Shown here piece by piece: positions 1 through 64,000 of a DNA stretch of 64,000 nucleotides. Source of the DNA: Streptomyces hiroshimensis (lineage in GTDB: Bacteria > Actinomycetota > Actinomycetes > Streptomycetales > Streptomycetaceae); the NCBI RefSeq assembly GCF_014650335.1, contig NZ_BMUT01000010.1, positions 186,001 through 250,000 on the forward strand, written 5' to 3'. The notes beneath the pieces are model-generated. The model did no database searches, was not told where the DNA came from, and saw only the letters and a program-made list of their open reading frames with translations. The position numbers were made by a program, and so were the translations under genes. The first letter of the stretch is position 1; each line of letters begins with the position of its first letter.

Positions 1-655
1 TGCTCAGCAGGTAGTCCTTGGGGCTGCAGCCGGCCCCGCGGCGTACGGCGGCGCGCAGTTCGGCGGTGGTCATGCCGTGCCGGGCGGCGTGCTGGGCGAC
101 GGACAGGGGCAGGAAGGCGTCACGGGCGAGGGACTGGAGGACGGGTTCGCCGTCGGGGGCCGTGTCGGCGCGGGCGCGCCGCAGGGCGACCAGCAGTTCG
201 TGGACGGCGGCGGAGGTCTCGACTTCCAGGAGCGGGTTGGCGCGGCGGGCGGCGCGGGCGATGCGGTGGACGACGGCGCGCACGGCGGTGGTGTCCGTGA
301 GGGGCACGAGGGGCCGGTGGGGCTCGATGCAGCCCAGTTCCGTATAGGCGGCGACGGCGGGGCCGGTGAAGTCGACGAAGCTCTCGTCCCAGCCGGTCCC
401 GTCGGCGGCGCCGTAGTGGTGGGGGACGCCGGGGGTGAGCCACAGGAGCGCGGGCCCGGTGACGGTGCGGGTGCGGCCGTCGGGCGTGCGCAGCCAGCCG
501 CTGCCGGCGTGGACGACGACGGCGACGTGGTGGCCGAGGGTGCGGGGGCCGACGGCGGGGAGCGCTCCGTGCTGCAAGCCGACGCCGAGGCAGACGAGGC
601 CGAGGCGGTGGTGGACGGGTCCGGGGCTGAAGTAGCGCATCCATGTCTGGTACAT
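1..655 (-). CDS. AraC-family transcriptional regulator (3' end outside window)
   Basis: The reading frame starts at the ATG at 655 (peptide begins MYQTWMRYFSPGPVHHR) and runs off the left window edge, so only about 218 residues are seen. Residues ~15-150 look like the cupin-type sensor domain of AraC regulators (residues GPALLWLTPGVPHHYG). The last visible residues (HAARHGMTTAELRAAVRRGAGCSP, near 218) are the start of the AraC double helix-turn-helix. A GGGAGG ribosome site precedes the ATG. The start lies 61 nt after the stop of the GH101 gene on the same strand, so the two may be co-transcribed and the regulator may sense a sugar linked to that enzyme; this is inference from position. The DNA-binding domain is incomplete here only because of the window edge. 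Confidence 0.85.
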   Translation of the reverse strand, partial: MYQTWMRYFSPGPVHHRLGLVCLGVGLQHGALPAVGPRTLGHHVAVVVHAGSGWLRTPDGRTRTVTGPALLWLTPGVPHHYGAADGTGWDESFVDFTGPAVAAYTELGCIEPHRPLVPLTDTTAVRAVVHRIARAARRANPLLEVETSAAVHELLVALRRARADTAPDGEPVLQSLARDAFLPLSVAQHAARHGMTTAELRAAVRRGAGCSPKDYLLS

Positions 656-716
656 GGGTCCCGGCCTCCCGCGGTGTCGGCCCCGTGCGCCGATCTTCGC
701 GCACGGCGGTGCGCTT

Positions 717-3700
717 TCACCAGGGGGCGGCGGCCCCCTCCGCGGGCCCACTCGCCCCGTCCGCCCCGCTCGCCCCGTCCGCCTCGTACACCGTGAAGCC
801 GTCGAGGACGAATTCCGCGGTGCCGCCGTCCCCCGTCCTGCGCAGCCCCACCCACGCCTCCCCGGTGTCGGGCGCGGTGAACTCGTAGGAGTGCGTGGCG
901 GGTGCGTGGGCGGCGGGCAGCGGGGTGCGCTGCAGCTCGCGGGTCCCGGGCGTGTCGGCGGCGGTGATCCAGGCGTACTGTCCGGCGGCCTCGTTCTCGT
1001 AGCGGAACGTCACCCGGTAGCGCCGCCCGGGCAGGAAGCGGACCGTGTGCGGCACGGTCCGGTAGACGATCCCGGTGTTCTCGCCGCGGGACTTGAGGGA
1101 CTGGGTGCCGTCGATGACGTCGTCGACGGCTTTGCCGTTCCAGCCGCGCTGGGTGAAGGGTGCGTGCCGCTGGGCGATGTGGGTGCGCGGGTCGGTCGCG
1201 CCGCCCGCGTCGCCTTTGACGAAGGGGCCCCACCCTTGGGGGACGTGCTCGAAGTCCTCGAAGACGAGGGCGCCCGCGCGCACGGCCTGCGGGCCTGCGG
1301 CGACGACGCGCAGCGCGTCGAAGCGGACGCGCGCGGCGCCCTCGGCGACGGTCAGTGTCAGGGTGACGGGCCCGCCGCCGGGCGGCACGGTGAAGCGGGT
1401 GAACATCCGCTGGAAGCGGGTGCCGTGCTTGCGGTCGGCGGCCACGTGGTTGACGGCGGTCGAGGTGTCCGTCCAGTTGGCGGCGGTGACGCCGTCGGCG
1501 GTTCGGACCTCCAGGCCGGCCCGGCGCCGCTCCCCCGCGGTGTCGCCGACCTCGACCTGTACGGACGCCGCGTAGGTGCCGGGTTTGAGGCGGGCGAGCC
1601 GCTGTCCGGCCGTGGCCGCTCCCCCGGCGGGTACGACGAGTTCCCAGTCGCCCAGGGTGCTGCGCTCGACCGCGGCGGGCCCGGTGACCTGCCACCCGTC
1701 CAGGCCGCCGGAGTGGAAGCCGGGGTCGTACAAGGGGGTGCCCTCGCCCCAGGCGGGGTCCGGCGAGCGGCCGTGGCCTCGGGTGAGGACGTAGGGCTGC
1801 CCGGCCGCGGCTTCGATCGTGATTTCGCCGCCGCGGACCGGCAGTTCCAGGGCGTCGGCGCGGCCCTGGTCGGTGAGCCGGTGGAGGACGACCGTGCGCT
1901 GTCCCGCCCAGCCGCGCGGCAGGCGCCAGCGGGTTCTGCCGCCCTGCGGGTTGTAGTGGTAGAGCTTGGCCGGATCGCGGGCCTCGCGCGGCTCCCAGGG
2001 CAGGAGGTAGAGCCCGCTCTTGTAGACGACGCGTCCGTCCGTGGTGATGGTCCGTGTGCCGTCGGTGTCGCGGGCGGTCGTCCGCTCCGGGCCCTCGAAG
2101 GTGATCTCGTGCTCGCTCCAGGTGCGGATGGGGTAGGCCTGCAGGTATTTGGCGGGGAGGTTCTCGGTCCACAGCAGGCGGTGGAAGGGCGCCCAGTCGG
2201 TCTTGCCCTGCCACCCTTCGAACGTGCCGAGTTTCGCAGTGCCGAGGAGGGGCCACTTGTCGGCGAAGACGTCCTTGCGGTGGTGGTGGACGAAGCGGAT
2301 GAGGCGGGAGTTGATGCCGCGCGAGGTGTCGGGCCCGTAGTCGGTCTCGGCCGCCCAGTGCGACCAGAGGCTGGAGCGCTCCAGGCCGTGGGCCCATTCG
2401 CTGGTGATCTGCCAGCCCTGTTCGCGCAGGGCGCGCTGGAGGCGGTCGGAGTTCCAGCCGGATTCGCGGAAGACGTCGATGTAGAGGGTGGTCAGGGCGG
2501 GGTCGGTCTCCTCGCGCAGCTGCCGGAAGCGGCGGACGACGTCGCCGGAGAGGAGGTCGCGCCGGGCGTCGATGCGGTACGACTGGTCGAGCCAGTCCCA
2601 CTGTCTGTCGTTCTTGTCGACGAGGGTCTCGGAGAAGGCGTGGGCGACCGGGTAGGACTCGGTGGTGTTGACGTGCACGGCGAAGTCGCTGTTCCAGCGC
2701 TTTCCGGCGCGCAGCAGGGTGTTGAGGTCGGTGAGGCCGCCGGCGCGGGTGTTGTGGTTGCCGCCGTAGTCGGGGTGGGCCGAGTCGTGGCCTTCGGACT
2801 GGTAGCCCTTGAGGAGGGTGAACTGGCCCAGCCCGTCCGTGGCCAGGGCGATGCGCTTGACGTTGTCGAGGGTGGCGAGGAACGGGTTCGTGGCCTGGCT
2901 CGCGAAGTTGAACGCGATGTGGGGGACGACGCGCAGGTGCTGTCCGGCGGCACCGAGGGGTTCGTCGGTGATCTCCCGCAGGGCGGTGGCCGCGTCCTGC
3001 CAGTCGGCGTCGCCGTCCCCGTTGCGGTCGCGGGTGAGGGCGACGATGGCGCGGGGCAGGGGTTCGGTGTCGGTGACGGCTGCGCCTGCGGCCCGGTGGG
3101 TCCACTGTCCGCAGGTGAGCTGGGCCTTGGTGTAGCCGGTGCGGGTGAGGGTCTGGCGCCGTAGACGGCCGTTCTCCCAGGCGGTGGCGGCGTCCGGCCG
3201 GTCCTGGACGGTGTTGGTGTCGAGCGCGGCGGCGAGCCGGCCGGTGCTGACGACGGCGTAGGCGCAGCCGATGGGCGCCTCGTCGGCGGGCGTGTCCGGG
3301 CCGGGGCGGACGAGGGTGTCGCCGCTCTTGGCCTTGTCGAGCTGGATGCGGGCGGCGAGGAGCGCGGCGCCGGGCTGGCTGCTGCGGACGCTCAGCAGGG
3401 CCAGGCCGGGGATGCGCAGCGTGCCGACGCGCAGGGCGGGGGTGTCGGCGATGCGGGTGATGCGCCAGTGGACGAGCAGGCCGTCGACGCGGATCTCGGC
3501 GTCGATGCGGGTGCCGCCGTCGAGGGTGAGGACGTACGCGGCGCGGTCGCCGTGGACGGTGGAGGTGACGTGGGGGGTGTGTTCCTTCTCGTCCACGAGG
3601 AGGGAGGTGACGGGGTCCTCCTGGGCGTGGACGACGTCTCCGGTGGGGCGGTGGGTGTAGGAGATGATGCGGGGGAAGGCGGTGTCGACGCGGACGTCGA

Positions 3701-3914
3701 GGTCGGCGGAGCGCAGGACGGCTTCGGCGGGCGCGGTGGGGGTGGCGGCCGCGGCCGTCCCGGCGAGGCCGGTGACACCGGCCGCTCCGGCGATGCCCGC
3801 GATCCCGGCGATCCCGGCAAGGGCGCCGGAGGTGACCACGGCGCGCCGCGTGGGGCCGGGCCCGCCGGTGGCGCCGTGCTGGGGCTGGGGCCGCGTCCCT
3901 GGGTCGACGTCCAC
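717..3914 (-). CDS. GH101 endo-alpha-N-acetylgalactosaminidase, Tat-exported
   Basis: Protein of 1,065 residues matching the GH101 family, which releases the core-1 disaccharide Gal-beta1,3-GalNAc from Ser/Thr of mucin-type glycoproteins. Active-site segments are recognisable: YIDV with Asp480 (expected nucleophile) and TSEWAHG with Glu506 (expected acid/base), followed by SLWSHWAA. The distal third looks like galactose-binding-type beta-sandwich modules. The N-terminus has a twin-arginine signal (TRRAVVTSG then a Gly/Ala hydrophobic stretch), implying export. I chose the GTG at 3914 because GAGGAG sits 6 nt upstream. The frame remains open to 4037, but that would run into the divergent VOC gene; an alternative GTG lies at 3944. 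An AraC-type regulator follows 61 nt downstream. Family is confident; actual substrate is not shown by sequence. Confidence 0.87.
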   Translation of the reverse strand: MDVDPGTRPQPQHGATGGPGPTRRAVVTSGALAGIAGIAGIAGAAGVTGLAGTAAAATPTAPAEAVLRSADLDVRVDTAFPRIISYTHRPTGDVVHAQEDPVTSLLVDEKEHTPHVTSTVHGDRAAYVLTLDGGTRIDAEIRVDGLLVHWRITRIADTPALRVGTLRIPGLALLSVRSSQPGAALLAARIQLDKAKSGDTLVRPGPDTPADEAPIGCAYAVVSTGRLAAALDTNTVQDRPDAATAWENGRLRRQTLTRTGYTKAQLTCGQWTHRAAGAAVTDTEPLPRAIVALTRDRNGDGDADWQDAATALREITDEPLGAAGQHLRVVPHIAFNFASQATNPFLATLDNVKRIALATDGLGQFTLLKGYQSEGHDSAHPDYGGNHNTRAGGLTDLNTLLRAGKRWNSDFAVHVNTTESYPVAHAFSETLVDKNDRQWDWLDQSYRIDARRDLLSGDVVRRFRQLREETDPALTTLYIDVFRESGWNSDRLQRALREQGWQITSEWAHGLERSSLWSHWAAETDYGPDTSRGINSRLIRFVHHHRKDVFADKWPLLGTAKLGTFEGWQGKTDWAPFHRLLWTENLPAKYLQAYPIRTWSEHEITFEGPERTTARDTDGTRTITTDGRVVYKSGLYLLPWEPREARDPAKLYHYNPQGGRTRWRLPRGWAGQRTVVLHRLTDQGRADALELPVRGGEITIEAAAGQPYVLTRGHGRSPDPAWGEGTPLYDPGFHSGGLDGWQVTGPAAVERSTLGDWELVVPAGGAATAGQRLARLKPGTYAASVQVEVGDTAGERRRAGLEVRTADGVTAANWTDTSTAVNHVAADRKHGTRFQRMFTRFTVPPGGGPVTLTLTVAEGAARVRFDALRVVAAGPQAVRAGALVFEDFEHVPQGWGPFVKGDAGGATDPRTHIAQRHAPFTQRGWNGKAVDDVIDGTQSLKSRGENTGIVYRTVPHTVRFLPGRRYRVTFRYENEAAGQYAWITAADTPGTRELQRTPLPAAHAPATHSYEFTAPDTGEAWVGLRRTGDGGTAEFVLDGFTVYEADGASGADGASGPAEGAAAPW

Positions 3915-4035
3915 TCCGTGCTCCTCATCCGTACCGGTGGTCACGGGCACACAGTGGAGGGCGCGGGCCGCGGCGCCCATGGACAAAAGTGCGGCGGCTC
4001 TTGGACTCCTGTCCGGGAGGGGGCAGGATCGTTTC

Positions 4036-4416
4036 ATGATCGCAAAGCTGATGTATCCCGTCGTCGACTGCCCGGACCCGGCTGCGCTGGCCGGTTTCTA
4101 CGCCCGGATCCTGGACTGGGAGGTGGACGCCTCCGACCCGTCGTGGGTGTGGCTGACGTCCCCTGCGGGCGAGCGGATCGCCTTCCAGGAGGCCGGGGAC
4201 CACCGTCCGCCGCGCTGGCCGGACCCGGAGTTCCCGCAGCAGTTCCACCTGGACTTCGAGGTCGAGACGATCGAGGACGTGGAGCGGGCCCAGCGTGAGG
4301 TGATCGCGCTGGGGGCCACCTTCCTCCACGACAGCGGTGGCAGGCGGAAGGGGTTCCGGGTGTTCAACGACCCTGCCGGACACCCCTTCTGCCTCTGCTA
4401 CGGGCAGTCGCTCTAA
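4036..4416 (+). CDS. VOC (glyoxalase/bleomycin-resistance) superfamily protein
   Basis: 126-residue protein with a single pair of beta-alpha-beta-beta-beta modules typical of the vicinal oxygen chelate fold: opening MIAKLMYPVVDCPDPAALAG, and the C-terminal FNDPAGHPFCLCYG that usually supplies metal or substrate contacts. Such proteins act as dimers in small-molecule dioxygenation, isomerisation or antibiotic binding; which applies here cannot be read from sequence. It is divergent from the GH101 gene, with about 120 nt between the two starts, so the promoters probably share this gap. The stop is followed directly by a hexanucleotide repeat and the convergent MBL gene. Confidence 0.8.
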   Translation: MIAKLMYPVVDCPDPAALAGFYARILDWEVDASDPSWVWLTSPAGERIAFQEAGDHRPPRWPDPEFPQQFHLDFEVETIEDVERAQREVIALGATFLHDSGGRRKGFRVFNDPAGHPFCLCYGQSL

Positions 4417-4423
4417 AACTTCT

Positions 4424-4463
4424 CCCGTACCCGTACCCGTACCCGTACCCGTACCCGTACCCG
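4424..4463. repeat. CCCGTA hexanucleotide tandem repeat
   Basis: Six perfect copies of CCCGTA plus a partial seventh (CCCG) fill most of the 49-nt gap between the convergent stops of the VOC gene and the MBL hydrolase gene. It is a simple-sequence tract, likely variable in length by slippage; because it is outside both coding regions a length change would not shift a frame. It could also influence transcript ends, but it is not self-complementary enough to form a strong hairpin. Confidence 0.9.
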
Positions 4464-4465
4464 CG

Positions 4466-5197
4466 TCAGTCCAGACCCGCCGCCACCGCCCGCAACGCCT
4501 TCCCCGCTCCCCCGACCAGGGGGTCGCCGTGGCCGAAGCACGCCGTTTCGACGTCGAGGGCGGCCTGGCGGCGGAAGGAGTCGAACAGCTGCGGCCGGTC
4601 GGTGTTGAAGACGCCCGGCGTCAGCTGCTGCACGTTGGCGATCGTGTCGCCCGTGAACAGCACGCCGGAGGCGGGCAGGTGGAGCGCGATCCCGCCGGCG
4701 GTGTGCCCGGGCACGTGGACGACCGTGGCCGCCTCGCCCCAGTCGAGGGTGTCGCCGTCGGCGAGTTCGCCGTCGACGGGGCAGGTGACCGTCGTGTGCG
4801 CGAGCTCCGGGACGAGCTCGTGCACGGACTCGAAGATCGGCACCTCCCAGTCGAGGAGGACGGGCGGCGGCCCGGGGACATCGCCGCGGATCACCGGGGC
4901 GTCGTCGGCACCCGCCAGGACGCGCGCGCCGGTGGCCGCCGCGAGGGCGGCGGCGGAGCCGGTGTGGTCGCCGTGGGAGTGGGTGAGGACGATCTCGCGG
5001 AGGTCTCCGGGAGCGGCGCCGAGGCCGCGCAGGGCGGTGAGGATCTGCTGCGCGTACCCGGGCAGGCCGGTGTCGACGAGGGCCCAGCCGTCGTCGGGCA
5101 GGCGGACGGCGTAGGCCTGGCCCACGGGGAAGCGGAACATCCATATGCGGTCGGTGACTTGGGAGGTCTCGATGCCGGCCGCTTCGCTGATCTTCAT
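4466..5197 (-). CDS. MBL-fold metallo-hydrolase
   Basis: 243-residue metallo-beta-lactamase-fold hydrolase. The dinuclear zinc motif HSHGDH occupies residues 73-78, the next metal histidine is in PGHTAGG (His165), and FTGDT supplies the bridging aspartate; a C-terminal GHGDP matches the last histidine of the glyoxalase-II/SoxH-like group. No signal peptide, so cytoplasmic. Substrate is unknown: this subgroup includes thioester hydrolases, lactonases and uncharacterised esterases. It is convergent with the VOC gene and separated from the downstream histidine-kinase stop by about 140 nt. Confidence 0.85.
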   Translation of the reverse strand: MKISEAAGIETSQVTDRIWMFRFPVGQAYAVRLPDDGWALVDTGLPGYAQQILTALRGLGAAPGDLREIVLTHSHGDHTGSAAALAAATGARVLAGADDAPVIRGDVPGPPPVLLDWEVPIFESVHELVPELAHTTVTCPVDGELADGDTLDWGEAATVVHVPGHTAGGIALHLPASGVLFTGDTIANVQQLTPGVFNTDRPQLFDSFRRQAALDVETACFGHGDPLVGGAGKALRAVAAGLD

Positions 5198-5338
5198 GGG
5201 GCCACCGTAGGCACGCGGAGGGCGCGTGCCCGGGTCTTTGCGCCCGTGGCGGATTGAGCTCGGGGCGAACGTGCCGCCGGGCGGCGGCGCGGGCCTGCCG
5301 CTGGTCCTGCCGCTGGTACCGCCCGGGGCCCCGCGCGC

Positions 5339-6490
5339 CTACCGCCTGCGGTCCGCCGGGAACAGCGCCGTGACCTCCCAGCCGCCCTCCGGCGCGGGTC
5401 CCGCGCGCAGGATGCCGCCCATGGCCTTGGCGCGCTCGCTGAGGCCGACGAGACCGAAGCCGCCGCCGCGGGCCTTGTCGGAGAGGGCGGCCGCGTGCTT
5501 GCCGTCGTCGGCGATGCGCAGCTCGACACCGGCCGGGACGCCGCGGATCCCGATCCGTACGGCCGTGGCGTCGGCGGCGTGCTTGCGGATGTTGGTGAGG
5601 GCCTCGCGGACGACGCGGTGGACGCCGGCGGCGACCTCGGCGGGGATCCAGCTCTCCATCCCCTTCTCGATGTAGAGGGTGACGGGCGGCCCGGTGCGGG
5701 CGAAGGCCTCGGTGAGGGAGCGCACCTCCGGCAGGCCCGCCACCGGCTCGGTCTCGGCGTCGCCCTCGCGCAGGATGCCCACCAGGCGCCGCATGGAGCT
5801 CAGGGATTCGCCGGCCGAGAGCTCGATGCGTTCGAAGGCGGCCGCCGCGGCGGGTCCTTCGAGGGCGGTGAAGCGGGCGGCCTGGGCCTGGACGACGATG
5901 CCGGTGACGTGGTGGGCGATGAGGTCGTGGAGCTCGCGGGCGAGTTCGAGGCGCTCGGCGTTGCGGACGGCCGCGAGGTCGCGGACGCGCTGCCCGGACT
6001 GGCTGCGCAGCAGCATGGAGTAGGCGGTGACGACGACTGTGAGGGTGCAGAAGACGGCGGTGAAGGGTCCGGGGTCGAGGTCGCGCATGGGGGCGGCGAG
6101 GCAGGCGAGGCCGAGCATGGGGCCGAGGATCGCGGCGGCGCGTGCGGAGGCGCGCTGGAGTACGGAGGTGAGCAGGGCGAGCAGGGCGATGGCCTCGCCC
6201 ATGCCCCACACGGTCTCGGGGTGCTGCCCCGTCATCAGGACGAGGCTGGTGGTCCAGGAGACGGCGACGGCGACGGAGGCCCGGACGAGGAGCGGGATCC
6301 ACTTGTAGGGGACGGCGCACAGGCAGACGGCGATGCCGGAGGCCAGCACCATGGCGTGGGGGCGGCTCGGCTGGCGGGCGAGGACGATGCTCTCGGAGAC
6401 GACGAGGCAGAGCAGCACGACCGCGAGGGCGGCCTTCGCGGCGGCGGCGCGCCGGGGGTGCCGGGCGGCCCACCCGGCCACTCTGTTCAT
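5339..6490 (-). CDS. Two-component sensor histidine kinase (HisKA_3/DesK type)
   Basis: 383-residue membrane kinase. The first ~160 residues hold about five hydrophobic segments with little extracellular loop, suggesting membrane or small-ligand sensing. The dimerisation motif ELARELHDLIAHHV places the phospho-acceptor at His188. The C-terminal HATPase_c domain shows REALTNIRKHA (N box) and GFGLVGLSERA (G box). The ATG at 6490 overlaps the stop of the response regulator by ATGA, so the two are translationally coupled. A 12-codon upstream extension is open but has no reason to be used. Partner is the adjacent NarL-type regulator; signal is unknown. Confidence 0.9.
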   Translation of the reverse strand: MNRVAGWAARHPRRAAAAKAALAVVLLCLVVSESIVLARQPSRPHAMVLASGIAVCLCAVPYKWIPLLVRASVAVAVSWTTSLVLMTGQHPETVWGMGEAIALLALLTSVLQRASARAAAILGPMLGLACLAAPMRDLDPGPFTAVFCTLTVVVTAYSMLLRSQSGQRVRDLAAVRNAERLELARELHDLIAHHVTGIVVQAQAARFTALEGPAAAAAFERIELSAGESLSSMRRLVGILREGDAETEPVAGLPEVRSLTEAFARTGPPVTLYIEKGMESWIPAEVAAGVHRVVREALTNIRKHAADATAVRIGIRGVPAGVELRIADDGKHAAALSDKARGGGFGLVGLSERAKAMGGILRAGPAPEGGWEVTALFPADRRR

Positions 6491-7164
6491 GCGCTGCCCG
6501 TGGCCAGTCCGCTCTCCCAGGCCCACGCCGCGATTTCGACGCGGTTACGGGCGTCGAGCTTGAGCTGCACGTTGGCCAGGTGGGTCTTGACCGTGGACAG
6601 CGAGACGAAGAGCTCGGCGGCGATCTCGGCGTTGGTGGCGCCGCGGGCCAGGCAGCGCACCACGTCGGCCTCGCGGTCGGTGAGCGGCTCGGAGGGGCTT
6701 TTGGCGGGGCCCGCCGGGCCGGTGGGGGCCATGTCGCGCAGGAGGCGGACGGTGATGGCGGGCGAGATGAGGGAGTCGCCGACGGCGGCGGCGTGGACGG
6801 CCTCGACGAGCATGGCGGGGCTCGCGTCCTTGAGCAGGAAGCCGGAGGCGCCGTTGCGCAGGGCGGTGTGCACGTATTCGTCGAGGTCGAAGGTGGTGAC
6901 GATGACGATGCGGGGGCGCTGGCCGAGGCCGGGGCGGGCGACGGTCCGCTCGGAGAGGCGGCGGGTGACCTCCAGGCCGTCGATCTTGGGCATGCGGATG
7001 TCGAGGAGGAGGACGTCGGGCTCGTGCTCCTCGACGGCGGCGAGGGCGGCCTCGCCGTCCACGACGTCGGCGACGACATCGATGTCGGGCTGGCTCTCCA
7101 GGATCATGCGGAAGCCGGTGCGGACCATCTCCTGGTCGTCCGCGATGACCACGGTGATCGCCAT
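6487..7164 (-). CDS. NarL/FixJ-family response regulator
   Basis: 225 residues: receiver domain (~3-125) with the phosphorylation site Asp55 in VLLLDIRMPK, acidic DD pair at 9-10 and the conserved Lys in LLKDASP; then a LuxR-type helix-turn-helix (~155-215, LTDREADVVRCLARG ... STVKTHLANV). It is first in a two-gene operon with the kinase, which it precedes by a 4-nt ATGA overlap. The start is the ATG at 7164. The regulon cannot be inferred; the nearest upstream gene in the same direction (7312-8052) encodes an envelope protein and is a plausible but unproven target. Confidence 0.93.
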   Translation of the reverse strand: MAITVVIADDQEMVRTGFRMILESQPDIDVVADVVDGEAALAAVEEHEPDVLLLDIRMPKIDGLEVTRRLSERTVARPGLGQRPRIVIVTTFDLDEYVHTALRNGASGFLLKDASPAMLVEAVHAAAVGDSLISPAITVRLLRDMAPTGPAGPAKSPSEPLTDREADVVRCLARGATNAEIAAELFVSLSTVKTHLANVQLKLDARNRVEIAAWAWESGLATGSA

Positions 7165-7311
7165 ACTCGTTCCTTGCGCTGTGCCCGGCCGTACGGGGGC
7201 GTCGGTACGGGGGCGGGGGTACGGAAAAGGGGCTTACGGGAAAGGGGGACGGGCCGGTGCTGCCTCCGCCCCTCCATGTCAGCGGGGCCGCGGGGGTGCC
7301 GCAACCGCGGG

Positions 7312-8052
7312 TCAGGCGCCGGTGCGCGCCGCGCGGCGGGCGGCGAGGCGGCGCACCCCGTAGGCGCCGCCGCCGAGGGCGAGCAGCCCGGCGCCGCCCG
7401 CGAGGGCGGGGGCGGCGATGTCGTGGCGGCCCTTGATGACCTCGCCGGCCTCGACGACGCGCTTGACGGGATTGCTGGAGGCCGCGTGGAGGGTGCGCGC
7501 GGGGGGCGTGGCCCGCTGCTCGCCGGCCGCCGCGGGGCCGCCCTGCACGGTGAGCACCCCGTGGGTGCCCGCGGCGTGCTTGGTGTGCTTGGCGCCCTTG
7601 TCGTGGCCTGCGCCGCTGCTCCTGACGGTGGCGCCCTCGGCCCCGTCGGGGGTGTGCCGCAGCGTGCCGGAGGCGAAGTCGTAGTAGTTCGTCAGCTGGG
7701 CCCCGTCGAGGGAGGCGCGCAGGGTGGGCTTCTGGGTGTCGCCGCCGAGGATGCGCAGGTGGAGCCGGTCGATGTCGGCGGTGGGGCGGGCCGCGTCGAA
7801 GGTGTGACGCTGCTTGCCGTGCTTGGTCACGGTGACGGTCGTGCCGCGCTCGCCGGAGGTCAGCCGGGCCCGGCTGCCGTCGGGCAGCTGGACCTGCTGG
7901 ACGGTGACCGGGCGGCCGGTGCGGCCGGTGCCGCCGTCCGTGTCGCCGCCGGTGCGCAGTTCCGCGGCGAACGCGCTCGCCGTGGGCCAGGCCACTGCGC
8001 CGACGGCTGCGGCGAGGACGGTGGCGGCGGCGATGCGGGTCTTGGCGGACAC
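7312..8052 (-). CDS. Signal-peptide protein with C-terminal membrane anchor, function unknown
   Basis: 246 residues, no family recognised. Residues 1-30 form a classical signal peptide ending near ASAFAAE. The middle is a Thr/Gly/Asp-rich beta-type domain of short strands (RARLTSGERGTTVTVTKHGKQRHTF). A second segment is rich in Lys/His/Ala, and the end carries a hydrophobic helix (APALAGGAGLLALGGGAYGV) followed by Arg residues (RRLAARRAARTGA). That is the pattern of an LPXTG-like or single-pass surface protein, but no LPXTG or LAXTG sortase motif is present. It lies 147 nt upstream of the response regulator on the same strand; the gap has a GC-rich hairpin (CCGCGG arms around 7290-7311), so co-transcription is uncertain. 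Confidence 0.72.
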   Translation of the reverse strand: MSAKTRIAAATVLAAAVGAVAWPTASAFAAELRTGGDTDGGTGRTGRPVTVQQVQLPDGSRARLTSGERGTTVTVTKHGKQRHTFDAARPTADIDRLHLRILGGDTQKPTLRASLDGAQLTNYYDFASGTLRHTPDGAEGATVRSSGAGHDKGAKHTKHAAGTHGVLTVQGGPAAAGEQRATPPARTLHAASSNPVKRVVEAGEVIKGRHDIAAPALAGGAGLLALGGGAYGVRRLAARRAARTGA

Positions 8053-8217
8053 GGAGGTCCCTTTCCGTAACGGACGGCTCGGTCTGCGGCCGTCGCGCGC
8101 CCCGGATTCGTGTCGTCCTCCGGGGCCGGCGGGCCACGTCCTTCACGTTACGGGCCTTTATCGCGCCCACACCTCGACTGTCCGACCATTCTCGTCTCGG
8201 CCGAAAGGATGACGAGG

Positions 8218-8253
8218 GCCCGCCCGCGTCATACCGGAGTCGTGCGGGCGGGC
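8218..8253 (-). terminator. Hairpin terminator after the trypsin gene
   Basis: Perfect 10-bp inverted repeat GCCCGCCCGC / GCGGGCGGGC with a 16-nt loop, about 77 nt beyond the stop of the secreted protease on the minus strand. No long T-run follows, as is usual for Streptomyces terminators. The rest of the 277-nt gap (8053-8329) must also hold the promoter of the 7312-8052 gene, but I do not see a clear -35/-10 pair. Confidence 0.6.
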
Positions 8254-8329
8254 CGGGGAGGGCCGTACCGGGCTGGTCCGTACGGGTGCGTGCGATCGCC
8301 CGGACGGCCCAGTGGCCGGCAGGGGGGCG

Positions 8330-9142
<813 letters not shown>

Positions 9143-9153
9143 TTACGCCCGAA

Positions 9154-9169
9154 TGTCAGGCTCATGACA
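9154..9169. promoter_or_regulatory. Short inverted repeat upstream of the trypsin gene
   Basis: TGTCA-N6-TGACA, 33 nt upstream of the protease ATG, in the 255-nt divergent gap to the metallopeptidase-like gene. It overlaps a weak -35-like TTGTCA read on the minus strand. Arms are only 5 bp, so it may be chance. Confidence 0.3.
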
Positions 9170-9376
9170 ATTCCGGCCGTCCGATAACCGGAAACGAGCC
9201 TTCGATGCGCGGTGCGATTATGAGGACCGGGCGAACGGGCGACAAGCACCGCGTTTCGGCCAGCCCGGAGGACCACCCGACGGACCGTCCGGCGGACCGC
9301 CCGACGGCGGGGCCGCGCCCGTACAGTGGACAGGGGGCGCAGCGGCCGGCAGGGGGACCCCAGGGGGTGGTCACGC

Positions 9377-10264
9377 GTGGGCACCGGCATCGAGATCGTG
9401 CACGGCTTTCCGCACATCGAGACGGTGCGCGCCGCGATCACCGCGCTGTACAAGCGCCTCTCCTACGACACGGTGCACACCTTCGGGCTCAGCGTGCCCC
9501 CGTCCGACGTGGCCTTCTCCGACGAGGAGAATCCGTATCTCGGCGTGCAGCGCGTCGCCGGCGCGATGGTGCGGCACCTGCGGCTGCCGGACGCCCGGAT
9601 GATCGTCAGCTTCCGCGAGATGCGGCACGCGGGCAGCGTCGAGCTCGCCGCCGGGCCGGAGTACTTCATCGAGCTCAACTCCCGCTTCAAGAGCCACCGC
9701 AGGGACATCGGCGCGGCCCTCTCGCACGAGGTCATGCACGTCTACCTGCACCGGCTCGGCCTCGCCTTCCCCGGCACGCGGGACAACGAGATCCTCACCG
9801 ACACCGCGGCGGCCTACCTGGGGGCGGGGTGGCTGCTGCTGGACGCCTACCGCGAGTCGTCGGTCTCCACGCAGAAGCTCGGTTACCTCACCCCGGAGGA
9901 GTTCGGCTACGTCCTCGCCAAGCGGGCGCTGGCCTTCGGGGAGGACCCCTCCCCCTGGTTCACCAGCCCCCAGGGGTACGAGGCCTATGTGAAGGGCCTG
10001 GCCGAGGCCCGGCGCGACGGCCGGCGGCCCCCGCTCGCGGCGGCCGGGCGGCTCGGCCGCCACCGCTACGCCCGCGACCGGCGCGCCGTCCAGCACGCGA
10101 GGCTCAGCCCGCCGTCCGACCTGGGCTACGCCTTCGAGGGCCACGACCCGCTGCGGGTCAGCTTCCCGTGCCCGACGTGCCACCAGCGCATCCGGGTGCC
10201 GGTACGGGGGAAGGTGCGAGCACGGTGCGGGCTTTGCCGCACCGTGCTCGAGTGCGATACGTAG
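9377..10264 (+). CDS. Putative zinc metallopeptidase-like protein with C-terminal zinc ribbon
   Basis: 295 residues, family not recognised. A metal-binding HExxH helix is present near residue 120 (SHEVMHVYLH), followed about 20 residues later by NEILTDTAAAYLG, where an Asp or Glu could be the third zinc ligand as in gluzincin or SprT-like enzymes. The C-terminus (CPTCHQRIRVP ... CGLCRTVLEC) is a four-cysteine zinc ribbon. No signal peptide, so it is probably cytoplasmic. I place the start at the GTG at 9377 (VGTGIEIVHGF) behind an AGGGGG stretch; an upstream GTG at 9326 would add 17 low-complexity residues. It faces the trypsin gene divergently. A perfect hairpin lies inside its last codons. 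Confidence 0.68.
   Translation: MGTGIEIVHGFPHIETVRAAITALYKRLSYDTVHTFGLSVPPSDVAFSDEENPYLGVQRVAGAMVRHLRLPDARMIVSFREMRHAGSVELAAGPEYFIELNSRFKSHRRDIGAALSHEVMHVYLHRLGLAFPGTRDNEILTDTAAAYLGAGWLLLDAYRESSVSTQKLGYLTPEEFGYVLAKRALAFGEDPSPWFTSPQGYEAYVKGLAEARRDGRRPPLAAAGRLGRHRYARDRRAVQHARLSPPSDLGYAFEGHDPLRVSFPCPTCHQRIRVPVRGKVRARCGLCRTVLECDT
10217..10250 (+). terminator. Perfect 14-bp inverted repeat inside the 3' end of the metallopeptidase-like gene
   Basis: CGAGCACGGTGCGG and its exact complement are separated by the 6-nt loop GCTTTG, ending 14 nt before the stop codon. The repeat encodes the second CxxC knuckle of the zinc ribbon. A stem this strong could act as an intrinsic terminator or 3'-end stabiliser overlapping the coding region; no T-run follows. 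A weaker hairpin (GGACGC / GCGTCC, around 10292-10313) follows in the gap to the convergent lipoprotein gene. Confidence 0.5.
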
Positions 10265-10318
10265 GGGCTGCCGCCCGGTTCGGCCATCGCGGGGACGCCC
10301 CCGGAAAAGCGTCCGGCT

Positions 10319-11395
10319 TCAGTCGGTGCCGGCGCTGTGCCAGCGGCGGCGCAGTACCTCCTCCGCAGGCTTTCCGTGCGGGGTGTAGGCGAGGCGCCGC
10401 GGGGTCTCGCCGGTGTCGGGCCAGTCGTCCCACATCCACCAGCAGACCCCGGCCCACCAGGGCTTTCCGTCGAGGGCCGTCAGCAGCGCCTCGTAGGCGG
10501 CCGCCTGCTCGTCCTCGCCGCCGCTCTTGCTGACGGTCCAGGAGTAGGGCGCGGTGGTGGTGCCGCGCTGGCTGACGTAGCCGGCCTCGGTGAAGAGGAT
10601 CTTCCGGTGCTGTCGCTGCGAGAAGGCGGCGAGCTCCTGCATGATCGGCTTCCAGGCGTCGCGCAGCCGCGCGGCATCCGCGGTGGGGCGGTCGGCCAGC
10701 GGCCAGTACGCGTCGATGCCGATGACGTCGAGGTCGCCCCAGAAGGGCACGGTGCGGTACTCGTCGTAGTTGGCGGCGTAGGTCAGCGGCCCGCGGTAGC
10801 GCGCGCGGACGGCCCGGACGACCTTGCTCCAGCGGGCGCCGTCCCGCGAGGTGCCGGCCAGTTCGGTGCCGACGGCGAGCTGTTCGGCCCCGGTGTCGGC
10901 GGCGAGCGTCGCGTAGTGCGTGATGAAGCGCTCGTACGCGGTGAACCAGGCGTCGGCGTCGCGCGGCCGGATGCCCGCCCTGTCGCCGCCCTTCGCGAGG
11001 TCGACGTGGGGCTTGAGCATGACCTTGAGGCCGGTCCCGTGGGCGAGGCCGATGATGTGCCGGAGGCTGTCGTCGGAGGCGGTCTCGCCGGTGGTGTGCA
11101 TGCCGGCGTCGGCGGCGCCGTCCTGGTACCAGGTGGGGGTGAAGGTCACCCAGCGGGCGCCGGTGGCGGCGATCTGCCGCAGGTAGGCCGCGGCCTCGGG
11201 GCTGCTGTAGTCGCCGGTGTTCCACGAGGGGAGGGTGATGCCGCGCAGTCCGGCCGCCTTTCCGTCATCGGTGCGGCCGCTCGGGCCCGGCCCGGGCCCC
11301 TCCTCGCCGTCCTCCCCGCCGGAGCCGGAGGAACAGCCGGCGAGGAGGAGGGCGGCTGCGAGCAGCGCCGCGGCCGCCCTCCTCCCGGTGTTCAC
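10319..11395 (-). CDS. Lipoprotein glycoside hydrolase-like TIM barrel (GH113-like)
   Basis: 358 residues. The lipobox LLAGC puts the lipidated cysteine at residue 21, followed by a Gly/Ser/Glu linker, so the protein is anchored outside the membrane. The body reads as a clan-A (beta/alpha)8 barrel: RGITLPSW at strand 1, AVGTELAG (candidate acid/base Glu), DVIGIDAYWPL, and KILFTEAGYVSQRG (candidate nucleophile Glu), ending with WWMWDDW. This resembles GH113 beta-mannanase-like proteins. Its GTG start overlaps the stop of the DUF2334 gene as GTGA, so it is translationally coupled to a putative deacetylase. I infer it trims or cleaves the polysaccharide made by the divergent operon, much as PgaB's hydrolase domain acts on PNAG. 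Confidence 0.75.
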   Translation of the reverse strand: MNTGRRAAAALLAAALLLAGCSSGSGGEDGEEGPGPGPSGRTDDGKAAGLRGITLPSWNTGDYSSPEAAAYLRQIAATGARWVTFTPTWYQDGAADAGMHTTGETASDDSLRHIIGLAHGTGLKVMLKPHVDLAKGGDRAGIRPRDADAWFTAYERFITHYATLAADTGAEQLAVGTELAGTSRDGARWSKVVRAVRARYRGPLTYAANYDEYRTVPFWGDLDVIGIDAYWPLADRPTADAARLRDAWKPIMQELAAFSQRQHRKILFTEAGYVSQRGTTTAPYSWTVSKSGGEDEQAAAYEALLTALDGKPWWAGVCWWMWDDWPDTGETPRRLAYTPHGKPAEEVLRRRWHSAGTD

Positions 11396-13209
11396 TGGCC
11401 GAGCGCCGTGGGGCCGACGAAGGTGTAGCCGAGGGCCTTGATGCCCTCGATCGTCTGCTTGAGCGGGGTCACCGGGTAGTAGGGGTGGTAGAAGAAGCTC
11501 GCCACGCCGTCACGCACGGCCAGGTTGGCCTTGGCCGAGGCGATGAGGTCGGCGGGGAGCCGGGGCGGGTGGTTGTTGTACGCGTCGGGCTCGTAGTTGC
11601 CGATGTTCTCGGGCAGGACGGTCGTCCCGTAGACGTCCTTGACCGCGTACGGGAAGAACTGGCCGATGTAGCGGCTGTTGTCCGGTGTGCCACCGGTGAG
11701 CGTGCCGGCGAAGTACAACGAGCGCTCCAGGCGGGCGGAGTAGTTCTGGCCGAAGACACGGTAGTCGGTGGCGGACGCGGCGTAGTGCGGAGTCGTCCAC
11801 AAGGCCGGTTTCGGCAGTCCGGCGGCGGCGAAGCCCGCCAGGGCCTGGGTGACGCGGCCCTGGGCCCAGACGGTGGAGTCCTCCGCCGGCGGCCCGTCGA
11901 GGACGACGTTGTCCGCGGTGTCGACGTGCGCGCGGAAGAACTCGAAGTCGTCGCCGGTGACGCCGTTGTAGGGGTTGTTCGCCGTGCCGTACTGGTGGGT
12001 GTAGCCGTGGTTCATCAGGACCGCGCCATTGGCGAGCATGTTCTTGAGCTCGGTGACGACGGCGGGGGCCTGGGCGAGGGTGACGGTCTCGGGCACGCCG
12101 TTGTTGTAGGCGCCCTTGGGGTCCTTGTAGACGGGGATGACGTTGATCCCGTACGGGATGTTCTGCGACTTGAGGTAGTTCGCGATGGCCCGCAGCTGGG
12201 CGGGGTCGGCCTTGGGGCTGATGTCCTCCAGGCGGACGAAGGCCCGGTGGCGCTCGGCGGTCGCGGGGGCGAGGGCGTCGAAGAGGAGGTCCTCGAAGAC
12301 GATGACGCGGTCGCTCTCGGAGACGTAGGCGAAGGGGATCTCGCCGAGGTAGGTGAGGTTCGAGGAGCGGATCGCCCAGGGGCTGGTGGCGCCGGAGGTG
12401 CCGTCCTTGGCCTCGGCGAGGCGGGTGACCGCCGGATAGCCGGGCCCGGTGAGGATGTCCGGGTGGAGGACTCCCCCGTCCTGGCCTGCGGGGATCGTCC
12501 GGGTCAGCTGCTGGTTCCTGTACGTGACCTGGTTGATGTTGCCGATGGAACCGCCCGACTCGTAGTACGAGTTGGTGGGGTCCCAGCCGTACTTCTGCTT
12601 GAACTGCGTGACGCCGACGGCGCCCGCCATGTTCCAGATGTTGTCGCCGATCCAGGTGACGGGCCGGCTCGTGGCCAGGGCGTCCTGGTAGAAGGCGGCG
12701 GGGACGGCGTCGGGGACCGTGCCCCCGTAGTAGGTCGAGCCGAGGTAGACCGTGGCGGTGTACTGGTTGACCATGCCGGCGGTGTAGGCCGAGACGGGCT
12801 TGGCGGTGACGGTGCCGAAGTGGCCGGCGAGGTTGGCCGTCGCCATGGCGTAGAGCTCGCCCAGCTGCCCGTAGGGGCCGGTGTTGTCGTAGAGGACGAG
12901 GGCCGAGGTGCCGGCCGGAGCGGCGGCGGCCGCCTCGGCGGCGAGGGCCTTCGTGACGGGCGCGGGGGTGAGGGCGAGGCGGCCCGCACGGCGCAGCCGG
13001 TCCGAGTCGAGCCGGGCCTTGGCCGCGGCGGCGAGGTCCTTGCTGCTCTTCGGGGAGAGCGAGAGCGGGTTCACGGCGTCGGTGGCGCGCGGCCGGGATA
13101 TCGCGCCCTGGGCGGTCCGGGAAAGGATGACGCCGCCCAGGAGGGCGGCGAGGAGCATGACGACGGCGGAGATCCGGACTTTCCTGGATCTCCCTCTCTT
13201 GTTTTGCAT
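11392..13209 (-). CDS. DUF2334 (polysaccharide-deacetylase-like) exported protein
   Basis: 605 residues. An N-terminal hydrophobic segment after KVRIS (residues ~11-35) is a signal peptide or membrane anchor. Residues ~90-270 form a Rossmann-like region (SALVLYDNTGPYGQLGELYAM). From ~315 comes the DUF2334 domain, related to NodB deacetylases: VRLEDISPKAD (metal Asp), LMNHGYTHQYG (H-x3-H metal motif), LWTTPHYAASATD, and a final SFFYHPYY histidine. The predicted role is removing N-acetyl groups from an extracellular amino-sugar polymer; this is family-based inference. The ATG at 13209 follows GGGGGAAA. It overlaps the downstream lipoprotein gene by 4 nt and is divergent from the GT2 operon. Confidence 0.75.
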   Translation of the reverse strand: MQNKRGRSRKVRISAVVMLLAALLGGVILSRTAQGAISRPRATDAVNPLSLSPKSSKDLAAAAKARLDSDRLRRAGRLALTPAPVTKALAAEAAAAAPAGTSALVLYDNTGPYGQLGELYAMATANLAGHFGTVTAKPVSAYTAGMVNQYTATVYLGSTYYGGTVPDAVPAAFYQDALATSRPVTWIGDNIWNMAGAVGVTQFKQKYGWDPTNSYYESGGSIGNINQVTYRNQQLTRTIPAGQDGGVLHPDILTGPGYPAVTRLAEAKDGTSGATSPWAIRSSNLTYLGEIPFAYVSESDRVIVFEDLLFDALAPATAERHRAFVRLEDISPKADPAQLRAIANYLKSQNIPYGINVIPVYKDPKGAYNNGVPETVTLAQAPAVVTELKNMLANGAVLMNHGYTHQYGTANNPYNGVTGDDFEFFRAHVDTADNVVLDGPPAEDSTVWAQGRVTQALAGFAAAGLPKPALWTTPHYAASATDYRVFGQNYSARLERSLYFAGTLTGGTPDNSRYIGQFFPYAVKDVYGTTVLPENIGNYEPDAYNNHPPRLPADLIASAKANLAVRDGVASFFYHPYYPVTPLKQTIEGIKALGYTFVGPTALGQ

Positions 13210-13535
13210 GGATTTCCCCCTGGTAATGCAACGGTCGCCACCCCCGGCTCTCGTGCAGGGGCCCGACAGGCGCCAGATTCTTCTGGCCGGGAAGGATGTA
13301 TGTCAATAGACAACTTCGGTCCCGAATGCGCAGTTCCGTGCATCCCCTCTGGTGCAGACCAGAAGTCACACCCGTCACACGCCGGTGATCACCAGGCATA
13401 ATTACCGGTACGTTCACCGAATTTGAGATTCCGCTCCAACAATTCCCATCAAGTCCGACAGTAGTACCTGTCTGATCTGATACCTTCCCTGCGCATGCCT
13501 TGCCTCGCATCGAGGCGACATACGGGGGAGAACTC
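13210..13535. promoter_or_regulatory. Divergent promoter region of the exopolysaccharide locus
   Basis: 326 nt without a gene, notably richer in A+T than its surroundings. It contains a perfect palindrome GGTGATCACC (13384-13393), an inverted repeat GACAG-N6-CTGTC (13457-13472) and, just before the small membrane protein, the strong ribosome site GGGGGAG (13524-13530). Both operons must be started from here, so these repeats are candidate operators. I recognise no known regulator site. Confidence 0.5.
13277..13306 (-). promoter_or_regulatory. Putative sigma-70-type promoter for the DUF2334 operon
   Basis: On the minus strand TTGACA (13306-13301) is followed after 18 nt by AAGAAT (13282-13277). 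The -35 is a perfect consensus match while the -10 is weak. It would give a leader of about 65 nt before the ATG at 13209. Confidence 0.35.
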
Positions 13536-13769
13536 ATGTACGGAAAACCCGCTCTGGGATCCGTCCTGCCCATGGCCGGGCTCACCGCGGCACCGGAAGT
13601 GCTGCCGGGCGTTCCTTTTGCCAGGGGATTGCAGGAGATAGCCGGGGCCGGATTCCTGCTCTACTGCACGACGGCGTTCGTCATCATCGCCGCCAAACTC
13701 TGGTTCGCCGCCCGCAGCACGCTGGAGCCCCGCAGCACACTGGAGCGAAGTGCCGGTGACCGGCCTTGA
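13536..13769 (+). CDS. Small single-pass membrane protein preceding the GT2 synthase
   Basis: 77 residues beginning MYGKPALGSVLPMAG. One membrane helix spans about 32-52 (GAGFLLYCTTAFVIIAAKLWF), with a charged C-terminal tail repeating RSTLEPRSTLERS. It has a textbook ribosome site (GGGGGAG, 5 nt before the ATG). Its TGA overlaps the TTG start of the glycosyltransferase (TTGA), so the synthase is probably translated only after this gene. By position and size it is an analogue of the small membrane subunits of polysaccharide synthases (IcaD, PgaD), but I see no sequence homology to them. Confidence 0.72.
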   Translation: MYGKPALGSVLPMAGLTAAPEVLPGVPFARGLQEIAGAGFLLYCTTAFVIIAAKLWFAARSTLEPRSTLERSAGDRP

Positions 13770-15037
13770 CCGGCGAGATCCTGCTGGGATCCGCCATCGC
13801 CATCATCGTGATGGCAGGCTGCTACAACACCGCTCTCTTCCTCCTTTCCCGGCGCCGGATACGCCGCGTCCGCGGACCCCGCCAACGACGCCTGTACGTC
13901 TTTCTGCTCGCCTGTCTGAACGAGGAAAAGGTTCTCGCCGAGAGCCTGGCCCGTATCACCTCCCTGCCCGCCGGTAATTTCCTCGCCCTGGTGATCGACG
14001 ACGGATCCGACGACGGCACCGCCGAGGTCGCCCGCGCCGCCGACCCCGAGCGCGTCCGGCTGCTGCAGCGCACTCTGCCCGATGCCCGCCGCGGCAAGGG
14101 CGCCGCCCTGAACGCCGGAATACGACACCTGCGCGAGTCGGGCCTGCTCGACGGCTACGACCCGCACGACGTCATCGTCTGCGTCGTCGACGCCGACGGC
14201 CGGCTCGACGAACACGTGGTCCAGTCCGTCGACCCCTTCTTCGATAATCCGCGCACCGGCGCCACCCAGGTCGGCGTGCGGATGTACAACCGCCATCAAG
14301 GGCTGCTGGCCCGGCTCCAGGACATGGAATTCGTCATCTACGGCGATATCTTCCAGTGCGCCCGGCGCTATATCGGCAGCGTCGGAATGGGCGGCAACGG
14401 GCAGTTCATGCGGCTCGCCGCACTGGATTCCCTCGCCCTGCCCGGACAGACGCCCGGCGAGACGGCCGGCGGCCCCTGGAGCGACTCGCTGACCGAGGAC
14501 CTCGACCTCGGGGTCCGGCTCATCGCCCGCGGCTGGACCAACCAGCACTGCACCGCGGCGGCGGTCTCCCAGCAGGCCGTGCTCGACGTCCGGCGCCTGG
14601 TGCGCCAGCGCTCCCGCTGGTTCCAGGGCCATCTGCAGTCGGCGGGGCTGGTCCCGCTGATCCTGCGCTCCGTCCCCACCCGCGCCGCCGTCGACCTGCT
14701 CTACCACCTCTCCAGCCCGGTCCTGATCCTGCTCACCTCGCTGCTGCCGCTGTCGTTCCTGGTCGCAGTGGCCGGCACCGTCATCGGCTCCGTGGAGGCC
14801 GGGCGCGCGCTGATCTCCCCGATGTGGATCATCGGCCCGTACGTGCTCTCCTTCACCGCGGCCTACGCGTACGGATTCGTCTACCGCCGGCGCGAACGCG
14901 GTCTCGGGCTCGTGCGCTCGATCCTGCTCTCGCACGTCTTCATCTTCTACGGCTACATCTGGTTCGCCGCCGGCTGGTGGGGGCTGTGGCGGATGCTCAC
15001 CGGCAAGCAGACGTGGCTGAAGACCGCGCGCACCTGA
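13766..15037 (+). CDS. Processive family-2 glycosyltransferase (polysaccharide synthase)
   Basis: 423 residues. An N-terminal membrane helix (~3-27) and about four C-terminal helices flank a cytosolic GT-A domain. The synthase motifs are present in order: VIDDGSDDGT (UDP site), VVDADGRLD (DxD metal site), TEDLDLG (TED catalytic base) and QRSRWFQG (QRxRW acceptor motif). These define processive beta-glycan synthases such as IcaA, hyaluronan and cellulose synthase. The start is TTG at 13766: an in-frame stop at 13757 excludes anything earlier. The TTG overlaps the stop of the small membrane protein. Downstream is a UDP-GlcNAc 2-epimerase, so the polymer probably contains GlcNAc and/or ManNAc. 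A 13-bp direct repeat (GACCGCGCGCACC, 15022 and 15041) spans the stop codon. Confidence 0.88.
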   Translation: MTGEILLGSAIAIIVMAGCYNTALFLLSRRRIRRVRGPRQRRLYVFLLACLNEEKVLAESLARITSLPAGNFLALVIDDGSDDGTAEVARAADPERVRLLQRTLPDARRGKGAALNAGIRHLRESGLLDGYDPHDVIVCVVDADGRLDEHVVQSVDPFFDNPRTGATQVGVRMYNRHQGLLARLQDMEFVIYGDIFQCARRYIGSVGMGGNGQFMRLAALDSLALPGQTPGETAGGPWSDSLTEDLDLGVRLIARGWTNQHCTAAAVSQQAVLDVRRLVRQRSRWFQGHLQSAGLVPLILRSVPTRAAVDLLYHLSSPVLILLTSLLPLSFLVAVAGTVIGSVEAGRALISPMWIIGPYVLSFTAAYAYGFVYRRRERGLGLVRSILLSHVFIFYGYIWFAAGWWGLWRMLTGKQTWLKTART

Positions 15038-15117
15038 AGCGACCGCGCGCACCCGAAACCCCGCACTCCACCCGCCCGTCAGGCCCTCTCCGCGACAGGC
15101 CTTGCTCAGGGAGAACC

Positions 15118-16308
15118 ATGTCCGCTGACCTCATCACCGCGCCCGTACGCGCCATGCTCGTGCTGGGCACCCGACCCGAGGCCATCAAACTGGCGCCCGT
15201 GGCCCGTGCCATGGCGCACTCCCCGCTCTTCGAACCGCTCGTCGTCACCACCGGCCAGCACCGCGAGATGCTCCACCAGATGCTGGACCTGCTGCGCGTG
15301 CCCGTCCACACCGGGCTCGACGTCATGCGCGAGCGGCAGGAGCTGTCCACCCTCACCGCCCGCCTCGTGGACGGCCTCGGCGAGGTGGTCCGTGCCGAGC
15401 GCCCCGACCTCGTCGTCGTCCAGGGCGACACCACCACCGCCCTGACCGGCGCCCTCGCCGCGTTCTACGAGCACATCCCCATCGCCCACGTGGAGGCCGG
15501 CCTGCGCACCGGCGTCCTCGACAACCCCTTCCCGGAGGAGCTCAACCGCCGCCTGATAGGCCGTATGGCCCGCTGGCACTTCGCGCCCACCGAGCGCGCC
15601 GCGGCCAACCTGACCGCCGAAGGCGTACCCGGGGCCGAGGTGTTCACCACCGGCAACACCGTCATCGACAACCTGCTGTGGGTGCTGGCCGAGGGCACCG
15701 GCCGCTGCCTCTTCCGCACCGGCCTGCGGCGCGTGCTGGTCACCCTGCACCGCCGCGAGAACCAGGGCGCCGTGATGCGCTCCATGGGCAGGGCCCTGTG
15801 CCGGCTCGCCGACCGGGGCGACGTGGAGATGGTGGTGCCGCTGCACAAGAGCCCCGCCGTCCGCGAGGCCCTCCTGCCGGAGCTGAGCGGGCACCCGCAC
15901 ATCGAGGTCGCCGAGCCGCTGGACTACCTCGACTTCTCCGCCACCCTCGCCGGCTGCGACCTGGTCCTCACCGACTCCGGCGGCATCCAGGAGGAGGCGC
16001 CCACCCTCGGCAAGCCCGCCCTCGTACTGCGCACGACCACCGAGCGCGCCGAGGCGGTCGAGGCGGGCGCGGCCCGGCTCGTGGGCACCGAACCGGAGGT
16101 CATCCTGGAGGCCGCCGTCCACCTTTTGGATGATCCTGCCGCCTACGAGCGGATGGCCACGGCGGGCAATCCCTTCGGTGACGGGCACGCCACCGAACGC
16201 ATCATCGCCCAGCTCGCGGAGGACTTCGGCGCCGACGCGGACGACGACGGCGGCCCCGAACTCGTCGCCTCCCGTACCGAGGGGCCGGGGTCATACTCGA
16301 CGGCATGA
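15118..16308 (+). CDS. wecB: UDP-N-acetylglucosamine 2-epimerase (non-hydrolysing)
   Basis: 396 residues, GT-B-like epimerase fold interconverting UDP-GlcNAc and UDP-ManNAc. Recognisable motifs: LGTRPEAIKLAPV at the N-terminus, VVQGDTTTAL, HVEAGLRT, FPEELNRRLIG, LVTLHRRENQG, and DSGGIQEEAP in the nucleotide-binding half. The ATG at 15118 follows GGGAGAACC. It is 80 nt after the GT2 synthase and overlaps the next gene by ATGA, so it belongs to the same operon. It would supply UDP-ManNAc for the neighbouring synthase or for wall teichoic or teichuronic polymers; the first is favoured by the operon. The last ~25 residues are an acidic tail not part of the enzyme core. Confidence 0.92.
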   Translation: MSADLITAPVRAMLVLGTRPEAIKLAPVARAMAHSPLFEPLVVTTGQHREMLHQMLDLLRVPVHTGLDVMRERQELSTLTARLVDGLGEVVRAERPDLVVVQGDTTTALTGALAAFYEHIPIAHVEAGLRTGVLDNPFPEELNRRLIGRMARWHFAPTERAAANLTAEGVPGAEVFTTGNTVIDNLLWVLAEGTGRCLFRTGLRRVLVTLHRRENQGAVMRSMGRALCRLADRGDVEMVVPLHKSPAVREALLPELSGHPHIEVAEPLDYLDFSATLAGCDLVLTDSGGIQEEAPTLGKPALVLRTTTERAEAVEAGAARLVGTEPEVILEAAVHLLDDPAAYERMATAGNPFGDGHATERIIAQLAEDFGADADDDGGPELVASRTEGPGSYSTA

Positions 16309-16970
16309 CGAGAGTTCAGCGGCTGCTCGGTCTCGCGCTGCTCGCCGCCGTCGTGGTGGCGGGCGCCGCCCTCGCGGTGAGCAGCCTCTGGTCCGGCGAC
16401 GACGAGCCGGACCGGCCGTGGGCCGAGGGATCGGTCCACGGCCCCTGGCGGTCGGTCTTCGACGGCCACGGCGAGAACATCGGCCGCCACGACGGCCTCT
16501 TCCTCTCCCCCCGCCCGTCCCGGGTGCCGGACGAGACCCACGCCGGACTGATCGTCTCCACCGAGCGCTTCGAGGACATGGTCTACGAGGCGCGCATGCG
16601 GACCGTCGCCCAGCTGCGCACGCCCGAGCCCAACCCGTGGGAGGTGCCGTGGCTGCTGTGGGCGTACACCGACCCCGAGCACTTCTACTACATCACCCTC
16701 AAGCCCAACGGCTGGGAGCTCGGCAAGCGCGACCCCGCCTACGAGGGCGGGCAGCGCTTCCTGGCGACCGGTCAGGGGCGCTTCCCCGTCGGCGAATGGT
16801 CTGCCGTCAAGGTGGCGCAGCGCGGCGCGCGCATGGAGGTGAGCGTCAACGGCCAGGGCGTGGTGGCCTACGAGGACCACGAGCGGCCCTACCGGGAGGG
16901 CAGCGTGGGGGTGTACACCGAGGACGCCAAGGTGGAGTTCCACGATCTGCTGGTGCGCCCGGGCGAGTAG
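16305..16970 (+). CDS. Membrane-anchored jelly-roll (DUF1080/LamG-like) protein
   Basis: 221 residues. An N-terminal hydrophobic segment (~6-28) gives a signal peptide or anchor. The rest is a concanavalin-like beta-sandwich: GPWRSVFDGHGENIG at the front edge, YEARMRTVAQLRT, HFYYITLKPNGWELGKRD, AVKVAQRGARMEVSVNGQGV, and GSVGVYTEDAKVEFHDLLV at the end, which is the characteristic closing strand of DUF1080/LamG-type folds. Members bind or hydrolyse glycans. It overlaps the epimerase by ATGA and is last in the operon, so a polymer-binding role outside the cell is a reasonable inference. Substrate is unknown. Confidence 0.7.
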   Translation: MTRVQRLLGLALLAAVVVAGAALAVSSLWSGDDEPDRPWAEGSVHGPWRSVFDGHGENIGRHDGLFLSPRPSRVPDETHAGLIVSTERFEDMVYEARMRTVAQLRTPEPNPWEVPWLLWAYTDPEHFYYITLKPNGWELGKRDPAYEGGQRFLATGQGRFPVGEWSAVKVAQRGARMEVSVNGQGVVAYEDHERPYREGSVGVYTEDAKVEFHDLLVRPGE

Positions 16971-17013
16971 GGGACGAGGCGGTCAGCGACCGGGACGGCA
17001 CGGGTACGACAGC

Positions 17014-17054
17014 GCGGCGCCTGCCACCTAGGGTCGGGGTGGGGCAGGCGCCGC
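17014..17054. terminator. Bidirectional terminator between exopolysaccharide operon and gltD
   Basis: Perfect 12-bp stem GCGGCGCCTGCC / GGCAGGCGCCGC with a 17-nt loop, followed on the plus strand by GAGCTTTTG. It sits between convergent stops (16970 and 17075) and can end transcripts from both sides, with the better T-run for the plus strand. Confidence 0.8.
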
Positions 17055-17074
17055 GAGCTTTTGTGCGGGACGGG

Positions 17075-23117
<6,043 letters not shown>

Positions 23118-23475
23118 CGGCGGCTCCCGTCGTCGTCTTGGCAGTCCCGGCCGGTGCGGCCGGTGCATGTGCCGAGGGACGACATTGGCCCTCTGCGAAA
23201 GAAGTTGGTGCAGGTTACATGATGGGGCGCTTCTCAAAAAGTGGAAGCACCGGTCCAGCATGTGGACGCTACGACTCATGAGAACACTGCGGCTCACGAG
23301 AACACTGCGGTGGAGACGGCGAGCTGCCGGAAGCACTGGGGATCGCCCGGCCCGGCCCCGCCGGACACAGCACAGAGCGGGCGGCGTTGCCCGCTGCGCT
23401 TCCGGATTGTGCCCGGTCGTCGAGGGCTTGAAACCGCGATGTCACACGCACGTTATGCGGGAGCCCGCATAAGCA
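23118..23475. promoter_or_regulatory. Region upstream of gltB
   Basis: 358 nt between the gltB start and the stop of the VIT gene, both on the minus strand. It should hold the gltBD promoter. The first ~110 nt contain a short A+T-rich patch (around 23195-23245) where a promoter is likely, but no convincing -35/-10 pair or GlnR box was found. An 18-bp tandem repeat lies at 23275-23310. I see no gene in it. Confidence 0.5.
23275..23310. repeat. 18-bp tandem direct repeat upstream of gltB
   Basis: Two adjacent copies of CTCAYGAGAACACTGCGG (one T/C difference). They start about 158 nt upstream of the gltB start codon. They could be paired regulator sites or a slippage duplication. Confidence 0.85.
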
Positions 23476-24207
23476 TCACCCCAGAGCGGTGCCGAAGGCA
23501 ATACCAAGGGCGTAAGTCACACCCGCCGCCGCGGCGCCAAGGAACAGCTGGCGCAGGCCGCTGTACCACCAGGAGCGGGCCGTCACCCGCGCCACGACGG
23601 CCCCGCAGGCGAAGAGACCGAGCAGCGCGAGCAGCACGGCGGGCCACAGCGCGGTGGCTCCCAGCAGGTACGGCAGCAGGGGCAGGAGCGCGCCCAGCGC
23701 GAACGAGCCGAACGACGACACCGCCGCGACCATGGGCGACGGCAGATCGGAGGGATCTATGCCGAGCTCCTCGCGGGCGTGGATCTCCAGCGCCTGCTCG
23801 GGGTCGCGGGAGAGCTGCATGGCGACCTCGAGCGCGAGCTTGGGCTCCACGCCCCGCGACTCGTAGAGCGCGGCCAGCTCCGCCAGCTCGTCGGCCGGGT
23901 GCTTGTGCAGCTCACGGCGCTCCACGTCCAGCTCGGCCAGGACGAGTTCGCGCTGCGAGGCGACGGAGGTGTACTCGCCGGCGGCCATGGAGAACGCGCC
24001 CGCGGCGAGGCCGGCCAGGCCGGCGATGACGATCGTCTGCGCGGAGGCGGCGCCGCCCGCGACGCCGGTCATCAGGGCGACGTTGGAGACCAGCCCGTCC
24101 ATGGCCCCGAACACCGCGGGGCGCAGCCAGCCGCCGTTCACATCGCGGTGCGTGTGGTTGTCGCGGTGCGCTACGTGCGGTGCGGCGACGGCTTCCAGGA
24201 CAGACAT
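23476..24207 (-). CDS. VIT1/CCC1-family iron/manganese transporter
   Basis: 243 residues with about five membrane helices. The first helix region carries WLRPAVFGAMDGLVSNVALM and the second GAFSMAAGEYTSVASQRE, both signatures of the VIT1/CCC1 family that moves Fe2+ or Mn2+ out of the cytosol. The acidic cytosolic loop (ELAALYESRGVEPKLALEV) between helices 2 and 3 is the family's metal-binding domain. I chose the ATG at 24207 (MSVLEAVAAPH), which follows a GGGAGCC stretch; the frame is open further but unlike the family. It stands alone between gltB and lgt. Confidence 0.88.
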   Translation of the reverse strand: MSVLEAVAAPHVAHRDNHTHRDVNGGWLRPAVFGAMDGLVSNVALMTGVAGGAASAQTIVIAGLAGLAAGAFSMAAGEYTSVASQRELVLAELDVERRELHKHPADELAELAALYESRGVEPKLALEVAMQLSRDPEQALEIHAREELGIDPSDLPSPMVAAVSSFGSFALGALLPLLPYLLGATALWPAVLLALLGLFACGAVVARVTARSWWYSGLRQLFLGAAAAGVTYALGIAFGTALG

Positions 24208-24388
24208 CTCCGGTGGGCTCCCTTCCCCTGGGGGGTGGCGCCTCGTCCGCCCGCCCCCGATGATTCGAAGGTACGCACGAACGCCATGATCCGCTAGCAA
24301 GGAAGGCCTGGCTGACCTGGAGGTATGGGCCCCTCCGGTTAGCTCGGCGTGGGCCGGTTCGCTGCAGTTCCCGTGCCGCAGGCACAAA

Positions 24389-24427
24389 AATCCCGCCGCA
24401 GCGGCGATCAGCCACGACGGCGGGATT
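24389..24427 (-). terminator. Rho-independent-type terminator of lgt
   Basis: Perfect 10-bp stem AATCCCGCCG / CGGCGGGATT with a 19-nt loop. Read on the minus strand it is followed by TTTTTG, and it starts 20 nt after the lgt stop. It overlaps repeat element copy A, whose sequence forms the loop and right arm. Confidence 0.75.
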
Positions 24428-24442
24428 CGGCGGTGCCGAGCC
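24393..24442 (-). repeat. 50-nt 3'-end repeat element, copy A (after lgt)
   Basis: Copy of the intergenic element described in the findings. On the plus strand it starts CCGCCGCAGCGGCGA and ends CGGCGGTGCCGAGCC. Its far edge lies 4 nt from the lgt stop codon, in the orientation common to all six copies. It is the most diverged copy, with a G for A in the first hairpin loop. Confidence 0.85.
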
Positions 24443-24446
24443 AGGC

Positions 24447-25364
24447 TCAGACCTTCTTCGGTTTGGGGGACCCGTCCGTCAGAGACGAGTCACCGTCACC
24501 CCCCGGCTTGGCCGGGGAAGCCGGTTCCTCACCGGCTTCCCCGATGACCCCCGGCTCCACCACAAGCTCCCGCCCGGGGCACCGCTTCGCGGAGATGACC
24601 ATGTAGACGACCGCCGCGATGAAGACCACGATCGACGTCCACCCGTTGAGCCGCAGGCCCAGCACATGGTGCGCATCGTCCACGCGCAGGTACTCGAACC
24701 AGAAGCGCCCCACCGTGTACGAGGCCACGTACAGCGCGAACGCGCGCCCGTGCCCGAGGGTGAAGCGGCGGTCCGCCCAGATCACCAGGCCCGCGATCAG
24801 CAGGCACCACAGCGACTCGTACAGGAACGTCGGGTGGTAGGTCCCCGCCACCCGCCCGATCGCCGGGTCGGCGTCGATCTTCAGGGCCCACGGCAGGTCC
24901 GTCGGCTTGCCGTAGAGCTCCTGGTTGAACCAGTTGCCCCAGCGGCCGATCGCCTGGGCGACCGCGAGGCCGGGGGCGAGGGCGTCCGCCCAGGCCGGCA
25001 GCGGGATGCCGCGGCGGCGGCAGCCGATCCACGCGCCCACCGCGCCGAGCGCGACCGCGCCCCAGATGCCGAGGCCGCCCTCCCAGATCTTGAAGGAGTT
25101 GACCCAGTCGCGGCCCTCGCCGAAGTACAGCTCGTAGTCGGTGATGACGTGGTAGAGCCGGCCGCCGACGAGCCCGAAGGGCACCGCCCAGACGGCGATG
25201 TCGGCAACCGTCCCGGCCCGTCCGCCGCGGGCGAGCCAGCGCCGGTTGCCCAGCCAGACCGCCACGAAGACGCCGATGATGATGCAGAAGGCATAGCCGC
25301 GCAGCGGGACCGGTCCGAGGTGGATCACGCCGGTCGACGGGCTGGGAATGTATGCGAGTTCCAT
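24447..25364 (-). CDS. lgt: Prolipoprotein diacylglyceryl transferase
   Basis: 305 residues, about seven membrane helices. Lgt attaches diacylglycerol to the lipobox cysteine of prolipoproteins at the outer face of the membrane. The family signature GRWGNWFNQELYG (~150) is intact, including the essential Arg and Asn, and the HPTFLYES motif follows. The C-terminal ~40 residues (EEPASPAKPGGDGDSS) are a hydrophilic tail typical of actinomycete Lgt. The window encodes at least one clear client, the lipoprotein at 10319-11395. It lies between the DsbA-like gene and the VIT gene on the same strand. Confidence 0.96.
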   Translation of the reverse strand: MELAYIPSPSTGVIHLGPVPLRGYAFCIIIGVFVAVWLGNRRWLARGGRAGTVADIAVWAVPFGLVGGRLYHVITDYELYFGEGRDWVNSFKIWEGGLGIWGAVALGAVGAWIGCRRRGIPLPAWADALAPGLAVAQAIGRWGNWFNQELYGKPTDLPWALKIDADPAIGRVAGTYHPTFLYESLWCLLIAGLVIWADRRFTLGHGRAFALYVASYTVGRFWFEYLRVDDAHHVLGLRLNGWTSIVVFIAAVVYMVISAKRCPGRELVVEPGVIGEAGEEPASPAKPGGDGDSSLTDGSPKPKKV

Positions 25365-25442
25365 GACATCCCCGACGCTACCCTGCCGGGGCGACGGAAC
25401 GGCAACCCACCCGGCACAACAGCTGCGTAACGCCCCGGGGCC

Positions 25443-26222
25443 TCAGCCCTTCGCGGCTTCGGCGACCATCTGCCGGAGCTTGTCCGGAGTGAGCGGGTTC
25501 TTCGGGTCGCCGAAGATGCTCTTGCCGTTGAGCAGGATGGTCGGGGTGGCGCGGTAGGCGGACTTGCCGAAGGCCTCGTGGGACTTCTTCACCCAGCTGT
25601 CGTGGGTGCCGTCGTCCACGCAGGTGCGGAAGGCGGGGGTGTCCAGCCCGGGCACCTGCCCGGCCAGCTCCAGCAGGCGCGCCTTCTTTCCGAAGGCGTC
25701 GTCCGTCTCCTGGGGCTGGTTCTTGTAGAGCAGGTCGTGGTAGGCGGAGAACTTGCCGGCGTCCTGCGCGCAGGCCGCCGCATTGGCGGCGTCGAGCGAG
25801 CCGCTGCCGCCGAGGTTGTTGTCGATCAGGGTGACCAGGTGGTACTCGGCCTTGAGGTCGCCCTTCTGCTCCAGCTGGTTGACCGTGTCACGGAAGCCGT
25901 TCTCGAATCCGCCGCAGCCGGGGCAGCGGAAGTCCTCGTAGACCGTGAGGGTCGCCTTCGCGGCGGGCTTGCCGACCGGGATGGTGACGCTGTCCTTGCC
26001 GGTGGCGCCCTGCGGGGCGACGAGCGGACCGGCGGCCTCCTTCTTGCCCCCGGCCGTCTTCGCCACGATCGCCGCGATTCCGGCGCCCGCACCGAGGACG
26101 GCGACGACCACCACGCCGGCGATCAGCGTGCGCTTGCGCTTGGCCTTGGCCTCTTCGCGCTGCCGCTGTTCCTGCAGCCGCTCACGGGCGCTGCGCTTCC
26201 CATCCGAGTTCTTCTGGCTCAC
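25443..26222 (-). CDS. DsbA-like membrane-anchored thioredoxin-fold protein
   Basis: 259 residues. A charged N-terminus (SARERLQEQRQREEAK) precedes one membrane helix (~34-52), then an extracellular thioredoxin-fold domain with the redox motif FRCPGCGGFENGF (CPGC), a helical insert, and ATPTILLNGK with the cis-proline. It belongs to the DSBA/thioredoxin_4 group that forms or isomerises disulfides in exported proteins. It is a third paralogue of the pair at 55007 and 56649, sharing the same N-terminal architecture. It sits between trpA and lgt on the same strand, separated from trpA by a hairpin. Confidence 0.9.
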   Translation of the reverse strand: MSQKNSDGKRSARERLQEQRQREEAKAKRKRTLIAGVVVVAVLGAGAGIAAIVAKTAGGKKEAAGPLVAPQGATGKDSVTIPVGKPAAKATLTVYEDFRCPGCGGFENGFRDTVNQLEQKGDLKAEYHLVTLIDNNLGGSGSLDAANAAACAQDAGKFSAYHDLLYKNQPQETDDAFGKKARLLELAGQVPGLDTPAFRTCVDDGTHDSWVKKSHEAFGKSAYRATPTILLNGKSIFGDPKNPLTPDKLRQMVAEAAKG

Positions 26223-26238
26223 ATCCCCCTACAACGAA

Positions 26239-26265
26239 CCGGGGGCGCACCATGCGCGCCCCCGG
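26239..26265 (-). terminator. Hairpin between trpA and the DsbA-like gene
   Basis: Ten-bp inverted repeat CCGGGGGCGC / GCGCCCCCGG with a 7-nt loop, in the 64-nt gap after the trpA stop. On the minus strand it is followed by TTCGTTG. It probably ends or attenuates the trp transcript. Confidence 0.65.
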
Positions 26266-26286
26266 TCGCCGGTTCCTTCAAAAGAG

Positions 26287-27102
26287 TTACGCGCGCTTGC
26301 GCACACCTTCGGCCAGTTCACCCGCGAGGGCGCGGACGGCGGCCAGGCCGGACTCCGGGTCGGGGGCGTCCAGGAGCCGCTTGACGAAGGCCGAGCCGAC
26401 GATCACGCCGTCGGCGAAGGCCGCCACCTCCGCGGCCTGGACGGCGTTGGAGACGCCCAGCCCGACGCAGACCGGCAGCTCGGTGACCGCGCGCGTGCGC
26501 CGCACCAGGTCCTGCGCCTCGTTGCCCACGGACTCCCGGGTTCCGGTGACGCCCATCAGCGAGGCCGCGTACACGAAGCCGCTGCCCGCTGCCGTGATCT
26601 TGGCGAGGCGCTCGTCGCGGCTGCTGGGCGCGACCACGAAGACCGTGGCGAGCCCGTGCTGCTCGGCGGCCTTGCGCCAGGCCTCGGACTCCTCGACCGG
26701 CAGGTCGGGCAGGATGCAGCCCGCTCCCCCGGCCTCGGCGAGGTCGGCGGCGAAGCGCTCGGGGCCGTAGGCGTCGACGGGGTTCCAGTAGGTCATGCAC
26801 AGCACGGGCGCGCCCGTGATCTCGTGCGCCTCCTTGACCGTGCGGATGACATCGGTGATCTTGATGCCGCCGCGCAGGGCGATGTCGTCGGCGGTCTGGA
26901 TGACCGGGCCGTCCAGCACGGGGTCGCTGTGCGGCAGGCCGACCTCGACGATGTCGCAGCCGCCGTCGAGCATGGCCGTGATGGCGCGCACGCCGCCGTC
27001 CACGGTCGGGAAGCCGGCGGGGAGGTAGCCGACGAGCGCGGCGCGGTTCTCGGCCCGGGCGGCGGCCAGGACGGAGCTCAGGAGTTCGATGTTGCCCGCC
27101 AT
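26287..27102 (-). CDS. trpA: Tryptophan synthase alpha subunit
   Basis: 271 residues, (beta/alpha)8 barrel that splits indole-3-glycerol phosphate into indole and glyceraldehyde 3-phosphate. The catalytic Glu is in GGCDIVEVGLPHSDP (~50) and the catalytic Asp in AGGAGCILPDLPVEES (~130); the phosphate-binding glycines are in VGLGVSNAVQ and DGVIVGSAFV. The ATG overlaps the trpB stop by one base (TAATG), so translation is coupled to trpB, matching the alpha2beta2 complex. Confidence 0.97.
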   Translation of the reverse strand: MAGNIELLSSVLAAARAENRAALVGYLPAGFPTVDGGVRAITAMLDGGCDIVEVGLPHSDPVLDGPVIQTADDIALRGGIKITDVIRTVKEAHEITGAPVLCMTYWNPVDAYGPERFAADLAEAGGAGCILPDLPVEESEAWRKAAEQHGLATVFVVAPSSRDERLAKITAAGSGFVYAASLMGVTGTRESVGNEAQDLVRRTRAVTELPVCVGLGVSNAVQAAEVAAFADGVIVGSAFVKRLLDAPDPESGLAAVRALAGELAEGVRKRA

Positions 27103-28346
27103 TACCGCTCCCCCGCCTCGTCGTTGTCGTACAGCCCGAAGTAGCGGGCTGCGGTGTCCATGTCCTTGTCGCCGCGGCCGGAGAGGTTCACCAGGAGCAG
27201 GCCGTCCTTGCCCAGCTCCTTGCCGACCTCCAGCGCCCCGGCCAGCGCGTGCGCGCTCTCGATGGCCGGGATGATGCCCTCGGTGCGCGAGAGCAGCCGC
27301 AGGGCCTGCATGGCCTCGTCGTCCGTGACGGCCCGGTACTCGGCGCGGCCGGTGTCCTTCAGGTACGAGTGCTCGGGGCCGATGCCGGGGTAGTCCAGGC
27401 CCGCCGAGATCGAGTACGGCTCGGTGATCTGGCCGTCCTCGTCCTGCAGGACGTAGGAGCGCGAGCCGTGCAGGATGCCGGGCGTGCCGGCGGTGAGGGT
27501 GGCCGCGTGCTCGCCGCTGGCCAGACCGTGGCCGCCGGGCTCGCAGCCGATCAGGCGCACGCTCTCGTCGGGCAGGAAGGCGTGGAAGAGGCCGATGGCG
27601 TTGGAGCCGCCGCCCACGCAGGCCACGGCGGCGTCCGGCAGGCGGCCGGCGCGCTCCAGGATCTGGCGGCGCGCCTCGACGCCGATGACCCGGTGGAAGT
27701 CGCGGACGAGGGCCGGGAAGGGGTGCGGGCCGGCGACGGTGCCGAAGAGGTAGTGCGTGCGGTCGACGTTGGCGACCCAGTCGCGGAACGCCTCGTTGAT
27801 GGCGTCCTTCAGGGTGCGGCTGCCGGACTTCACGGCGATGACCTCGGCGCCGAGCATCCGCATGCGGGCGACGTTCAGCGCCTGGCGCTGCGTGTCGACC
27901 TCGCCCATGTAGATGGTGCATTCGAGGCCGAAGAGGGCGCAGGCGGTGGCGGTGGCGACGCCGTGCTGGCCGGCGCCGGTCTCCGCGATGACGCGGGTCT
28001 TGCCCATGCGCTTGGTGAGCAGGGCCTGGCCCAGCACGTTGTTGATCTTGTGCGAGCCGGTGTGGTTGAGGTCCTCGCGCTTGAGGAAGATCCGGGCGCC
28101 GCCGGCGTGCTCCGCGAAGCGCGGCACCTCGGTGAGGGCGCTGGGCCGCCCGGTGTAGTTGACCATCAGCTCGCCGAGCTCGGCGGCGAAGGCGGGGTCG
28201 GCCTTGGCCTTCTCGTACTCGGCCGCGACCTCGTCGACGGCGGCGACGAGGGCCTCGGGGATGAACTTCCCGCCGAACGCGCCGAAGTACCCGGCGTCGT
28301 CGGGCACCTGGCCTTCGGGATCGGGGGTGAAGAAGTCAGAGGACAC
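27102..28346 (-). CDS. trpB: Tryptophan synthase beta subunit
   Basis: 414 residues, PLP enzyme joining indole and serine. The PLP lysine is in the signature [16 protein letters not shown] (~100), and the phosphate loop is [10 protein letters not shown] (~245). I use the GTG at 28346 ([13 protein letters not shown]), preceded by GAGGAG with 7-nt spacing; the longer open frame upstream overlaps the trpM stop region and is not protein-like. A 101-nt leader separates it from trpM and contains a hairpin. Operon order trpC-trpM-trpB-trpA. Confidence 0.97.
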
Positions 28347-28391
28347 GAACGTACTCCTCGAACAGGTCTGTGAGGGTTCCGGGTGACGGGT

Positions 28392-28409
28392 GGGCGGAGA
28401 CGCCCGCCC
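28392..28409 (-). promoter_or_regulatory. Leader hairpin upstream of trpB
   Basis: In the 101-nt gap between trpM and trpB the transcript can form GGGCGG-N6-CCGCCC, and neighbouring GGGTGCGGCGCCC and GGGCGCC stretches could pair alternatively. It lies about 46 nt before the trpB start. It could be an mRNA processing or attenuation element. I see no run of tryptophan codons, so not a classical leader peptide. Confidence 0.4.
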
Positions 28410-28447
28410 GCAGGCGCAAGGGCGCCGCACCCGGCGATGACAGGAAG

Positions 28448-28600
28448 CTAGTGCGCGGCGCGGCCGCGCCATCGCATCCCGTTGATCTGTCCCGGCTCAC
28501 AGCCGATGTGGTACCGCACGCGGCGCCCGAGGACGCGCCGCGCGGGCGCACGGCAGCCACGCGGCCGGCAGCCGCGGGCGAGCCGTGCGTACGCGCTCAT
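28448..28600 (-). CDS. trpM: TrpM, small modulator of tryptophan biosynthesis
   Basis: 50-codon gene starting [19 protein letters not shown] and ending MRWRGRAAH. It begins 6 nt after the trpC stop. It is rich in Arg and Cys; the segments [14 protein letters not shown] and [13 protein letters not shown] match the actinomycete TrpM (formerly TrpX) family, known from Streptomyces coelicolor as a small protein between trpC and trpB that modulates tryptophan synthesis and differentiation. Position and sequence agree, so the call is firm despite its size. No good Shine-Dalgarno is visible, suggesting coupling to trpC translation. How it works is not shown by sequence; the four cysteines could bind metal. 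Confidence 0.88.
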
Positions 28601-28606
28601 GGCCGG

Positions 28607-29416
28607 TCAGCCCCGCCCGTGCCGCAGCGCGGGGTGCGCGCCGGCGGCGACCAGGTCGGCGACGGCGCCCTTGGGGTCGCGGCCGGTGACCAGGGACTCG
28701 CCCACCAGGACGGCGTCGGCGCCGTCGTTCGCGTAGGCGATGAGGTCGTGCGGGCCGCGCACGCCGGACTCGGCGATCTTGATGATGCCGTCCGGGATCT
28801 CGGGGGCCACGCGGGCGAAGGTGTCGCGGTCCACCTCAAGGGTCTTGAGGTTGCGGGCGTTGACGCCGATGATCCGGGCGCCGGCGTCGACCGCGCGCTG
28901 GACCTCCTCCTCGTCGTGCACCTCGACCAGCGGGGTGAGCCCGATGGACTCGGCCCGCTCGATGAGGGAGACCAGGGCCTCCTGCTCCAGGGCGGCGACG
29001 ATCAGCAGGGCGAGGTCGGCGCCGTGGGCGCGGGCCTCCCACAGCTGGTAGGCGGTGACGATGAAGTCCTTGCGGAGGATCGGGATGTCGACCCGGGCGC
29101 GGACGGCTTCGAGGTCGGCGAGGGAGCCGCCGAAGCGCCGCTGCTCGGTCAGCACGCTGATCACGGCCGCGCCGCCCGCCTCGTAGTCGGCGGCGAGGCC
29201 GGCGGGGTCGGCGATCGCGGCCAGCGCGCCCTTGGAGGGGCTGGAGCGCTTGACCTCGCAGATCACGCTGACGTTCTCGCCGCGCAGAGCGGCGGCGCCG
29301 TCCTTGGCCTGCGGCGCCTTGGCAGCCCGCTCCTTGAGCTCGTCGAGGCTGACGCGCGCCTGCCGCTCCGCGAGGTCGGCACGGACGCCCTCGATGATCT
29401 CGTCGAGCACACTCAC
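28607..29416 (-). CDS. trpC: Indole-3-glycerol phosphate synthase
   Basis: 269 residues, (beta/alpha)8 enzyme closing the indole ring. The catalytic Lys and Glu are in [13 protein letters not shown] (~53) and [11 protein letters not shown] (~110); [13 protein letters not shown] and [12 protein letters not shown] give the phosphate-binding loops. It is a stand-alone TrpC, not fused to TrpF, in keeping with PriA taking the TrpF role. GTG start at 29416 behind GGAAGGGGG. First gene of trpCMBA; the promoter should lie in the 172-nt gap upstream. Confidence 0.97.
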
Positions 29417-29539
29417 GCGAGCGGCCCCCTTCCGGACTCGGATGGTCTGGGCTGGTGCGGCGGGAATCCTCCCCCACCAGGCACTGCGATGGTACTTGCC
29501 GCGGGGCGAAGGTTTCGCATCCGGTTGACGCGGGTCCCA

Positions 29540-29560
29540 TTCCGTGGACGTTCCGTGGAC
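29540..29560. repeat. Ten-bp direct repeat upstream of trpC
   Basis: TTCCGTGGAC occurs twice, 11 bp apart start to start, about one helical turn, 125-145 nt upstream of the trpC start and just beyond the DUF2752 stop. Paired sites one turn apart are a usual arrangement for a dimeric regulator. The gap also holds a possible -10 (TACCAT near 29490) without a matching -35. Confidence 0.5.
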
Positions 29561-29588
29561 ACCTTCCGCCGCCGGGCCCGGCGCCCGG

Positions 29589-30002
29589 CTAGGGGGTCAG
29601 GACGGCGCCGAAGGGCAGGTTCCGCACGACCGTGAAGAACAGGACGAGGGCCCCGAGAGCCCACCAGTGGCGGGCGCGCGGGGACAGCGGCACGCCCTCC
29701 CGGCCCCGCAGGGCCCTCGTGATCCACACGCACCACAGGACGGCGAAGGCGGCGTACCCGGCGACGGCCAGGGCGTTCGCGCCGAGCGCGGCCGGGAGGT
29801 CGCCGTGGGCGAGGGCGTGGACGCCGCGCAGCCCGCCGCAGCCCGGGCAGTACAGCCCCGTCCAGCGCAGCAGGGGGCACGCGGGGTAGTGGCCGGGCCG
29901 GCCCGGGTCCACGGCGCCGACGTAGCCGAAGGCCGCGGCGAGGCCGGCCGCGACGCCCAGCGGGGCGCCCAGCAGGCGCGCGCGGTCCCTCACCTCGGCC
30001 AT
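29589..30002 (-). CDS. DUF2752 small membrane protein
   Basis: 137 residues with three predicted membrane helices (~10-32, ~68-95, ~112-130). The family hallmark is a cysteine-rich turn after the first helix, here [19 protein letters not shown], placed on the outer or membrane face. DUF2752 proteins are uncharacterised. It lies between the trpE-linked membrane proteins and trpC on the same strand. The start may be this ATG or the GTG immediately before it (30005); neither has a clear ribosome site. Confidence 0.85.
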
Positions 30003-30118
30003 CACACCGAAAGTGTCCGACGGACAGCACGAAGGCGCAGCTCAAGGCCGTCGTACGGAGGACCGTACGGGCCCGGGGCCGCGCCTCGGGGCAGGGATGG
30101 CGTGGAGGACGCGGAGCG

Positions 30119-30352
30119 TCAGCTCCGGCCGGACTCGCCGGCCACCTTCAGAGGAGCCCTCTTGGGCATGCCCATGCCCATCATGCTCATGACGCCGCCC
30201 ACGACGCCGCCGATCGCGATGATGGCGACGCCGACCCAGAACCCGGCCGGCTTCGCGGCCACCGTGAAGGCACCGGAGACGCAAAAGCCGATGAAGGCGA
30301 TCGTGACACCGGTCCAGGCGGCCGGGGTGTGTCCGTGGCTGGTACCCGCCAT
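30119..30352 (-). CDS. HGxxPAAW-family small membrane protein
   Basis: 77 residues starting MAGTSHGHTPAAWTG. The motif HGxxPAAW just before the first of two membrane helices names the family, found in actinomycetes close to tryptophan genes. The C-terminal half has GGVVGGVMSMMGMGMPKR. Function is unknown. It sits about 110 nt from each neighbour in the trpE-trpC interval on the same strand. Confidence 0.85.
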   Translation of the reverse strand: MAGTSHGHTPAAWTGVTIAFIGFCVSGAFTVAAKPAGFWVGVAIIAIGGVVGGVMSMMGMGMPKRAPLKVAGESGRS

Positions 30353-30461
30353 GACTAAGACTCCTCGTTGCTGTGGCGCGCCCGCGGGCGCGGAGAACGC
30401 TCATGGTCATTGTCCCCGACGGCCGCGGCGGCCTCGATCCGGGGGGAGGCGGTAGGGCGTG

Positions 30462-31049
30462 TCACGCCCTCGTGGGGTCCTCGCCGCGGTCGAGGGCCTT
30501 CCACAGCTCCTCGGGGCGCTCCGGGTCCGGGGCGGTGCGGGTGCGGCGCGGGCGCGGGGTGCCGTCGCGCTCGTACCGCCCGGACATGGCCGGCCAGTGA
30601 CGGCCGAAGCGCAGGGCGAGGAGCCCCGCGAGCAGCAGCAGGACACCGCCCGCGAGGGCGACCCACGGCCAGGCGGTGTGGCTGACGTTGTCGATGGCGC
30701 CGCTGGTGAGCCCGTTGGCCTTGGCGGCCTGCTCGTCCAGCGCGGAGGTGTCGCCCGCGCCGGTGACCGCGGCGGCCACGACCCCGGCGCCCGCGAGGAC
30801 GAGCCCGGCGGACACCACGGTGCGCCAGACGCCGCGGACGGCGAAGACCGCGACCAGGGCGGCGAGGCCGACCACGGCGAGGGCGCCGGGCAGGCCGGTG
30901 ACGTCCTGGCCGCTGACGTGCTTGGTGACGGTGCTCTGGGCGACGGTGGTCGTGCCCTCGGCCCAGGTGCGGCCGCCTGCGAGCAGGGCGAGGGCGGCGC
31001 CGGCCGCGCCCAGGAGCAGTGCGGGGCCTACGGTTCTTCCTGTGCTCAC
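30462..31049 (-). CDS. Trp biosynthesis-associated membrane protein (TIGR02234)
   Basis: 195 residues with four predicted helices (~6-26, ~56-75, ~80-100, ~130-150). It begins VSTGRTVGPALLLGAAGAALALL (numbered from the GTG at 31049) and contains the conserved outer-face segment AGGRTWAEG, typical of the actinobacterial Trp_oprn_chp family, which is regularly encoded next to trpE. Role unknown; a transport or sensing function related to tryptophan has been assumed from position only. It follows trpE by 49 nt. The cytosolic tail is acidic and proline-rich. Confidence 0.88.
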   Translation of the reverse strand: MSTGRTVGPALLLGAAGAALALLAGGRTWAEGTTTVAQSTVTKHVSGQDVTGLPGALAVVGLAALVAVFAVRGVWRTVVSAGLVLAGAGVVAAAVTGAGDTSALDEQAAKANGLTSGAIDNVSHTAWPWVALAGGVLLLLAGLLALRFGRHWPAMSGRYERDGTPRPRRTRTAPDPERPEELWKALDRGEDPTRA

Positions 31050-31098
31050 GGGTCCACTATCCCTTGTGGGTGGTTTGTCGGCGCTGCCGGGGTGGCGC

Positions 31099-32625
31099 CT
31101 AGGCGAGACGGTTGGCGGTGTGCACGGCGCGCAGCACCGCCGCCGCCTTGTTGCGGCACTCCGCGTCCTCCGCCGCCGGGTCGGAGTCGGCGACGACACC
31201 CGCGCCCGCCTGGACGTAGGCGGTGCCCTCCTTCAGGACGGCCGTGCGGATGGCGATGGCGGTGTCGGAGTCCCCGGCGAAGTCCAGGTAGCCGACGCAG
31301 CCGCCGTACAGGCCGCGGCGGGACGGCTCCAGCTCCTCGATGATCTGCATGGCGCGCGGCTTGGGCGCGCCGGAGAGCGTGCCGGCCGGGAAGCAGGCGG
31401 TGAGCACGTCGAAGGCGGTGCGCCCGGCGGCCAGGCGGCCGGTGACCGTCGAGACGATGTGCATCACGTGGCTGTAGCGCTCGATCGACATGAAGTCGAC
31501 GACCTCGACGCTGCCGGGCTCGCAGACCCGCCCCAGGTCGTTGCGGCCGAGGTCGACGAGCATCAGGTGCTCGGCGCGCTCCTTGGCGTCGCCGAGGAGC
31601 TCCTCGGCGAGCGCGGCGTCCGCCTGCGGGGTGGCCCCGCGCGGCCGGGTGCCGGCGATGGGGTGCACCATGGCCTGCCCGTCCTCGACCTTGACGAGCG
31701 CCTCCGGGCTGGAGCCGACGACGTCGAACCCGTCGAACCGGAACAGGTACATATACGGACTCGGGTTCGTCGCCCGCAGCACGCGGTAGACGTCGAGCGC
31801 GGCGGCCGTGCAGGGCGTCTCGAAGCGCTGCGAGGGCACGACCTGGAAGGCCTCGCCGGCGCGGATGCGCTCCTTGATGTCCTCGACGGCCGCCATGTAG
31901 TCCGGGCCGCCCCAGCGGGCGGTGTAGCCGGGCAGCTCGGAGGGCGGCAGGGCGGTGGGGGCCGAGGGCGCGGGGCGGTGCAGGTCGGCGGCCATCGCGT
32001 CCAGGCGGGCGACGGCGTCGGCGTACGCCTCGTCCACGCCGGTGTCGAGGTCGTTGTGGTTGATCGCGTTGGCGATCAGCAGGACGGTGCCGTTCCAGTG
32101 GTCGAGGACGGCGAGGTCGGAGGTGAGGAGCATGGTGAGCTCGGGCAGGCCGAGGGGGTCGCGGTCCTCGCCGCCGTGCTCCCCGATCTTCTCCAGGCGG
32201 CGGACGACGTCGTAGCCCAGGTAGCCCACCATGCCGCCGGTGAAGGGCGGCAGTCCGGCACCCTCTATGAGGTCGCGCGGGGTGTGCAGGGCGGCCACGG
32301 TGGCGCGCAGCGCCTCCAGCGGGTCGCCGTCGGTGGGGACGCCGACGGGAGGGGTGCCCAGCCAGTGGGTGCGGCCGTCGCGCACGGTGAGGGTCGCGGC
32401 GCTGCGGACGCCCACGAACGAATAGCGCGACCAGGTGCGGCCGTTCTCCGCGGACTCCAGCAGGAAGGTCCCGGGCCGTTCGGCGGCGAGCTTGCGGTAC
32501 AGGCCGACGGGGGTGTCGCCGTCGGCGAGGAACCGCCGGGTGACCGGGATGACCCGGCGGTCCTTCGCGAGCGTGCGGAAGGTGTCGGCGTCCGGGGTGA
32601 TGTCACCGGTGGTCGTGGCAGCCAT
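31099..32625 (-). CDS. trpE: Anthranilate synthase component I
   Basis: 508 residues, chorismate-binding enzyme that forms anthranilate with ammonia supplied by a TrpG subunit. The feedback-inhibition motif [16 protein letters not shown] (~55) is present, so tryptophan inhibition is expected. Catalytic motifs in the C-terminal half include [41 protein letters not shown] and [15 protein letters not shown]. No trpG or trpD is in the window, so its partner is encoded elsewhere. It follows hisI by only 11 nt, linking histidine and tryptophan genes in one transcript. Confidence 0.96.
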
Positions 32626-32636
32626 GGCAGCGGAGC

Positions 32637-33005
32637 CTACTTGCCCAGCGGGAGGACGTCGGCATCGAAACAGGTGCGGTCGCCTGTGTGGCAGGCGGCG
32701 CCCACCTGGTCGACCTTGACGAGGAGGGCGTCCTTGTCGCAGTCGAGGGCCACGGACTTCACGTGCTGGACGTGTCCGGACGTGTCGCCCTTGACCCAGT
32801 ACTCCCCGCGGCTGCGGCTCCAGTAGGTGCAGCGGCCGGTGGTCAGGGTGCGGTGGAGCGCCTCGTCGTCCATCCAGCCGAGCATGAGCACCTCGCCGGT
32901 GTCGTACTGCTGGGCGATGGCGGGGATCAGTCCGTCGGCGCTGCGCTTGAGGCGGGCGGCGACGGCGGGGTCGAGGGAGGACGCGGGGGCGGTGTTGCCG
33001 GTCAT
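32637..33005 (-). CDS. hisI: Phosphoribosyl-AMP cyclohydrolase
   Basis: 122 residues, opens the purine ring of phosphoribosyl-AMP in histidine synthesis. The zinc-binding residues are visible in [10 protein letters not shown] and [12 protein letters not shown], with the active-site [13 protein letters not shown] upstream. It is a stand-alone cyclohydrolase without the HisE pyrophosphatase domain. It is separated from the main his operon by 2.3 kb and instead shares a transcript with trpE. An alternative ATG three codons upstream (33014) is possible. It is divergent from the gene at 33080. Confidence 0.95.
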
Positions 33006-33079
33006 GGGGTCCATTCTGCCGCGCGGACGGCCGGGACCCCCCGAACGGGCCTGTCAGTGGCGTACGGCATGCTTCGCCC

Positions 33080-33922
33080 ATGAGTACTCCGCCCTCGAAC
33101 TCCCCGCAGCCCCCCGGTGGCGGCGGTGGGTTCGGCCCGCCGCAGCAGTTCGGGCCGCCGTCAGCCCAGCCGCCCGCCCAGCCCTACGGACAGCCGCAAG
33201 CGCCGCAGGGATACGGCCAGCAGCCCGGCTTCGGTCAGCAGCCGGGTTTCGGCCAGTACGGTCAGCAACAGCAGTACGGGCAGCAGTTCGGCCAGCCGAT
33301 GCCGCCCCCGCCCCCGCCGCCCTCGGGTGGCAACGGCGCGAAGGTCGCCGCGATCGTCATCGGCTGCGTGCTGGTGGTCGGCCTCATCGTGGGCGGCATC
33401 ATGCTGACCGCGGGCGACAAGAAGGACGACAAGCCGGTCGCCAAGCCGAGGACCTCGTCGGCCCCGTCGGCGGCGCCCTCCGCGCCCGCCGTGGACCCGA
33501 GCGCCCCGGGCACCGACCCCTCCGGCCCGGATCCGTCCTCCTCCGGTTCGCCGTCGGTCTCCCGCGTGCCGTACGTGGTGCTCAAGCCCGGCCAGTGCTT
33601 CGACCACCCGCGGATGTCCATCGGCATCACCGAGGTGAAGACGAAGCCCTGCAGCGGTCCGCACGACGGCGAGGTCATCGCCAACGAGACCCTGACGGGC
33701 AAGTTCGACTCCGAGCTGGACATCCAGACCAAGGCCCGGGAGATGTGCAAGAAGGACGCGCAGGATCGTATGCGCTCCATAACCGACGGCAAGAACTACT
33801 ACTCGTACGTGCTCTACCCGACCCCGGTCACCTACGCCCGCGGCCAGGACAAGATCACGTGTTCGATGACGCTGAGCGTCTCGCAGGGCGGCCAGAAGAT
33901 GGACAAGCCGCTGCCCGAGTAA
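33080..33922 (+). CDS. Septum-formation-domain membrane protein with Pro/Gln-rich N-terminus
   Basis: 280 residues. Residues 1-85 are a cytosolic low-complexity region of Gly-Pro-Gln-Tyr-Phe repeats ([16 protein letters not shown]). One membrane helix follows (~88-110, [20 protein letters not shown]), then a Ser/Pro linker and an extracytoplasmic domain (~165-280) with two conserved cysteine pairs (GQCFDHP ... [12 protein letters not shown]), the pattern of the Septum_form domain. Proteins of this type are common in actinomycetes, but a direct septation role is not established. Divergent from hisI with 74 nt between starts. Confidence 0.75.
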
Positions 33923-33968
33923 GCGCGGGGGCGTGGCACCGGCAGGGGGCCGGCCGTAGGGTGGCGCC

Positions 33969-34601
33969 ATGTCGACCCACGCCCAGCGCGAACGTCTGCT
34001 CCTCGCCGACCTGTTGGAGTCGGCGGGCCCGAACGCCCCGACGCTCTGTGACGGCTGGCGGGCCCGTGACCTCGCGGCCCACGTCGTCGTGCGCGAGCGC
34101 CGCGCCGACGCCGCCGCCGGGATCGTGCTCAAGCCGCTGGCCGCGCGCCTGGAGCGGGTGCAGGCGGAGTTCGCCGCCAAGCCCTACGAGGAGCTGATCC
34201 AGCTCATCCGCACCGGGCCGCCGCGGCTGTCGCCGTACGCCCTCAAGCAGATCGACGAGGCCGCGAACACCGTCGAGTTCTACGTGCACGCGGAGGACGT
34301 GCGCCGGGCCCAGCCGGAGTGGGCCCCGCGCGAGGTGGACCCCGTCTTCGCGGACGCCCTGTGGGCCCGGCTGGAGCGGGTGGCCCGGATGCTCGGCCGC
34401 AGATCGCCCGCCGGCCTGGTCCTGCGCCGCCCCGACGGCCGTACGGCGGTCGCCCGGCGCGGCGCCCCGGTGGTGACCGTCACCGGGGAGCCCGGCGAGC
34501 TGACCCTCTTCGCCTTCGGCCGCCAGGCGGCCGCCCGGGTGGAGCTGGAGGGCGAAAAGGACGCGGTGGCCAAGGTGGAGGCGGCAAAGCTGGGAATCTG
34601 A
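33969..34601 (+). CDS. TIGR03085-family metal-binding protein (maleylpyruvate isomerase-like fold)
   Basis: 210 residues. The N-terminal DinB/maleylpyruvate-isomerase-like four-helix bundle starts RERLLLADLLESAGPNAPTLCDGW and carries the metal ligands His in LAAHVVVRERR and His plus Asp in EFYVHAEDVRRAQ. The C-terminal ~60 residues form a small alpha/beta SCP2-like domain (GAPVVTVTGEPGELTLFAFG). Members are likely mycothiol-dependent or related metalloenzymes; the substrate is unknown. It begins 46 nt after the upstream gene and is followed 38 nt later by doxX, suggesting a short operon. Confidence 0.85.
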   Translation: MSTHAQRERLLLADLLESAGPNAPTLCDGWRARDLAAHVVVRERRADAAAGIVLKPLAARLERVQAEFAAKPYEELIQLIRTGPPRLSPYALKQIDEAANTVEFYVHAEDVRRAQPEWAPREVDPVFADALWARLERVARMLGRRSPAGLVLRRPDGRTAVARRGAPVVTVTGEPGELTLFAFGRQAAARVELEGEKDAVAKVEAAKLGI

Positions 34602-34639
34602 GGTTCCGTGCCGGACCGACTCCGAAGAGGTGCCCTGCC

Positions 34640-35176
34640 ATGGCGTACACCAGCAGATCCGCCCACTCCGCCCCCGCGTCCGCGCCGCCCTCGGCCGGCT
34701 TCTCCCTGGGGATCCTCCTGCTCCGGATGATGCTCGGCATCATCATGGTCGCGCACGGCACGCAGAAGCTGTTCGGCTGGTGGGACGGGCCGGGCCTCGA
34801 CGGGACGGCGAAGGGCTTCCAGCTCTGGGGCTATCCCGCGCCCAAGGCGATGGCCGTCATCGCCGGCCTCAGCGAGGCGCTGGGCGGCGCCGGCCTCTTC
34901 CTCGGCCTCCTCACCCCGCTCGCCGCGGCCGCCGTGCTGGGCACGATGGTCAATGCGCTCGGGGTGACGTGGGACGGCGGGTTCCTGCTCCCGAAGGGCG
35001 TGGAGTTCACCCTGCTGGTCGCCGTCTCGGCGGCGGCGCTCGCCCTCACGGGCCCCGGCAGGTACGCGGCGGACGCCCACCTGCCGGTGCTGCGGCAGCA
35101 CCGGCTGTCCTACGGGGTCGGCGCGATCGCCCTCGCCCTGGTGACGGGGGCGATCTTCCTGCTGATCCGTGACTAG
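34640..35176 (+). CDS. DoxX-family membrane protein
   Basis: 178 residues with four to five helices. The first helix region LLLRMMLGIIMVAHGTQKLFGWW is the DoxX signature, including the conserved HGxQKL(F). GLSEALGGAGLFLGLLTPLAA is the second conserved segment. DoxX proteins occur in membrane complexes linked to redox or thiol stress and to oxidoreductases, without a single assigned reaction. The ATG at 34640 follows GAAGAGG. It ends the rightward group and is convergent with hisF across a gap filled by an inverted pair of repeat elements. Confidence 0.87.
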   Translation: MAYTSRSAHSAPASAPPSAGFSLGILLLRMMLGIIMVAHGTQKLFGWWDGPGLDGTAKGFQLWGYPAPKAMAVIAGLSEALGGAGLFLGLLTPLAAAAVLGTMVNALGVTWDGGFLLPKGVEFTLLVAVSAAALALTGPGRYAADAHLPVLRQHRLSYGVGAIALALVTGAIFLLIRD

Positions 35177-35207
35177 CCTCCGGCGGATCTTCACCCGGCT
35201 GCGGAGC

Positions 35208-35257
35208 GGTCCGGCACCGCCGGGCTGCCGTGCTGTGGCTTGTCGCCGTTGCGGCGG
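35208..35257 (+). repeat. 50-nt 3'-end repeat element, copy B1 (after doxX)
   Basis: On the plus strand it begins GGTCCGGCACCGCCGG and ends CGCCGTTGCGGCGG, i.e. the reverse of copies B2 and D. It starts 31 nt after the doxX stop. With B2 (11 nt away) it forms a near-perfect 50-nt inverted repeat filling the convergent gap. Confidence 0.92.
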
Positions 35258-35268
35258 AAGAAGATCGC

Positions 35269-35318
35269 CCGCCGCAACGGCGAGGCACCACGACGGCGCG
35301 GTCCGGCGGTGCCGGACC
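35269..35318 (-). repeat. 50-nt 3'-end repeat element, copy B2 (after hisF)
   Basis: On the plus strand it begins CCGCCGCAACGGCGA and ends CCGGCGGTGCCGGACC. It lies 10 nt beyond the hisF stop. It contains two small hairpins, CGCCG-CAA-CGGCG and CCGGC-GGT-GCCGG, shared with the other copies. Confidence 0.92.
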
Positions 35319-35328
35319 TACCTCGGGC

Positions 35329-36084
35329 TCACCGGACCGGGTGGCCCGCCTCGTGCAAGGCATTCTTGACGTCGGCGATTCTCAGGTCTCCGAAGTGGAA
35401 GACCGACGCGGCCAGGACCGCGTCCGCGCCTGCCGCCACCGCCGGAGCGAAGTGCTCCAAACGTCCCGCGCCGCCGCTCGCGATGACCGGCACCGTGACG
35501 TGCCCCCGCACGGCCGTGATCATCTCGGTGTCGTAGCCGTCCTTGGTGCCGTCGGCGTCCATGGAGTTCAGCAGGATCTCCCCGGCGCCGAGCTCCGCCG
35601 CGCGGTGGGCCCACTCGACGGCGTCGAGGCCGGTGCCGCGGCGGCCGCCGTGCGTCGTCACCTCGAAGGAGCCCGACGGGGTGCGGCGCGCGTCCACGGA
35701 CAGGACCAGCACCTGCCGCCCGAACCGCTCCGCGATCTCGCGGATCAGCTCGGGCCGCTCGATGGCCGCCGTGTTGACGCCCACCTTGTCGGCACCGGCC
35801 CGCAGCAGCTTGTCGACGTCGGCCGCGGTGCGCACGCCGCCGCCGACGGTCAGCGGGATGAAGACCTGCTCGGCCGTGCGGCGGACCACGTCGTAGGTGG
35901 TCTCGCGGTTGCCGGAGGAGGCGGTGATGTCGAGGAACGTCAGCTCGTCGGCGCCTTCGCGGCCGTAGACCTTGGCCATTTCCACGGGGTCGCCGGCGTC
36001 GCGCAGGTTCTGGAAGTTGACGCCCTTGACGACCCGGCCGTTGTCCACGTCCAGGCAGGGGATGACTCGGACCGCCAGGGTCAT
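35329..36084 (-). CDS. hisF: Imidazole glycerol phosphate synthase, cyclase subunit
   Basis: 251 residues, (beta/alpha)8 barrel that uses ammonia from HisH to make imidazole glycerol phosphate and AICAR. The two catalytic aspartates are in [15 protein letters not shown] (~11) and [14 protein letters not shown] (~130); phosphate loops are GGVRTAADV and [16 protein letters not shown] precedes the ATG, which overlaps the RidA stop by ATGA. It is the last gene of the leftward his operon. Confidence 0.97.
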
Positions 36085-36482
36085 GTGCTCGTTGCTCCTC
36101 GGTACGCTTCCAGCTCTACTTCGACCAGCACGCGCGAGTCGACGAAGCCGGAGACGACGACCAGGGTCGCCGCCGGGCGGACCGCGTCGAAGAGCTCCTT
36201 GTGGGCACGGCCCACCTCGTCCACGTCTCGCGCGTGGGTCAGATACATCCGGGTGCGGACGACGGCCTCGGGGCCGAGGCCGAACCGCTCCAGGGCGGCA
36301 AGGGCGTTGCCGAAGGCCGATTTGGCCTGTTGGTACGGATCGCCCTCGCCGTTCAGCACGGTGCCGGTGAACGGCATGGTGCCGGACACCAGCACCCGGT
36401 CTCCCGCCGCGACGGCGCGCGCACAACCGAAGGCCTCTTCCCAGGGACTGTCGCTCTGCACACGCTGCACGGCTTCGGTCAT
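36081..36482 (-). CDS. RidA-family protein in the his operon
   Basis: 133 residues, RidA/YjgF/UK114 fold: [11 protein letters not shown] in the first half, [44 protein letters not shown] and the C-terminal [10 protein letters not shown]. Canonical RidA hydrolyses reactive enamine/imine intermediates using an Arg near the end; here the corresponding position is in VVRTRMYLT. It is tightly embedded: its start overlaps priA and its end overlaps hisF, both as ATGA. That suggests it clears a reactive intermediate or by-product of this pathway, but this is inference. Confidence 0.9.
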
Positions 36483-37207
36483 ACGGACACAGCCTCCAGG
36501 GCCTCTTCCAAGGTGAACGCCTTGGCGTAGAGGGCCTTTCCGACGATGGCGCCTTCGACACCCTCCGGTACCAGGTTGGCGATAGCCCGCAGATCGTCAA
36601 GGGAGGAGACCCCGCCGGAGGCGACGACCGGCTTGTCGGTGGCCGCGCAGACGTTCTTCAGCAGCTCCAGGTTGGGGCCCTGGAGGGTGCCGTCCTTGGC
36701 GATGTCGGTGACGACGTAGCGGGCGCAGCCCTCGGAGTCGAGGCGGGCGAGGGTCTCGTAGAGGTCGCCGCCGTCGCGGGTCCAGCCGCGGCCGCGCAGG
36801 GTGGTGCCGCGGACGTCCAGGCCGACCGCGATCTTGTCGCCGTGCTCGGCGATGACCTTGGCGACCCACTCGGGGGTCTCCAGGGCGGCGGTGCCGAGGT
36901 TGACGCGGGTGCAGCCGGTGGCGAGGGCGGCGGCGAGCGAGGCGTCGTCGCGGATGCCGCCGGACAGCTCGACCTTGATGTCCATGGCCGCGGCCACCTG
37001 GGCGATGAGCTCGCGGTTGTCGCCGGTGCCGAACGCGGCGTCGAGGTCGACCAGGTGGAGCCACTCGGCGCCCGAGCGCTGCCATTCCCGCGCGGCGGCG
37101 AGCGGCTCACCGTACGACGTCTCGGAGCCGGACTCGCCATGGACCAGCCGGACGGCCTGCCCGTCACGGACGTCGACGGCGGGGAGCAGTTCGAGGCGGT
37201 GCGTCAT
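36479..37207 (-). CDS. priA: Bifunctional phosphoribosyl isomerase A (HisA/TrpF activities)
   Basis: 242 residues, (beta/alpha)8 isomerase. The two catalytic aspartates are in [15 protein letters not shown] (~11) and [15 protein letters not shown] (~130), with phosphate loops SGGIRDD and [10 protein letters not shown]. In Streptomyces this protein, PriA, isomerises both ProFAR (histidine) and phosphoribosylanthranilate (tryptophan). The conserved [13 protein letters not shown] region and Arg residues fit PriA rather than monofunctional HisA, and no trpF is seen near trpC, trpB or trpA. Overlaps ridA by 4 nt; hisH ends 77 nt upstream. Confidence 0.94.
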
Positions 37208-37283
37208 GAATACGACCTTACGGTGGAGGTACGAACGGGCTGGGCGCCGCGGGCCGTCGGCGCGGGGACGGAGAGGTGGCGGG

Positions 37284-37928
37284 TCACAGCGTTCCCAGCC
37301 AGTTGCGGAGCAGCGTCGCACCGGCGTCGCCGGACTTCTCGGGGTGGAACTGGGTGGCCCACAGCGGGCCGTTCTCCACGGCGGCCACGAAGGGCTCGCC
37401 GTGCGTGGCCCAGGTGACCTTGGGGGCGCGGATGTTGGGGTTGGTCACCTCCAGGCTCCACTCGCGCACCGCGTAGGAGTGCACGAAGTAGTAGCGGGTG
37501 TCCGCGTCGAGGCCGGCGAAGAGCTGCGAGTCCTCGGCGGGGGTGACGGTGTTCCAGCCCATGTGCGGGACGACGTCCGCCTTGAGGGGCTCGACGACGC
37601 CGGGCCACTCGTCCAGGCCCTCGGTCTCCACGCCGTGCTCGATGCCGCGCTCGAAGAGGATCTGCATGCCGACACAGATGCCCATCACCGGGCGGCCGCC
37701 GGAGAGCCGGCGGCCGACGATCCAGTCGCCGCGGGCGGCGCGCAGGCCCTGCATGCAGGCCGCGAAGGCGCCGACGCCGGGGACGAGGACGCCGTCGGCG
37801 TTCATGGCCTTCTCGTAGTCACCGGTGATCTCGACGTCCGCGCCGACGTGGGCGAGGGCGCGCTCGGCGGAGCGGACGTTGCCGAAGCCGTAGTCGAAGA
37901 CGACGACCTTCTTCTTCGGGGCGCTCAT
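37284..37928 (-). CDS. hisH: Imidazole glycerol phosphate synthase, glutamine amidotransferase subunit
   Basis: 214 residues, class-I amidotransferase supplying ammonia to HisF. The catalytic triad is visible: Cys in [13 protein letters not shown] (~85), then His and Glu in [12 protein letters not shown] (~190). The oxyanion strand PGVGAF (~50) is also present. The ATG overlaps the stop of the small membrane protein by ATGA. Confidence 0.97.
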
Positions 37929-38092
37929 GACCACAGTCCTTCGATCCGGAGGGTGCCGGCGGCCAGGCACATCGCGGCGCCTATCCCGAGCAGCACGATG
38001 ATGCCCTTGGGCATGCCCTGCTTGAGGAAGGAGATGATGCCGCCGACCAGGAACAGGCCGACGACGATGAGCGTGGTGTTCAGGCCGTTCAC
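37925..38092 (-). CDS. Small two-helix membrane protein inside the his operon
   Basis: 55 residues beginning [19 protein letters not shown], from the GTG at 38092. Two hydrophobic helices (~4-21 and ~30-48) are joined by a short loop with FLKQGMPKG. No family with known function is recognised. Its start overlaps the hisB stop (GTGA) and its end overlaps the hisH start (ATGA), so it is translated as part of the histidine operon. It might anchor or tune the pathway, or simply be a passenger. The longer frame upstream reads into hisB and is not protein-like. Confidence 0.78.
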
Positions 38093-38682
38093 AGGGCGCC
38101 CTTCGTGGAGGGGAGGATTCCGGCGGCGCGCGGGTCGCGCTCGCAGGCATAGCGCAGGGCCCGGGCGAGGGCCTTGAACTGGCACTCCACGATGTGGTGG
38201 GCGTTGCGCCCGTACGGGACGTGCACGTGCAGGGCGATCTGCGCCTGTGCGACGAAGGACTCCAGGATGTGCCGGGTCATCGTCGTGTCGTACGCGCCGA
38301 TCATCGGCGCCATGTTCTCGGGCTCGGTGTGCACCAGGTAGGGGCGGCCGGAGAGGTCGACGGTGACCTGGGCGAGGGACTCGTCCAGCGGGACCGTGCA
38401 GTTGCCGAAGCGGTAGATGCCCACCTTGTCGCCGAGGGCCTGGCGGAAGGCGGCGCCCAGCGCGAGGGCGGTGTCCTCGATGGTGTGGTGGGTGTCGATG
38501 TGCAGGTCGCCGTCGGTCTTGACGGTGAGGTCGAAGAGGCCGTGGCGGCCGAGCTGGTCGAGCATGTGGTCGTAGAAGCCGACCCCGGTCGACACGTCGA
38601 CCTGCCCGGTCCCGTCGAGATCGATCTCGACGAGGACGGAGGTCTCCTTGGTGGTGCGCTCGACGCGCCCAACGCGGCTCAT
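38089..38682 (-). CDS. hisB: Imidazoleglycerol-phosphate dehydratase
   Basis: 197 residues, manganese-dependent dehydratase. Metal-binding histidine motifs are intact: [13 protein letters not shown] (~40), [14 protein letters not shown] (~70), ARALRYAC preceded by [12 protein letters not shown] (~165). It is the monofunctional form with no phosphatase domain. The ATG overlaps the hisC stop by ATGA. Confidence 0.97.
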
Positions 38683-39803
38683 GTGTTGCTCTCCTTGCGA
38701 ATGGCGCGTACTGCGTCCAGGAAGGCGTCGTTCTCCTCGGGCGTGCCCGCGGTCACCCGCAGCCACCCCGGTACGCCGTTGTCCCGTACCAGGACCCCGT
38801 GGTCGAGGATGGCCTGCCAGGTGGCGTGGCTGTCCTCGAACCGGCCGAACTGGACGAAGTTGGCGTCCGAGTCGGTCACCTCGCAGCCCATCGCGCGCAG
38901 CTCGGTGACCAGGCGGTCGCGCTCGCCCTTGAGCTGTTCGACGTAGCCGAGCAGGGTGTCCGTGTGTTCCAGGGCGGCCAGCGCCGTGGCCTGGGTGACG
39001 GCCGACAGGTGGTACGGCAGGCGGACGAGCTGGACGGCGTCGACCACGGCGGCGTCCGCGGCGAGGTAGCCGAGCCGCAGCCCGGCCGCGCCGAAGGCCT
39101 TGGACATGGTGCGGGAGACGACGAGGTTCGGGCGGCCCTCGATGAGCGGCAGCAGCGAGGGGCGGTGGCTGAACTCGCCGTACGCCTCGTCCACGACCAC
39201 GAGGGAGGGCCTGGCCGCCTGCGCGGCCTCGTACAGCCGCAGGACCGTCTCCGCCTCGACCGCCGTGCCCGTGGGGTTGTTGGGCGAGCAGACGAAGACG
39301 ACGTGCGGCCGGTGCTCGGCGATGGCGCGCTCGGCCGCCTCGACGTCGATGGTGAAGTCGTCGCGGCGGGGGCCGGAGATCCAGCCGGTGCCGGTGCCGC
39401 GCGAGATCAGGGCGTGCATCGAGTACGAGGGCTCGAAGCCGATCGCGGTGCGGCCGGGGCCGCCGAAGGTCTGCAGCAGCTGCTGGAGGACCTCGTTGGA
39501 TCCGTTGGCGGCCCAGACGTTCGCCGTGGTGACCTCGTGGCCCGCGGTGCGGGTGAGGTACTTGGCGAGCTCGGTGCGCAGCTCGACCGCATCCCGGTCG
39601 GGGTAGCGGTTGAGGTGCCGGGCGGCCTCGGCGACGCGCTCGGCGATGCGGGCGACGAGGGGCTCGGGCAGCGGGTAGGGGTTCTCGTTGGTGTTCAGGC
39701 GTACGGGCACGTCGAGCTGGGGGGCGCCGTACGGGGACTTGCCGCGCAGCTCGTCCCGGATGGGGAGATCGTCAATACGGGTTTCATGCGTCACGTGCGT
39801 CAC
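38679..39803 (-). CDS. hisC: Histidinol-phosphate aminotransferase
   Basis: 374 residues, fold-type I PLP aminotransferase. Substrate and cofactor motifs: [15 protein letters not shown] near the N-terminus, [37 protein letters not shown], and the PLP lysine in [17 protein letters not shown]. The GTG start at 39803 ([11 protein letters not shown]) overlaps the hisD stop by GTGA. A second in-frame GTG three codons later is possible. Confidence 0.96.
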
Positions 39804-41137
39804 TTGCCGTCCGGAACCTTCCAGTCGAACCTCGCCTTGACGGCCGCGCCGTGGGCGGGCAGGTCCTCGGCCTCCGCGAGCGTCACCACGTGGCCCGCGA
39901 CCTCGGCCAGGGCCTCCCGGGTGTAGTCCACGACGTGGATGCCGCGCAGGAAGGTCTGGACGGAGAGGCCGGAGGAGTGGCAGGCGCAGCCGCCGGTGGG
40001 CAGCACGTGGTTGGAGCCCGCGGCGTAGTCGCCGAGCGAGACGGGGGCGTAGGGGCCGACGAAGATCGCGCCGGCGTTCTGCACACGGGCGGCGACGGCC
40101 GCGGCGTCGGCGGTCTGGATCTCCAGGTGCTCGGCGCCGTAGGCGTCGACGACGGCGAGGCCGTGATCGACGGAGTCGACCAGGACGATGCCGGACTGGC
40201 GGCCGCCGAGCGCGGGCACGATGCGGTCCTCGATGTGCCGGGTCATGGCGACCTGGGTCTCGAGCTCCTTCTCCACCGCGTTCGCGAGGTCCTCCGAGTC
40301 GGTGACGAGGACGGAGGCGGCCAGCGGGTCGTGCTCGGCCTGGCTGATCAGGTCGGCGGCGACGTGCACGGGGTCGGCCGTTGAGTCCGCGAGGATCGCG
40401 ATCTCGGTGGGGCCGGCCTCGGCGTCGATGCCGATGCGGCCCTTGAGCAGCCGCTTGGCGGCCGCGACCCAGATGTTGCCCGGGCCGGTGACCATGTTGA
40501 CCGGGCGGCACTCCTCGGTGCCGTAGGCGAACATGGCGACGGCCTGGGCGCCGCCCGCCGCGTACACCTCGTCGACGCCCAGCAGCGCGCAGGCGGCCAG
40601 GATCGTCGGGTGCGGCAGGCCTCCGAAGTCCGCCTGGGGCGGGGAGGAGACGGCCATGGAGGCGACGCCGGCCTCCTGGGCCGGCACCACGTTCATGATC
40701 ACGGACGAGGGGTAGACGGACCGGCCGCCCGGCACGTACAGCCCGACGCGCTGGACGGGCACCCAGCGCTCGGTGACCGTGCCGCCGGGCACGACCTGGA
40801 CGGTCTTGTCGGTGCGCCGCTGCTCGCGGTGGACGATCCGGGCGCGGCGGATGGACTCCTCCAGCGCGGCGCGCACGGCGGGGTCGAGCTCCTCCAGCGC
40901 GCGGGCGATGGCCTCGGCGGGGACCCGGATCCGGTCGAGCGTGACGCCGTCGAACCGATGCGCGTAGTCGATCAGTGCCGCGGTACCGCGATGATGCACG
41001 TCCTCGCAGATGGGCCGCACCTTCTCCAGGGCGGCCTCGACGTCGAGTTCGGCTCGGGGCAGCAGGTCGCGGTCGATGCCCGCCTCGGGGGAGCCCGGGG
41101 CGAAGGCGGAGCCACGCAGATCGATTCGGGAGATCAC
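39800..41137 (-). CDS. hisD: Histidinol dehydrogenase
   Basis: 445 residues, zinc- and NAD-dependent oxidation of histidinol to histidine in two steps. The signature [20 protein letters not shown] (~240) and following [16 protein letters not shown] carry the catalytic and metal residues; a His pair for catalysis is in [17 protein letters not shown] (~355). First gene of the operon hisDCB-(membrane protein)-H-priA-ridA-F, all joined by 4-nt overlaps except priA. The promoter lies in the 146-nt divergent gap, where a long palindrome is found. Confidence 0.97.
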
Positions 41138-41174
41138 ACGGTAATTGTCTCAGACCCGTCCCGTCGCACGGCGC

Positions 41175-41197
41175 CCCGTACCACTCAGTGGTACGGG
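41175..41197. promoter_or_regulatory. 23-bp palindrome in the hisD divergent gap, candidate operator
   Basis: CCCGTACCACT-C-AGTGGTACGGG: perfect 11-bp arms around a single central base. It is 38 nt upstream of the hisD ATG and 87 nt upstream of the divergent GTG at 41284. Perfect arms with no loop are typical of a dimeric repressor site rather than a terminator. I do not recognise the regulator. Confidence 0.65.
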
Positions 41198-41283
41198 AGT
41201 TTCACCGAGAGTGTTCAATCGGTCACGCGTTTGGGAAAGGGGACAGTGCACCGAGGTGTACGGGACGGGAGGGGGTACGGAGC

Positions 41284-42885
41284 GTGACCGACCCGACGGA
41301 CGGCGACCCGCCGGCGGAGCTGGAGCTGACCGCCCCCGAGCGGGCCATGTGGGAGGCCTTCCGCCGCGGCGGCACCCACGACCTGCGCACCCCCCGCCCC
41401 GAGTGGAACGACCCGCGCGGGCTGCACACGTGGGGGCCCGAGCGCAGCGTGCGGGCCCGCCTCGTGGCCCTCCTCCTGCTGGACGGCCCTCCCCCGCTGC
41501 CGGGCCGCGTCTGCGCCCTCAAGCTCAACGGCGTGCAGATCACCGGCCAGCTCGACCTCTCGGGCGGCACGGTCGTGCCGTACGTCGAGATGCACAACTG
41601 CCGCTTCGAGCAGGAGGTGCTGCTGCCGGAGAGCCACTTCACGACGCTGCGGCTGGTCGCCTGCGCCCTGCCCCGGCTGGAGGCCGCCCGGCTGCGCACC
41701 GAAGGCGATCTGCACCTGCCGCGGTGCGTCGTGCAGCGCGGCATACGGCTGACCGACGCCCAGATAGGCACCGATCTGCTGCTCAACCAGCTCGTGGTGC
41801 GCGCGGACCGGCGCGGGGTGTCCATCGCCGCCGACGGCATCAGCGTCGGGCAGGACCTGCAGGCCGAGATGATGCGCTCGTACGGCGAGCTGAGCATGCG
41901 GGCCGCCACGATAGGGGTCTCGCTGAGCCTGCGCGGCTCCACGCTGAGCAATCCGCAGGGGCGGCGTGCGTTCAACGCCCCGCAGCTGACCGTGGAGCGC
42001 ACGCTCTATCTGACGGGGGCCGGGGTCGGCGGCTATCCGTTCGCCACCGGCACCACTCCCCCGTACGGCATCACCACCACCCCGCAGCACGGCATCCGCA
42101 CCCAGGCCTTCGAGTGCCGCGGCGGGGTGCGCCTCGACGACGGCCGGTTCGGCGACGCCGTCGACTTCAGCGAGGCCCGGTTCGTCCTGGAGTCCGACCA
42201 GGAGCTGTCGCTGCGCCGCGTCCAGACCCCCGAGCTGCGCTTCCTCGGCGAATGGGTCCAGCGGGGGCGGGTGGTGCTCTCCGGGACCCGCGTCTCCAAC
42301 CTGGTCGACCGCTATGCGAGCTGGCCCGGCCCGGGCAGTCTGGTGATGGCCGGCTTCTCCTACGAGACGCTGATACCGCTCGGCCACTTCCCCTTAGGCC
42401 TGCGCCTGGAGTGGGTGGCCGCGGCCACCCCCGAGTACGCCCCCGAGCCCTACGAGCAGTTGGCGGGCGCCCTGCGCGACAGCGGCGAGGACGCCGACGC
42501 GCGGGCGGTCCTGCTCGCCAAGCAGCGCCGCCGCCGCGAGACCCTCCCGCCGGCCGGCAAGGCCTGGGGCTATCTGCAGGACTGGATGGTGGCCTACGGC
42601 TACCGGCCCGGGCGGGCGGCGGTGTGGATGGCGGTGCTGTGGGCTGCCGCCACGGTCTACTTCACCTGGCGGCCCGTGCCGCCGCTCAAGGAGGGCGAGG
42701 GCCCCGCCTGGAACCCCGGGCTCTACGCCCTCGACCTGCTGGTCCCCGTCATCGACCTGGGACAGGGCAACGCCTGGCGGCCCACCGGCGCCGCGCAGTG
42801 GGTGGTCACGGCGCTCATCCTGCTGGGCTGGGTGCTCGCGACGACCGTGGCGGCGGGAGCGTCCCGGCTGCTGCGCCGGCAGTGA
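41284..42885 (+). CDS. Beta-helix-like membrane protein with one TTA codon
   Basis: 533 residues. After an N-terminal helical segment, residues ~75-370 show short repeating strands with periodic small hydrophobics (LNGVQITGQLDLSGGTVVPYVEMHNCRF), as in pentapeptide or right-handed beta-helix proteins. The C-terminal ~110 residues contain two membrane helices (~440-458 and ~500-520), giving a layout seen in Streptomyces proteins often annotated as membrane oxidoreductases without evidence. Codon 371 (42394-42396, in HFPLGLR) is TTA, the codon read by the bldA tRNA, so translation may be limited to late growth. GTG start behind GGGAGGGGG. Divergent from hisD. Function unknown. Confidence 0.75.
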   Translation: MTDPTDGDPPAELELTAPERAMWEAFRRGGTHDLRTPRPEWNDPRGLHTWGPERSVRARLVALLLLDGPPPLPGRVCALKLNGVQITGQLDLSGGTVVPYVEMHNCRFEQEVLLPESHFTTLRLVACALPRLEAARLRTEGDLHLPRCVVQRGIRLTDAQIGTDLLLNQLVVRADRRGVSIAADGISVGQDLQAEMMRSYGELSMRAATIGVSLSLRGSTLSNPQGRRAFNAPQLTVERTLYLTGAGVGGYPFATGTTPPYGITTTPQHGIRTQAFECRGGVRLDDGRFGDAVDFSEARFVLESDQELSLRRVQTPELRFLGEWVQRGRVVLSGTRVSNLVDRYASWPGPGSLVMAGFSYETLIPLGHFPLGLRLEWVAAATPEYAPEPYEQLAGALRDSGEDADARAVLLAKQRRRRETLPPAGKAWGYLQDWMVAYGYRPGRAAVWMAVLWAAATVYFTWRPVPPLKEGEGPAWNPGLYALDLLVPVIDLGQGNAWRPTGAAQWVVTALILLGWVLATTVAAGASRLLRRQ

Positions 42886-42929
42886 ACGCCGGGGCGGCAT
42901 CGCTGCACAGGCCATTAGGCTTACCGGCT

Positions 42930-43667
42930 GTGACCACCGCGCGCCTGCCCCTCTTCCCGCTGAACTCGGTGCTGTTCCCTGGGCTCGTCCTGCCCCTGAA
43001 CGTCTTCGAACAGCGGTACCGCGCGCTGATGCGCGACCTCTCGGCGCTCCCGGAGGAGGAACCGCGCCGCTTCGGCGTCGTCGCCATCCGCGACGGCAGC
43101 GAGGTCGCGCCCACGGCGCCCGGGATGCCCGAGGGCGCCCGCCCCGAGCCCGGCCCCGCCTCCGGCTTCGGCCCCGACCCCCTCAAGGCGTTCCACGCCG
43201 TGGGCTGCGTGGCCGAGGCGGCGACGATCCGCGAGCGCTCCGACGGCACGTACGAGGTCCTCGCCACCGGCACCACCCGCTTCCGCCTGCTGTCCGTCGA
43301 CGCCTCCGGGCCGTACCTGACCGGCGAGGTCGAGGACATCGAGGAGGAGCAGGGCGAGGGGGCGGGCGCGCTCGCCTCCGGGGTCGTCCGGGCCTTCCGC
43401 GCCTACCAGAAGCGGCTCGCCGGGGCGACCGAGCGCACGCTCGCCGGGCAGAGCGACCTGCCGGGCGAGCCGTCGGTCCTCTCCTACCTGGTCGCCGCCG
43501 CGGCCATGCTCGACACCCCCGCCAAGCAGCGGCTGCTGGAGACGCCGGACACCGCGACGCGGCTCGCGCGCGAGCTGAAAATGCTGCGCACCGAGACCGC
43601 GGTGATCGCTAAGCTCCCGTCGCTGCCGGCCGTCGACTTCACCCGGCGGCCCACGAACCCCAACTGA
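42930..43667 (+). CDS. Lon substrate-binding-domain protein (LON_substr_bdg)
   Basis: 245 residues. The N-terminus TARLPLFPLNSVLFPGLVLPLNVFEQRY is the hallmark of the Lon N-terminal domain, followed by FGVVAIRDG and VLATGTTRFRLLSV. Residues ~190-230 form the usual helical end. It lacks the AAA+ and protease domains of Lon, so it is a free-standing domain protein probably acting as an adaptor or binding protein. GTG start with no strong ribosome site. It lies 44 nt after the TTA-containing gene and 17 nt before the YbaK-like gene. Confidence 0.87.
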   Translation: MTTARLPLFPLNSVLFPGLVLPLNVFEQRYRALMRDLSALPEEEPRRFGVVAIRDGSEVAPTAPGMPEGARPEPGPASGFGPDPLKAFHAVGCVAEAATIRERSDGTYEVLATGTTRFRLLSVDASGPYLTGEVEDIEEEQGEGAGALASGVVRAFRAYQKRLAGATERTLAGQSDLPGEPSVLSYLVAAAAMLDTPAKQRLLETPDTATRLARELKMLRTETAVIAKLPSLPAVDFTRRPTNPN

Positions 43668-43684
43668 CCGGACGGGACGGACCC

Positions 43685-44185
43685 TTGGCACGCAAGGCCG
43701 GCAAACAGCAGGCGGGCTCGACCCCGGCGATCGTCGCCCTGGAGAAGGCGGGGACCGCGTTCTCCGTGCACTCCTACGAGCACGACCCGGCGGTCGCGTC
43801 CTACGGGACGGAGGCCGCGGAGGCCCTCGGGCGGGACCCCGCGCAGGTCTTCAAGACCCTCGTGGCCGAGGTCGACGGCGCGCTCACGGTCGCCGTCGTG
43901 CCCGTCTCCGGCTCGCTCGACCTCAAGGCGCTGGCGGCGGCGGTCGGCGGCAAGCGGGCGGCGATGGCCGACCCTGCGGCCGCGGAGCGCACCACGGGGT
44001 ACGTACGGGGCGGCATCTCCCCGCTTGGGCAGCGCCGGCGCCTGCCGACCGCGCTGGACGCCTCCGCGCGCTCCCACGCGACCATCTGCGTCTCGGCGGG
44101 GCGCCGCGGCCTGGAGGTCGAGCTCGCGCCCGGTGACCTGGCCGCGCTCACGGGCGCGGTGGTCGCGCCGATCGCCCGGGACTGA
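43685..44185 (+). CDS. ybaK: YbaK/EbsC-type aminoacyl-tRNA deacylase
   Basis: 166 residues, INS/YbaK fold that hydrolyses Cys-tRNA(Pro) or related mischarged tRNA. The catalytic Lys lies in AQVFKTLVAEVDG (~56), and the substrate-pocket strand and loop are GYVRGGISPLGQRRRLPT (~112). The start is TTG at 43685 (MARKAGKQ) with GGGACGGA upstream; no in-frame ATG is nearby. It follows the Lon-domain gene by 17 nt, so the two are probably co-transcribed. Confidence 0.9.
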   Translation: MARKAGKQQAGSTPAIVALEKAGTAFSVHSYEHDPAVASYGTEAAEALGRDPAQVFKTLVAEVDGALTVAVVPVSGSLDLKALAAAVGGKRAAMADPAAAERTTGYVRGGISPLGQRRRLPTALDASARSHATICVSAGRRGLEVELAPGDLAALTGAVVAPIARD

Positions 44186-44229
44186 CCGGTGCGGTGACCC
44201 TGCGGGTGGCTCTGCGGGTGCCCGGGGTC

Positions 44230-44258
44230 TGGACGGTTGCCCGTCCCTCGGCTAGGAC
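44230..44258 (+). promoter_or_regulatory. Housekeeping-type promoter for bL37
   Basis: TGGACG (44230-44235), a 17-nt spacer, then TAGGAC (44253-44258): a good match to the Streptomyces HrdB consensus (TTGAC, TAG-A-). Transcription would start near 44265, giving a ~45-nt leader. It allows bL37 to be expressed apart from the ybaK operon. Confidence 0.6.
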
Positions 44259-44266
44259 CGTCAGGA

Positions 44267-44291
44267 GCGGGCCGCCGCGCGTGCGGCCCGC
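44267..44291 (+). promoter_or_regulatory. Hairpin in the bL37 leader
   Basis: Perfect 9-bp stem GCGGGCCGC / GCGGCCCGC with a 7-nt loop, ending 8 nt before the GGGAGGG ribosome site of bL37. It may terminate ybaK read-through or control translation of the ribosomal protein. No T-run follows. Confidence 0.55.
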
Positions 44292-44309
44292 CATCCGGGA
44301 GGGACGCCC

Positions 44310-44384
44310 ATGTCCAAGCGCACCCGCAAGCGCCGCTGGCGCGTAAAGAAAAACCGCGCCAATCACGGCCGTAGGCCGGCGTAG
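44310..44384 (+). CDS. 50S ribosomal protein bL37
   Basis: A 24-codon gene, MSKRTRKRRWRVKKNRANHG ending RRPA. It is extremely basic and matches the actinobacterial ribosomal protein bL37, a 24-residue peptide found in mycobacterial ribosome structures whose conserved part is (K/R)ANHG(K/R)RP. The ribosome site GGGAGGG is 6-8 nt before the ATG. It has its own promoter-like sequence and a leader hairpin, and is followed 36 nt later by a 50-nt repeat element. The size is normal for the family, so it should not be discarded as spurious. Confidence 0.85.
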   Translation: MSKRTRKRRWRVKKNRANHGRRPA

Positions 44385-44420
44385 GCCCTGGCCGGGCCGA
44401 CCGGAGTCCAGCAGCCGGCC

Positions 44421-44470
44421 GGCTCGGCACCGCCGGACCGCGCCGCGGGGGCTGAGCGCCGTTGCGGCGG
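44421..44470 (+). repeat. 50-nt 3'-end repeat element, copy C1 (after bL37)
   Basis: On the plus strand it begins GGCTCGGCACCGCCGGACC and ends CGCCGTTGCGGCGG, followed by GGGTTTTCTG, so it also looks like a terminator for the plus-strand genes. Starts 36 nt after the bL37 stop. Inverted relative to copy C2. Confidence 0.9.
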
Positions 44471-44514
44471 GGGTTTTCTGCCTGGCGGCATGAGCGTTCG
44501 GGCCGCCCCGGCCC

Positions 44515-44570
44515 TCAGCCCCCGCAGAGGGAAACGCCACCCCAGCTGTCAGCCCCCGCAGGGGGAAACG
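44515..44570. repeat. Pair of 22-bp direct repeats between elements C1 and C2
   Basis: TCAGCCCCCGCAGRGGGAAACG occurs at 44515-44536 and 44549-44570 with one A/G difference. The 10-nt stretch GGGGGCTGAG inside copy C1 is the complement of CTCAGCCCCC in the first repeat, and GCCCCGGCC (44505 area) is the complement of GGCCGGGGC (44581 area), so the whole 44421-44647 gap can fold back on itself. No gene is apparent in it. Confidence 0.8.
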
Positions 44571-44597
44571 GTGCGGGCGGGGCCGGGGCATTTTCCC

Positions 44598-44647
44598 CCG
44601 CCGCAACGGCGAGCGACCAGGACGGTCGTGCCCGGCGGTGCCGGACC
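44598..44647 (-). repeat. 50-nt 3'-end repeat element, copy C2 (after DUF2567 gene)
   Basis: On the plus strand CCGCCGCAACGGCGAGCGAC ... CCGGCGGTGCCGGACC. It lies 3 nt beyond the stop of the leftward DUF2567 gene. Confidence 0.92.
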
Positions 44648-44650
44648 GGC

Positions 44651-45289
44651 TCAGGCCGGATTCCCGGGCTCCCCGGACGTCCAGTCCGGCTCCGGCTCCG
44701 GCTCCGGGTCCCGCGGACCGAACAGCGCCGTCAGCACGAGATGGACCGCCATCGCCGCGAGCGGCCACGCCAGCAGCGCGCCCTTGGCCGCGAGCTTGAG
44801 CGGGGCGTCGAAGACGACGCCGCGGCCGGCCGCGCGGGCCGCCGCCACCACGTCCGACGTCGGGCCGAGCGCAGCGCCCACGCGCCAGGCGATCACCGAG
44901 GCCACCAGGGAGCCGAGGGCGAGGCCCACGACGAGCGGGATGCCCCCGCGGCGGCGGAGCAGGAAGACGACCGCGGCGCTCACCGCGCCGAACCCGAGCG
45001 CCAGCAGCACGAACATGCCGTCCGCGCCGATCGCCTGCTCGCCCTCGCTGTTCTTGAGGTACACCGCCTTGCCGTCCGAGATCAGCGGCACGCGCGGCGC
45101 CAGCCACACCCACAGCAGCCCCAGCAGCACTCCGGCCACGGCCACCGCCGCGGCGACGACCGCGGCCTGCCGCAGCTCGGTGCGGAGCTCCTCCCGCTCG
45201 GCGGGGAGAGCTCCGGGGACGGGGCCCGGCTCGTCCCCGGCGGGCTGCTCGTCGGCGGGCTGGTCATGCGGCGTCAGCGGTGCGGTCAC
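44651..45289 (-). CDS. DUF2567 membrane protein
   Basis: 212 residues. An acidic, proline-rich N-terminus is followed by four helices (~40-60, ~95-115, ~120-140, ~175-195) with an exported loop APRVPLISDGKAVYLKNSEGEQAIGADG, which is typical of the actinobacterial DUF2567 family of unknown function. The C-terminus repeats Glu-Pro. GTG start at 45289. It lies 56 nt after the ABC permease on the same strand and may be the last gene of that operon. Confidence 0.8.
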   Translation of the reverse strand: MTAPLTPHDQPADEQPAGDEPGPVPGALPAEREELRTELRQAAVVAAAVAVAGVLLGLLWVWLAPRVPLISDGKAVYLKNSEGEQAIGADGMFVLLALGFGAVSAAVVFLLRRRGGIPLVVGLALGSLVASVIAWRVGAALGPTSDVVAAARAAGRGVVFDAPLKLAAKGALLAWPLAAMAVHLVLTALFGPRDPEPEPEPDWTSGEPGNPA

Positions 45290-45345
45290 CCTGTCATCGT
45301 GCCAGGTCGGCGCAGCCGGGCCCGCGGCAGGACGGTCCTGGCGCG

Positions 45346-46182
45346 TCACCGCACGGCCGCACGGCGGTACGCCCAGGTCGCCGCGGCCAGCGACACCACG
45401 CCGACGGCGGCGCACACGCCGAGGTCGGCGGCGACCACGGCCCAGTCGGGGCTCGCGTCGAAGGTGCGGGCCAGCGCCTCCACCCCGTACGTGGAGGGCA
45501 GCAGGTCGCGGGCGTAGGCGATGGGCGCGGGCATGTGCGCGGCGGGCAGCACGCCCAGCAGCAGCGCGGCCGACATGCCCAGCTGCCCGCCGAGCGTCGC
45601 CAGCTCCTGCCGGGGGGCGAGCAGCCCGAGGGCCGCGCCGAGCCCGGCGAGGGCGGCGCCGGAGAGCGGGACCACCGCGGCGAGCACCCACAGGTGCCCC
45701 ATCGGCAGTTTGAAGAGCACGCTGCCCACGACGGCGGTGACGGCCGTACCGGGCACGGTGAAGGAGGCGTAGGCGCCCGCCGCGCCGAGGACCACGGCCG
45801 CGGGCGGCACCGGCAGCGTCGCGTAGTGGTCGAGCCCGCCGCCGGCGCGCAGCTGGCCGAAGTACTGGGCGAGGAGGTTGAGGGCGACGAAGGCCACGAC
45901 GAGCACGCTGGAGCCGGCCACGACGGCCCGCGCCTCGTCGCCGCCGTCCACCACCCCGCGCATCATGATCATGATGCCGACGGACTGGAACGTGGCCACG
46001 AAGAGCAGCGGGATCCGCGCCACCTTGGCCCGCGAGAGCTGCGCGCGGTACACGGCGGCCAGGGCGGGCAGCAGCTTCGCCCTGGGCGCGAGCGGGGCGG
46101 CGTCCTCGCCGCCGGACCGCGGCCGGGAGTCGCTCCCGGTCCGGACCGCCCCGGACACCGCCTCTGCGGATACAGCACTCAC
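45346..46182 (-). CDS. ABC-2 type transporter permease
   Basis: 278 residues with six predicted membrane helices after a ~45-residue cytosolic tail. The arrangement (LPALAAVYRAQLSRAKVARIPLLF ahead of helix 1, and LPSTYGVEALARTFDASPDW before the last helix) is that of ABC-2 exporters for drugs, lipids or polymers. It pairs with the ATP-binding protein encoded 82 nt upstream on the same strand. Substrate unknown. GTG start at 46182 with AGGAG upstream. Confidence 0.87.
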   Translation of the reverse strand: MSAVSAEAVSGAVRTGSDSRPRSGGEDAAPLAPRAKLLPALAAVYRAQLSRAKVARIPLLFVATFQSVGIMIMMRGVVDGGDEARAVVAGSSVLVVAFVALNLLAQYFGQLRAGGGLDHYATLPVPPAAVVLGAAGAYASFTVPGTAVTAVVGSVLFKLPMGHLWVLAAVVPLSGAALAGLGAALGLLAPRQELATLGGQLGMSAALLLGVLPAAHMPAPIAYARDLLPSTYGVEALARTFDASPDWAVVAADLGVCAAVGVVSLAAATWAYRRAAVR

Positions 46183-46225
46183 CCGGCACAGCTCCTGTTC
46201 GGTCGGGTCCGGTGACCCTGTCTCG

Positions 46226-46261
46226 CCGTCGCCCCCGCCGTCCCCGTCGCCCCCGCCGTCG
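46226..46261. repeat. 18-bp tandem repeat between ABC genes
   Basis: Two adjacent copies of CCGTCGCCCCCGCCGTCS, identical except for the last base, fill most of the gap between the ABC ATPase stop and the permease start. A CCGTC-type simple repeat continues on both sides. Confidence 0.85.
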
Positions 46262-46264
46262 CCG

Positions 46265-47275
46265 TCACGCCTTCACCAGCCCGTCCGCGCGGCCGCCGAG
46301 CGCCAGGTACACGTCCTCCAGGCTCGGCGTGGTCAGCGTGAAGTCGTCGAGCGCGGCGAAGGCGGGCCCGCCGGTCACGGCGGCGACGGCCGCACGCGCC
46401 TCGGCGGGGGCGAGCCGCAGCGTCCAGCGGCGGCCGGCGGGGTGCGCGGCGTCGCGCAGGGCGGCGACCTCGGGGACGTGCAGCGGGGCCTCGTCGCGCC
46501 AGACGAGCTCGACGCGGACCTCGTCGCCGACGAGCTCCTTCAGCCCCGCGGGGGTGTCGCAGGCGATGATCCGCCCGCGCTCCAGCACGGCGACGCGGTC
46601 GAGGACGGTCTCGGCCTCGATGACGTTGTGGGTGACGAGCAGGACGGTCGCGCCGCGCTCGGCGCGCCGCCGGTCGACGGCGGCCCAGACGGCGCGGCGG
46701 GCCACGGGGTCCATGCCGGCGGTGGGCTCGTCGAGGACGAGCACGGGCCGGTCGCCGACGAGCGCGGCGGCGAAGCAGGCCAGCCGGCGCTGGCCGCCGG
46801 AGAGCTTCTTCAGCGCCCGGCCGGCGAGGTCCGTCAGGCCCAGCTCCTCGAGGACGGCGTCGCGCTCGGCGCGGGCGGCGCGCAGGCCGAGGCCGCGGAG
46901 CCGGCCGGTGGTCTCGGCGGCGAGGGAGACGGTCAGCTCGTCCAGCGCGGTCGACTCCTGGCCGAGGTAGCCGACGAGGCGGGCGGCGCGCTCGGGGTGG
47001 CGCACGAGGTCGTGGCCGAGGAGCTCGACGCTGCCCTCGTCGGGCCGGAGCAGGCCGGTGAGCTGGCGCACCAGGGTGGACTTGCCGGCTCCGTTGGGGC
47101 CGAGCAGCCCGAAGATCTCGCCGCGCCGGACCTGCAGGTCGATGCCGTCGCTGGCGCGTACGGCCGCGGTGCCGGGCGCGCCGCGGCGGCCGCGCGCGGC
47201 GGGGTAGGTCTTGACCAGGCCGCGCACGGTGCACACCGTGGCGGCTGCCGCCGCCTCTTTCACGCCCGTCCTCAC
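46265..47275 (-). CDS. ABC transporter ATP-binding protein
   Basis: 336 residues. Walker A is GPNGAGKST (~60), the Q loop is in YLGQEST, the signature is LKKLSGGQRR (~155), Walker B is VLVLDEPTAGMDP (~180) and the switch histidine is in LLVTHNVIE. The ~80-residue C-terminal extension (LRLAPAEARAAVAAV ... SLEDVYLALGG) is typical of DrrA-like exporters of drugs and lipids. It is first in an operon with the ABC-2 permease. Confidence 0.93.
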   Translation of the reverse strand: MRTGVKEAAAAATVCTVRGLVKTYPAARGRRGAPGTAAVRASDGIDLQVRRGEIFGLLGPNGAGKSTLVRQLTGLLRPDEGSVELLGHDLVRHPERAARLVGYLGQESTALDELTVSLAAETTGRLRGLGLRAARAERDAVLEELGLTDLAGRALKKLSGGQRRLACFAAALVGDRPVLVLDEPTAGMDPVARRAVWAAVDRRRAERGATVLLVTHNVIEAETVLDRVAVLERGRIIACDTPAGLKELVGDEVRVELVWRDEAPLHVPEVAALRDAAHPAGRRWTLRLAPAEARAAVAAVTGGPAFAALDDFTLTTPSLEDVYLALGGRADGLVKA

Positions 47276-47346
47276 GAGCTATGAGGGTACGCGGTTGGGC
47301 TCGCGCCCCGGCCGTTGGGGCGCCCGAAGGCGGGGCGTGGTGGAAG

Positions 47347-48666
47347 TCAGTCGCCCACCGGCGCCTTCTCCGCGGCCGTGCGCGCGTCGATTTCGCGCCA
47401 GAACCCGGCACGGATCGCATAGCGGTCGTGCTCGTCGATCTGGTCGTCCTTGTGGGCGAGGAGCCCGAAGCGGGCGGCGTAGCGGAGCAGCTCGCCGTCG
47501 ATGCGGTGCGGGATGCGGGGGTACTCCGTGGAGAGGTGCTGCAGGTGGACGGCGTCGGCGAGGCGCTCGGCCCAGCGCCGGGCGAAGACCTGGCCGACCT
47601 CGAAGGGGTCGCCGCCGACGGTGGTGATGTCCTCCTCGCGGTCCGCCCAGCGCTGCTCGGCGCTGGTGAGCTGGGCCAGCATCGGCAGGGAGGCGGTTTC
47701 GGGGGGCTCGCCGGGCCCGGTGCCGGTGCCGCGCTCGATCCAGCCCTTGTCGGAGGACCAGCGCAGGGTGGCGTTGGCGGCGAGGGCGGCGCCCTGGCCG
47801 CCGCCCTGGCCCGGCTGCCCGCCGGGGCCGGACTGGGCCGCGGCGGGCTGGCCGGCGGGGCCGCGGCCGAGGATGGCGAGGTCCTTGGGGGTGGGCACGC
47901 CGCGGGCGGCGGGGGCCTCGGGTGCATCGCGGTCGTCGCGCTCGCCGTCGGCGCCGGGGGCCGCGGCGGGCCGGGAGCCGTTGCGTTCGGCGGGGACCGG
48001 CTCGGCCTGGCGGGGCGAGGGGGCCGTGCCGGCGGCCGCGGTCTCGGGGAGGGGGGCGGAGAGGATCGCGGCGATCTCGGGGCGGGGCGCGGGCTGCGGG
48101 GCGCAGGGCCCGGTGAGCTCCTTGGCACGGACGGCGCGGGTGATCCACGTGCGGTCGAGGACGCGGCGCTCGTCGGCCTCGGCGACGAGGTCCTCGGACT
48201 GGTTGTAGTCGCCGTCGGCGGCCTGGACGGCCCACAGGTGGACGGCGACGCCGTGCTCCTTGGCGGACATCAGGCCCGGCAGGAGGTCGCCGTCTCCGGT
48301 GACGAGCACGATGTCGGAACAGGCGCGGTTGCGGGCGAGCTCGGTGAGCTCGGCGTGCATGGCGGCGTCGACGCCCTTCTGCGCCCAGCGGCCGTCGCTG
48401 CGGGTCAGGGCCCCCAGCCGGACGGTGACGCGGGGCATGACGCGCAGCCTGCGGTGCTCGGGCTGGGGCACCCGGTCGGGCGCGCCGTCGAACCAGTAGA
48501 TCCTCAGCAGGGGCTGCTCGGTCTCGGCCTCGGCGCGCTCACGCAGCCCCTGGATGAGGATCGCGTGGTCGACGGAGATACGGGACCGGGCGGGCTCGCC
48601 GGCCAGCAGGCTCGCGGCGGCGCCCAGCAGGTACCCGGCGTCCACCAGGACGACGCAGCGGTCCAC
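47347..48666 (-). CDS. NYN-domain (LabA/limkain-like) putative RNase
   Basis: 439 residues. The N-terminal NYN domain (~1-160) has a PIN-like fold with the acidic residues expected for metal binding: RCVVLVDAGYLLG (Asp8), KGVDAAMHAEL (~98) and DIVLVTGDGDLLP (~120). A long Pro/Ala/Gly-rich linker (~190-310) follows. The C-terminal ~120 residues are a helical domain (ADREEDITTVGGDPFEVGQVFARRWAERL ... IPHRIDGELLRYAARFGLL) that may bind RNA. The GTG at 48666 has GAGGGTGG upstream. Function as a nuclease is family-based. Confidence 0.85.
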   Translation of the reverse strand: MDRCVVLVDAGYLLGAAASLLAGEPARSRISVDHAILIQGLRERAEAETEQPLLRIYWFDGAPDRVPQPEHRRLRVMPRVTVRLGALTRSDGRWAQKGVDAAMHAELTELARNRACSDIVLVTGDGDLLPGLMSAKEHGVAVHLWAVQAADGDYNQSEDLVAEADERRVLDRTWITRAVRAKELTGPCAPQPAPRPEIAAILSAPLPETAAAGTAPSPRQAEPVPAERNGSRPAAAPGADGERDDRDAPEAPAARGVPTPKDLAILGRGPAGQPAAAQSGPGGQPGQGGGQGAALAANATLRWSSDKGWIERGTGTGPGEPPETASLPMLAQLTSAEQRWADREEDITTVGGDPFEVGQVFARRWAERLADAVHLQHLSTEYPRIPHRIDGELLRYAARFGLLAHKDDQIDEHDRYAIRAGFWREIDARTAAEKAPVGD

Positions 48667-48922
48667 GTTCCACCCTCTTTCTGTGCGTGCAGAAATTGCG
48701 GTCGCCCCCCGGCACGGCAAGCAGTGCCCCGGTTCTCCTCGGCTTTCCCTGGAGTCTGCCCGACCGTGCGGGGGTTATCAGTCCGAACTGGATCTTCGGC
48801 GTGGCGGATACGCCTTCCCGGCGGTAAGTGCACGGATCACGCACGGTAATTACCCGAAATGCGCTGTTCGCCGGTGCGTGCGAGTGTGTTCGGCGGGGGG
48901 ACACCCCGAGTGGAGGCTGAGC

Positions 48923-49096
48923 ATGGCGAAGAACAAGAAGCAGGACAGGAGCCAGCAGCGGGGCAGCGCCGCCGAGCGCGGGCAGCAGCAGGCCAAGAGC
49001 TCCTCGATCGAGTCCCAGAGCGAGCAGCGGGCCACGCAGGTCACCCCGGGCGACATGGCGCGCAAGAGCAAGCAGAAGCGCTTCGGCCACAACTGA
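48923..49096 (+). CDS. Small charged hydrophilic protein of unknown function
   Basis: 57 residues, MAKNKKQDRSQQRGSAAE ... DMARKSKQKRFGHN. It has no hydrophobic core, is rich in Gln, Ser, Lys and Arg, and both ends are basic; probably disordered or nucleic-acid-associated. TGGAGGC precedes the ATG at good spacing and codon use fits the genome, so the gene is likely real. The 256-nt divergent gap to the NYN gene includes a perfect GGTAATTACC palindrome at 48845-48854. Confidence 0.7.
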   Translation: MAKNKKQDRSQQRGSAAERGQQQAKSSSIESQSEQRATQVTPGDMARKSKQKRFGHN

Positions 49097-49155
49097 GGGG
49101 TGCCGGGACGGCATCCGGCCGATAAGCGACGGCGCCCACCGGCGCTTTGATGCAG

Positions 49156-49192
49156 CGAGGGGCGCGCCCGGAGGATCCGGGCGCGCCCCTCG
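49156..49192. terminator. Perfect 17-bp-stem bidirectional terminator
   Basis: CGAGGGGCGCGCCCGGA and its exact complement separated by only GGA, between the small charged-protein gene and dnaE, which converge here. This is the longest perfect stem with a tight loop that I found in the window. It serves transcripts from either side. Confidence 0.8.
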
Positions 49193-49209
49193 TGCGCGGG
49201 TGCGGGCTC

Positions 49210-49259
49210 AGCAGGTGCTCAGCCGGTGATCAGCAGGCGAGCAGCAGGTGCTCAGCCGG
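49210..49259. repeat. 17-bp direct repeat overlapping the dnaE stop
   Basis: AGCAGGTGCTCAGCCGG occurs at 49210-49226 and 49243-49259. The second copy includes the dnaE stop codon and last two residues (Leu-Ala-Gly end). Looks like a local duplication that could restore the C-terminus if the proximal copy were lost. Confidence 0.85.
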
Positions 49260-52200
49260 CCAGGCAGGACGGGCCGAGCAGCTGCTTCAGGTCGCCGAAG
49301 AGGGCCGGGTCCGGGGTGACCCGGTGCCGGTCCAGGCGCAGGACGGTGGTCTTCCGCGGGCCCTGGAGCTTGATCCGCACCTCGGTGGAGCCGCGGTGGT
49401 GGGTGAGGACCTGGCCGAGCCGCTCGACCATCGGCGGGGTGACCTTCACCGTGGGGATGGTGATGATCACGGGGGCGTTGGTGCCCGCGTTGGAGAGGTC
49501 GGGGACCATCAGCTCCATGGCGACCAGGCGGGGGATGTCCTCGCGCTTGTCGAGGCGGCCCTTGACGAAGACGACGGCGTCCTCGACGAGCTGGGTGGAG
49601 ACCAGCTGGTAGGTGGCGGGGAAGAACATGCAGTCGATGGATCCGGCCAGATCCTCGACGGTGGCGATGGCCCAGGCGTTGCCCTGCTTGGTCATCTTGC
49701 GCTGCAGGCCGGAGATGATGCCGCCGATGGTGACGATCGCGCCGTCGGCGTGCTCACCGCCGGTGAGCTGGGAGATCGAGGCGTCGGCCTTGTCGTTGAG
49801 GACGTGCTCGATGCCGAAGAGCGGGTGGTCGGAGACGTAGAGGCCGAGCATCTCGCGCTCCTGGGCGAGCAGGTAGGCCTTCTCCCACTCGATGTCGGAG
49901 AACTCCACGTCGAGCCCGAAGCCGGGGCCGTCGTCGGCGGTGTCGTCGCCCATGCCGCCGAAGAGGTCGAACTGTCCCTCGGCCTCCTTGCGCTTGACCT
50001 GGACCACATTGTCGATCATCGGTTCGTAGTGCGCGGTGAGGCCCTTGCGGGTGTGGCCCATCTCGTCGAAGGCGCCGGCCTTGATCAGCGATTCGACGGT
50101 GCGCTTGTTGCAGACGACGGCCTCGACCTTGTCGAGGAAGTCGGGGAAGGAGCTGTACTTCCCCTTGGACTTGCGGCAGCGGATGATCGAGTCGACCACG
50201 TTCTGTCCGACGTTGCGGACGGCGGTGAGGCCGAAGAGGATCACGTCGTCACCCTGGGCGGCGAAGTTGGCCTCGGACTCGTTGACGTTCGGCGGGAGCA
50301 CCTTGATGCCCATGCGCCGGCACTCGTTCAGATAGATCGCCGACTTGTCCTTGTCGTCGCGCACGGAGGTGAGCAGCCCGGACATGTACTCGGCGGGGTA
50401 GTTCGCCTTGAGGTAGGCGGTCCAGTACGAGACGAGGCCGTACGCGGCGGAGTGGGCCTTGTTGAAGGCGTAGCCGGCGAAGGGGACCAGGACGTCCCAC
50501 AGGGCCTGGATGGCCTCGTCGGAGAAGCCCTTCTTGGTCGCGCCCTCCTTGAAGAAGACGAAGTTCTTCGCCAGCTCGTCGGGCTTCTTCTTGCCCATGA
50601 CGCGGCGGAGGATGTCGGCCTCGCCGAGCGAGTACCCGGCGACGATCTGCGCGGCCTTCTGCACCTGCTCCTGGTAGACGATCAGACCGTAGGTGACGCC
50701 GAGGACCTCTTCGAGGGGCTCCTTCAGCTCCGGGTGGATCGGGGTGATCTCCTGCTGGCCGTTCTTGCGCAGGGCGTAGTTCGTGTGCGAGTTCATGCCC
50801 ATCGGGCCCGGCCGGTACAGGGCGGACACGGCGGAGATGTCTTCGAAGTTGTCGGGCTTCATCAGCCGCAGCAGGGACCGCATGGGGCCGCCGTCGAACT
50901 GGAAGACGCCGAGGGTGTCGCCGCGCTGGAGCAGCTCGAAGGTCTTGGGGTCGTCGAGCGGCAGGCTCAGGAGATCGATGTCGATCCCCTTGTTGGCCTT
51001 CACCATCTTGACGGCGTCGTCCATGATCGTGAGGTTGCGCAGGCCGAGGAAGTCCATCTTCAGCAGGCCGAGCGACTCACAGCTCGGGTAGTCCCACTGG
51101 GTGATGGTCACGCCGTCGGAGTGGCGCACCCAGACGGGCACGTGGTCGGTGATCGTCTCGCTGGACATGATCACGCCGGCCGCGTGCACACCCATCTGCC
51201 GGACCAGGCCCTCGACACCCATCGCGGTGTCGATGACCTTCTTCACGTCCGGCTCGTTCTCGTACATCCCCCGGATCTCGCCCGCCTCGCTGTAGCGCGG
51301 GTGCTTGGGGTCGAGGATGCCGGAGAGCGGGATGCCCTTGCCGAGGACGTCCGCGGGCATCGCCTTGGTGAGGCGGTCGCCCATCGCGTACGGATAGCCG
51401 AGGACGCGGGCGGAGTCCTTGATCGCGTTCTTGGCCTTGATGGTGCCGTAGGTGCCGATCATGGCGACCTTGTCGGCGCCGTACTTCTCGGTGACGTAGC
51501 GGATCACCTCGGCGCGCCGGCGCTCGTCGAAGTCGATGTCGACATCGGGCATGGAGATGCGCTCGGGGTTGAGGAACCGCTCGAAGATCAGGCCGTGCGG
51601 GATCGGGTCGAGGTCGGTGATGCCCATGGCGTACGCGACGATCGAGCCGGCCGCGGAGCCTCGGCCGGGGCCGACGGCGATGCCCTGGTTCTTGGCCCAC
51701 ATGATGAAGTCGGCGACCACGAGGAAGTAGCCCGGGAAGCCCATCGAGATGATCGTGTCCATCTCGTACTCGACCTGCTTCATGCGGTCGTCGGGGATGC
51801 CGCCGGGGAAGCGGCGGTGCATCCCGCGCATGGTCTCCTCGCGGAACCAGGTGACCTCGGTGTAGCCCTCGGGGATGTCGAACTTGGGCATCAGGTTCCG
51901 GAACTGGAACATGCCCTCGGTGTCGACCTGCTCGGCGACCAGCCGGGTGTTGGCGCAGCCCTCCTGCCAGGCGTCCGAGGAGTCGATGGCGTACATCTCG
52001 TCCGTGGACTTCAGGTAGTAGCCCGAGCCGTCGAAGCGGAAGCGGTCGGGGTCGGAGAGGTTCTTGCCGGTCTGGATGCACAGCAGGGCGTCGTGGGCCT
52101 CGGCCTCGTGCGCGTAGGTGTAGTGCGAGTCGTTGGTGACCAGGGGCGGGATGCCGAGCTTCTTGCCGATCTCCAGCAGGCCGTCGCGGACGCGGCGCTC

Positions 52201-52797
52201 GATCTCGATGCCGTGGTCCATCAGCTCCAGGAAGTACCGGTCCTTGCCGAAGATGTCCTGGTACTCGGAGGCGGACTTCAGGGCCTCGTCGAACTGGCCG
52301 AGGCGCAGGCGGGTCTGCAGCTCGCCGGAGGGGCAGCCGGTGGAGGCGATCAGGCCCTCCGACCACTGGCTGATGGTCTCCTTGTCCATCCGCGGCCACT
52401 TGGTCAGCCAGCCCTCGGCGTAGGCGTCGGAGGACAGCCGGAAGAGGTTGTGCAGGCCGGTGGCGTTGGCCGCCCAGATCGTCTTGTGCGTGTAACCACC
52501 CGAGCCCGAGACGTCGTCCCGCTTCTGGTGCGGCTGGCCCCACTGGATCCTGCGCTTGTTGCGCCGGGACTCGGGGGCGACATAGGCCTCGATGCCGATG
52601 ATCGGGGTGATCCCGGCCTTCTGGGCGGAATGGAAGAAGTCGTACGCACCGTGCAGGTTGCCGTGGTCGGACATGGCGATGTGTGTCATGCCCATCTCAT
52701 TGCAGGCATTGAACATGTCCTTGAGCCGCGCGGCACCGTCCAGCAGGGAGTACTGGGTGTGGACGTGCAGGTGCGTGAAAGGCGGCTTATCGGCCAC
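49252..52797 (-). CDS. dnaE: DNA polymerase III alpha subunit
   Basis: 1,181 residues, the main replicative polymerase in actinomycetes of DnaE1 type. The PHP domain opens with FTHLHVHTQYSLLDG (~7-22). The palm aspartates are in SMPDVDIDFDERRR (~415), with the finger region following through GRGSAAGSIVAY and IAVGPGRG. The tandem HhH motifs and a C-terminal OB/tau-binding region (GAIVTIGGIISGLQRK and DLAGSIDCMFFP) complete the subunit. ATG at 52797. Single gene, divergent from the DUF2252 gene. Confidence 0.97.
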   Translation of the reverse strand: MADKPPFTHLHVHTQYSLLDGAARLKDMFNACNEMGMTHIAMSDHGNLHGAYDFFHSAQKAGITPIIGIEAYVAPESRRNKRRIQWGQPHQKRDDVSGSGGYTHKTIWAANATGLHNLFRLSSDAYAEGWLTKWPRMDKETISQWSEGLIASTGCPSGELQTRLRLGQFDEALKSASEYQDIFGKDRYFLELMDHGIEIERRVRDGLLEIGKKLGIPPLVTNDSHYTYAHEAEAHDALLCIQTGKNLSDPDRFRFDGSGYYLKSTDEMYAIDSSDAWQEGCANTRLVAEQVDTEGMFQFRNLMPKFDIPEGYTEVTWFREETMRGMHRRFPGGIPDDRMKQVEYEMDTIISMGFPGYFLVVADFIMWAKNQGIAVGPGRGSAAGSIVAYAMGITDLDPIPHGLIFERFLNPERISMPDVDIDFDERRRAEVIRYVTEKYGADKVAMIGTYGTIKAKNAIKDSARVLGYPYAMGDRLTKAMPADVLGKGIPLSGILDPKHPRYSEAGEIRGMYENEPDVKKVIDTAMGVEGLVRQMGVHAAGVIMSSETITDHVPVWVRHSDGVTITQWDYPSCESLGLLKMDFLGLRNLTIMDDAVKMVKANKGIDIDLLSLPLDDPKTFELLQRGDTLGVFQFDGGPMRSLLRLMKPDNFEDISAVSALYRPGPMGMNSHTNYALRKNGQQEITPIHPELKEPLEEVLGVTYGLIVYQEQVQKAAQIVAGYSLGEADILRRVMGKKKPDELAKNFVFFKEGATKKGFSDEAIQALWDVLVPFAGYAFNKAHSAAYGLVSYWTAYLKANYPAEYMSGLLTSVRDDKDKSAIYLNECRRMGIKVLPPNVNESEANFAAQGDDVILFGLTAVRNVGQNVVDSIIRCRKSKGKYSSFPDFLDKVEAVVCNKRTVESLIKAGAFDEMGHTRKGLTAHYEPMIDNVVQVKRKEAEGQFDLFGGMGDDTADDGPGFGLDVEFSDIEWEKAYLLAQEREMLGLYVSDHPLFGIEHVLNDKADASISQLTGGEHADGAIVTIGGIISGLQRKMTKQGNAWAIATVEDLAGSIDCMFFPATYQLVSTQLVEDAVVFVKGRLDKREDIPRLVAMELMVPDLSNAGTNAPVIITIPTVKVTPPMVERLGQVLTHHRGSTEVRIKLQGPRKTTVLRLDRHRVTPDPALFGDLKQLLGPSCLAG

Positions 52798-52955
52798 GGC
52801 GGGAGACCTCCGGCGGGAGCGGGCGGGGGGCGAACGGGACAGTTTTGAAGGTTACCGGCCCCCACCGACAGCCGCGGGCACGCGCCGGTAGCCTCACGCG
52901 TTGAGCACGACAGCACAGATGTTCGTTCCATGCCCCACCCCAGGAGGACCCCGCG

Positions 52956-54290
52956 ATGGCGACCGAGCACGACCGGGCCGCGCAGCGCGGCGAGGAGATA
53001 CTCGCCGTTTTCGACACCGCCTTCGGCGAGCTGCTCGCAGCCGACCCCGCCGCCTTCCGGGTCAAGTTCCGCAAGATGGCCGCCTCCGCCTTCGCCTTCT
53101 ACCGGGGCACGGCGTGCCTCTTCTACGGGGACCTGGCCAAGGAGGCGCCGGAGGGCGCGGCCGGCCCGTACCTGGACGAGCGCACGAGCCGGGTGTGGAT
53201 CCACGGCGACCTCCACGCCGAGAACTTCGGCACGTACATGGACGCGGGCGGCCGCCTGGTCTTCAACGTCAACGACTTCGACGAGGCCTACGTCGGCCCC
53301 TTCACCTGGGACCTCAAGCGCTTCGCCGCCTCCGTCGCCCTGATCGGCTACACCAAGGCGCTCAGCGACGAGATGATCACCGAGCTGGTGCGCACGTACG
53401 CCGCCGCCTACCGCGAGCGCATCCACGCCCTGGCCACCGGCGCCGAGGACGACGAGCACGCGCCCTTCACCCTCGACACCGCCGACGGCCCCCTGCTCGG
53501 CGCGCTGCGCGAGGCCCGCGCGATGACGCGCTTCGGGCTGCTCGCCTCCATGACGGAGATCCGGGACTTCGACCGCCGCTTCGCCGCCGACGGCGGCGCC
53601 ATAGAGCTGGACGCGGCCACGCGCTACAAGATCCTCGCGGCCTTCGACGGCTATCTGGAGACCCTCCCGGACACCAGCCTCGCCCGCCCCGACTCCTACC
53701 GGGTCAAGGACGTCGTCGGCCGCCGCGGCATCGGGATCGGCAGCGCCGGCCTGCCCTCGTACAACATCCTCCTGGAGGGCAACAGCGACGCCCTGGAGAA
53801 CGACGTCGTCATCTACATGAAGCAGGCGCAGACCCCGGCGGTCTCCCGGCACGTCACCGACCGGGCCGTGCGCGACTACTTCCGGCACGAGGGCCACCGC
53901 ACGGTGATCTCCCAGCGCGCGCTGCAGGCGCACGCCGACCCGTGGCTGGGCTGGACCGAGCTGGACGGCGCCGGGCAGCTGGTGGCCGAGGTCTCGCCGT
54001 ACGCGGTCGACCTGGACTGGTCGGACATCGACGACCCGGCCGAGATCGCCGCGGTCGTCGCCGACCTCGGCCGCGCCACGGCCGCCATGCACGCCGCGGC
54101 GGACGACCAGAGCGGCCACTCCCTGGTGCCGTTCTCCACGGAACGCGCCATCGACGCCGTGATCGCCGCCGACGAGGAGGGCTTCGCGGAGCTCCTGGTC
54201 GGCTTCGCCCACTCCTACGGGGCCCGGGCCCGCGCGGATCACCAGATCTTCGTGGACCTCTTCCGCAACGGCCGCATCCCCGGCCTTTAG
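52956..54290 (+). CDS. DUF2252 protein (kinase-like fold)
   Basis: 444 residues. The motif WIHGDLHAENFG (~83) followed by FNVNDFDEAYVGPFTWDLKR (~103) corresponds to the catalytic HxDxxxxN and DFD segments of aminoglycoside-phosphotransferase-like kinases, which is the DUF2252 hallmark. KDVVGRRGIGIGSAG (~250) is the presumed nucleotide loop. Biochemical role is unknown. Strong ribosome site AGGAGG 8 nt before the ATG. Divergent from dnaE. Confidence 0.87.
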   Translation: MATEHDRAAQRGEEILAVFDTAFGELLAADPAAFRVKFRKMAASAFAFYRGTACLFYGDLAKEAPEGAAGPYLDERTSRVWIHGDLHAENFGTYMDAGGRLVFNVNDFDEAYVGPFTWDLKRFAASVALIGYTKALSDEMITELVRTYAAAYRERIHALATGAEDDEHAPFTLDTADGPLLGALREARAMTRFGLLASMTEIRDFDRRFAADGGAIELDAATRYKILAAFDGYLETLPDTSLARPDSYRVKDVVGRRGIGIGSAGLPSYNILLEGNSDALENDVVIYMKQAQTPAVSRHVTDRAVRDYFRHEGHRTVISQRALQAHADPWLGWTELDGAGQLVAEVSPYAVDLDWSDIDDPAEIAAVVADLGRATAAMHAAADDQSGHSLVPFSTERAIDAVIAADEEGFAELLVGFAHSYGARARADHQIFVDLFRNGRIPGL

Positions 54291-54327
54291 TCCCGGTTTA
54301 CAGCAGGACGTGCCAGACTCGGTCCCC

Positions 54328-54972
54328 ATGGACATATCGGCGGCATGGGTGCGGGCACTGCGCGCGGCGCTGTTCACAGCGCTGTGCGTGACGCTGTCCG
54401 CGGGCTCCCACGTGCTGCTGTCCGGGAGGCCGCTGCCCATGCCCGCCGTCGCGGCGGCGTCGGCGGCCGTCTTCGCGCTCGCCCACTCCCTGGCGGGGCA
54501 GGAGCGCGGCTACCGGAACATCGCCGCCCTCCTGGTCCCCCTGGAGCTCGGCGTCACCGCGCTCTTCACCGCCGGGCAGGACACCTGCTACGGCGGCCCC
54601 GGCCACCCCGCCCCCGCCCCGGGGGCGCTGGCCTGGCTGTGCAGCGGCAGCACGGGCGGCCCGCTCGCCCGGTTCGCCGGCCCGGGCAGCGCCCCGTGGC
54701 TGCTGTTCGCGGGGCACGTCGCGGTCGGCCTGCTGGCCGCCGCGTGGCTGCGCCGGGGCGAGCGGGCGCTGGCGCAGCTCCTGTGCGCCGCGGCGGCCGC
54801 CGTGTGCCGCCCGCTGCGGCCCGTCCTCGCGACCGGCGCCCCGCTGCCCGCCGGCGTGACCGTACGGTCCGTGCGGCCCGCCCTCCCCGGCCGCGCCCTT
54901 CCGCTCCTCGTCCACTCCGTCGTACGGCGCGGGCCGCCGCGGGGGCCGGCCTCCGGCCTCACCCCCGCCTGA
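54328..54972 (+). CDS. Integral membrane protein, copy 1 of a tandem pair
   Basis: 214 residues from the ATG at 54328. Four predicted membrane helices: ALRAALFTALCVTLSAGSHVL, AVAAASAAVFALAHSLAG, NIAALLVPLELGVTALF and WLLFAGHVAVGLLAAAWL. The C-terminal cytosolic part ends LLVHSVVRRGPPRG. No known family is recognised. It precedes a DsbA-like gene by 34 nt and is clearly paralogous to the gene at 55937, including the TALCVTLSA..SHVLLS and LLVHSVVRRGPP segments, so the gene pair was duplicated. It may be the membrane partner of the adjacent oxidoreductase, analogous to DsbB or DipZ, but it lacks their conserved cysteine pairs. Confidence 0.75.
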   Translation: MDISAAWVRALRAALFTALCVTLSAGSHVLLSGRPLPMPAVAAASAAVFALAHSLAGQERGYRNIAALLVPLELGVTALFTAGQDTCYGGPGHPAPAPGALAWLCSGSTGGPLARFAGPGSAPWLLFAGHVAVGLLAAAWLRRGERALAQLLCAAAAAVCRPLRPVLATGAPLPAGVTVRSVRPALPGRALPLLVHSVVRRGPPRGPASGLTPA

Positions 54973-55006
54973 CCCACCCCACGTACCACGGAAAGATCGC
55001 ACCACC

Positions 55007-55840
55007 ATGAGCAAGCGCAACAACTGGGAGAACAAGCAGACCGCACGCGAGCGGCTGCGCGCCGAGCGCGAGCGCCAGGCCAAGAAGGACAGGACGCGCC
55101 GCCAGCTGATCGTCGGCGGTGCCGTCGTCGCGGTCCTGGCCGTCGGCGCGGGCATCGTCGTGGCCGTCTCCCAGCTGGGCAAGGACGGCAAGAGCGGCCT
55201 GAACGCGAGCTGGGAGGCCGCGTCCAAGAAGGAGCTCGTCAAGCCCGCCAACACCGGCGGCGACAACGGCACCGAGATCCTCATAGGCAAGAAGGACGCC
55301 AAGCACACCCTGGACCTCTACCAGGACATGCGCTGCCCGATCTGCTCCGTCTTCGAGCAGAGCGTCGGCGACACCATCGACAAGGACGTCAAGGACGGCA
55401 AGTACAAGGTCTCGTACCACGTCGCCACGTTCCTCGACCGCAACTTCGGCGGCAGCGGCTCCAAGAACGCCCTCAGCGCGCTGGGCGCCGCCCTGAACGT
55501 CAGCCCCGAGGCCTTCAGCGCCTACAACAAGGCCCTCTACTCCAAGGCCAACCACCCCAACGAGACGAAGGACGACTACGCCAAGGACGACGTCCTGCTG
55601 AAGGTGGCCAACGAGGTCCCGGCGCTCAAGGGCAACAAGGACTTCGAGAAGAACGTCCAGGACGGCACGTTCGACAAGTGGGCGCTGACGGTGTCCGACG
55701 AGTTCGACAAGGTCAAGGACGTCACCGGCACCCCCACCCTCAAGATGAACGGCAAGAAGCTGACGGCGGAGGACGGGAAGAACGTCCCGATCACCCCCGA
55801 GCAGTACACCAAGGCGGTCGACGCGGCCCTCAAGTCCTGA
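55007..55840 (+). CDS. DsbA-like thioredoxin-fold protein, copy 1 of a tandem pair
   Basis: 277 residues. N-terminal basic helix (TARERLRAERERQAKKDRTRR), one membrane anchor (~34-54), then a DsbA-type thioredoxin domain with the active-site pair in QDMRCPICSVFEQ (CPIC, ~113) and the cis-proline in TGTPTLKMNGK. It should act outside the membrane on cysteines of exported proteins. It forms a pair with the membrane protein 34 nt upstream and has a close paralogue at 56649-57470. The differing dipeptides (CPIC here, CPSC in copy 2, CPGC at 25443) suggest different redox potentials. Confidence 0.92.
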   Translation: MSKRNNWENKQTARERLRAERERQAKKDRTRRQLIVGGAVVAVLAVGAGIVVAVSQLGKDGKSGLNASWEAASKKELVKPANTGGDNGTEILIGKKDAKHTLDLYQDMRCPICSVFEQSVGDTIDKDVKDGKYKVSYHVATFLDRNFGGSGSKNALSALGAALNVSPEAFSAYNKALYSKANHPNETKDDYAKDDVLLKVANEVPALKGNKDFEKNVQDGTFDKWALTVSDEFDKVKDVTGTPTLKMNGKKLTAEDGKNVPITPEQYTKAVDAALKS

Positions 55841-55936
55841 GCCCCGCACCCCCGGTGTCCCGTCCCCTCCGGTGACGTTCAGCGATGCCGAATCTTGACA
55901 CGACACTTAACGGCTGCCGTGGCAGACTTCGGCCTC

Positions 55937-56602
55937 ATGGAGGGGACGGGAGTTCGACTGAGAGCGCTGCGCGCGGCGCTCTTCACGGCGCTCTGTGTCA
56001 CGCTGTCCGCCGCTTCGCACGTCCTGCTCTCCCGTACGCCCCTGCCCGCCGCCACGGTCGCCGTGCTGTCGGCGGTGTTCTTCGCCGTCGCCTACGCCCT
56101 CGCGGGCCGCGAGCGCGGCTTCGGGTCCATCGCCGCGCTGATGGTCCCTCTGGAGCTCACGGCGGACACCGTGTTCACGGCGGGCCAGCACGCCTGTTAC
56201 GGGCGGGCCGGCGGCCCCGTCGCGGGCCCCCTGCACTCCCTGGGCCTGGATCTGGCCTGCCGCGGCGAGGTCGGCACCCCGCTGGCCCGCATGGCCGCCG
56301 AGGGCGACGCCGGGCCGGTCGCCGGCTCCGCGCTGCCCTGGCTGCTGCTCGCAGGCCACGTCGCGGTGGGGCTGCTGGCCGCCGCCTGGCTGCGCCGCGG
56401 CGAGGCGGCCCTGGCCCACCTGCTGCGCACGGCCGCTGCCTTCGCCTTCGGCCCCCTGCTCCTGGCCTTCGCCTCCCCGGTGCCCGCAGGCCCGGGCGCC
56501 CGCGTACGCCCCCCGTGCCGCACGCTCCTCGCGCGCGGCCTCCCCCTGCTCGTCCACTCCGTCGTACGGCGCGGACCGCCCCTCGCTCCGGCAGCAGCCT
56601 GA
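55937..56602 (+). CDS. Integral membrane protein, copy 2 of a tandem pair
   Basis: 221 residues from the ATG at 55937 (MEGTGVRLRALRAALFTAL). Same four-helix plan as the gene at 54328, with a longer luminal loop after helix 3 (CYGRAGGPVAGPLHSLGL) that holds two cysteines. It ends LLVHSVVRRGPPLAPAAA, the same C-terminal motif as copy 1. Function unknown; it precedes the second DsbA-like gene by 46 nt. A longer start 14 codons upstream is open but reads through the previous intergenic region. Confidence 0.75.
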   Translation: MEGTGVRLRALRAALFTALCVTLSAASHVLLSRTPLPAATVAVLSAVFFAVAYALAGRERGFGSIAALMVPLELTADTVFTAGQHACYGRAGGPVAGPLHSLGLDLACRGEVGTPLARMAAEGDAGPVAGSALPWLLLAGHVAVGLLAAAWLRRGEAALAHLLRTAAAFAFGPLLLAFASPVPAGPGARVRPPCRTLLARGLPLLVHSVVRRGPPLAPAAA

Positions 56603-56648
56603 GCCCGCGGTCCCCCCATTTCCGTACGTCCACACCGGAGAAGACATC

Positions 56649-57470
56649 ATGAGCAACCGCAACAACCAGCAGAACAAGCAGGCCGCGCGCGAGCGGCTGC
56701 GCGCCGAGCGCGAGCGCCAGGCCAAGCGGGACAAGACGCGCCGTCAGCTCGTCGTCGCCGGCGCCATCGTCGTCGTCCTCGCGATAGCCGGCGGCGTCGG
56801 CTACGCGGTGACCAACATGAACGACGGCAAGGGCGGCAGCAGCGGCTGGGCGGCCGACAAGCCCCTCGTGAAGCCCGCCAACACCACGGGCGAGAACGGC
56901 AACGAGATCGTCATCGGCGACGCCAAGGCCAAGGAGACCCTCACGGTCTACGAGGACCCGCGCTGCCCGTCCTGCGCCGCCTTCGAGAACCAGTCCGGCG
57001 CCCAGCTGCGCCAGGACGTCAAGGACGCCCGCTACAAGGTCCGCTTCGTCATGGTGAACTTCATCGACGACCTGGCCAAGGGCACCGGTTCGAAGAACGC
57101 CGTCAGCGCCCTCGGCGCCGCACTCAACGTCAGCCCGGAGGCCTTCGTCGCGTACAAGGAGGCGCTCTACTCCCCGAAGAACCACCCCGACGAGCGCGAC
57201 GACGCCTTCGCCAAGGACGCGCGGCTGATCGAGATCGCGCAGCAGGTCCCGGCCCTGAAGGGCAACAAGGACTTCGAGAAGGCCGTCAACGAGGGCACCT
57301 ACGACAAGTGGGCCGTCGAGATGGGCACGCTGTTCGAGAAGAACAAGATCGGCGGCACCCCGGCCCTGCTCCACGGGGACAAGCAGCTGAAGGCCCCGAA
57401 CGGCAACCCGCCGATGGCCAAGGAGTCCTTCATCGAGGCGATCGACAAGGAATTCGGCGCGAAGAAGTAG
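56649..57470 (+). CDS. DsbA-like thioredoxin-fold protein, copy 2 of a tandem pair
   Basis: 273 residues with the same architecture as the 55007 copy: basic N-terminus, single anchor, DsbA domain with EDPRCPSCAAFEN (CPSC, ~112) and cis-Pro in GTPALLHGDK. The first ~40 residues are nearly identical to copy 1 (ARERLRAERERQAK), and NALSALGAALNVSPEAF versus NAVSALGAALNVSPEAF. So the duplication is fairly recent or under conversion. It closes the duplicated block; a hairpin follows. Confidence 0.92.
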   Translation: MSNRNNQQNKQAARERLRAERERQAKRDKTRRQLVVAGAIVVVLAIAGGVGYAVTNMNDGKGGSSGWAADKPLVKPANTTGENGNEIVIGDAKAKETLTVYEDPRCPSCAAFENQSGAQLRQDVKDARYKVRFVMVNFIDDLAKGTGSKNAVSALGAALNVSPEAFVAYKEALYSPKNHPDERDDAFAKDARLIEIAQQVPALKGNKDFEKAVNEGTYDKWAVEMGTLFEKNKIGGTPALLHGDKQLKAPNGNPPMAKESFIEAIDKEFGAKK

Positions 57471-57489
57471 TGACGGGCGGGTGAGGGGC

Positions 57490-57512
57490 GGGCGAACTGT
57501 CAAGTTCCGCCC
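57490..57512 (+). terminator. Hairpin after the duplicated thioredoxin pair
   Basis: GGGCGAACT-GTCA-AGTTCCGCCC with one bulged C, about 20 nt beyond the stop at 57470 and 35 nt before the phoD start, where it may separate the two transcription units. Confidence 0.6.
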
Positions 57513-57547
57513 GTCCCACTGCTTACCGGGCAGTAAGGTGATGGCCC

Positions 57548-59203
57548 GTGACCGCTGACACCACAGCCATTCCCGCATCGCACATATCCCGCCGCACCGC
57601 CGTCACGGCGGTAGCAGGCGCCGCGACCGTCGCCCTCCTCCCGCTGGCCGGAGCCGCCCCCGCCTACGCGGCGGACCCGCCCGCCTTCCTGCACGGCGTC
57701 GCCTCGGGCGACCCGCTGCCCGACGGCGTGCTGCTGTGGACGCGTGTGACGCCCTCGCCCGACGCGGTCCCCGGCTCGGGGCGCGGAGCGGCCGTCGACG
57801 TCGACTGGGAGGTCGCCGAGGACGAGGCGTTCGGGAAGGTCGTCGCCAAGGGCACGGTGACCGCGACGGCCGCCGCCGACCACACCGTCAAGGCCGACGT
57901 CCGCGGCCTGCGCCCGGCCACCGGCTACTGGTTCCGCTTCACCGCAGGCGGCGCGCACTCCCCCGCCGCCCGCACCCGTACGGCACCCGAGGCCGGTGCG
58001 GCCGTCGCCGGCGTCCGCTTCGGCGTCGTCTCCTGCGCCAACTGGGAGTCCGGTCACTTCGCCGCCTACCGCCACCTCGCGGACCGCCGCGACCTGGACG
58101 CGATCCTGCACCTGGGCGACTACATCTACGAGTACGCCTCCGGCGTCTACCCGCCCGCGAAGCAGGTCGTCCGCCCGCACGCGCCCACGCACGAGATCCT
58201 CACCCTGGCCGACTACCGCACCCGCCACGGCCGTTACAAGACGGACCCCGACCTGCAGGCCCTGCACCGGGCCCACCCCTTCGTGGCCATCTGGGACGAC
58301 CACGAGTTCGCCAACGACGCCTGGACGGGCGGGGCCGAGAACCACACCCCCGGAGCCGAGGGCGAGTGGACCGCGCGGATGGCCGCCGCCAAGCAGGCCT
58401 ACTTCGAGTGGATGCCGGTGCGGCCGTCCACCGCGGGCACCACCTACCGCCGGCTGCGCTTCGGCAACCTCGCCGACCTCCACCTGCTGGACCTCAGATC
58501 CTTCAGATCGCAGCAGGTGGGCCCCGGCAGCGGCAAGGTCGACGACCCCGAGCGCACCATCACCGGGCGCGCCCAGCTCGACTGGCTGAAGGCCGGGCTC
58601 GCCTCCTCCGACACCACGTGGCGCCTCGTCGGCAACCCCGTGATGATCTCCCCCTTCGCCTTCGGCGCCCTCCCGGCCCACCTGCTGGAGCCGCTCGCCA
58701 AGCTGCTGGGCCTGCCCGCCGGCGGCATAGCCGCCAACACCGACCAGTGGGACGGCTACACCGACGACCGGCGCGAGCTCCTCGGCCACCTGAGCGACCG
58801 CGGGATCCGCAACACCGTCTTCCTGACCGGTGACATCCACATGTCCTGGGCCAACGACGTGCCGAAGACGGCGGCGACGTACCCGCTCTCGCCGTCCGTC
58901 GCCACCGAGTTCGTCGTCACGTCGGTCAGCTCCGACAACCTGGACGACCTCCTGGGCGTGGCCCCGCACACCGTCTCCCTCGCCGCGGTCGCCGCCATCA
59001 GGGCAGCCAACCGGCACGCGAAGTGGATCGACATGGACTCCCACGGCTACGGGGTCCTCGACATCACGCCCGAGCAGGCGCAGATGGACTACTACGCCCT
59101 CTCCGACAAGACCGACCCCAAGGCGACGGCCGAGTGGAGCCGCTCGTACCGGACGCGTTCGGGCACGCAGCAGATCGAGCGCGTGAAGACGCCGGTACGG
59201 TGA
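57548..59203 (+). CDS. phoD: PhoD-type alkaline phosphatase
   Basis: 551 residues. A Tat signal is present ([20 protein letters not shown]), consistent with folded export. The N-terminal PhoD_N sandwich (~45-145) and catalytic domain follow: [11 protein letters not shown] (~165), [10 protein letters not shown] (metal Asp), [12 protein letters not shown] (~240, metal His/Asp and Asn), [10 protein letters not shown] and [13 protein letters not shown] (~425). These enzymes use Fe3+ and Ca2+ to hydrolyse phosphodiesters and phosphomonoesters. GTG start at 57548. PhoP control is likely from the family, but no PHO-box repeats were found in the short gap upstream. Confidence 0.94.
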
Positions 59204-59249
59204 TCCGCGGCCGGTCCCCGGCCTGGTCGCCCGGTCCGGTCCCCCCGGC

Positions 59250-59846
59250 CTAGCCCCCGATCTCCTCCAGGAAGCCCAGCACGACGCGCCAGGCCGTCTC
59301 CGCGGCCTCGGCGTCGTAGTCCGCGAGGTCCGGGTCCGTGAACAGGTGCCCCGCCCCGGGGTACCTGTGGACCTCCACGTCCGCACCGGCCCGGCCCATG
59401 CGCAGGTACCAGGCGTTGAGCCAGTCGTGCGGCTCGAAGGGGTCGGGGTCGGCGACGTGCAGCTGGACGGGCAGCTCGTCCACGGAGGCGTCCTCGGCCA
59501 GGTCCGACGTGCCGTGCAGGAGCAGCAGGCCGCGCGCCTTCTCGTCGCCCAGCGCCAGGTTCTGCGCGATCGAGCCGCCGAGCGAGAAGCCGGCGTAGAC
59601 CAGGCCCCGGTCCGACAGCGGCGCCACCGCGGTGACGGCGCGGCGCAGCAGCTCCTCGCGGCCGATCTCGTCCTTGACGGCCATGCCGTCCTCCACGGTG
59701 TCCGCGGTCCGGCCCTCGTAGAGGTCCGGAACGTGCACCTCGTGCCCGGCGGCGCGCAGGCGCTCGGCGGCGGCGTGCACGGCCGGCCTCAGGCCGTAGG
59801 CCGAATGAAAAAGGACAATCGTGGTAGAGGACGCCACTGGAGTCAC
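59250..59846 (-). CDS. Dienelactone hydrolase-family protein with Ser nucleophile
   Basis: 198 residues, alpha/beta-hydrolase of the DLH family: LFHSAYGLRPAVHAAAERLRAAGHEVHVPDLYEG at the N-terminus, nucleophile elbow AGFSLGG with Ser88, acid Asp133/135 in HVADPDPFEP and His167 in GAGHLFT. Classical dienelactone hydrolases have Cys at the nucleophile, so this may be a different esterase or peptidase. Start is a GTG at 59846. It is convergent with phoD and divergent from the mscS gene. Confidence 0.87.
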   Translation of the reverse strand: MTPVASSTTIVLFHSAYGLRPAVHAAAERLRAAGHEVHVPDLYEGRTADTVEDGMAVKDEIGREELLRRAVTAVAPLSDRGLVYAGFSLGGSIAQNLALGDEKARGLLLLHGTSDLAEDASVDELPVQLHVADPDPFEPHDWLNAWYLRMGRAGADVEVHRYPGAGHLFTDPDLADYDAEAAETAWRVVLGFLEEIGG

Positions 59847-59946
59847 TTCCTAACAGGTGGATCGCGTGCCTCCCATCGTGCCAGCTACGGTCGGGGGTGA
59901 GCGCCACCCGGTGAGTGCCCGCAGCAGCCGGCCGGAAGGAGCTGAG

Positions 59947-61056
59947 GTGTCCATGGAGGGCGTACTGCGTCCGCTGTCCGTCATCGGCGGAGCGTTGATC
60001 GTCACCCTGGCCGTGGGATGGGTGGCCGACCACGTACTGCGCAGAATCGACGAGCGGCACCCCGAGACGCCGCTGTGGGACCTGCTGCACCGGTGCCGGC
60101 TCCCCCTCCAGGTCGTGCTGTGCACGGCGCTGCTGCGCGGCAGCTTCCGCTCGGCCGGGATCCTGGAGGACCACGAGGAGGCCGTCGGCCAGGTGCTGAC
60201 GCTGGTGCTGATCGGCGCCTGCGCGTGGCTGGTGGTACGGGTCGCCGTCGCCATAGTGGAGGCCGCCTACGCCCGCTACGCCGCGCGCGCCGCGGACGCG
60301 GCCCGGGTGCGCCGGGTACGGACCCAGGTGACGCTCATCCGGCGGATCGTCACGGCCCTCGTGTGCGTCGTCGCCGTGGCGGCGATGCTGCTCACCTTCC
60401 CGGCCATGCGGGCCGCCGGGGTGTCCGTGCTGGCCTCGGCCGGTCTGATCGGCATCGTCGCCGGTGTGGCGGCGCAGTCCACGCTCTCCAACCTCTTCGC
60501 CGGGCTGCAGATCGCCTTCGGCGACGTGGTGCGCATCGGGGACACGGTCGTCGTGGACGGCGAGTGGGGGCGCGTGGAGGAGATCACGCTCACCTATCTG
60601 GTGGTCACCACCTGGGACGAGCGGCGCATCACCATGCCGGTGTCGTACTTCACCAGCCGGCCGTTCGAGAACTGGTCCCGCAGCAATCCCCGGATGACCG
60701 GCACGGTCTTCTTCCACCTGGACCACTCCACGCCCATAGACCTCATGCGGGAGCGGCTGCACGAGATCCTCAAGGGCCTGCCGGAGTGGGACGGGCGGTC
60801 CTGGAGCCTGGTGCTCACCGACACGACGCCGTCGACGATCCAGGTGCGGGCGCTGGTGACGGCGAAGGACGCCGACGACATCTGGACGCTGCGGTGCGTG
60901 GTGCGGGAGCAGCTGATCGAGTGGCTGCGGCGGGAGCATCCGTACGCGCTCCCGCGCATCAACACGGCCCCGGCCCCGGGCCTGGAACAGGCGCCCGACC
61001 GCCGCCAGGCACCCCCCACGTCGGAGGACATCGGCCCGGGCCCCGGCACGACGTAG
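59947..61056 (+). CDS. MscS-family mechanosensitive channel
   Basis: 369 residues. Helices at ~12-32, ~60-80 and ~85-110, then the pore helix region GVSVLASAGLIGIVAGVAAQSTLSNLFAGLQIAFGD, the Gly/Ala-rich TM3 signature of MscS, and the cytosolic beta domain (VRIGDTVVVDGEWGRVEEITLTYLVV). The start is the GTG at 59947, with GGAAGGAG at 59934-59941. The last ~35 residues are a proline-rich tail. It would release solutes on osmotic down-shock. Confidence 0.93.
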   Translation: MSMEGVLRPLSVIGGALIVTLAVGWVADHVLRRIDERHPETPLWDLLHRCRLPLQVVLCTALLRGSFRSAGILEDHEEAVGQVLTLVLIGACAWLVVRVAVAIVEAAYARYAARAADAARVRRVRTQVTLIRRIVTALVCVVAVAAMLLTFPAMRAAGVSVLASAGLIGIVAGVAAQSTLSNLFAGLQIAFGDVVRIGDTVVVDGEWGRVEEITLTYLVVTTWDERRITMPVSYFTSRPFENWSRSNPRMTGTVFFHLDHSTPIDLMRERLHEILKGLPEWDGRSWSLVLTDTTPSTIQVRALVTAKDADDIWTLRCVVREQLIEWLRREHPYALPRINTAPAPGLEQAPDRRQAPPTSEDIGPGPGTT

Positions 61057-61135
61057 GCTCAGCCCGGGTTCGCGGACTCCGGGGGACGCCCGTCCGGGCG
61101 GGCCTCCTGGCCGGCGGGCAGCCCCCCCCTCAACC

Positions 61136-61155
61136 GTCTTGCCGTCAGGCAAGAC
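61136..61155 (+). terminator. GTCTTGCC hairpin between mscS and the antiporter gene
   Basis: GTCTTGCC-GTCA-GGCAAGAC, a perfect 8-bp stem with a 4-nt loop, followed on the plus strand by AAATC. Between the convergent mscS and antiporter genes, 5 nt from repeat copy D. Confidence 0.7.
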
Positions 61156-61159
61156 AAAT

Positions 61160-61209
61160 CCGCCGCAACGGCGATCAGCCACCGCGGCGCTGTCCGGCGG
61201 TGCCGGGAC
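61160..61209 (-). repeat. 50-nt 3'-end repeat element, copy D (after antiporter gene)
   Basis: On the plus strand CCGCCGCAACGGCGATCAGCC ... CCGGCGGTGCCGGGAC. It lies 71 nt beyond the antiporter stop, in the common orientation. Its sequence is closest to copy A in the centre (GGCGATCAGCCAC shared). Confidence 0.9.
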
Positions 61210-61280
61210 ACGCTCCGCCGGGGCCCCGCAGCCGCCCGGCGCAAGCCGCGCGGCCGCGGGCCGTGGAACCCCCGCGGCCG

Positions 61281-62873
61281 TCACCCACCCCGGAGGCTGC
61301 GGACGTCCAGGTGGCGGAGGACGCGGTCCACGACCTCCGGGTCCGCCCCGGGTTCGCTGCGGGCCGCCAGGACCTCCCGGCGGGCGGCCGAGAGCATCTC
61401 GGCCTGGATGCGCTGGGTCGCCCGGATCCTCTCCACCCGCCGCGCATGCGCCTCCCGCCGTTCCTCGTCCACCATGTCGGGGCTGATGCGCGCGCCGACG
61501 TCGTACGCGCGCCGCGTGAGCTGCTCGACCATGTCGTCGGGGAGCTCCTCCTTCTCCTGGATCTCCTTCAGCCGCCGCCTCGCGGCCTTCGCGGCGCGTA
61601 CGGCGAGCAGGCGGGCGAGCTCCCGCTCGGCGTCGGCGTCCGACTGCACGCCGAGCCGCCGCACGAGCCACGGCAGGGTCAGCCCCTGCAGGACGAGCGT
61701 GGCGAGGATGACGGCGAAGGCGACGAAGAGGATCTCGTCGCGGGCGGGGAAGGGCGTCCCGTCGTCGCGGGTGTGCGGGATGGCGAGGGCGAGGGCGACG
61801 GAGGCCACGCCGCGCATCCCCGACCACCACATCACGACCGTCTCGCGCCAGCTGACGGGGACCTCCTCGTCGATGTCCCGGCGGCTGTGCAGCCGCTTGG
61901 CCAGCCACGCGGCGGGCAGCAGCCACAGCAGCCGTACCCCGACGACGACCGCGACGACGACGGCGCCGATGCCGAGCATCTCGCCCCACCGGCCGGCGGC
62001 GGTACTGAAGACGTGGTGGAGTTCGAGGCCGATGAGGCCGAAGGCGACGCCGGTGACGAGGGTGTCGACGACCTCCCAGAAGGAGTGCCGGGCGAGCCGG
62101 CCCAGCACGTCGTCGGCGTCACCCGCGTACTCGGCGAGGAAGAGCCCGGTGACGAGCACGGCGAGCACGCCGGAGCCCTTGAACTCCTCGGCCAGGACGT
62201 AGGAGACGAAGGGGACGAGCAGGGTGAGGCCGATCTGGAGGGTCGCGTCGCCGAGGGCGTCCATGAGCTTCTTGGCCGCCCAGCCGAGCGCGAGCCCGAC
62301 GGCGAGGGCGACCACGGCGGAGAGCACGAACTCGCCCGCGGCCTTCGGGGCGGAGAAGCTGCCGCTGACGGCCGCGGCGATGGCCACGTGGTAGAGCACG
62401 ATGGCCGTCACGTCGTTGAAGAGGCCCTCGCCCTCCAGGATGGAGATCAGGCGGCGCGGCAGCCCGAGGGAGCCCGCGACGGCCGTCGCGGCCACCGGGT
62501 CGGGCGGGGCGACGAGCGCGCCGAGGGCGACGGCCGCGGCGAGGGAGATGCCGGGCAGGATGGCGTCGGCTACGGCGGCGACGGCCGCGGTCGTCACGAA
62601 CACCAGGGCGACCGCGAGCAGCAGGATGGGCCGGACGTTGGCCTGGAACTGCCGCCAGGAAGTGCGCTGCACGGACGCGTAGAGCAGGGGCGGCAGCACC
62701 AGCGGGAGGATGAACTCCGGCGGGATCTCCACGTTGGGCACGAAGGGCAGCAACGCGAGGACGATGCCGCCCAGCGTCATGAGCACCGGGGCCGGCAGGC
62801 GCAGCCGGTCCGCGACGGGCACCATGACCAGCGCGCCGATGAGCAGCACGAACAGCAGGGCGAGCTGGTCCAC
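61281..62873 (-). CDS. CPA1-family Na+/H+ antiporter
   Basis: 530 residues with about twelve helices followed by a ~130-residue charged cytosolic tail (RLKEIQEKEELPDDMVEQL). Transport motifs: GALVAPPDPVAATAV (~125) and LEGEGLFNDVTAIVLYHVAI (~150), the latter holding the essential Asp of CPA1/NhaP-type exchangers. GTG start at 62873 with GGAGG 6 nt upstream. It should exchange Na+ (or K+) for H+ in pH and salt balance. Convergent with mscS. Confidence 0.93.
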   Translation of the reverse strand: MDQLALLFVLLIGALVMVPVADRLRLPAPVLMTLGGIVLALLPFVPNVEIPPEFILPLVLPPLLYASVQRTSWRQFQANVRPILLLAVALVFVTTAAVAAVADAILPGISLAAAVALGALVAPPDPVAATAVAGSLGLPRRLISILEGEGLFNDVTAIVLYHVAIAAAVSGSFSAPKAAGEFVLSAVVALAVGLALGWAAKKLMDALGDATLQIGLTLLVPFVSYVLAEEFKGSGVLAVLVTGLFLAEYAGDADDVLGRLARHSFWEVVDTLVTGVAFGLIGLELHHVFSTAAGRWGEMLGIGAVVVAVVVGVRLLWLLPAAWLAKRLHSRRDIDEEVPVSWRETVVMWWSGMRGVASVALALAIPHTRDDGTPFPARDEILFVAFAVILATLVLQGLTLPWLVRRLGVQSDADAERELARLLAVRAAKAARRRLKEIQEKEELPDDMVEQLTRRAYDVGARISPDMVDEERREAHARRVERIRATQRIQAEMLSAARREVLAARSEPGADPEVVDRVLRHLDVRSLRGG

Positions 62874-62980
62874 GGACGTCCTCCGGGCGGATCGGGGAAG
62901 TCGATCGTTTCCCCAGCGTGCCACGAAGCGGACGAACCCGGATCTTCAGGGTGATTCCGGGCAGGGTCAGTGCCTGCTGC

Positions 62981-63463
62981 TCACAGCGCCTTCGTCATCG
63001 CGCGGTGCGGAATGCCGCTTCCCTCGTCGAACTCGGGCCCGTGGGCCGCATAGCCGAGCCGCTCGTAGAAGCCGAGCGCGTGCGTCTGGGCCTCCAGGTA
63101 GACCCGGGCCAGGCCCAGCCGGCGGGCCTCCGCCTCGACGGCCAGGACGAGCTCGGCGCCCAGGCCCGTGCCGCGCGCGGCACGGGAGACGGCGAGCCGG
63201 CCGAGGACGGCCGTGACGTCGTCCTCGACGCCCGCGTGGCCGTACTTCTTCCGGGCGGGGGCGCCGTGCAGGAAGCGGACCGTGCCGACCGGCCCGGCCG
63301 GGCCCGTGGCCAGGAGGTGGACGGCGTGCGCGTCGTACGCGTCCATCTCCTCGGCCTCCGGGATGCGCTGCTCGGCGACGAAGACCTCGCGGCGCACGGC
63401 GTGGCAGCCGGGCAGCTCGCCGAGGCCGACGACGCGGACCGTTATCCCCTGCGCGGCGCCCAC
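62981..63463 (-). CDS. GNAT-family N-acetyltransferase
   Basis: 160 residues. The GNAT core is clear: REVFVAEQRIPEAEEMD in the first helix pair, VGTVRFLHG (beta4), the acetyl-CoA pyrophosphate loop LGRLAVSRAARGTGLGAELV (R/Q-x-x-G-x-G/A form) and YLEAQTHALGFYERLGYAAHG at the end. Substrate unknown. GTG start at 63463, 4 nt after the pseudouridine-synthase stop, so it is probably co-transcribed with that gene. Confidence 0.9.
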   Translation of the reverse strand: MGAAQGITVRVVGLGELPGCHAVRREVFVAEQRIPEAEEMDAYDAHAVHLLATGPAGPVGTVRFLHGAPARKKYGHAGVEDDVTAVLGRLAVSRAARGTGLGAELVLAVEAEARRLGLARVYLEAQTHALGFYERLGYAAHGPEFDEGSGIPHRAMTKAL

Positions 63464-63467
63464 GGGG

Positions 63468-64000
63468 TCAGGAGCTTTCGGCGCGCACGGTGTCCAGCGC
63501 GCGCTGCAGGTCCTCGGGGTAGGTGCTCTCGAACTCGACCCAGCGGCCGTCCTCGGGGTGCTCGAAGCCGAGCCGCACGGCGTGCAGCCACTGGCGGGTG
63601 AGCTTGAGGCGCTTGGCCAGGGTCGGGTCGGCGCCGTAGGTGAGGTCGCCGACGCAGGGGTGGCGGTGGGCGGCCATGTGCACACGGATCTGGTGCGTAC
63701 GGCCGGTCTCCAGCTTCACGTCCAGCAGGCTGGCCGCGCGGAACGCCTCGATGAGGTCGTAGTGGGTGACCGACGGCTTGCCCTCGGCGGTGACGGCCCA
63801 CTTGTAGTCGTGGTTGGGGTGGCGGCCGATGGGGGCGTCGATGGTGCCGCTCATCGGATCGGGGTGGCCCTGGACCAGCGTGTGGTAGCGCTTGTCGACC
63901 GTGCGCTCGCGGAACTGCTGCTTGAGCAGGGTGTAGGCGCGCTCGGACTTGGCGACGACCATCAGGCCGGAGGTGCCGACGTCCAGGCGGTGCACGATGC
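63468..64000 (-). CDS. RluA/RluD-family 23S rRNA pseudouridine synthase (5' end outside window)
   Basis: About 177 residues visible; the start lies beyond the right edge. The catalytic loop [12 protein letters not shown] (at the visible N-terminus) contains the essential Asp of the RluA family. [13 protein letters not shown] and [23 protein letters not shown] are the other family motifs. It modifies uridines in 23S rRNA, RluD-type enzymes acting on helix 69; RluC- or RluA-type cannot be excluded without the N-terminal S4 domain. Confidence 0.93.

Follow-up and report, generated by a model that had tools for sequence, protein, structure and literature searches.

The 23-bp perfect palindrome upstream of hisD in Streptomyces hiroshimensis is best read as an operator of the hisD operon promoter, with a putative dimeric activator favoured as the protein that binds it. 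Comparison among relatives gives the operator reading a probability of roughly 0.75. The evidence that carries it is a shorter degenerate core within the palindrome, GTAYCA-N5-TGRTAC, which recurs with at most one mismatch upstream of hisD in 77 of 80 named hisD loci and keeps an almost invariant distance to the promoter. The core occupies 41178..41194 on the minus strand of the window (the whole 64,000-nucleotide stretch of DNA analysed here), with its centre at 41186, and is defined by its profile, its symmetry and this recurrence.

The palindrome and its genomic setting

The palindrome at 41175-41197 consists of two exact 11-bp arms around a single centre base, and both its sequence and its coordinates agree with the original prediction. 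The predicted offset of 38 nt from the hisD start is equally correct, with 37 bases separating the site from the GTG codon. hisD (39800..41137, minus strand; TIGR00069, PF00815) is the first gene of the histidine operon and is probably leaderless, its start at 41137 being placed by alignment. Downstream on the same strand, profile matches place hisB, hisH and hisA-trpF (PriA type) at 36479..38766, with true starts unrefined. Because the operon includes a hisA-trpF type isomerase, a switch at the operator would also touch tryptophan synthesis.

Symmetry of this extent is rare in shuffled sequence. Of perfect inverted repeats whose arms have 11 bases or more and whose loops do not exceed 9, the window contains eight, whereas 40 dinucleotide shuffles of it yield 0.98 on average and never more than 3. 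The odd-centred kind, with loops no longer than 1, turns up 0.05 times per shuffle on average. The palindrome is real, and a chance origin is unlikely. The seven further repeats lie at 35083-35105, 31589-31610, 63165-63186, 10219-10248, 24513-24543, 26238-26266 and 49159-49189. Terminators or coding repeats may account for several of them. Symmetry by itself is therefore no proof of function, and conservation in relatives is the stronger evidence.

Conservation of the operator core

The 80 named hisD loci are the best 80 of 452 relatives. The core is exact in 69 of them, differs by one mismatch in 8 and by four mismatches in 3. When the window is included, 77 of 81 sequences carry it with at most one mismatch and with its centre 48-51 bp upstream, specifically 50 bp before the hisD GTG in 48 sequences and 49 bp in 29. 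The fourth miss in this larger count, L023, has a differently placed start codon and a core 63 bp upstream. The three loci with four mismatches each (L018, L022, L028) have no recognisable operator, and the operator is dispensable in such lineages.

The exact 23-mer is not the conserved unit. It occurs once, in the window's own genome only, and the 17-mer GTACCACTNAGTGGTAC is found in 1 of 295 Streptomyces genomes. The expectation that the site would stand upstream of hisD in related species holds for the degenerate core and fails for the 23-mer. Symmetry across the alignment draws the same boundary. Pairs 3 to 8 from the centre, which form the GTAYCA/TGRTAC arms, are symmetric in 77, 77, 62, 72, 76 and 75 of 77 sequences, while pairs 1, 2 and 9-12 are symmetric in just 14 to 29. 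As judged from this alignment, conservation is confined to two half-sites of 6 bp with a 5-bp gap between them, and the symmetry that the window shows beyond these is a trait of its lineage.

Within the core, pair 5 is T-A in 58 sequences, T-G in 15 and C-G in 4 (the window, L003, L005 and L007). A hisD tree joins the C-G forms and one T-G form (L004) in a group with a support of 0.997, nested within a larger one of T-G and site-less species; some of the deeper nodes have weaker support, as low as 0.66. The nesting of C-G forms inside the T-G group suggests that the right arm of the operator was altered earlier than the left in the window's clade. This clade-specific arm change and the three site-less lineages constitute natural experiments.

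Promoter architecture

Between the operator and the gene lies the extended -10 box TGAGACAAT (41144..41152, minus strand), whose hexamer, GACAAT at 41144-41149, ends 6 nt before the hisD GTG. A TGNGANAAT-like extended -10 motif is present in 77 of the 81 hisD upstream sequences and ends 6-7 nt before the start codon. A stricter form of the motif is missing from 3 sequences; in the others it stands 7 nt (51 sequences), 6 nt (26) or 21 nt (1) ahead of the start codon. Since the box ends so close to the GTG, the hisD mRNA is probably leaderless, with its start predicted from this spacing. Such a leaderless start would leave the palindrome outside the transcript, where it would act as DNA and not as RNA. 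If transcription starts at the hisD GTG, the core in the window spans positions -57 to -41.

The expected -35 position, taken with a 17-bp spacer (41167..41172, minus strand), reads GCCGTG and has no likeness to TTGACA. Across 78 promoters, with spacers of 15-19 allowed, TTGACA within one mismatch is found in none (chance expectation 0.8) and within two mismatches in 2 (chance expectation 7.4). A generic promoter scan finds nothing. The distance from the core centre to the -10 hexamer is rigid, at 37 bp in 74 of 75 aligned sequences and 36 bp in one. A dyad conserved in sequence and held at a fixed promoter position is the pattern of a dedicated dimeric regulator. The weakness of the -10 box was considered as additional support for an activator and dropped, as Actinacidiphila has the site together with a TACACT box.

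Proposed mode of control

In the proposed mechanism, a dimeric sequence-specific DNA-binding protein would read the core, whose inverted GTAYCA half-sites together span -57 to -41. The promoter immediately downstream of the operator pairs an extended -10 box with a predicted leaderless GTG start and has no -35 box that can be recognised. Bound at this fixed position, the protein would touch RNA polymerase and, under histidine shortage, switch hisD transcription on. Where a -35 box is missing, a site directly upstream of its place and held at constant spacing typically belongs to an activator, so an activator is favoured over a repressor for this operator, which abuts the -35 position at rigid spacing. 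For the more specific proposal that hisD is activated from the operator when histidine is short, the promoter geometry leaves the odds about even.

The original prediction found repressor control of the histidine operon attractive. Conservation and fixed promoter geometry bear out its operator but not its repressor, since an activator accounts for the geometry no less well. A histidine-responsive repressor, bound just upstream of the -35 position and obstructing polymerase from there, is a possible but less probable reading. End-product repression is the usual logic of amino acid operons, and the operator, no more than 5 bp away from the -35 position, has the symmetry of repressor operators. 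However, both the -10 box and the transcription start fall outside it, and repressors seldom need so invariant a spacing to the -10 box. In addition, the known his repressor family, the TrpR-type HisR (PF01371), is absent from all 61 Streptomyces genomes searched, while the same search finds the E. coli and B. subtilis controls.

The regulator could not be found by gene neighbourhood: no HTH gene common to 10 hisD neighbourhoods from several families was seen by eye in the gene listing. The conserved 17-bp operator at its fixed promoter position offers a direct bait for its regulator. In the open literature, most of it judged from listings, no description of this site or of a dedicated Streptomyces his regulator was recognised. 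The his cluster of S. coelicolor was described in 1990, as cited in PMC10138114, and in PMC1262725 hisD has 0 occurrences.

Copy number within genomes

Of 61 Streptomyces genomes, 45 contain the T-A form of the core, GTATCA-N5-TGATAC, normally as a single copy, and a backwards control pattern has no match in those 61. In a class-wide sample the T-A form is found in 31 of 296 genomes, namely 23 of the 28 from Streptomyces and 8 of the remaining 268. The Streptomyces loci fetched and checked from such pattern matches all lie upstream of hisD (51 of 51), with centres at 49-50 in 47 and at 65 in 4; in these four, whose alignments open at residue 2, the start is possibly misplaced. Seven non-Streptomyces loci with the pattern (L157-L163) show no hisD.

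With up to one mismatch to GTATCA-N5-TGATAC, eight genomes contain 1-3 sites each, and the hisD site is among them in all eight. GTAYCA-N5-TGRTAC matches 92 of 101 genomes, but the control often matches too, so that part of these genomes are chance matches and 92 is not a count of hisD sites. From this list 24 places were fetched, of which 3 are at hisD (L299, L314, L315) and 21 elsewhere, most of the latter inside open frames of high GC3 by a weak frame test that also flags true hisD sites. Ten further non-hisD places were fetched, nine from the eight-genome search or its genomes and one from the 61-genome search. A multi-gene regulon was rejected. The presence of usually one good operator copy per genome points to what is probably a single target operon, and a site with few copies per genome, tied to one pathway, again fits a dedicated dimeric regulator.

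Two side observations concern further palindromes and copies. Among the ten further places is a GTATCAGTTTCTGATAC-like palindrome that recurs beside an aldehyde dehydrogenase gene in three genomes (L185, L186 and L187); a TetR gene is within the stretch in two of the three, and the palindrome is perhaps a KstR-type operator. Extra operator copies also occur upstream of the main one, at 24-bp offsets in L109, L108 and L091 and at a 32-bp offset in L057, with four copies in a row in L109. Tandem extra copies are present in 6 of 105 species against 3.9 expected, which is no enrichment, and they were rejected as a general trait.

Occurrence outside Streptomyces

In other families, 4 of 69 hisD upstream regions differ from the core at no more than 2 of its 12 positions, where 0.24 would be expected. 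Three of the four belong to family f20, probably Frankiaceae, and are centred 61-62 bp before hisD. One further f20 sequence has 3 mismatches at the same place, and the other 5 of the 9 f20 sequences match less well. The fourth match is an f22 sequence, 87 bp before hisD. By this comparison an operator-like site occurs in some f20 genomes, and its form 61-62 bp before hisD may mean that the system is older than Streptomyces. On this tentative reading, a dedicated putative activator would read about one operator per genome at a rigid position upstream of a leaderless promoter without a -35 box, and in the window's clade the specificity of the regulator may have shifted together with its operator.

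Families f19 and f3 (L218-L223, L225, L227; L195-L202) carry other inverted repeats, GTCCgnatgntGGAC-like, at a similar distance to the hisD start. These are perhaps a different operator for the same job. The f19 motif GTCCGNATGNTGGACA is no commoner than its control. When symmetry upstream of the -10 box is averaged over 17 families, the best centre is at 34 bp, about 2.8 sd above the mean. A universal symmetry peak was dropped as a candidate, as 34 bp is the best of 110 positions and is not 37 bp. Without a family-averaged peak at 37 bp, no general system is claimed.

Other readings of the site

The original prediction also allowed for control of the divergent gene at 41284..42885 (plus strand), which encodes a 533-aa product with no match among Pfam and NCBIfam profiles. 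The palindrome sits between the hisD and divergent-gene starts, and a homologue of the divergent gene is detected at 80 of 80 named hisD loci. That the palindrome mainly serves this gene is nevertheless very unlikely: the two starts are as little as 120 and as much as 466 apart in the 79 measurable sequences, whereas the hisD side is constant, and nothing lends the idea positive support. Since the distance to the divergent gene varies widely and the hisD side is fixed, the operator, as read from these alignments, is keyed to hisD, though it may have an additional effect on the divergent gene. The gene does have the single in-frame TTA codon that had been predicted. The codon is CTG or CTC in most relatives and TTA in 0 of 79 aligned homologues, for which reason a bldA link via this codon was rejected; bldA dependence of the gene, if any, would be private to this strain or a close group.

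Slightly less credible still is the reading of the site as an ARG box with ArgR as its cognate protein. In PMC3293853 (Table 2), S. coelicolor ArgR shifts a hisD-SCO2055 probe in EMSA, with predicted boxes of 5.7 and 4.4 bits, and a GTAT element is common to the half-sites of the operator and the ARG box. Yet 24 of nearly 30 probes are shifted in that study, which reports no significant change of the hisD reporter in contrasts 1 and 4, which compare wild type with argR mutant (PMC3293853). A reporter ratio of 2.0 is given for contrast 2, an arginine contrast (PMC3293853). When a matrix built from 16 argC operators is run over 81 hisD upstream regions, the best scores average -1.9, against -0.6 in shuffles, so that ARG boxes fitting argC operators show no enrichment there. 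A single sequence reaches 12.2, and the best ARG box touching the window's site scores -7.8. The EMSA shift means that ArgR, as a known protein, may contribute at hisD. The window's genome (G000) has three argC-family genes above the curated cut-off, on contigs C12, C19 and C9.

The least probable reading is that the palindrome works as RNA (terminator, T-box or attenuator) or is a chance inverted repeat, for although it folds well as RNA (-25.1 kcal/mol, z -2.5), it lies upstream of the predicted transcription start, relatives do not preserve the symmetry of its centre loop and outer pairs, no terminator-like site was found, an Rfam covariance-model search of 40900-41700 returns 0 matches up to E = 1, in keeping with the predicted lack of a T-box or His leader, and conservation at 77 of 80 loci excludes a chance origin.

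Comparison with known regulatory systems

The operator of the hisD promoter can be set beside several known systems. HisR operators of the TrpR family occur in Firmicutes, some Actinobacteria, Proteobacteria and Synergistetes and, like the site described here, are palindromic DNA upstream of his genes, according to PMC9413887. Their consensus, cacTTTAnnnnnnTAAAgtg (PMC9413887), differs from GTAYCA-N5-TGRTAC. Both this difference and the lack of a PF01371 gene in the 61 genomes speak against a TrpR-family HisR regulon. Corynebacterium glutamicum, likewise an actinobacterium, also places control in front of its hisD operon. According to PMC3896937, that control is a T-box-like leader in the 5' UTR, an RNA element, whereas at the window's hisD no UTR is predicted and there is no Rfam match.

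ARG boxes resemble the operator in being imperfect palindromes of an amino acid regulator (PMC3293853). The argC operators, in contrast, are tandem 18-bp boxes 2 bp apart with mostly TTGCAT and CGTAT half-sites, and the matrix made from them misfits the operator here.

The architecture also shares features with that of activators at promoters with poor -35 boxes, as the hisD promoter likewise combines a symmetric site, a fixed spacing and the lack of a -35 box. It departs from them in position: classical activator sites are centred at -41.5 or -61.5, whereas the centre of the putative hisD operator falls at -49.
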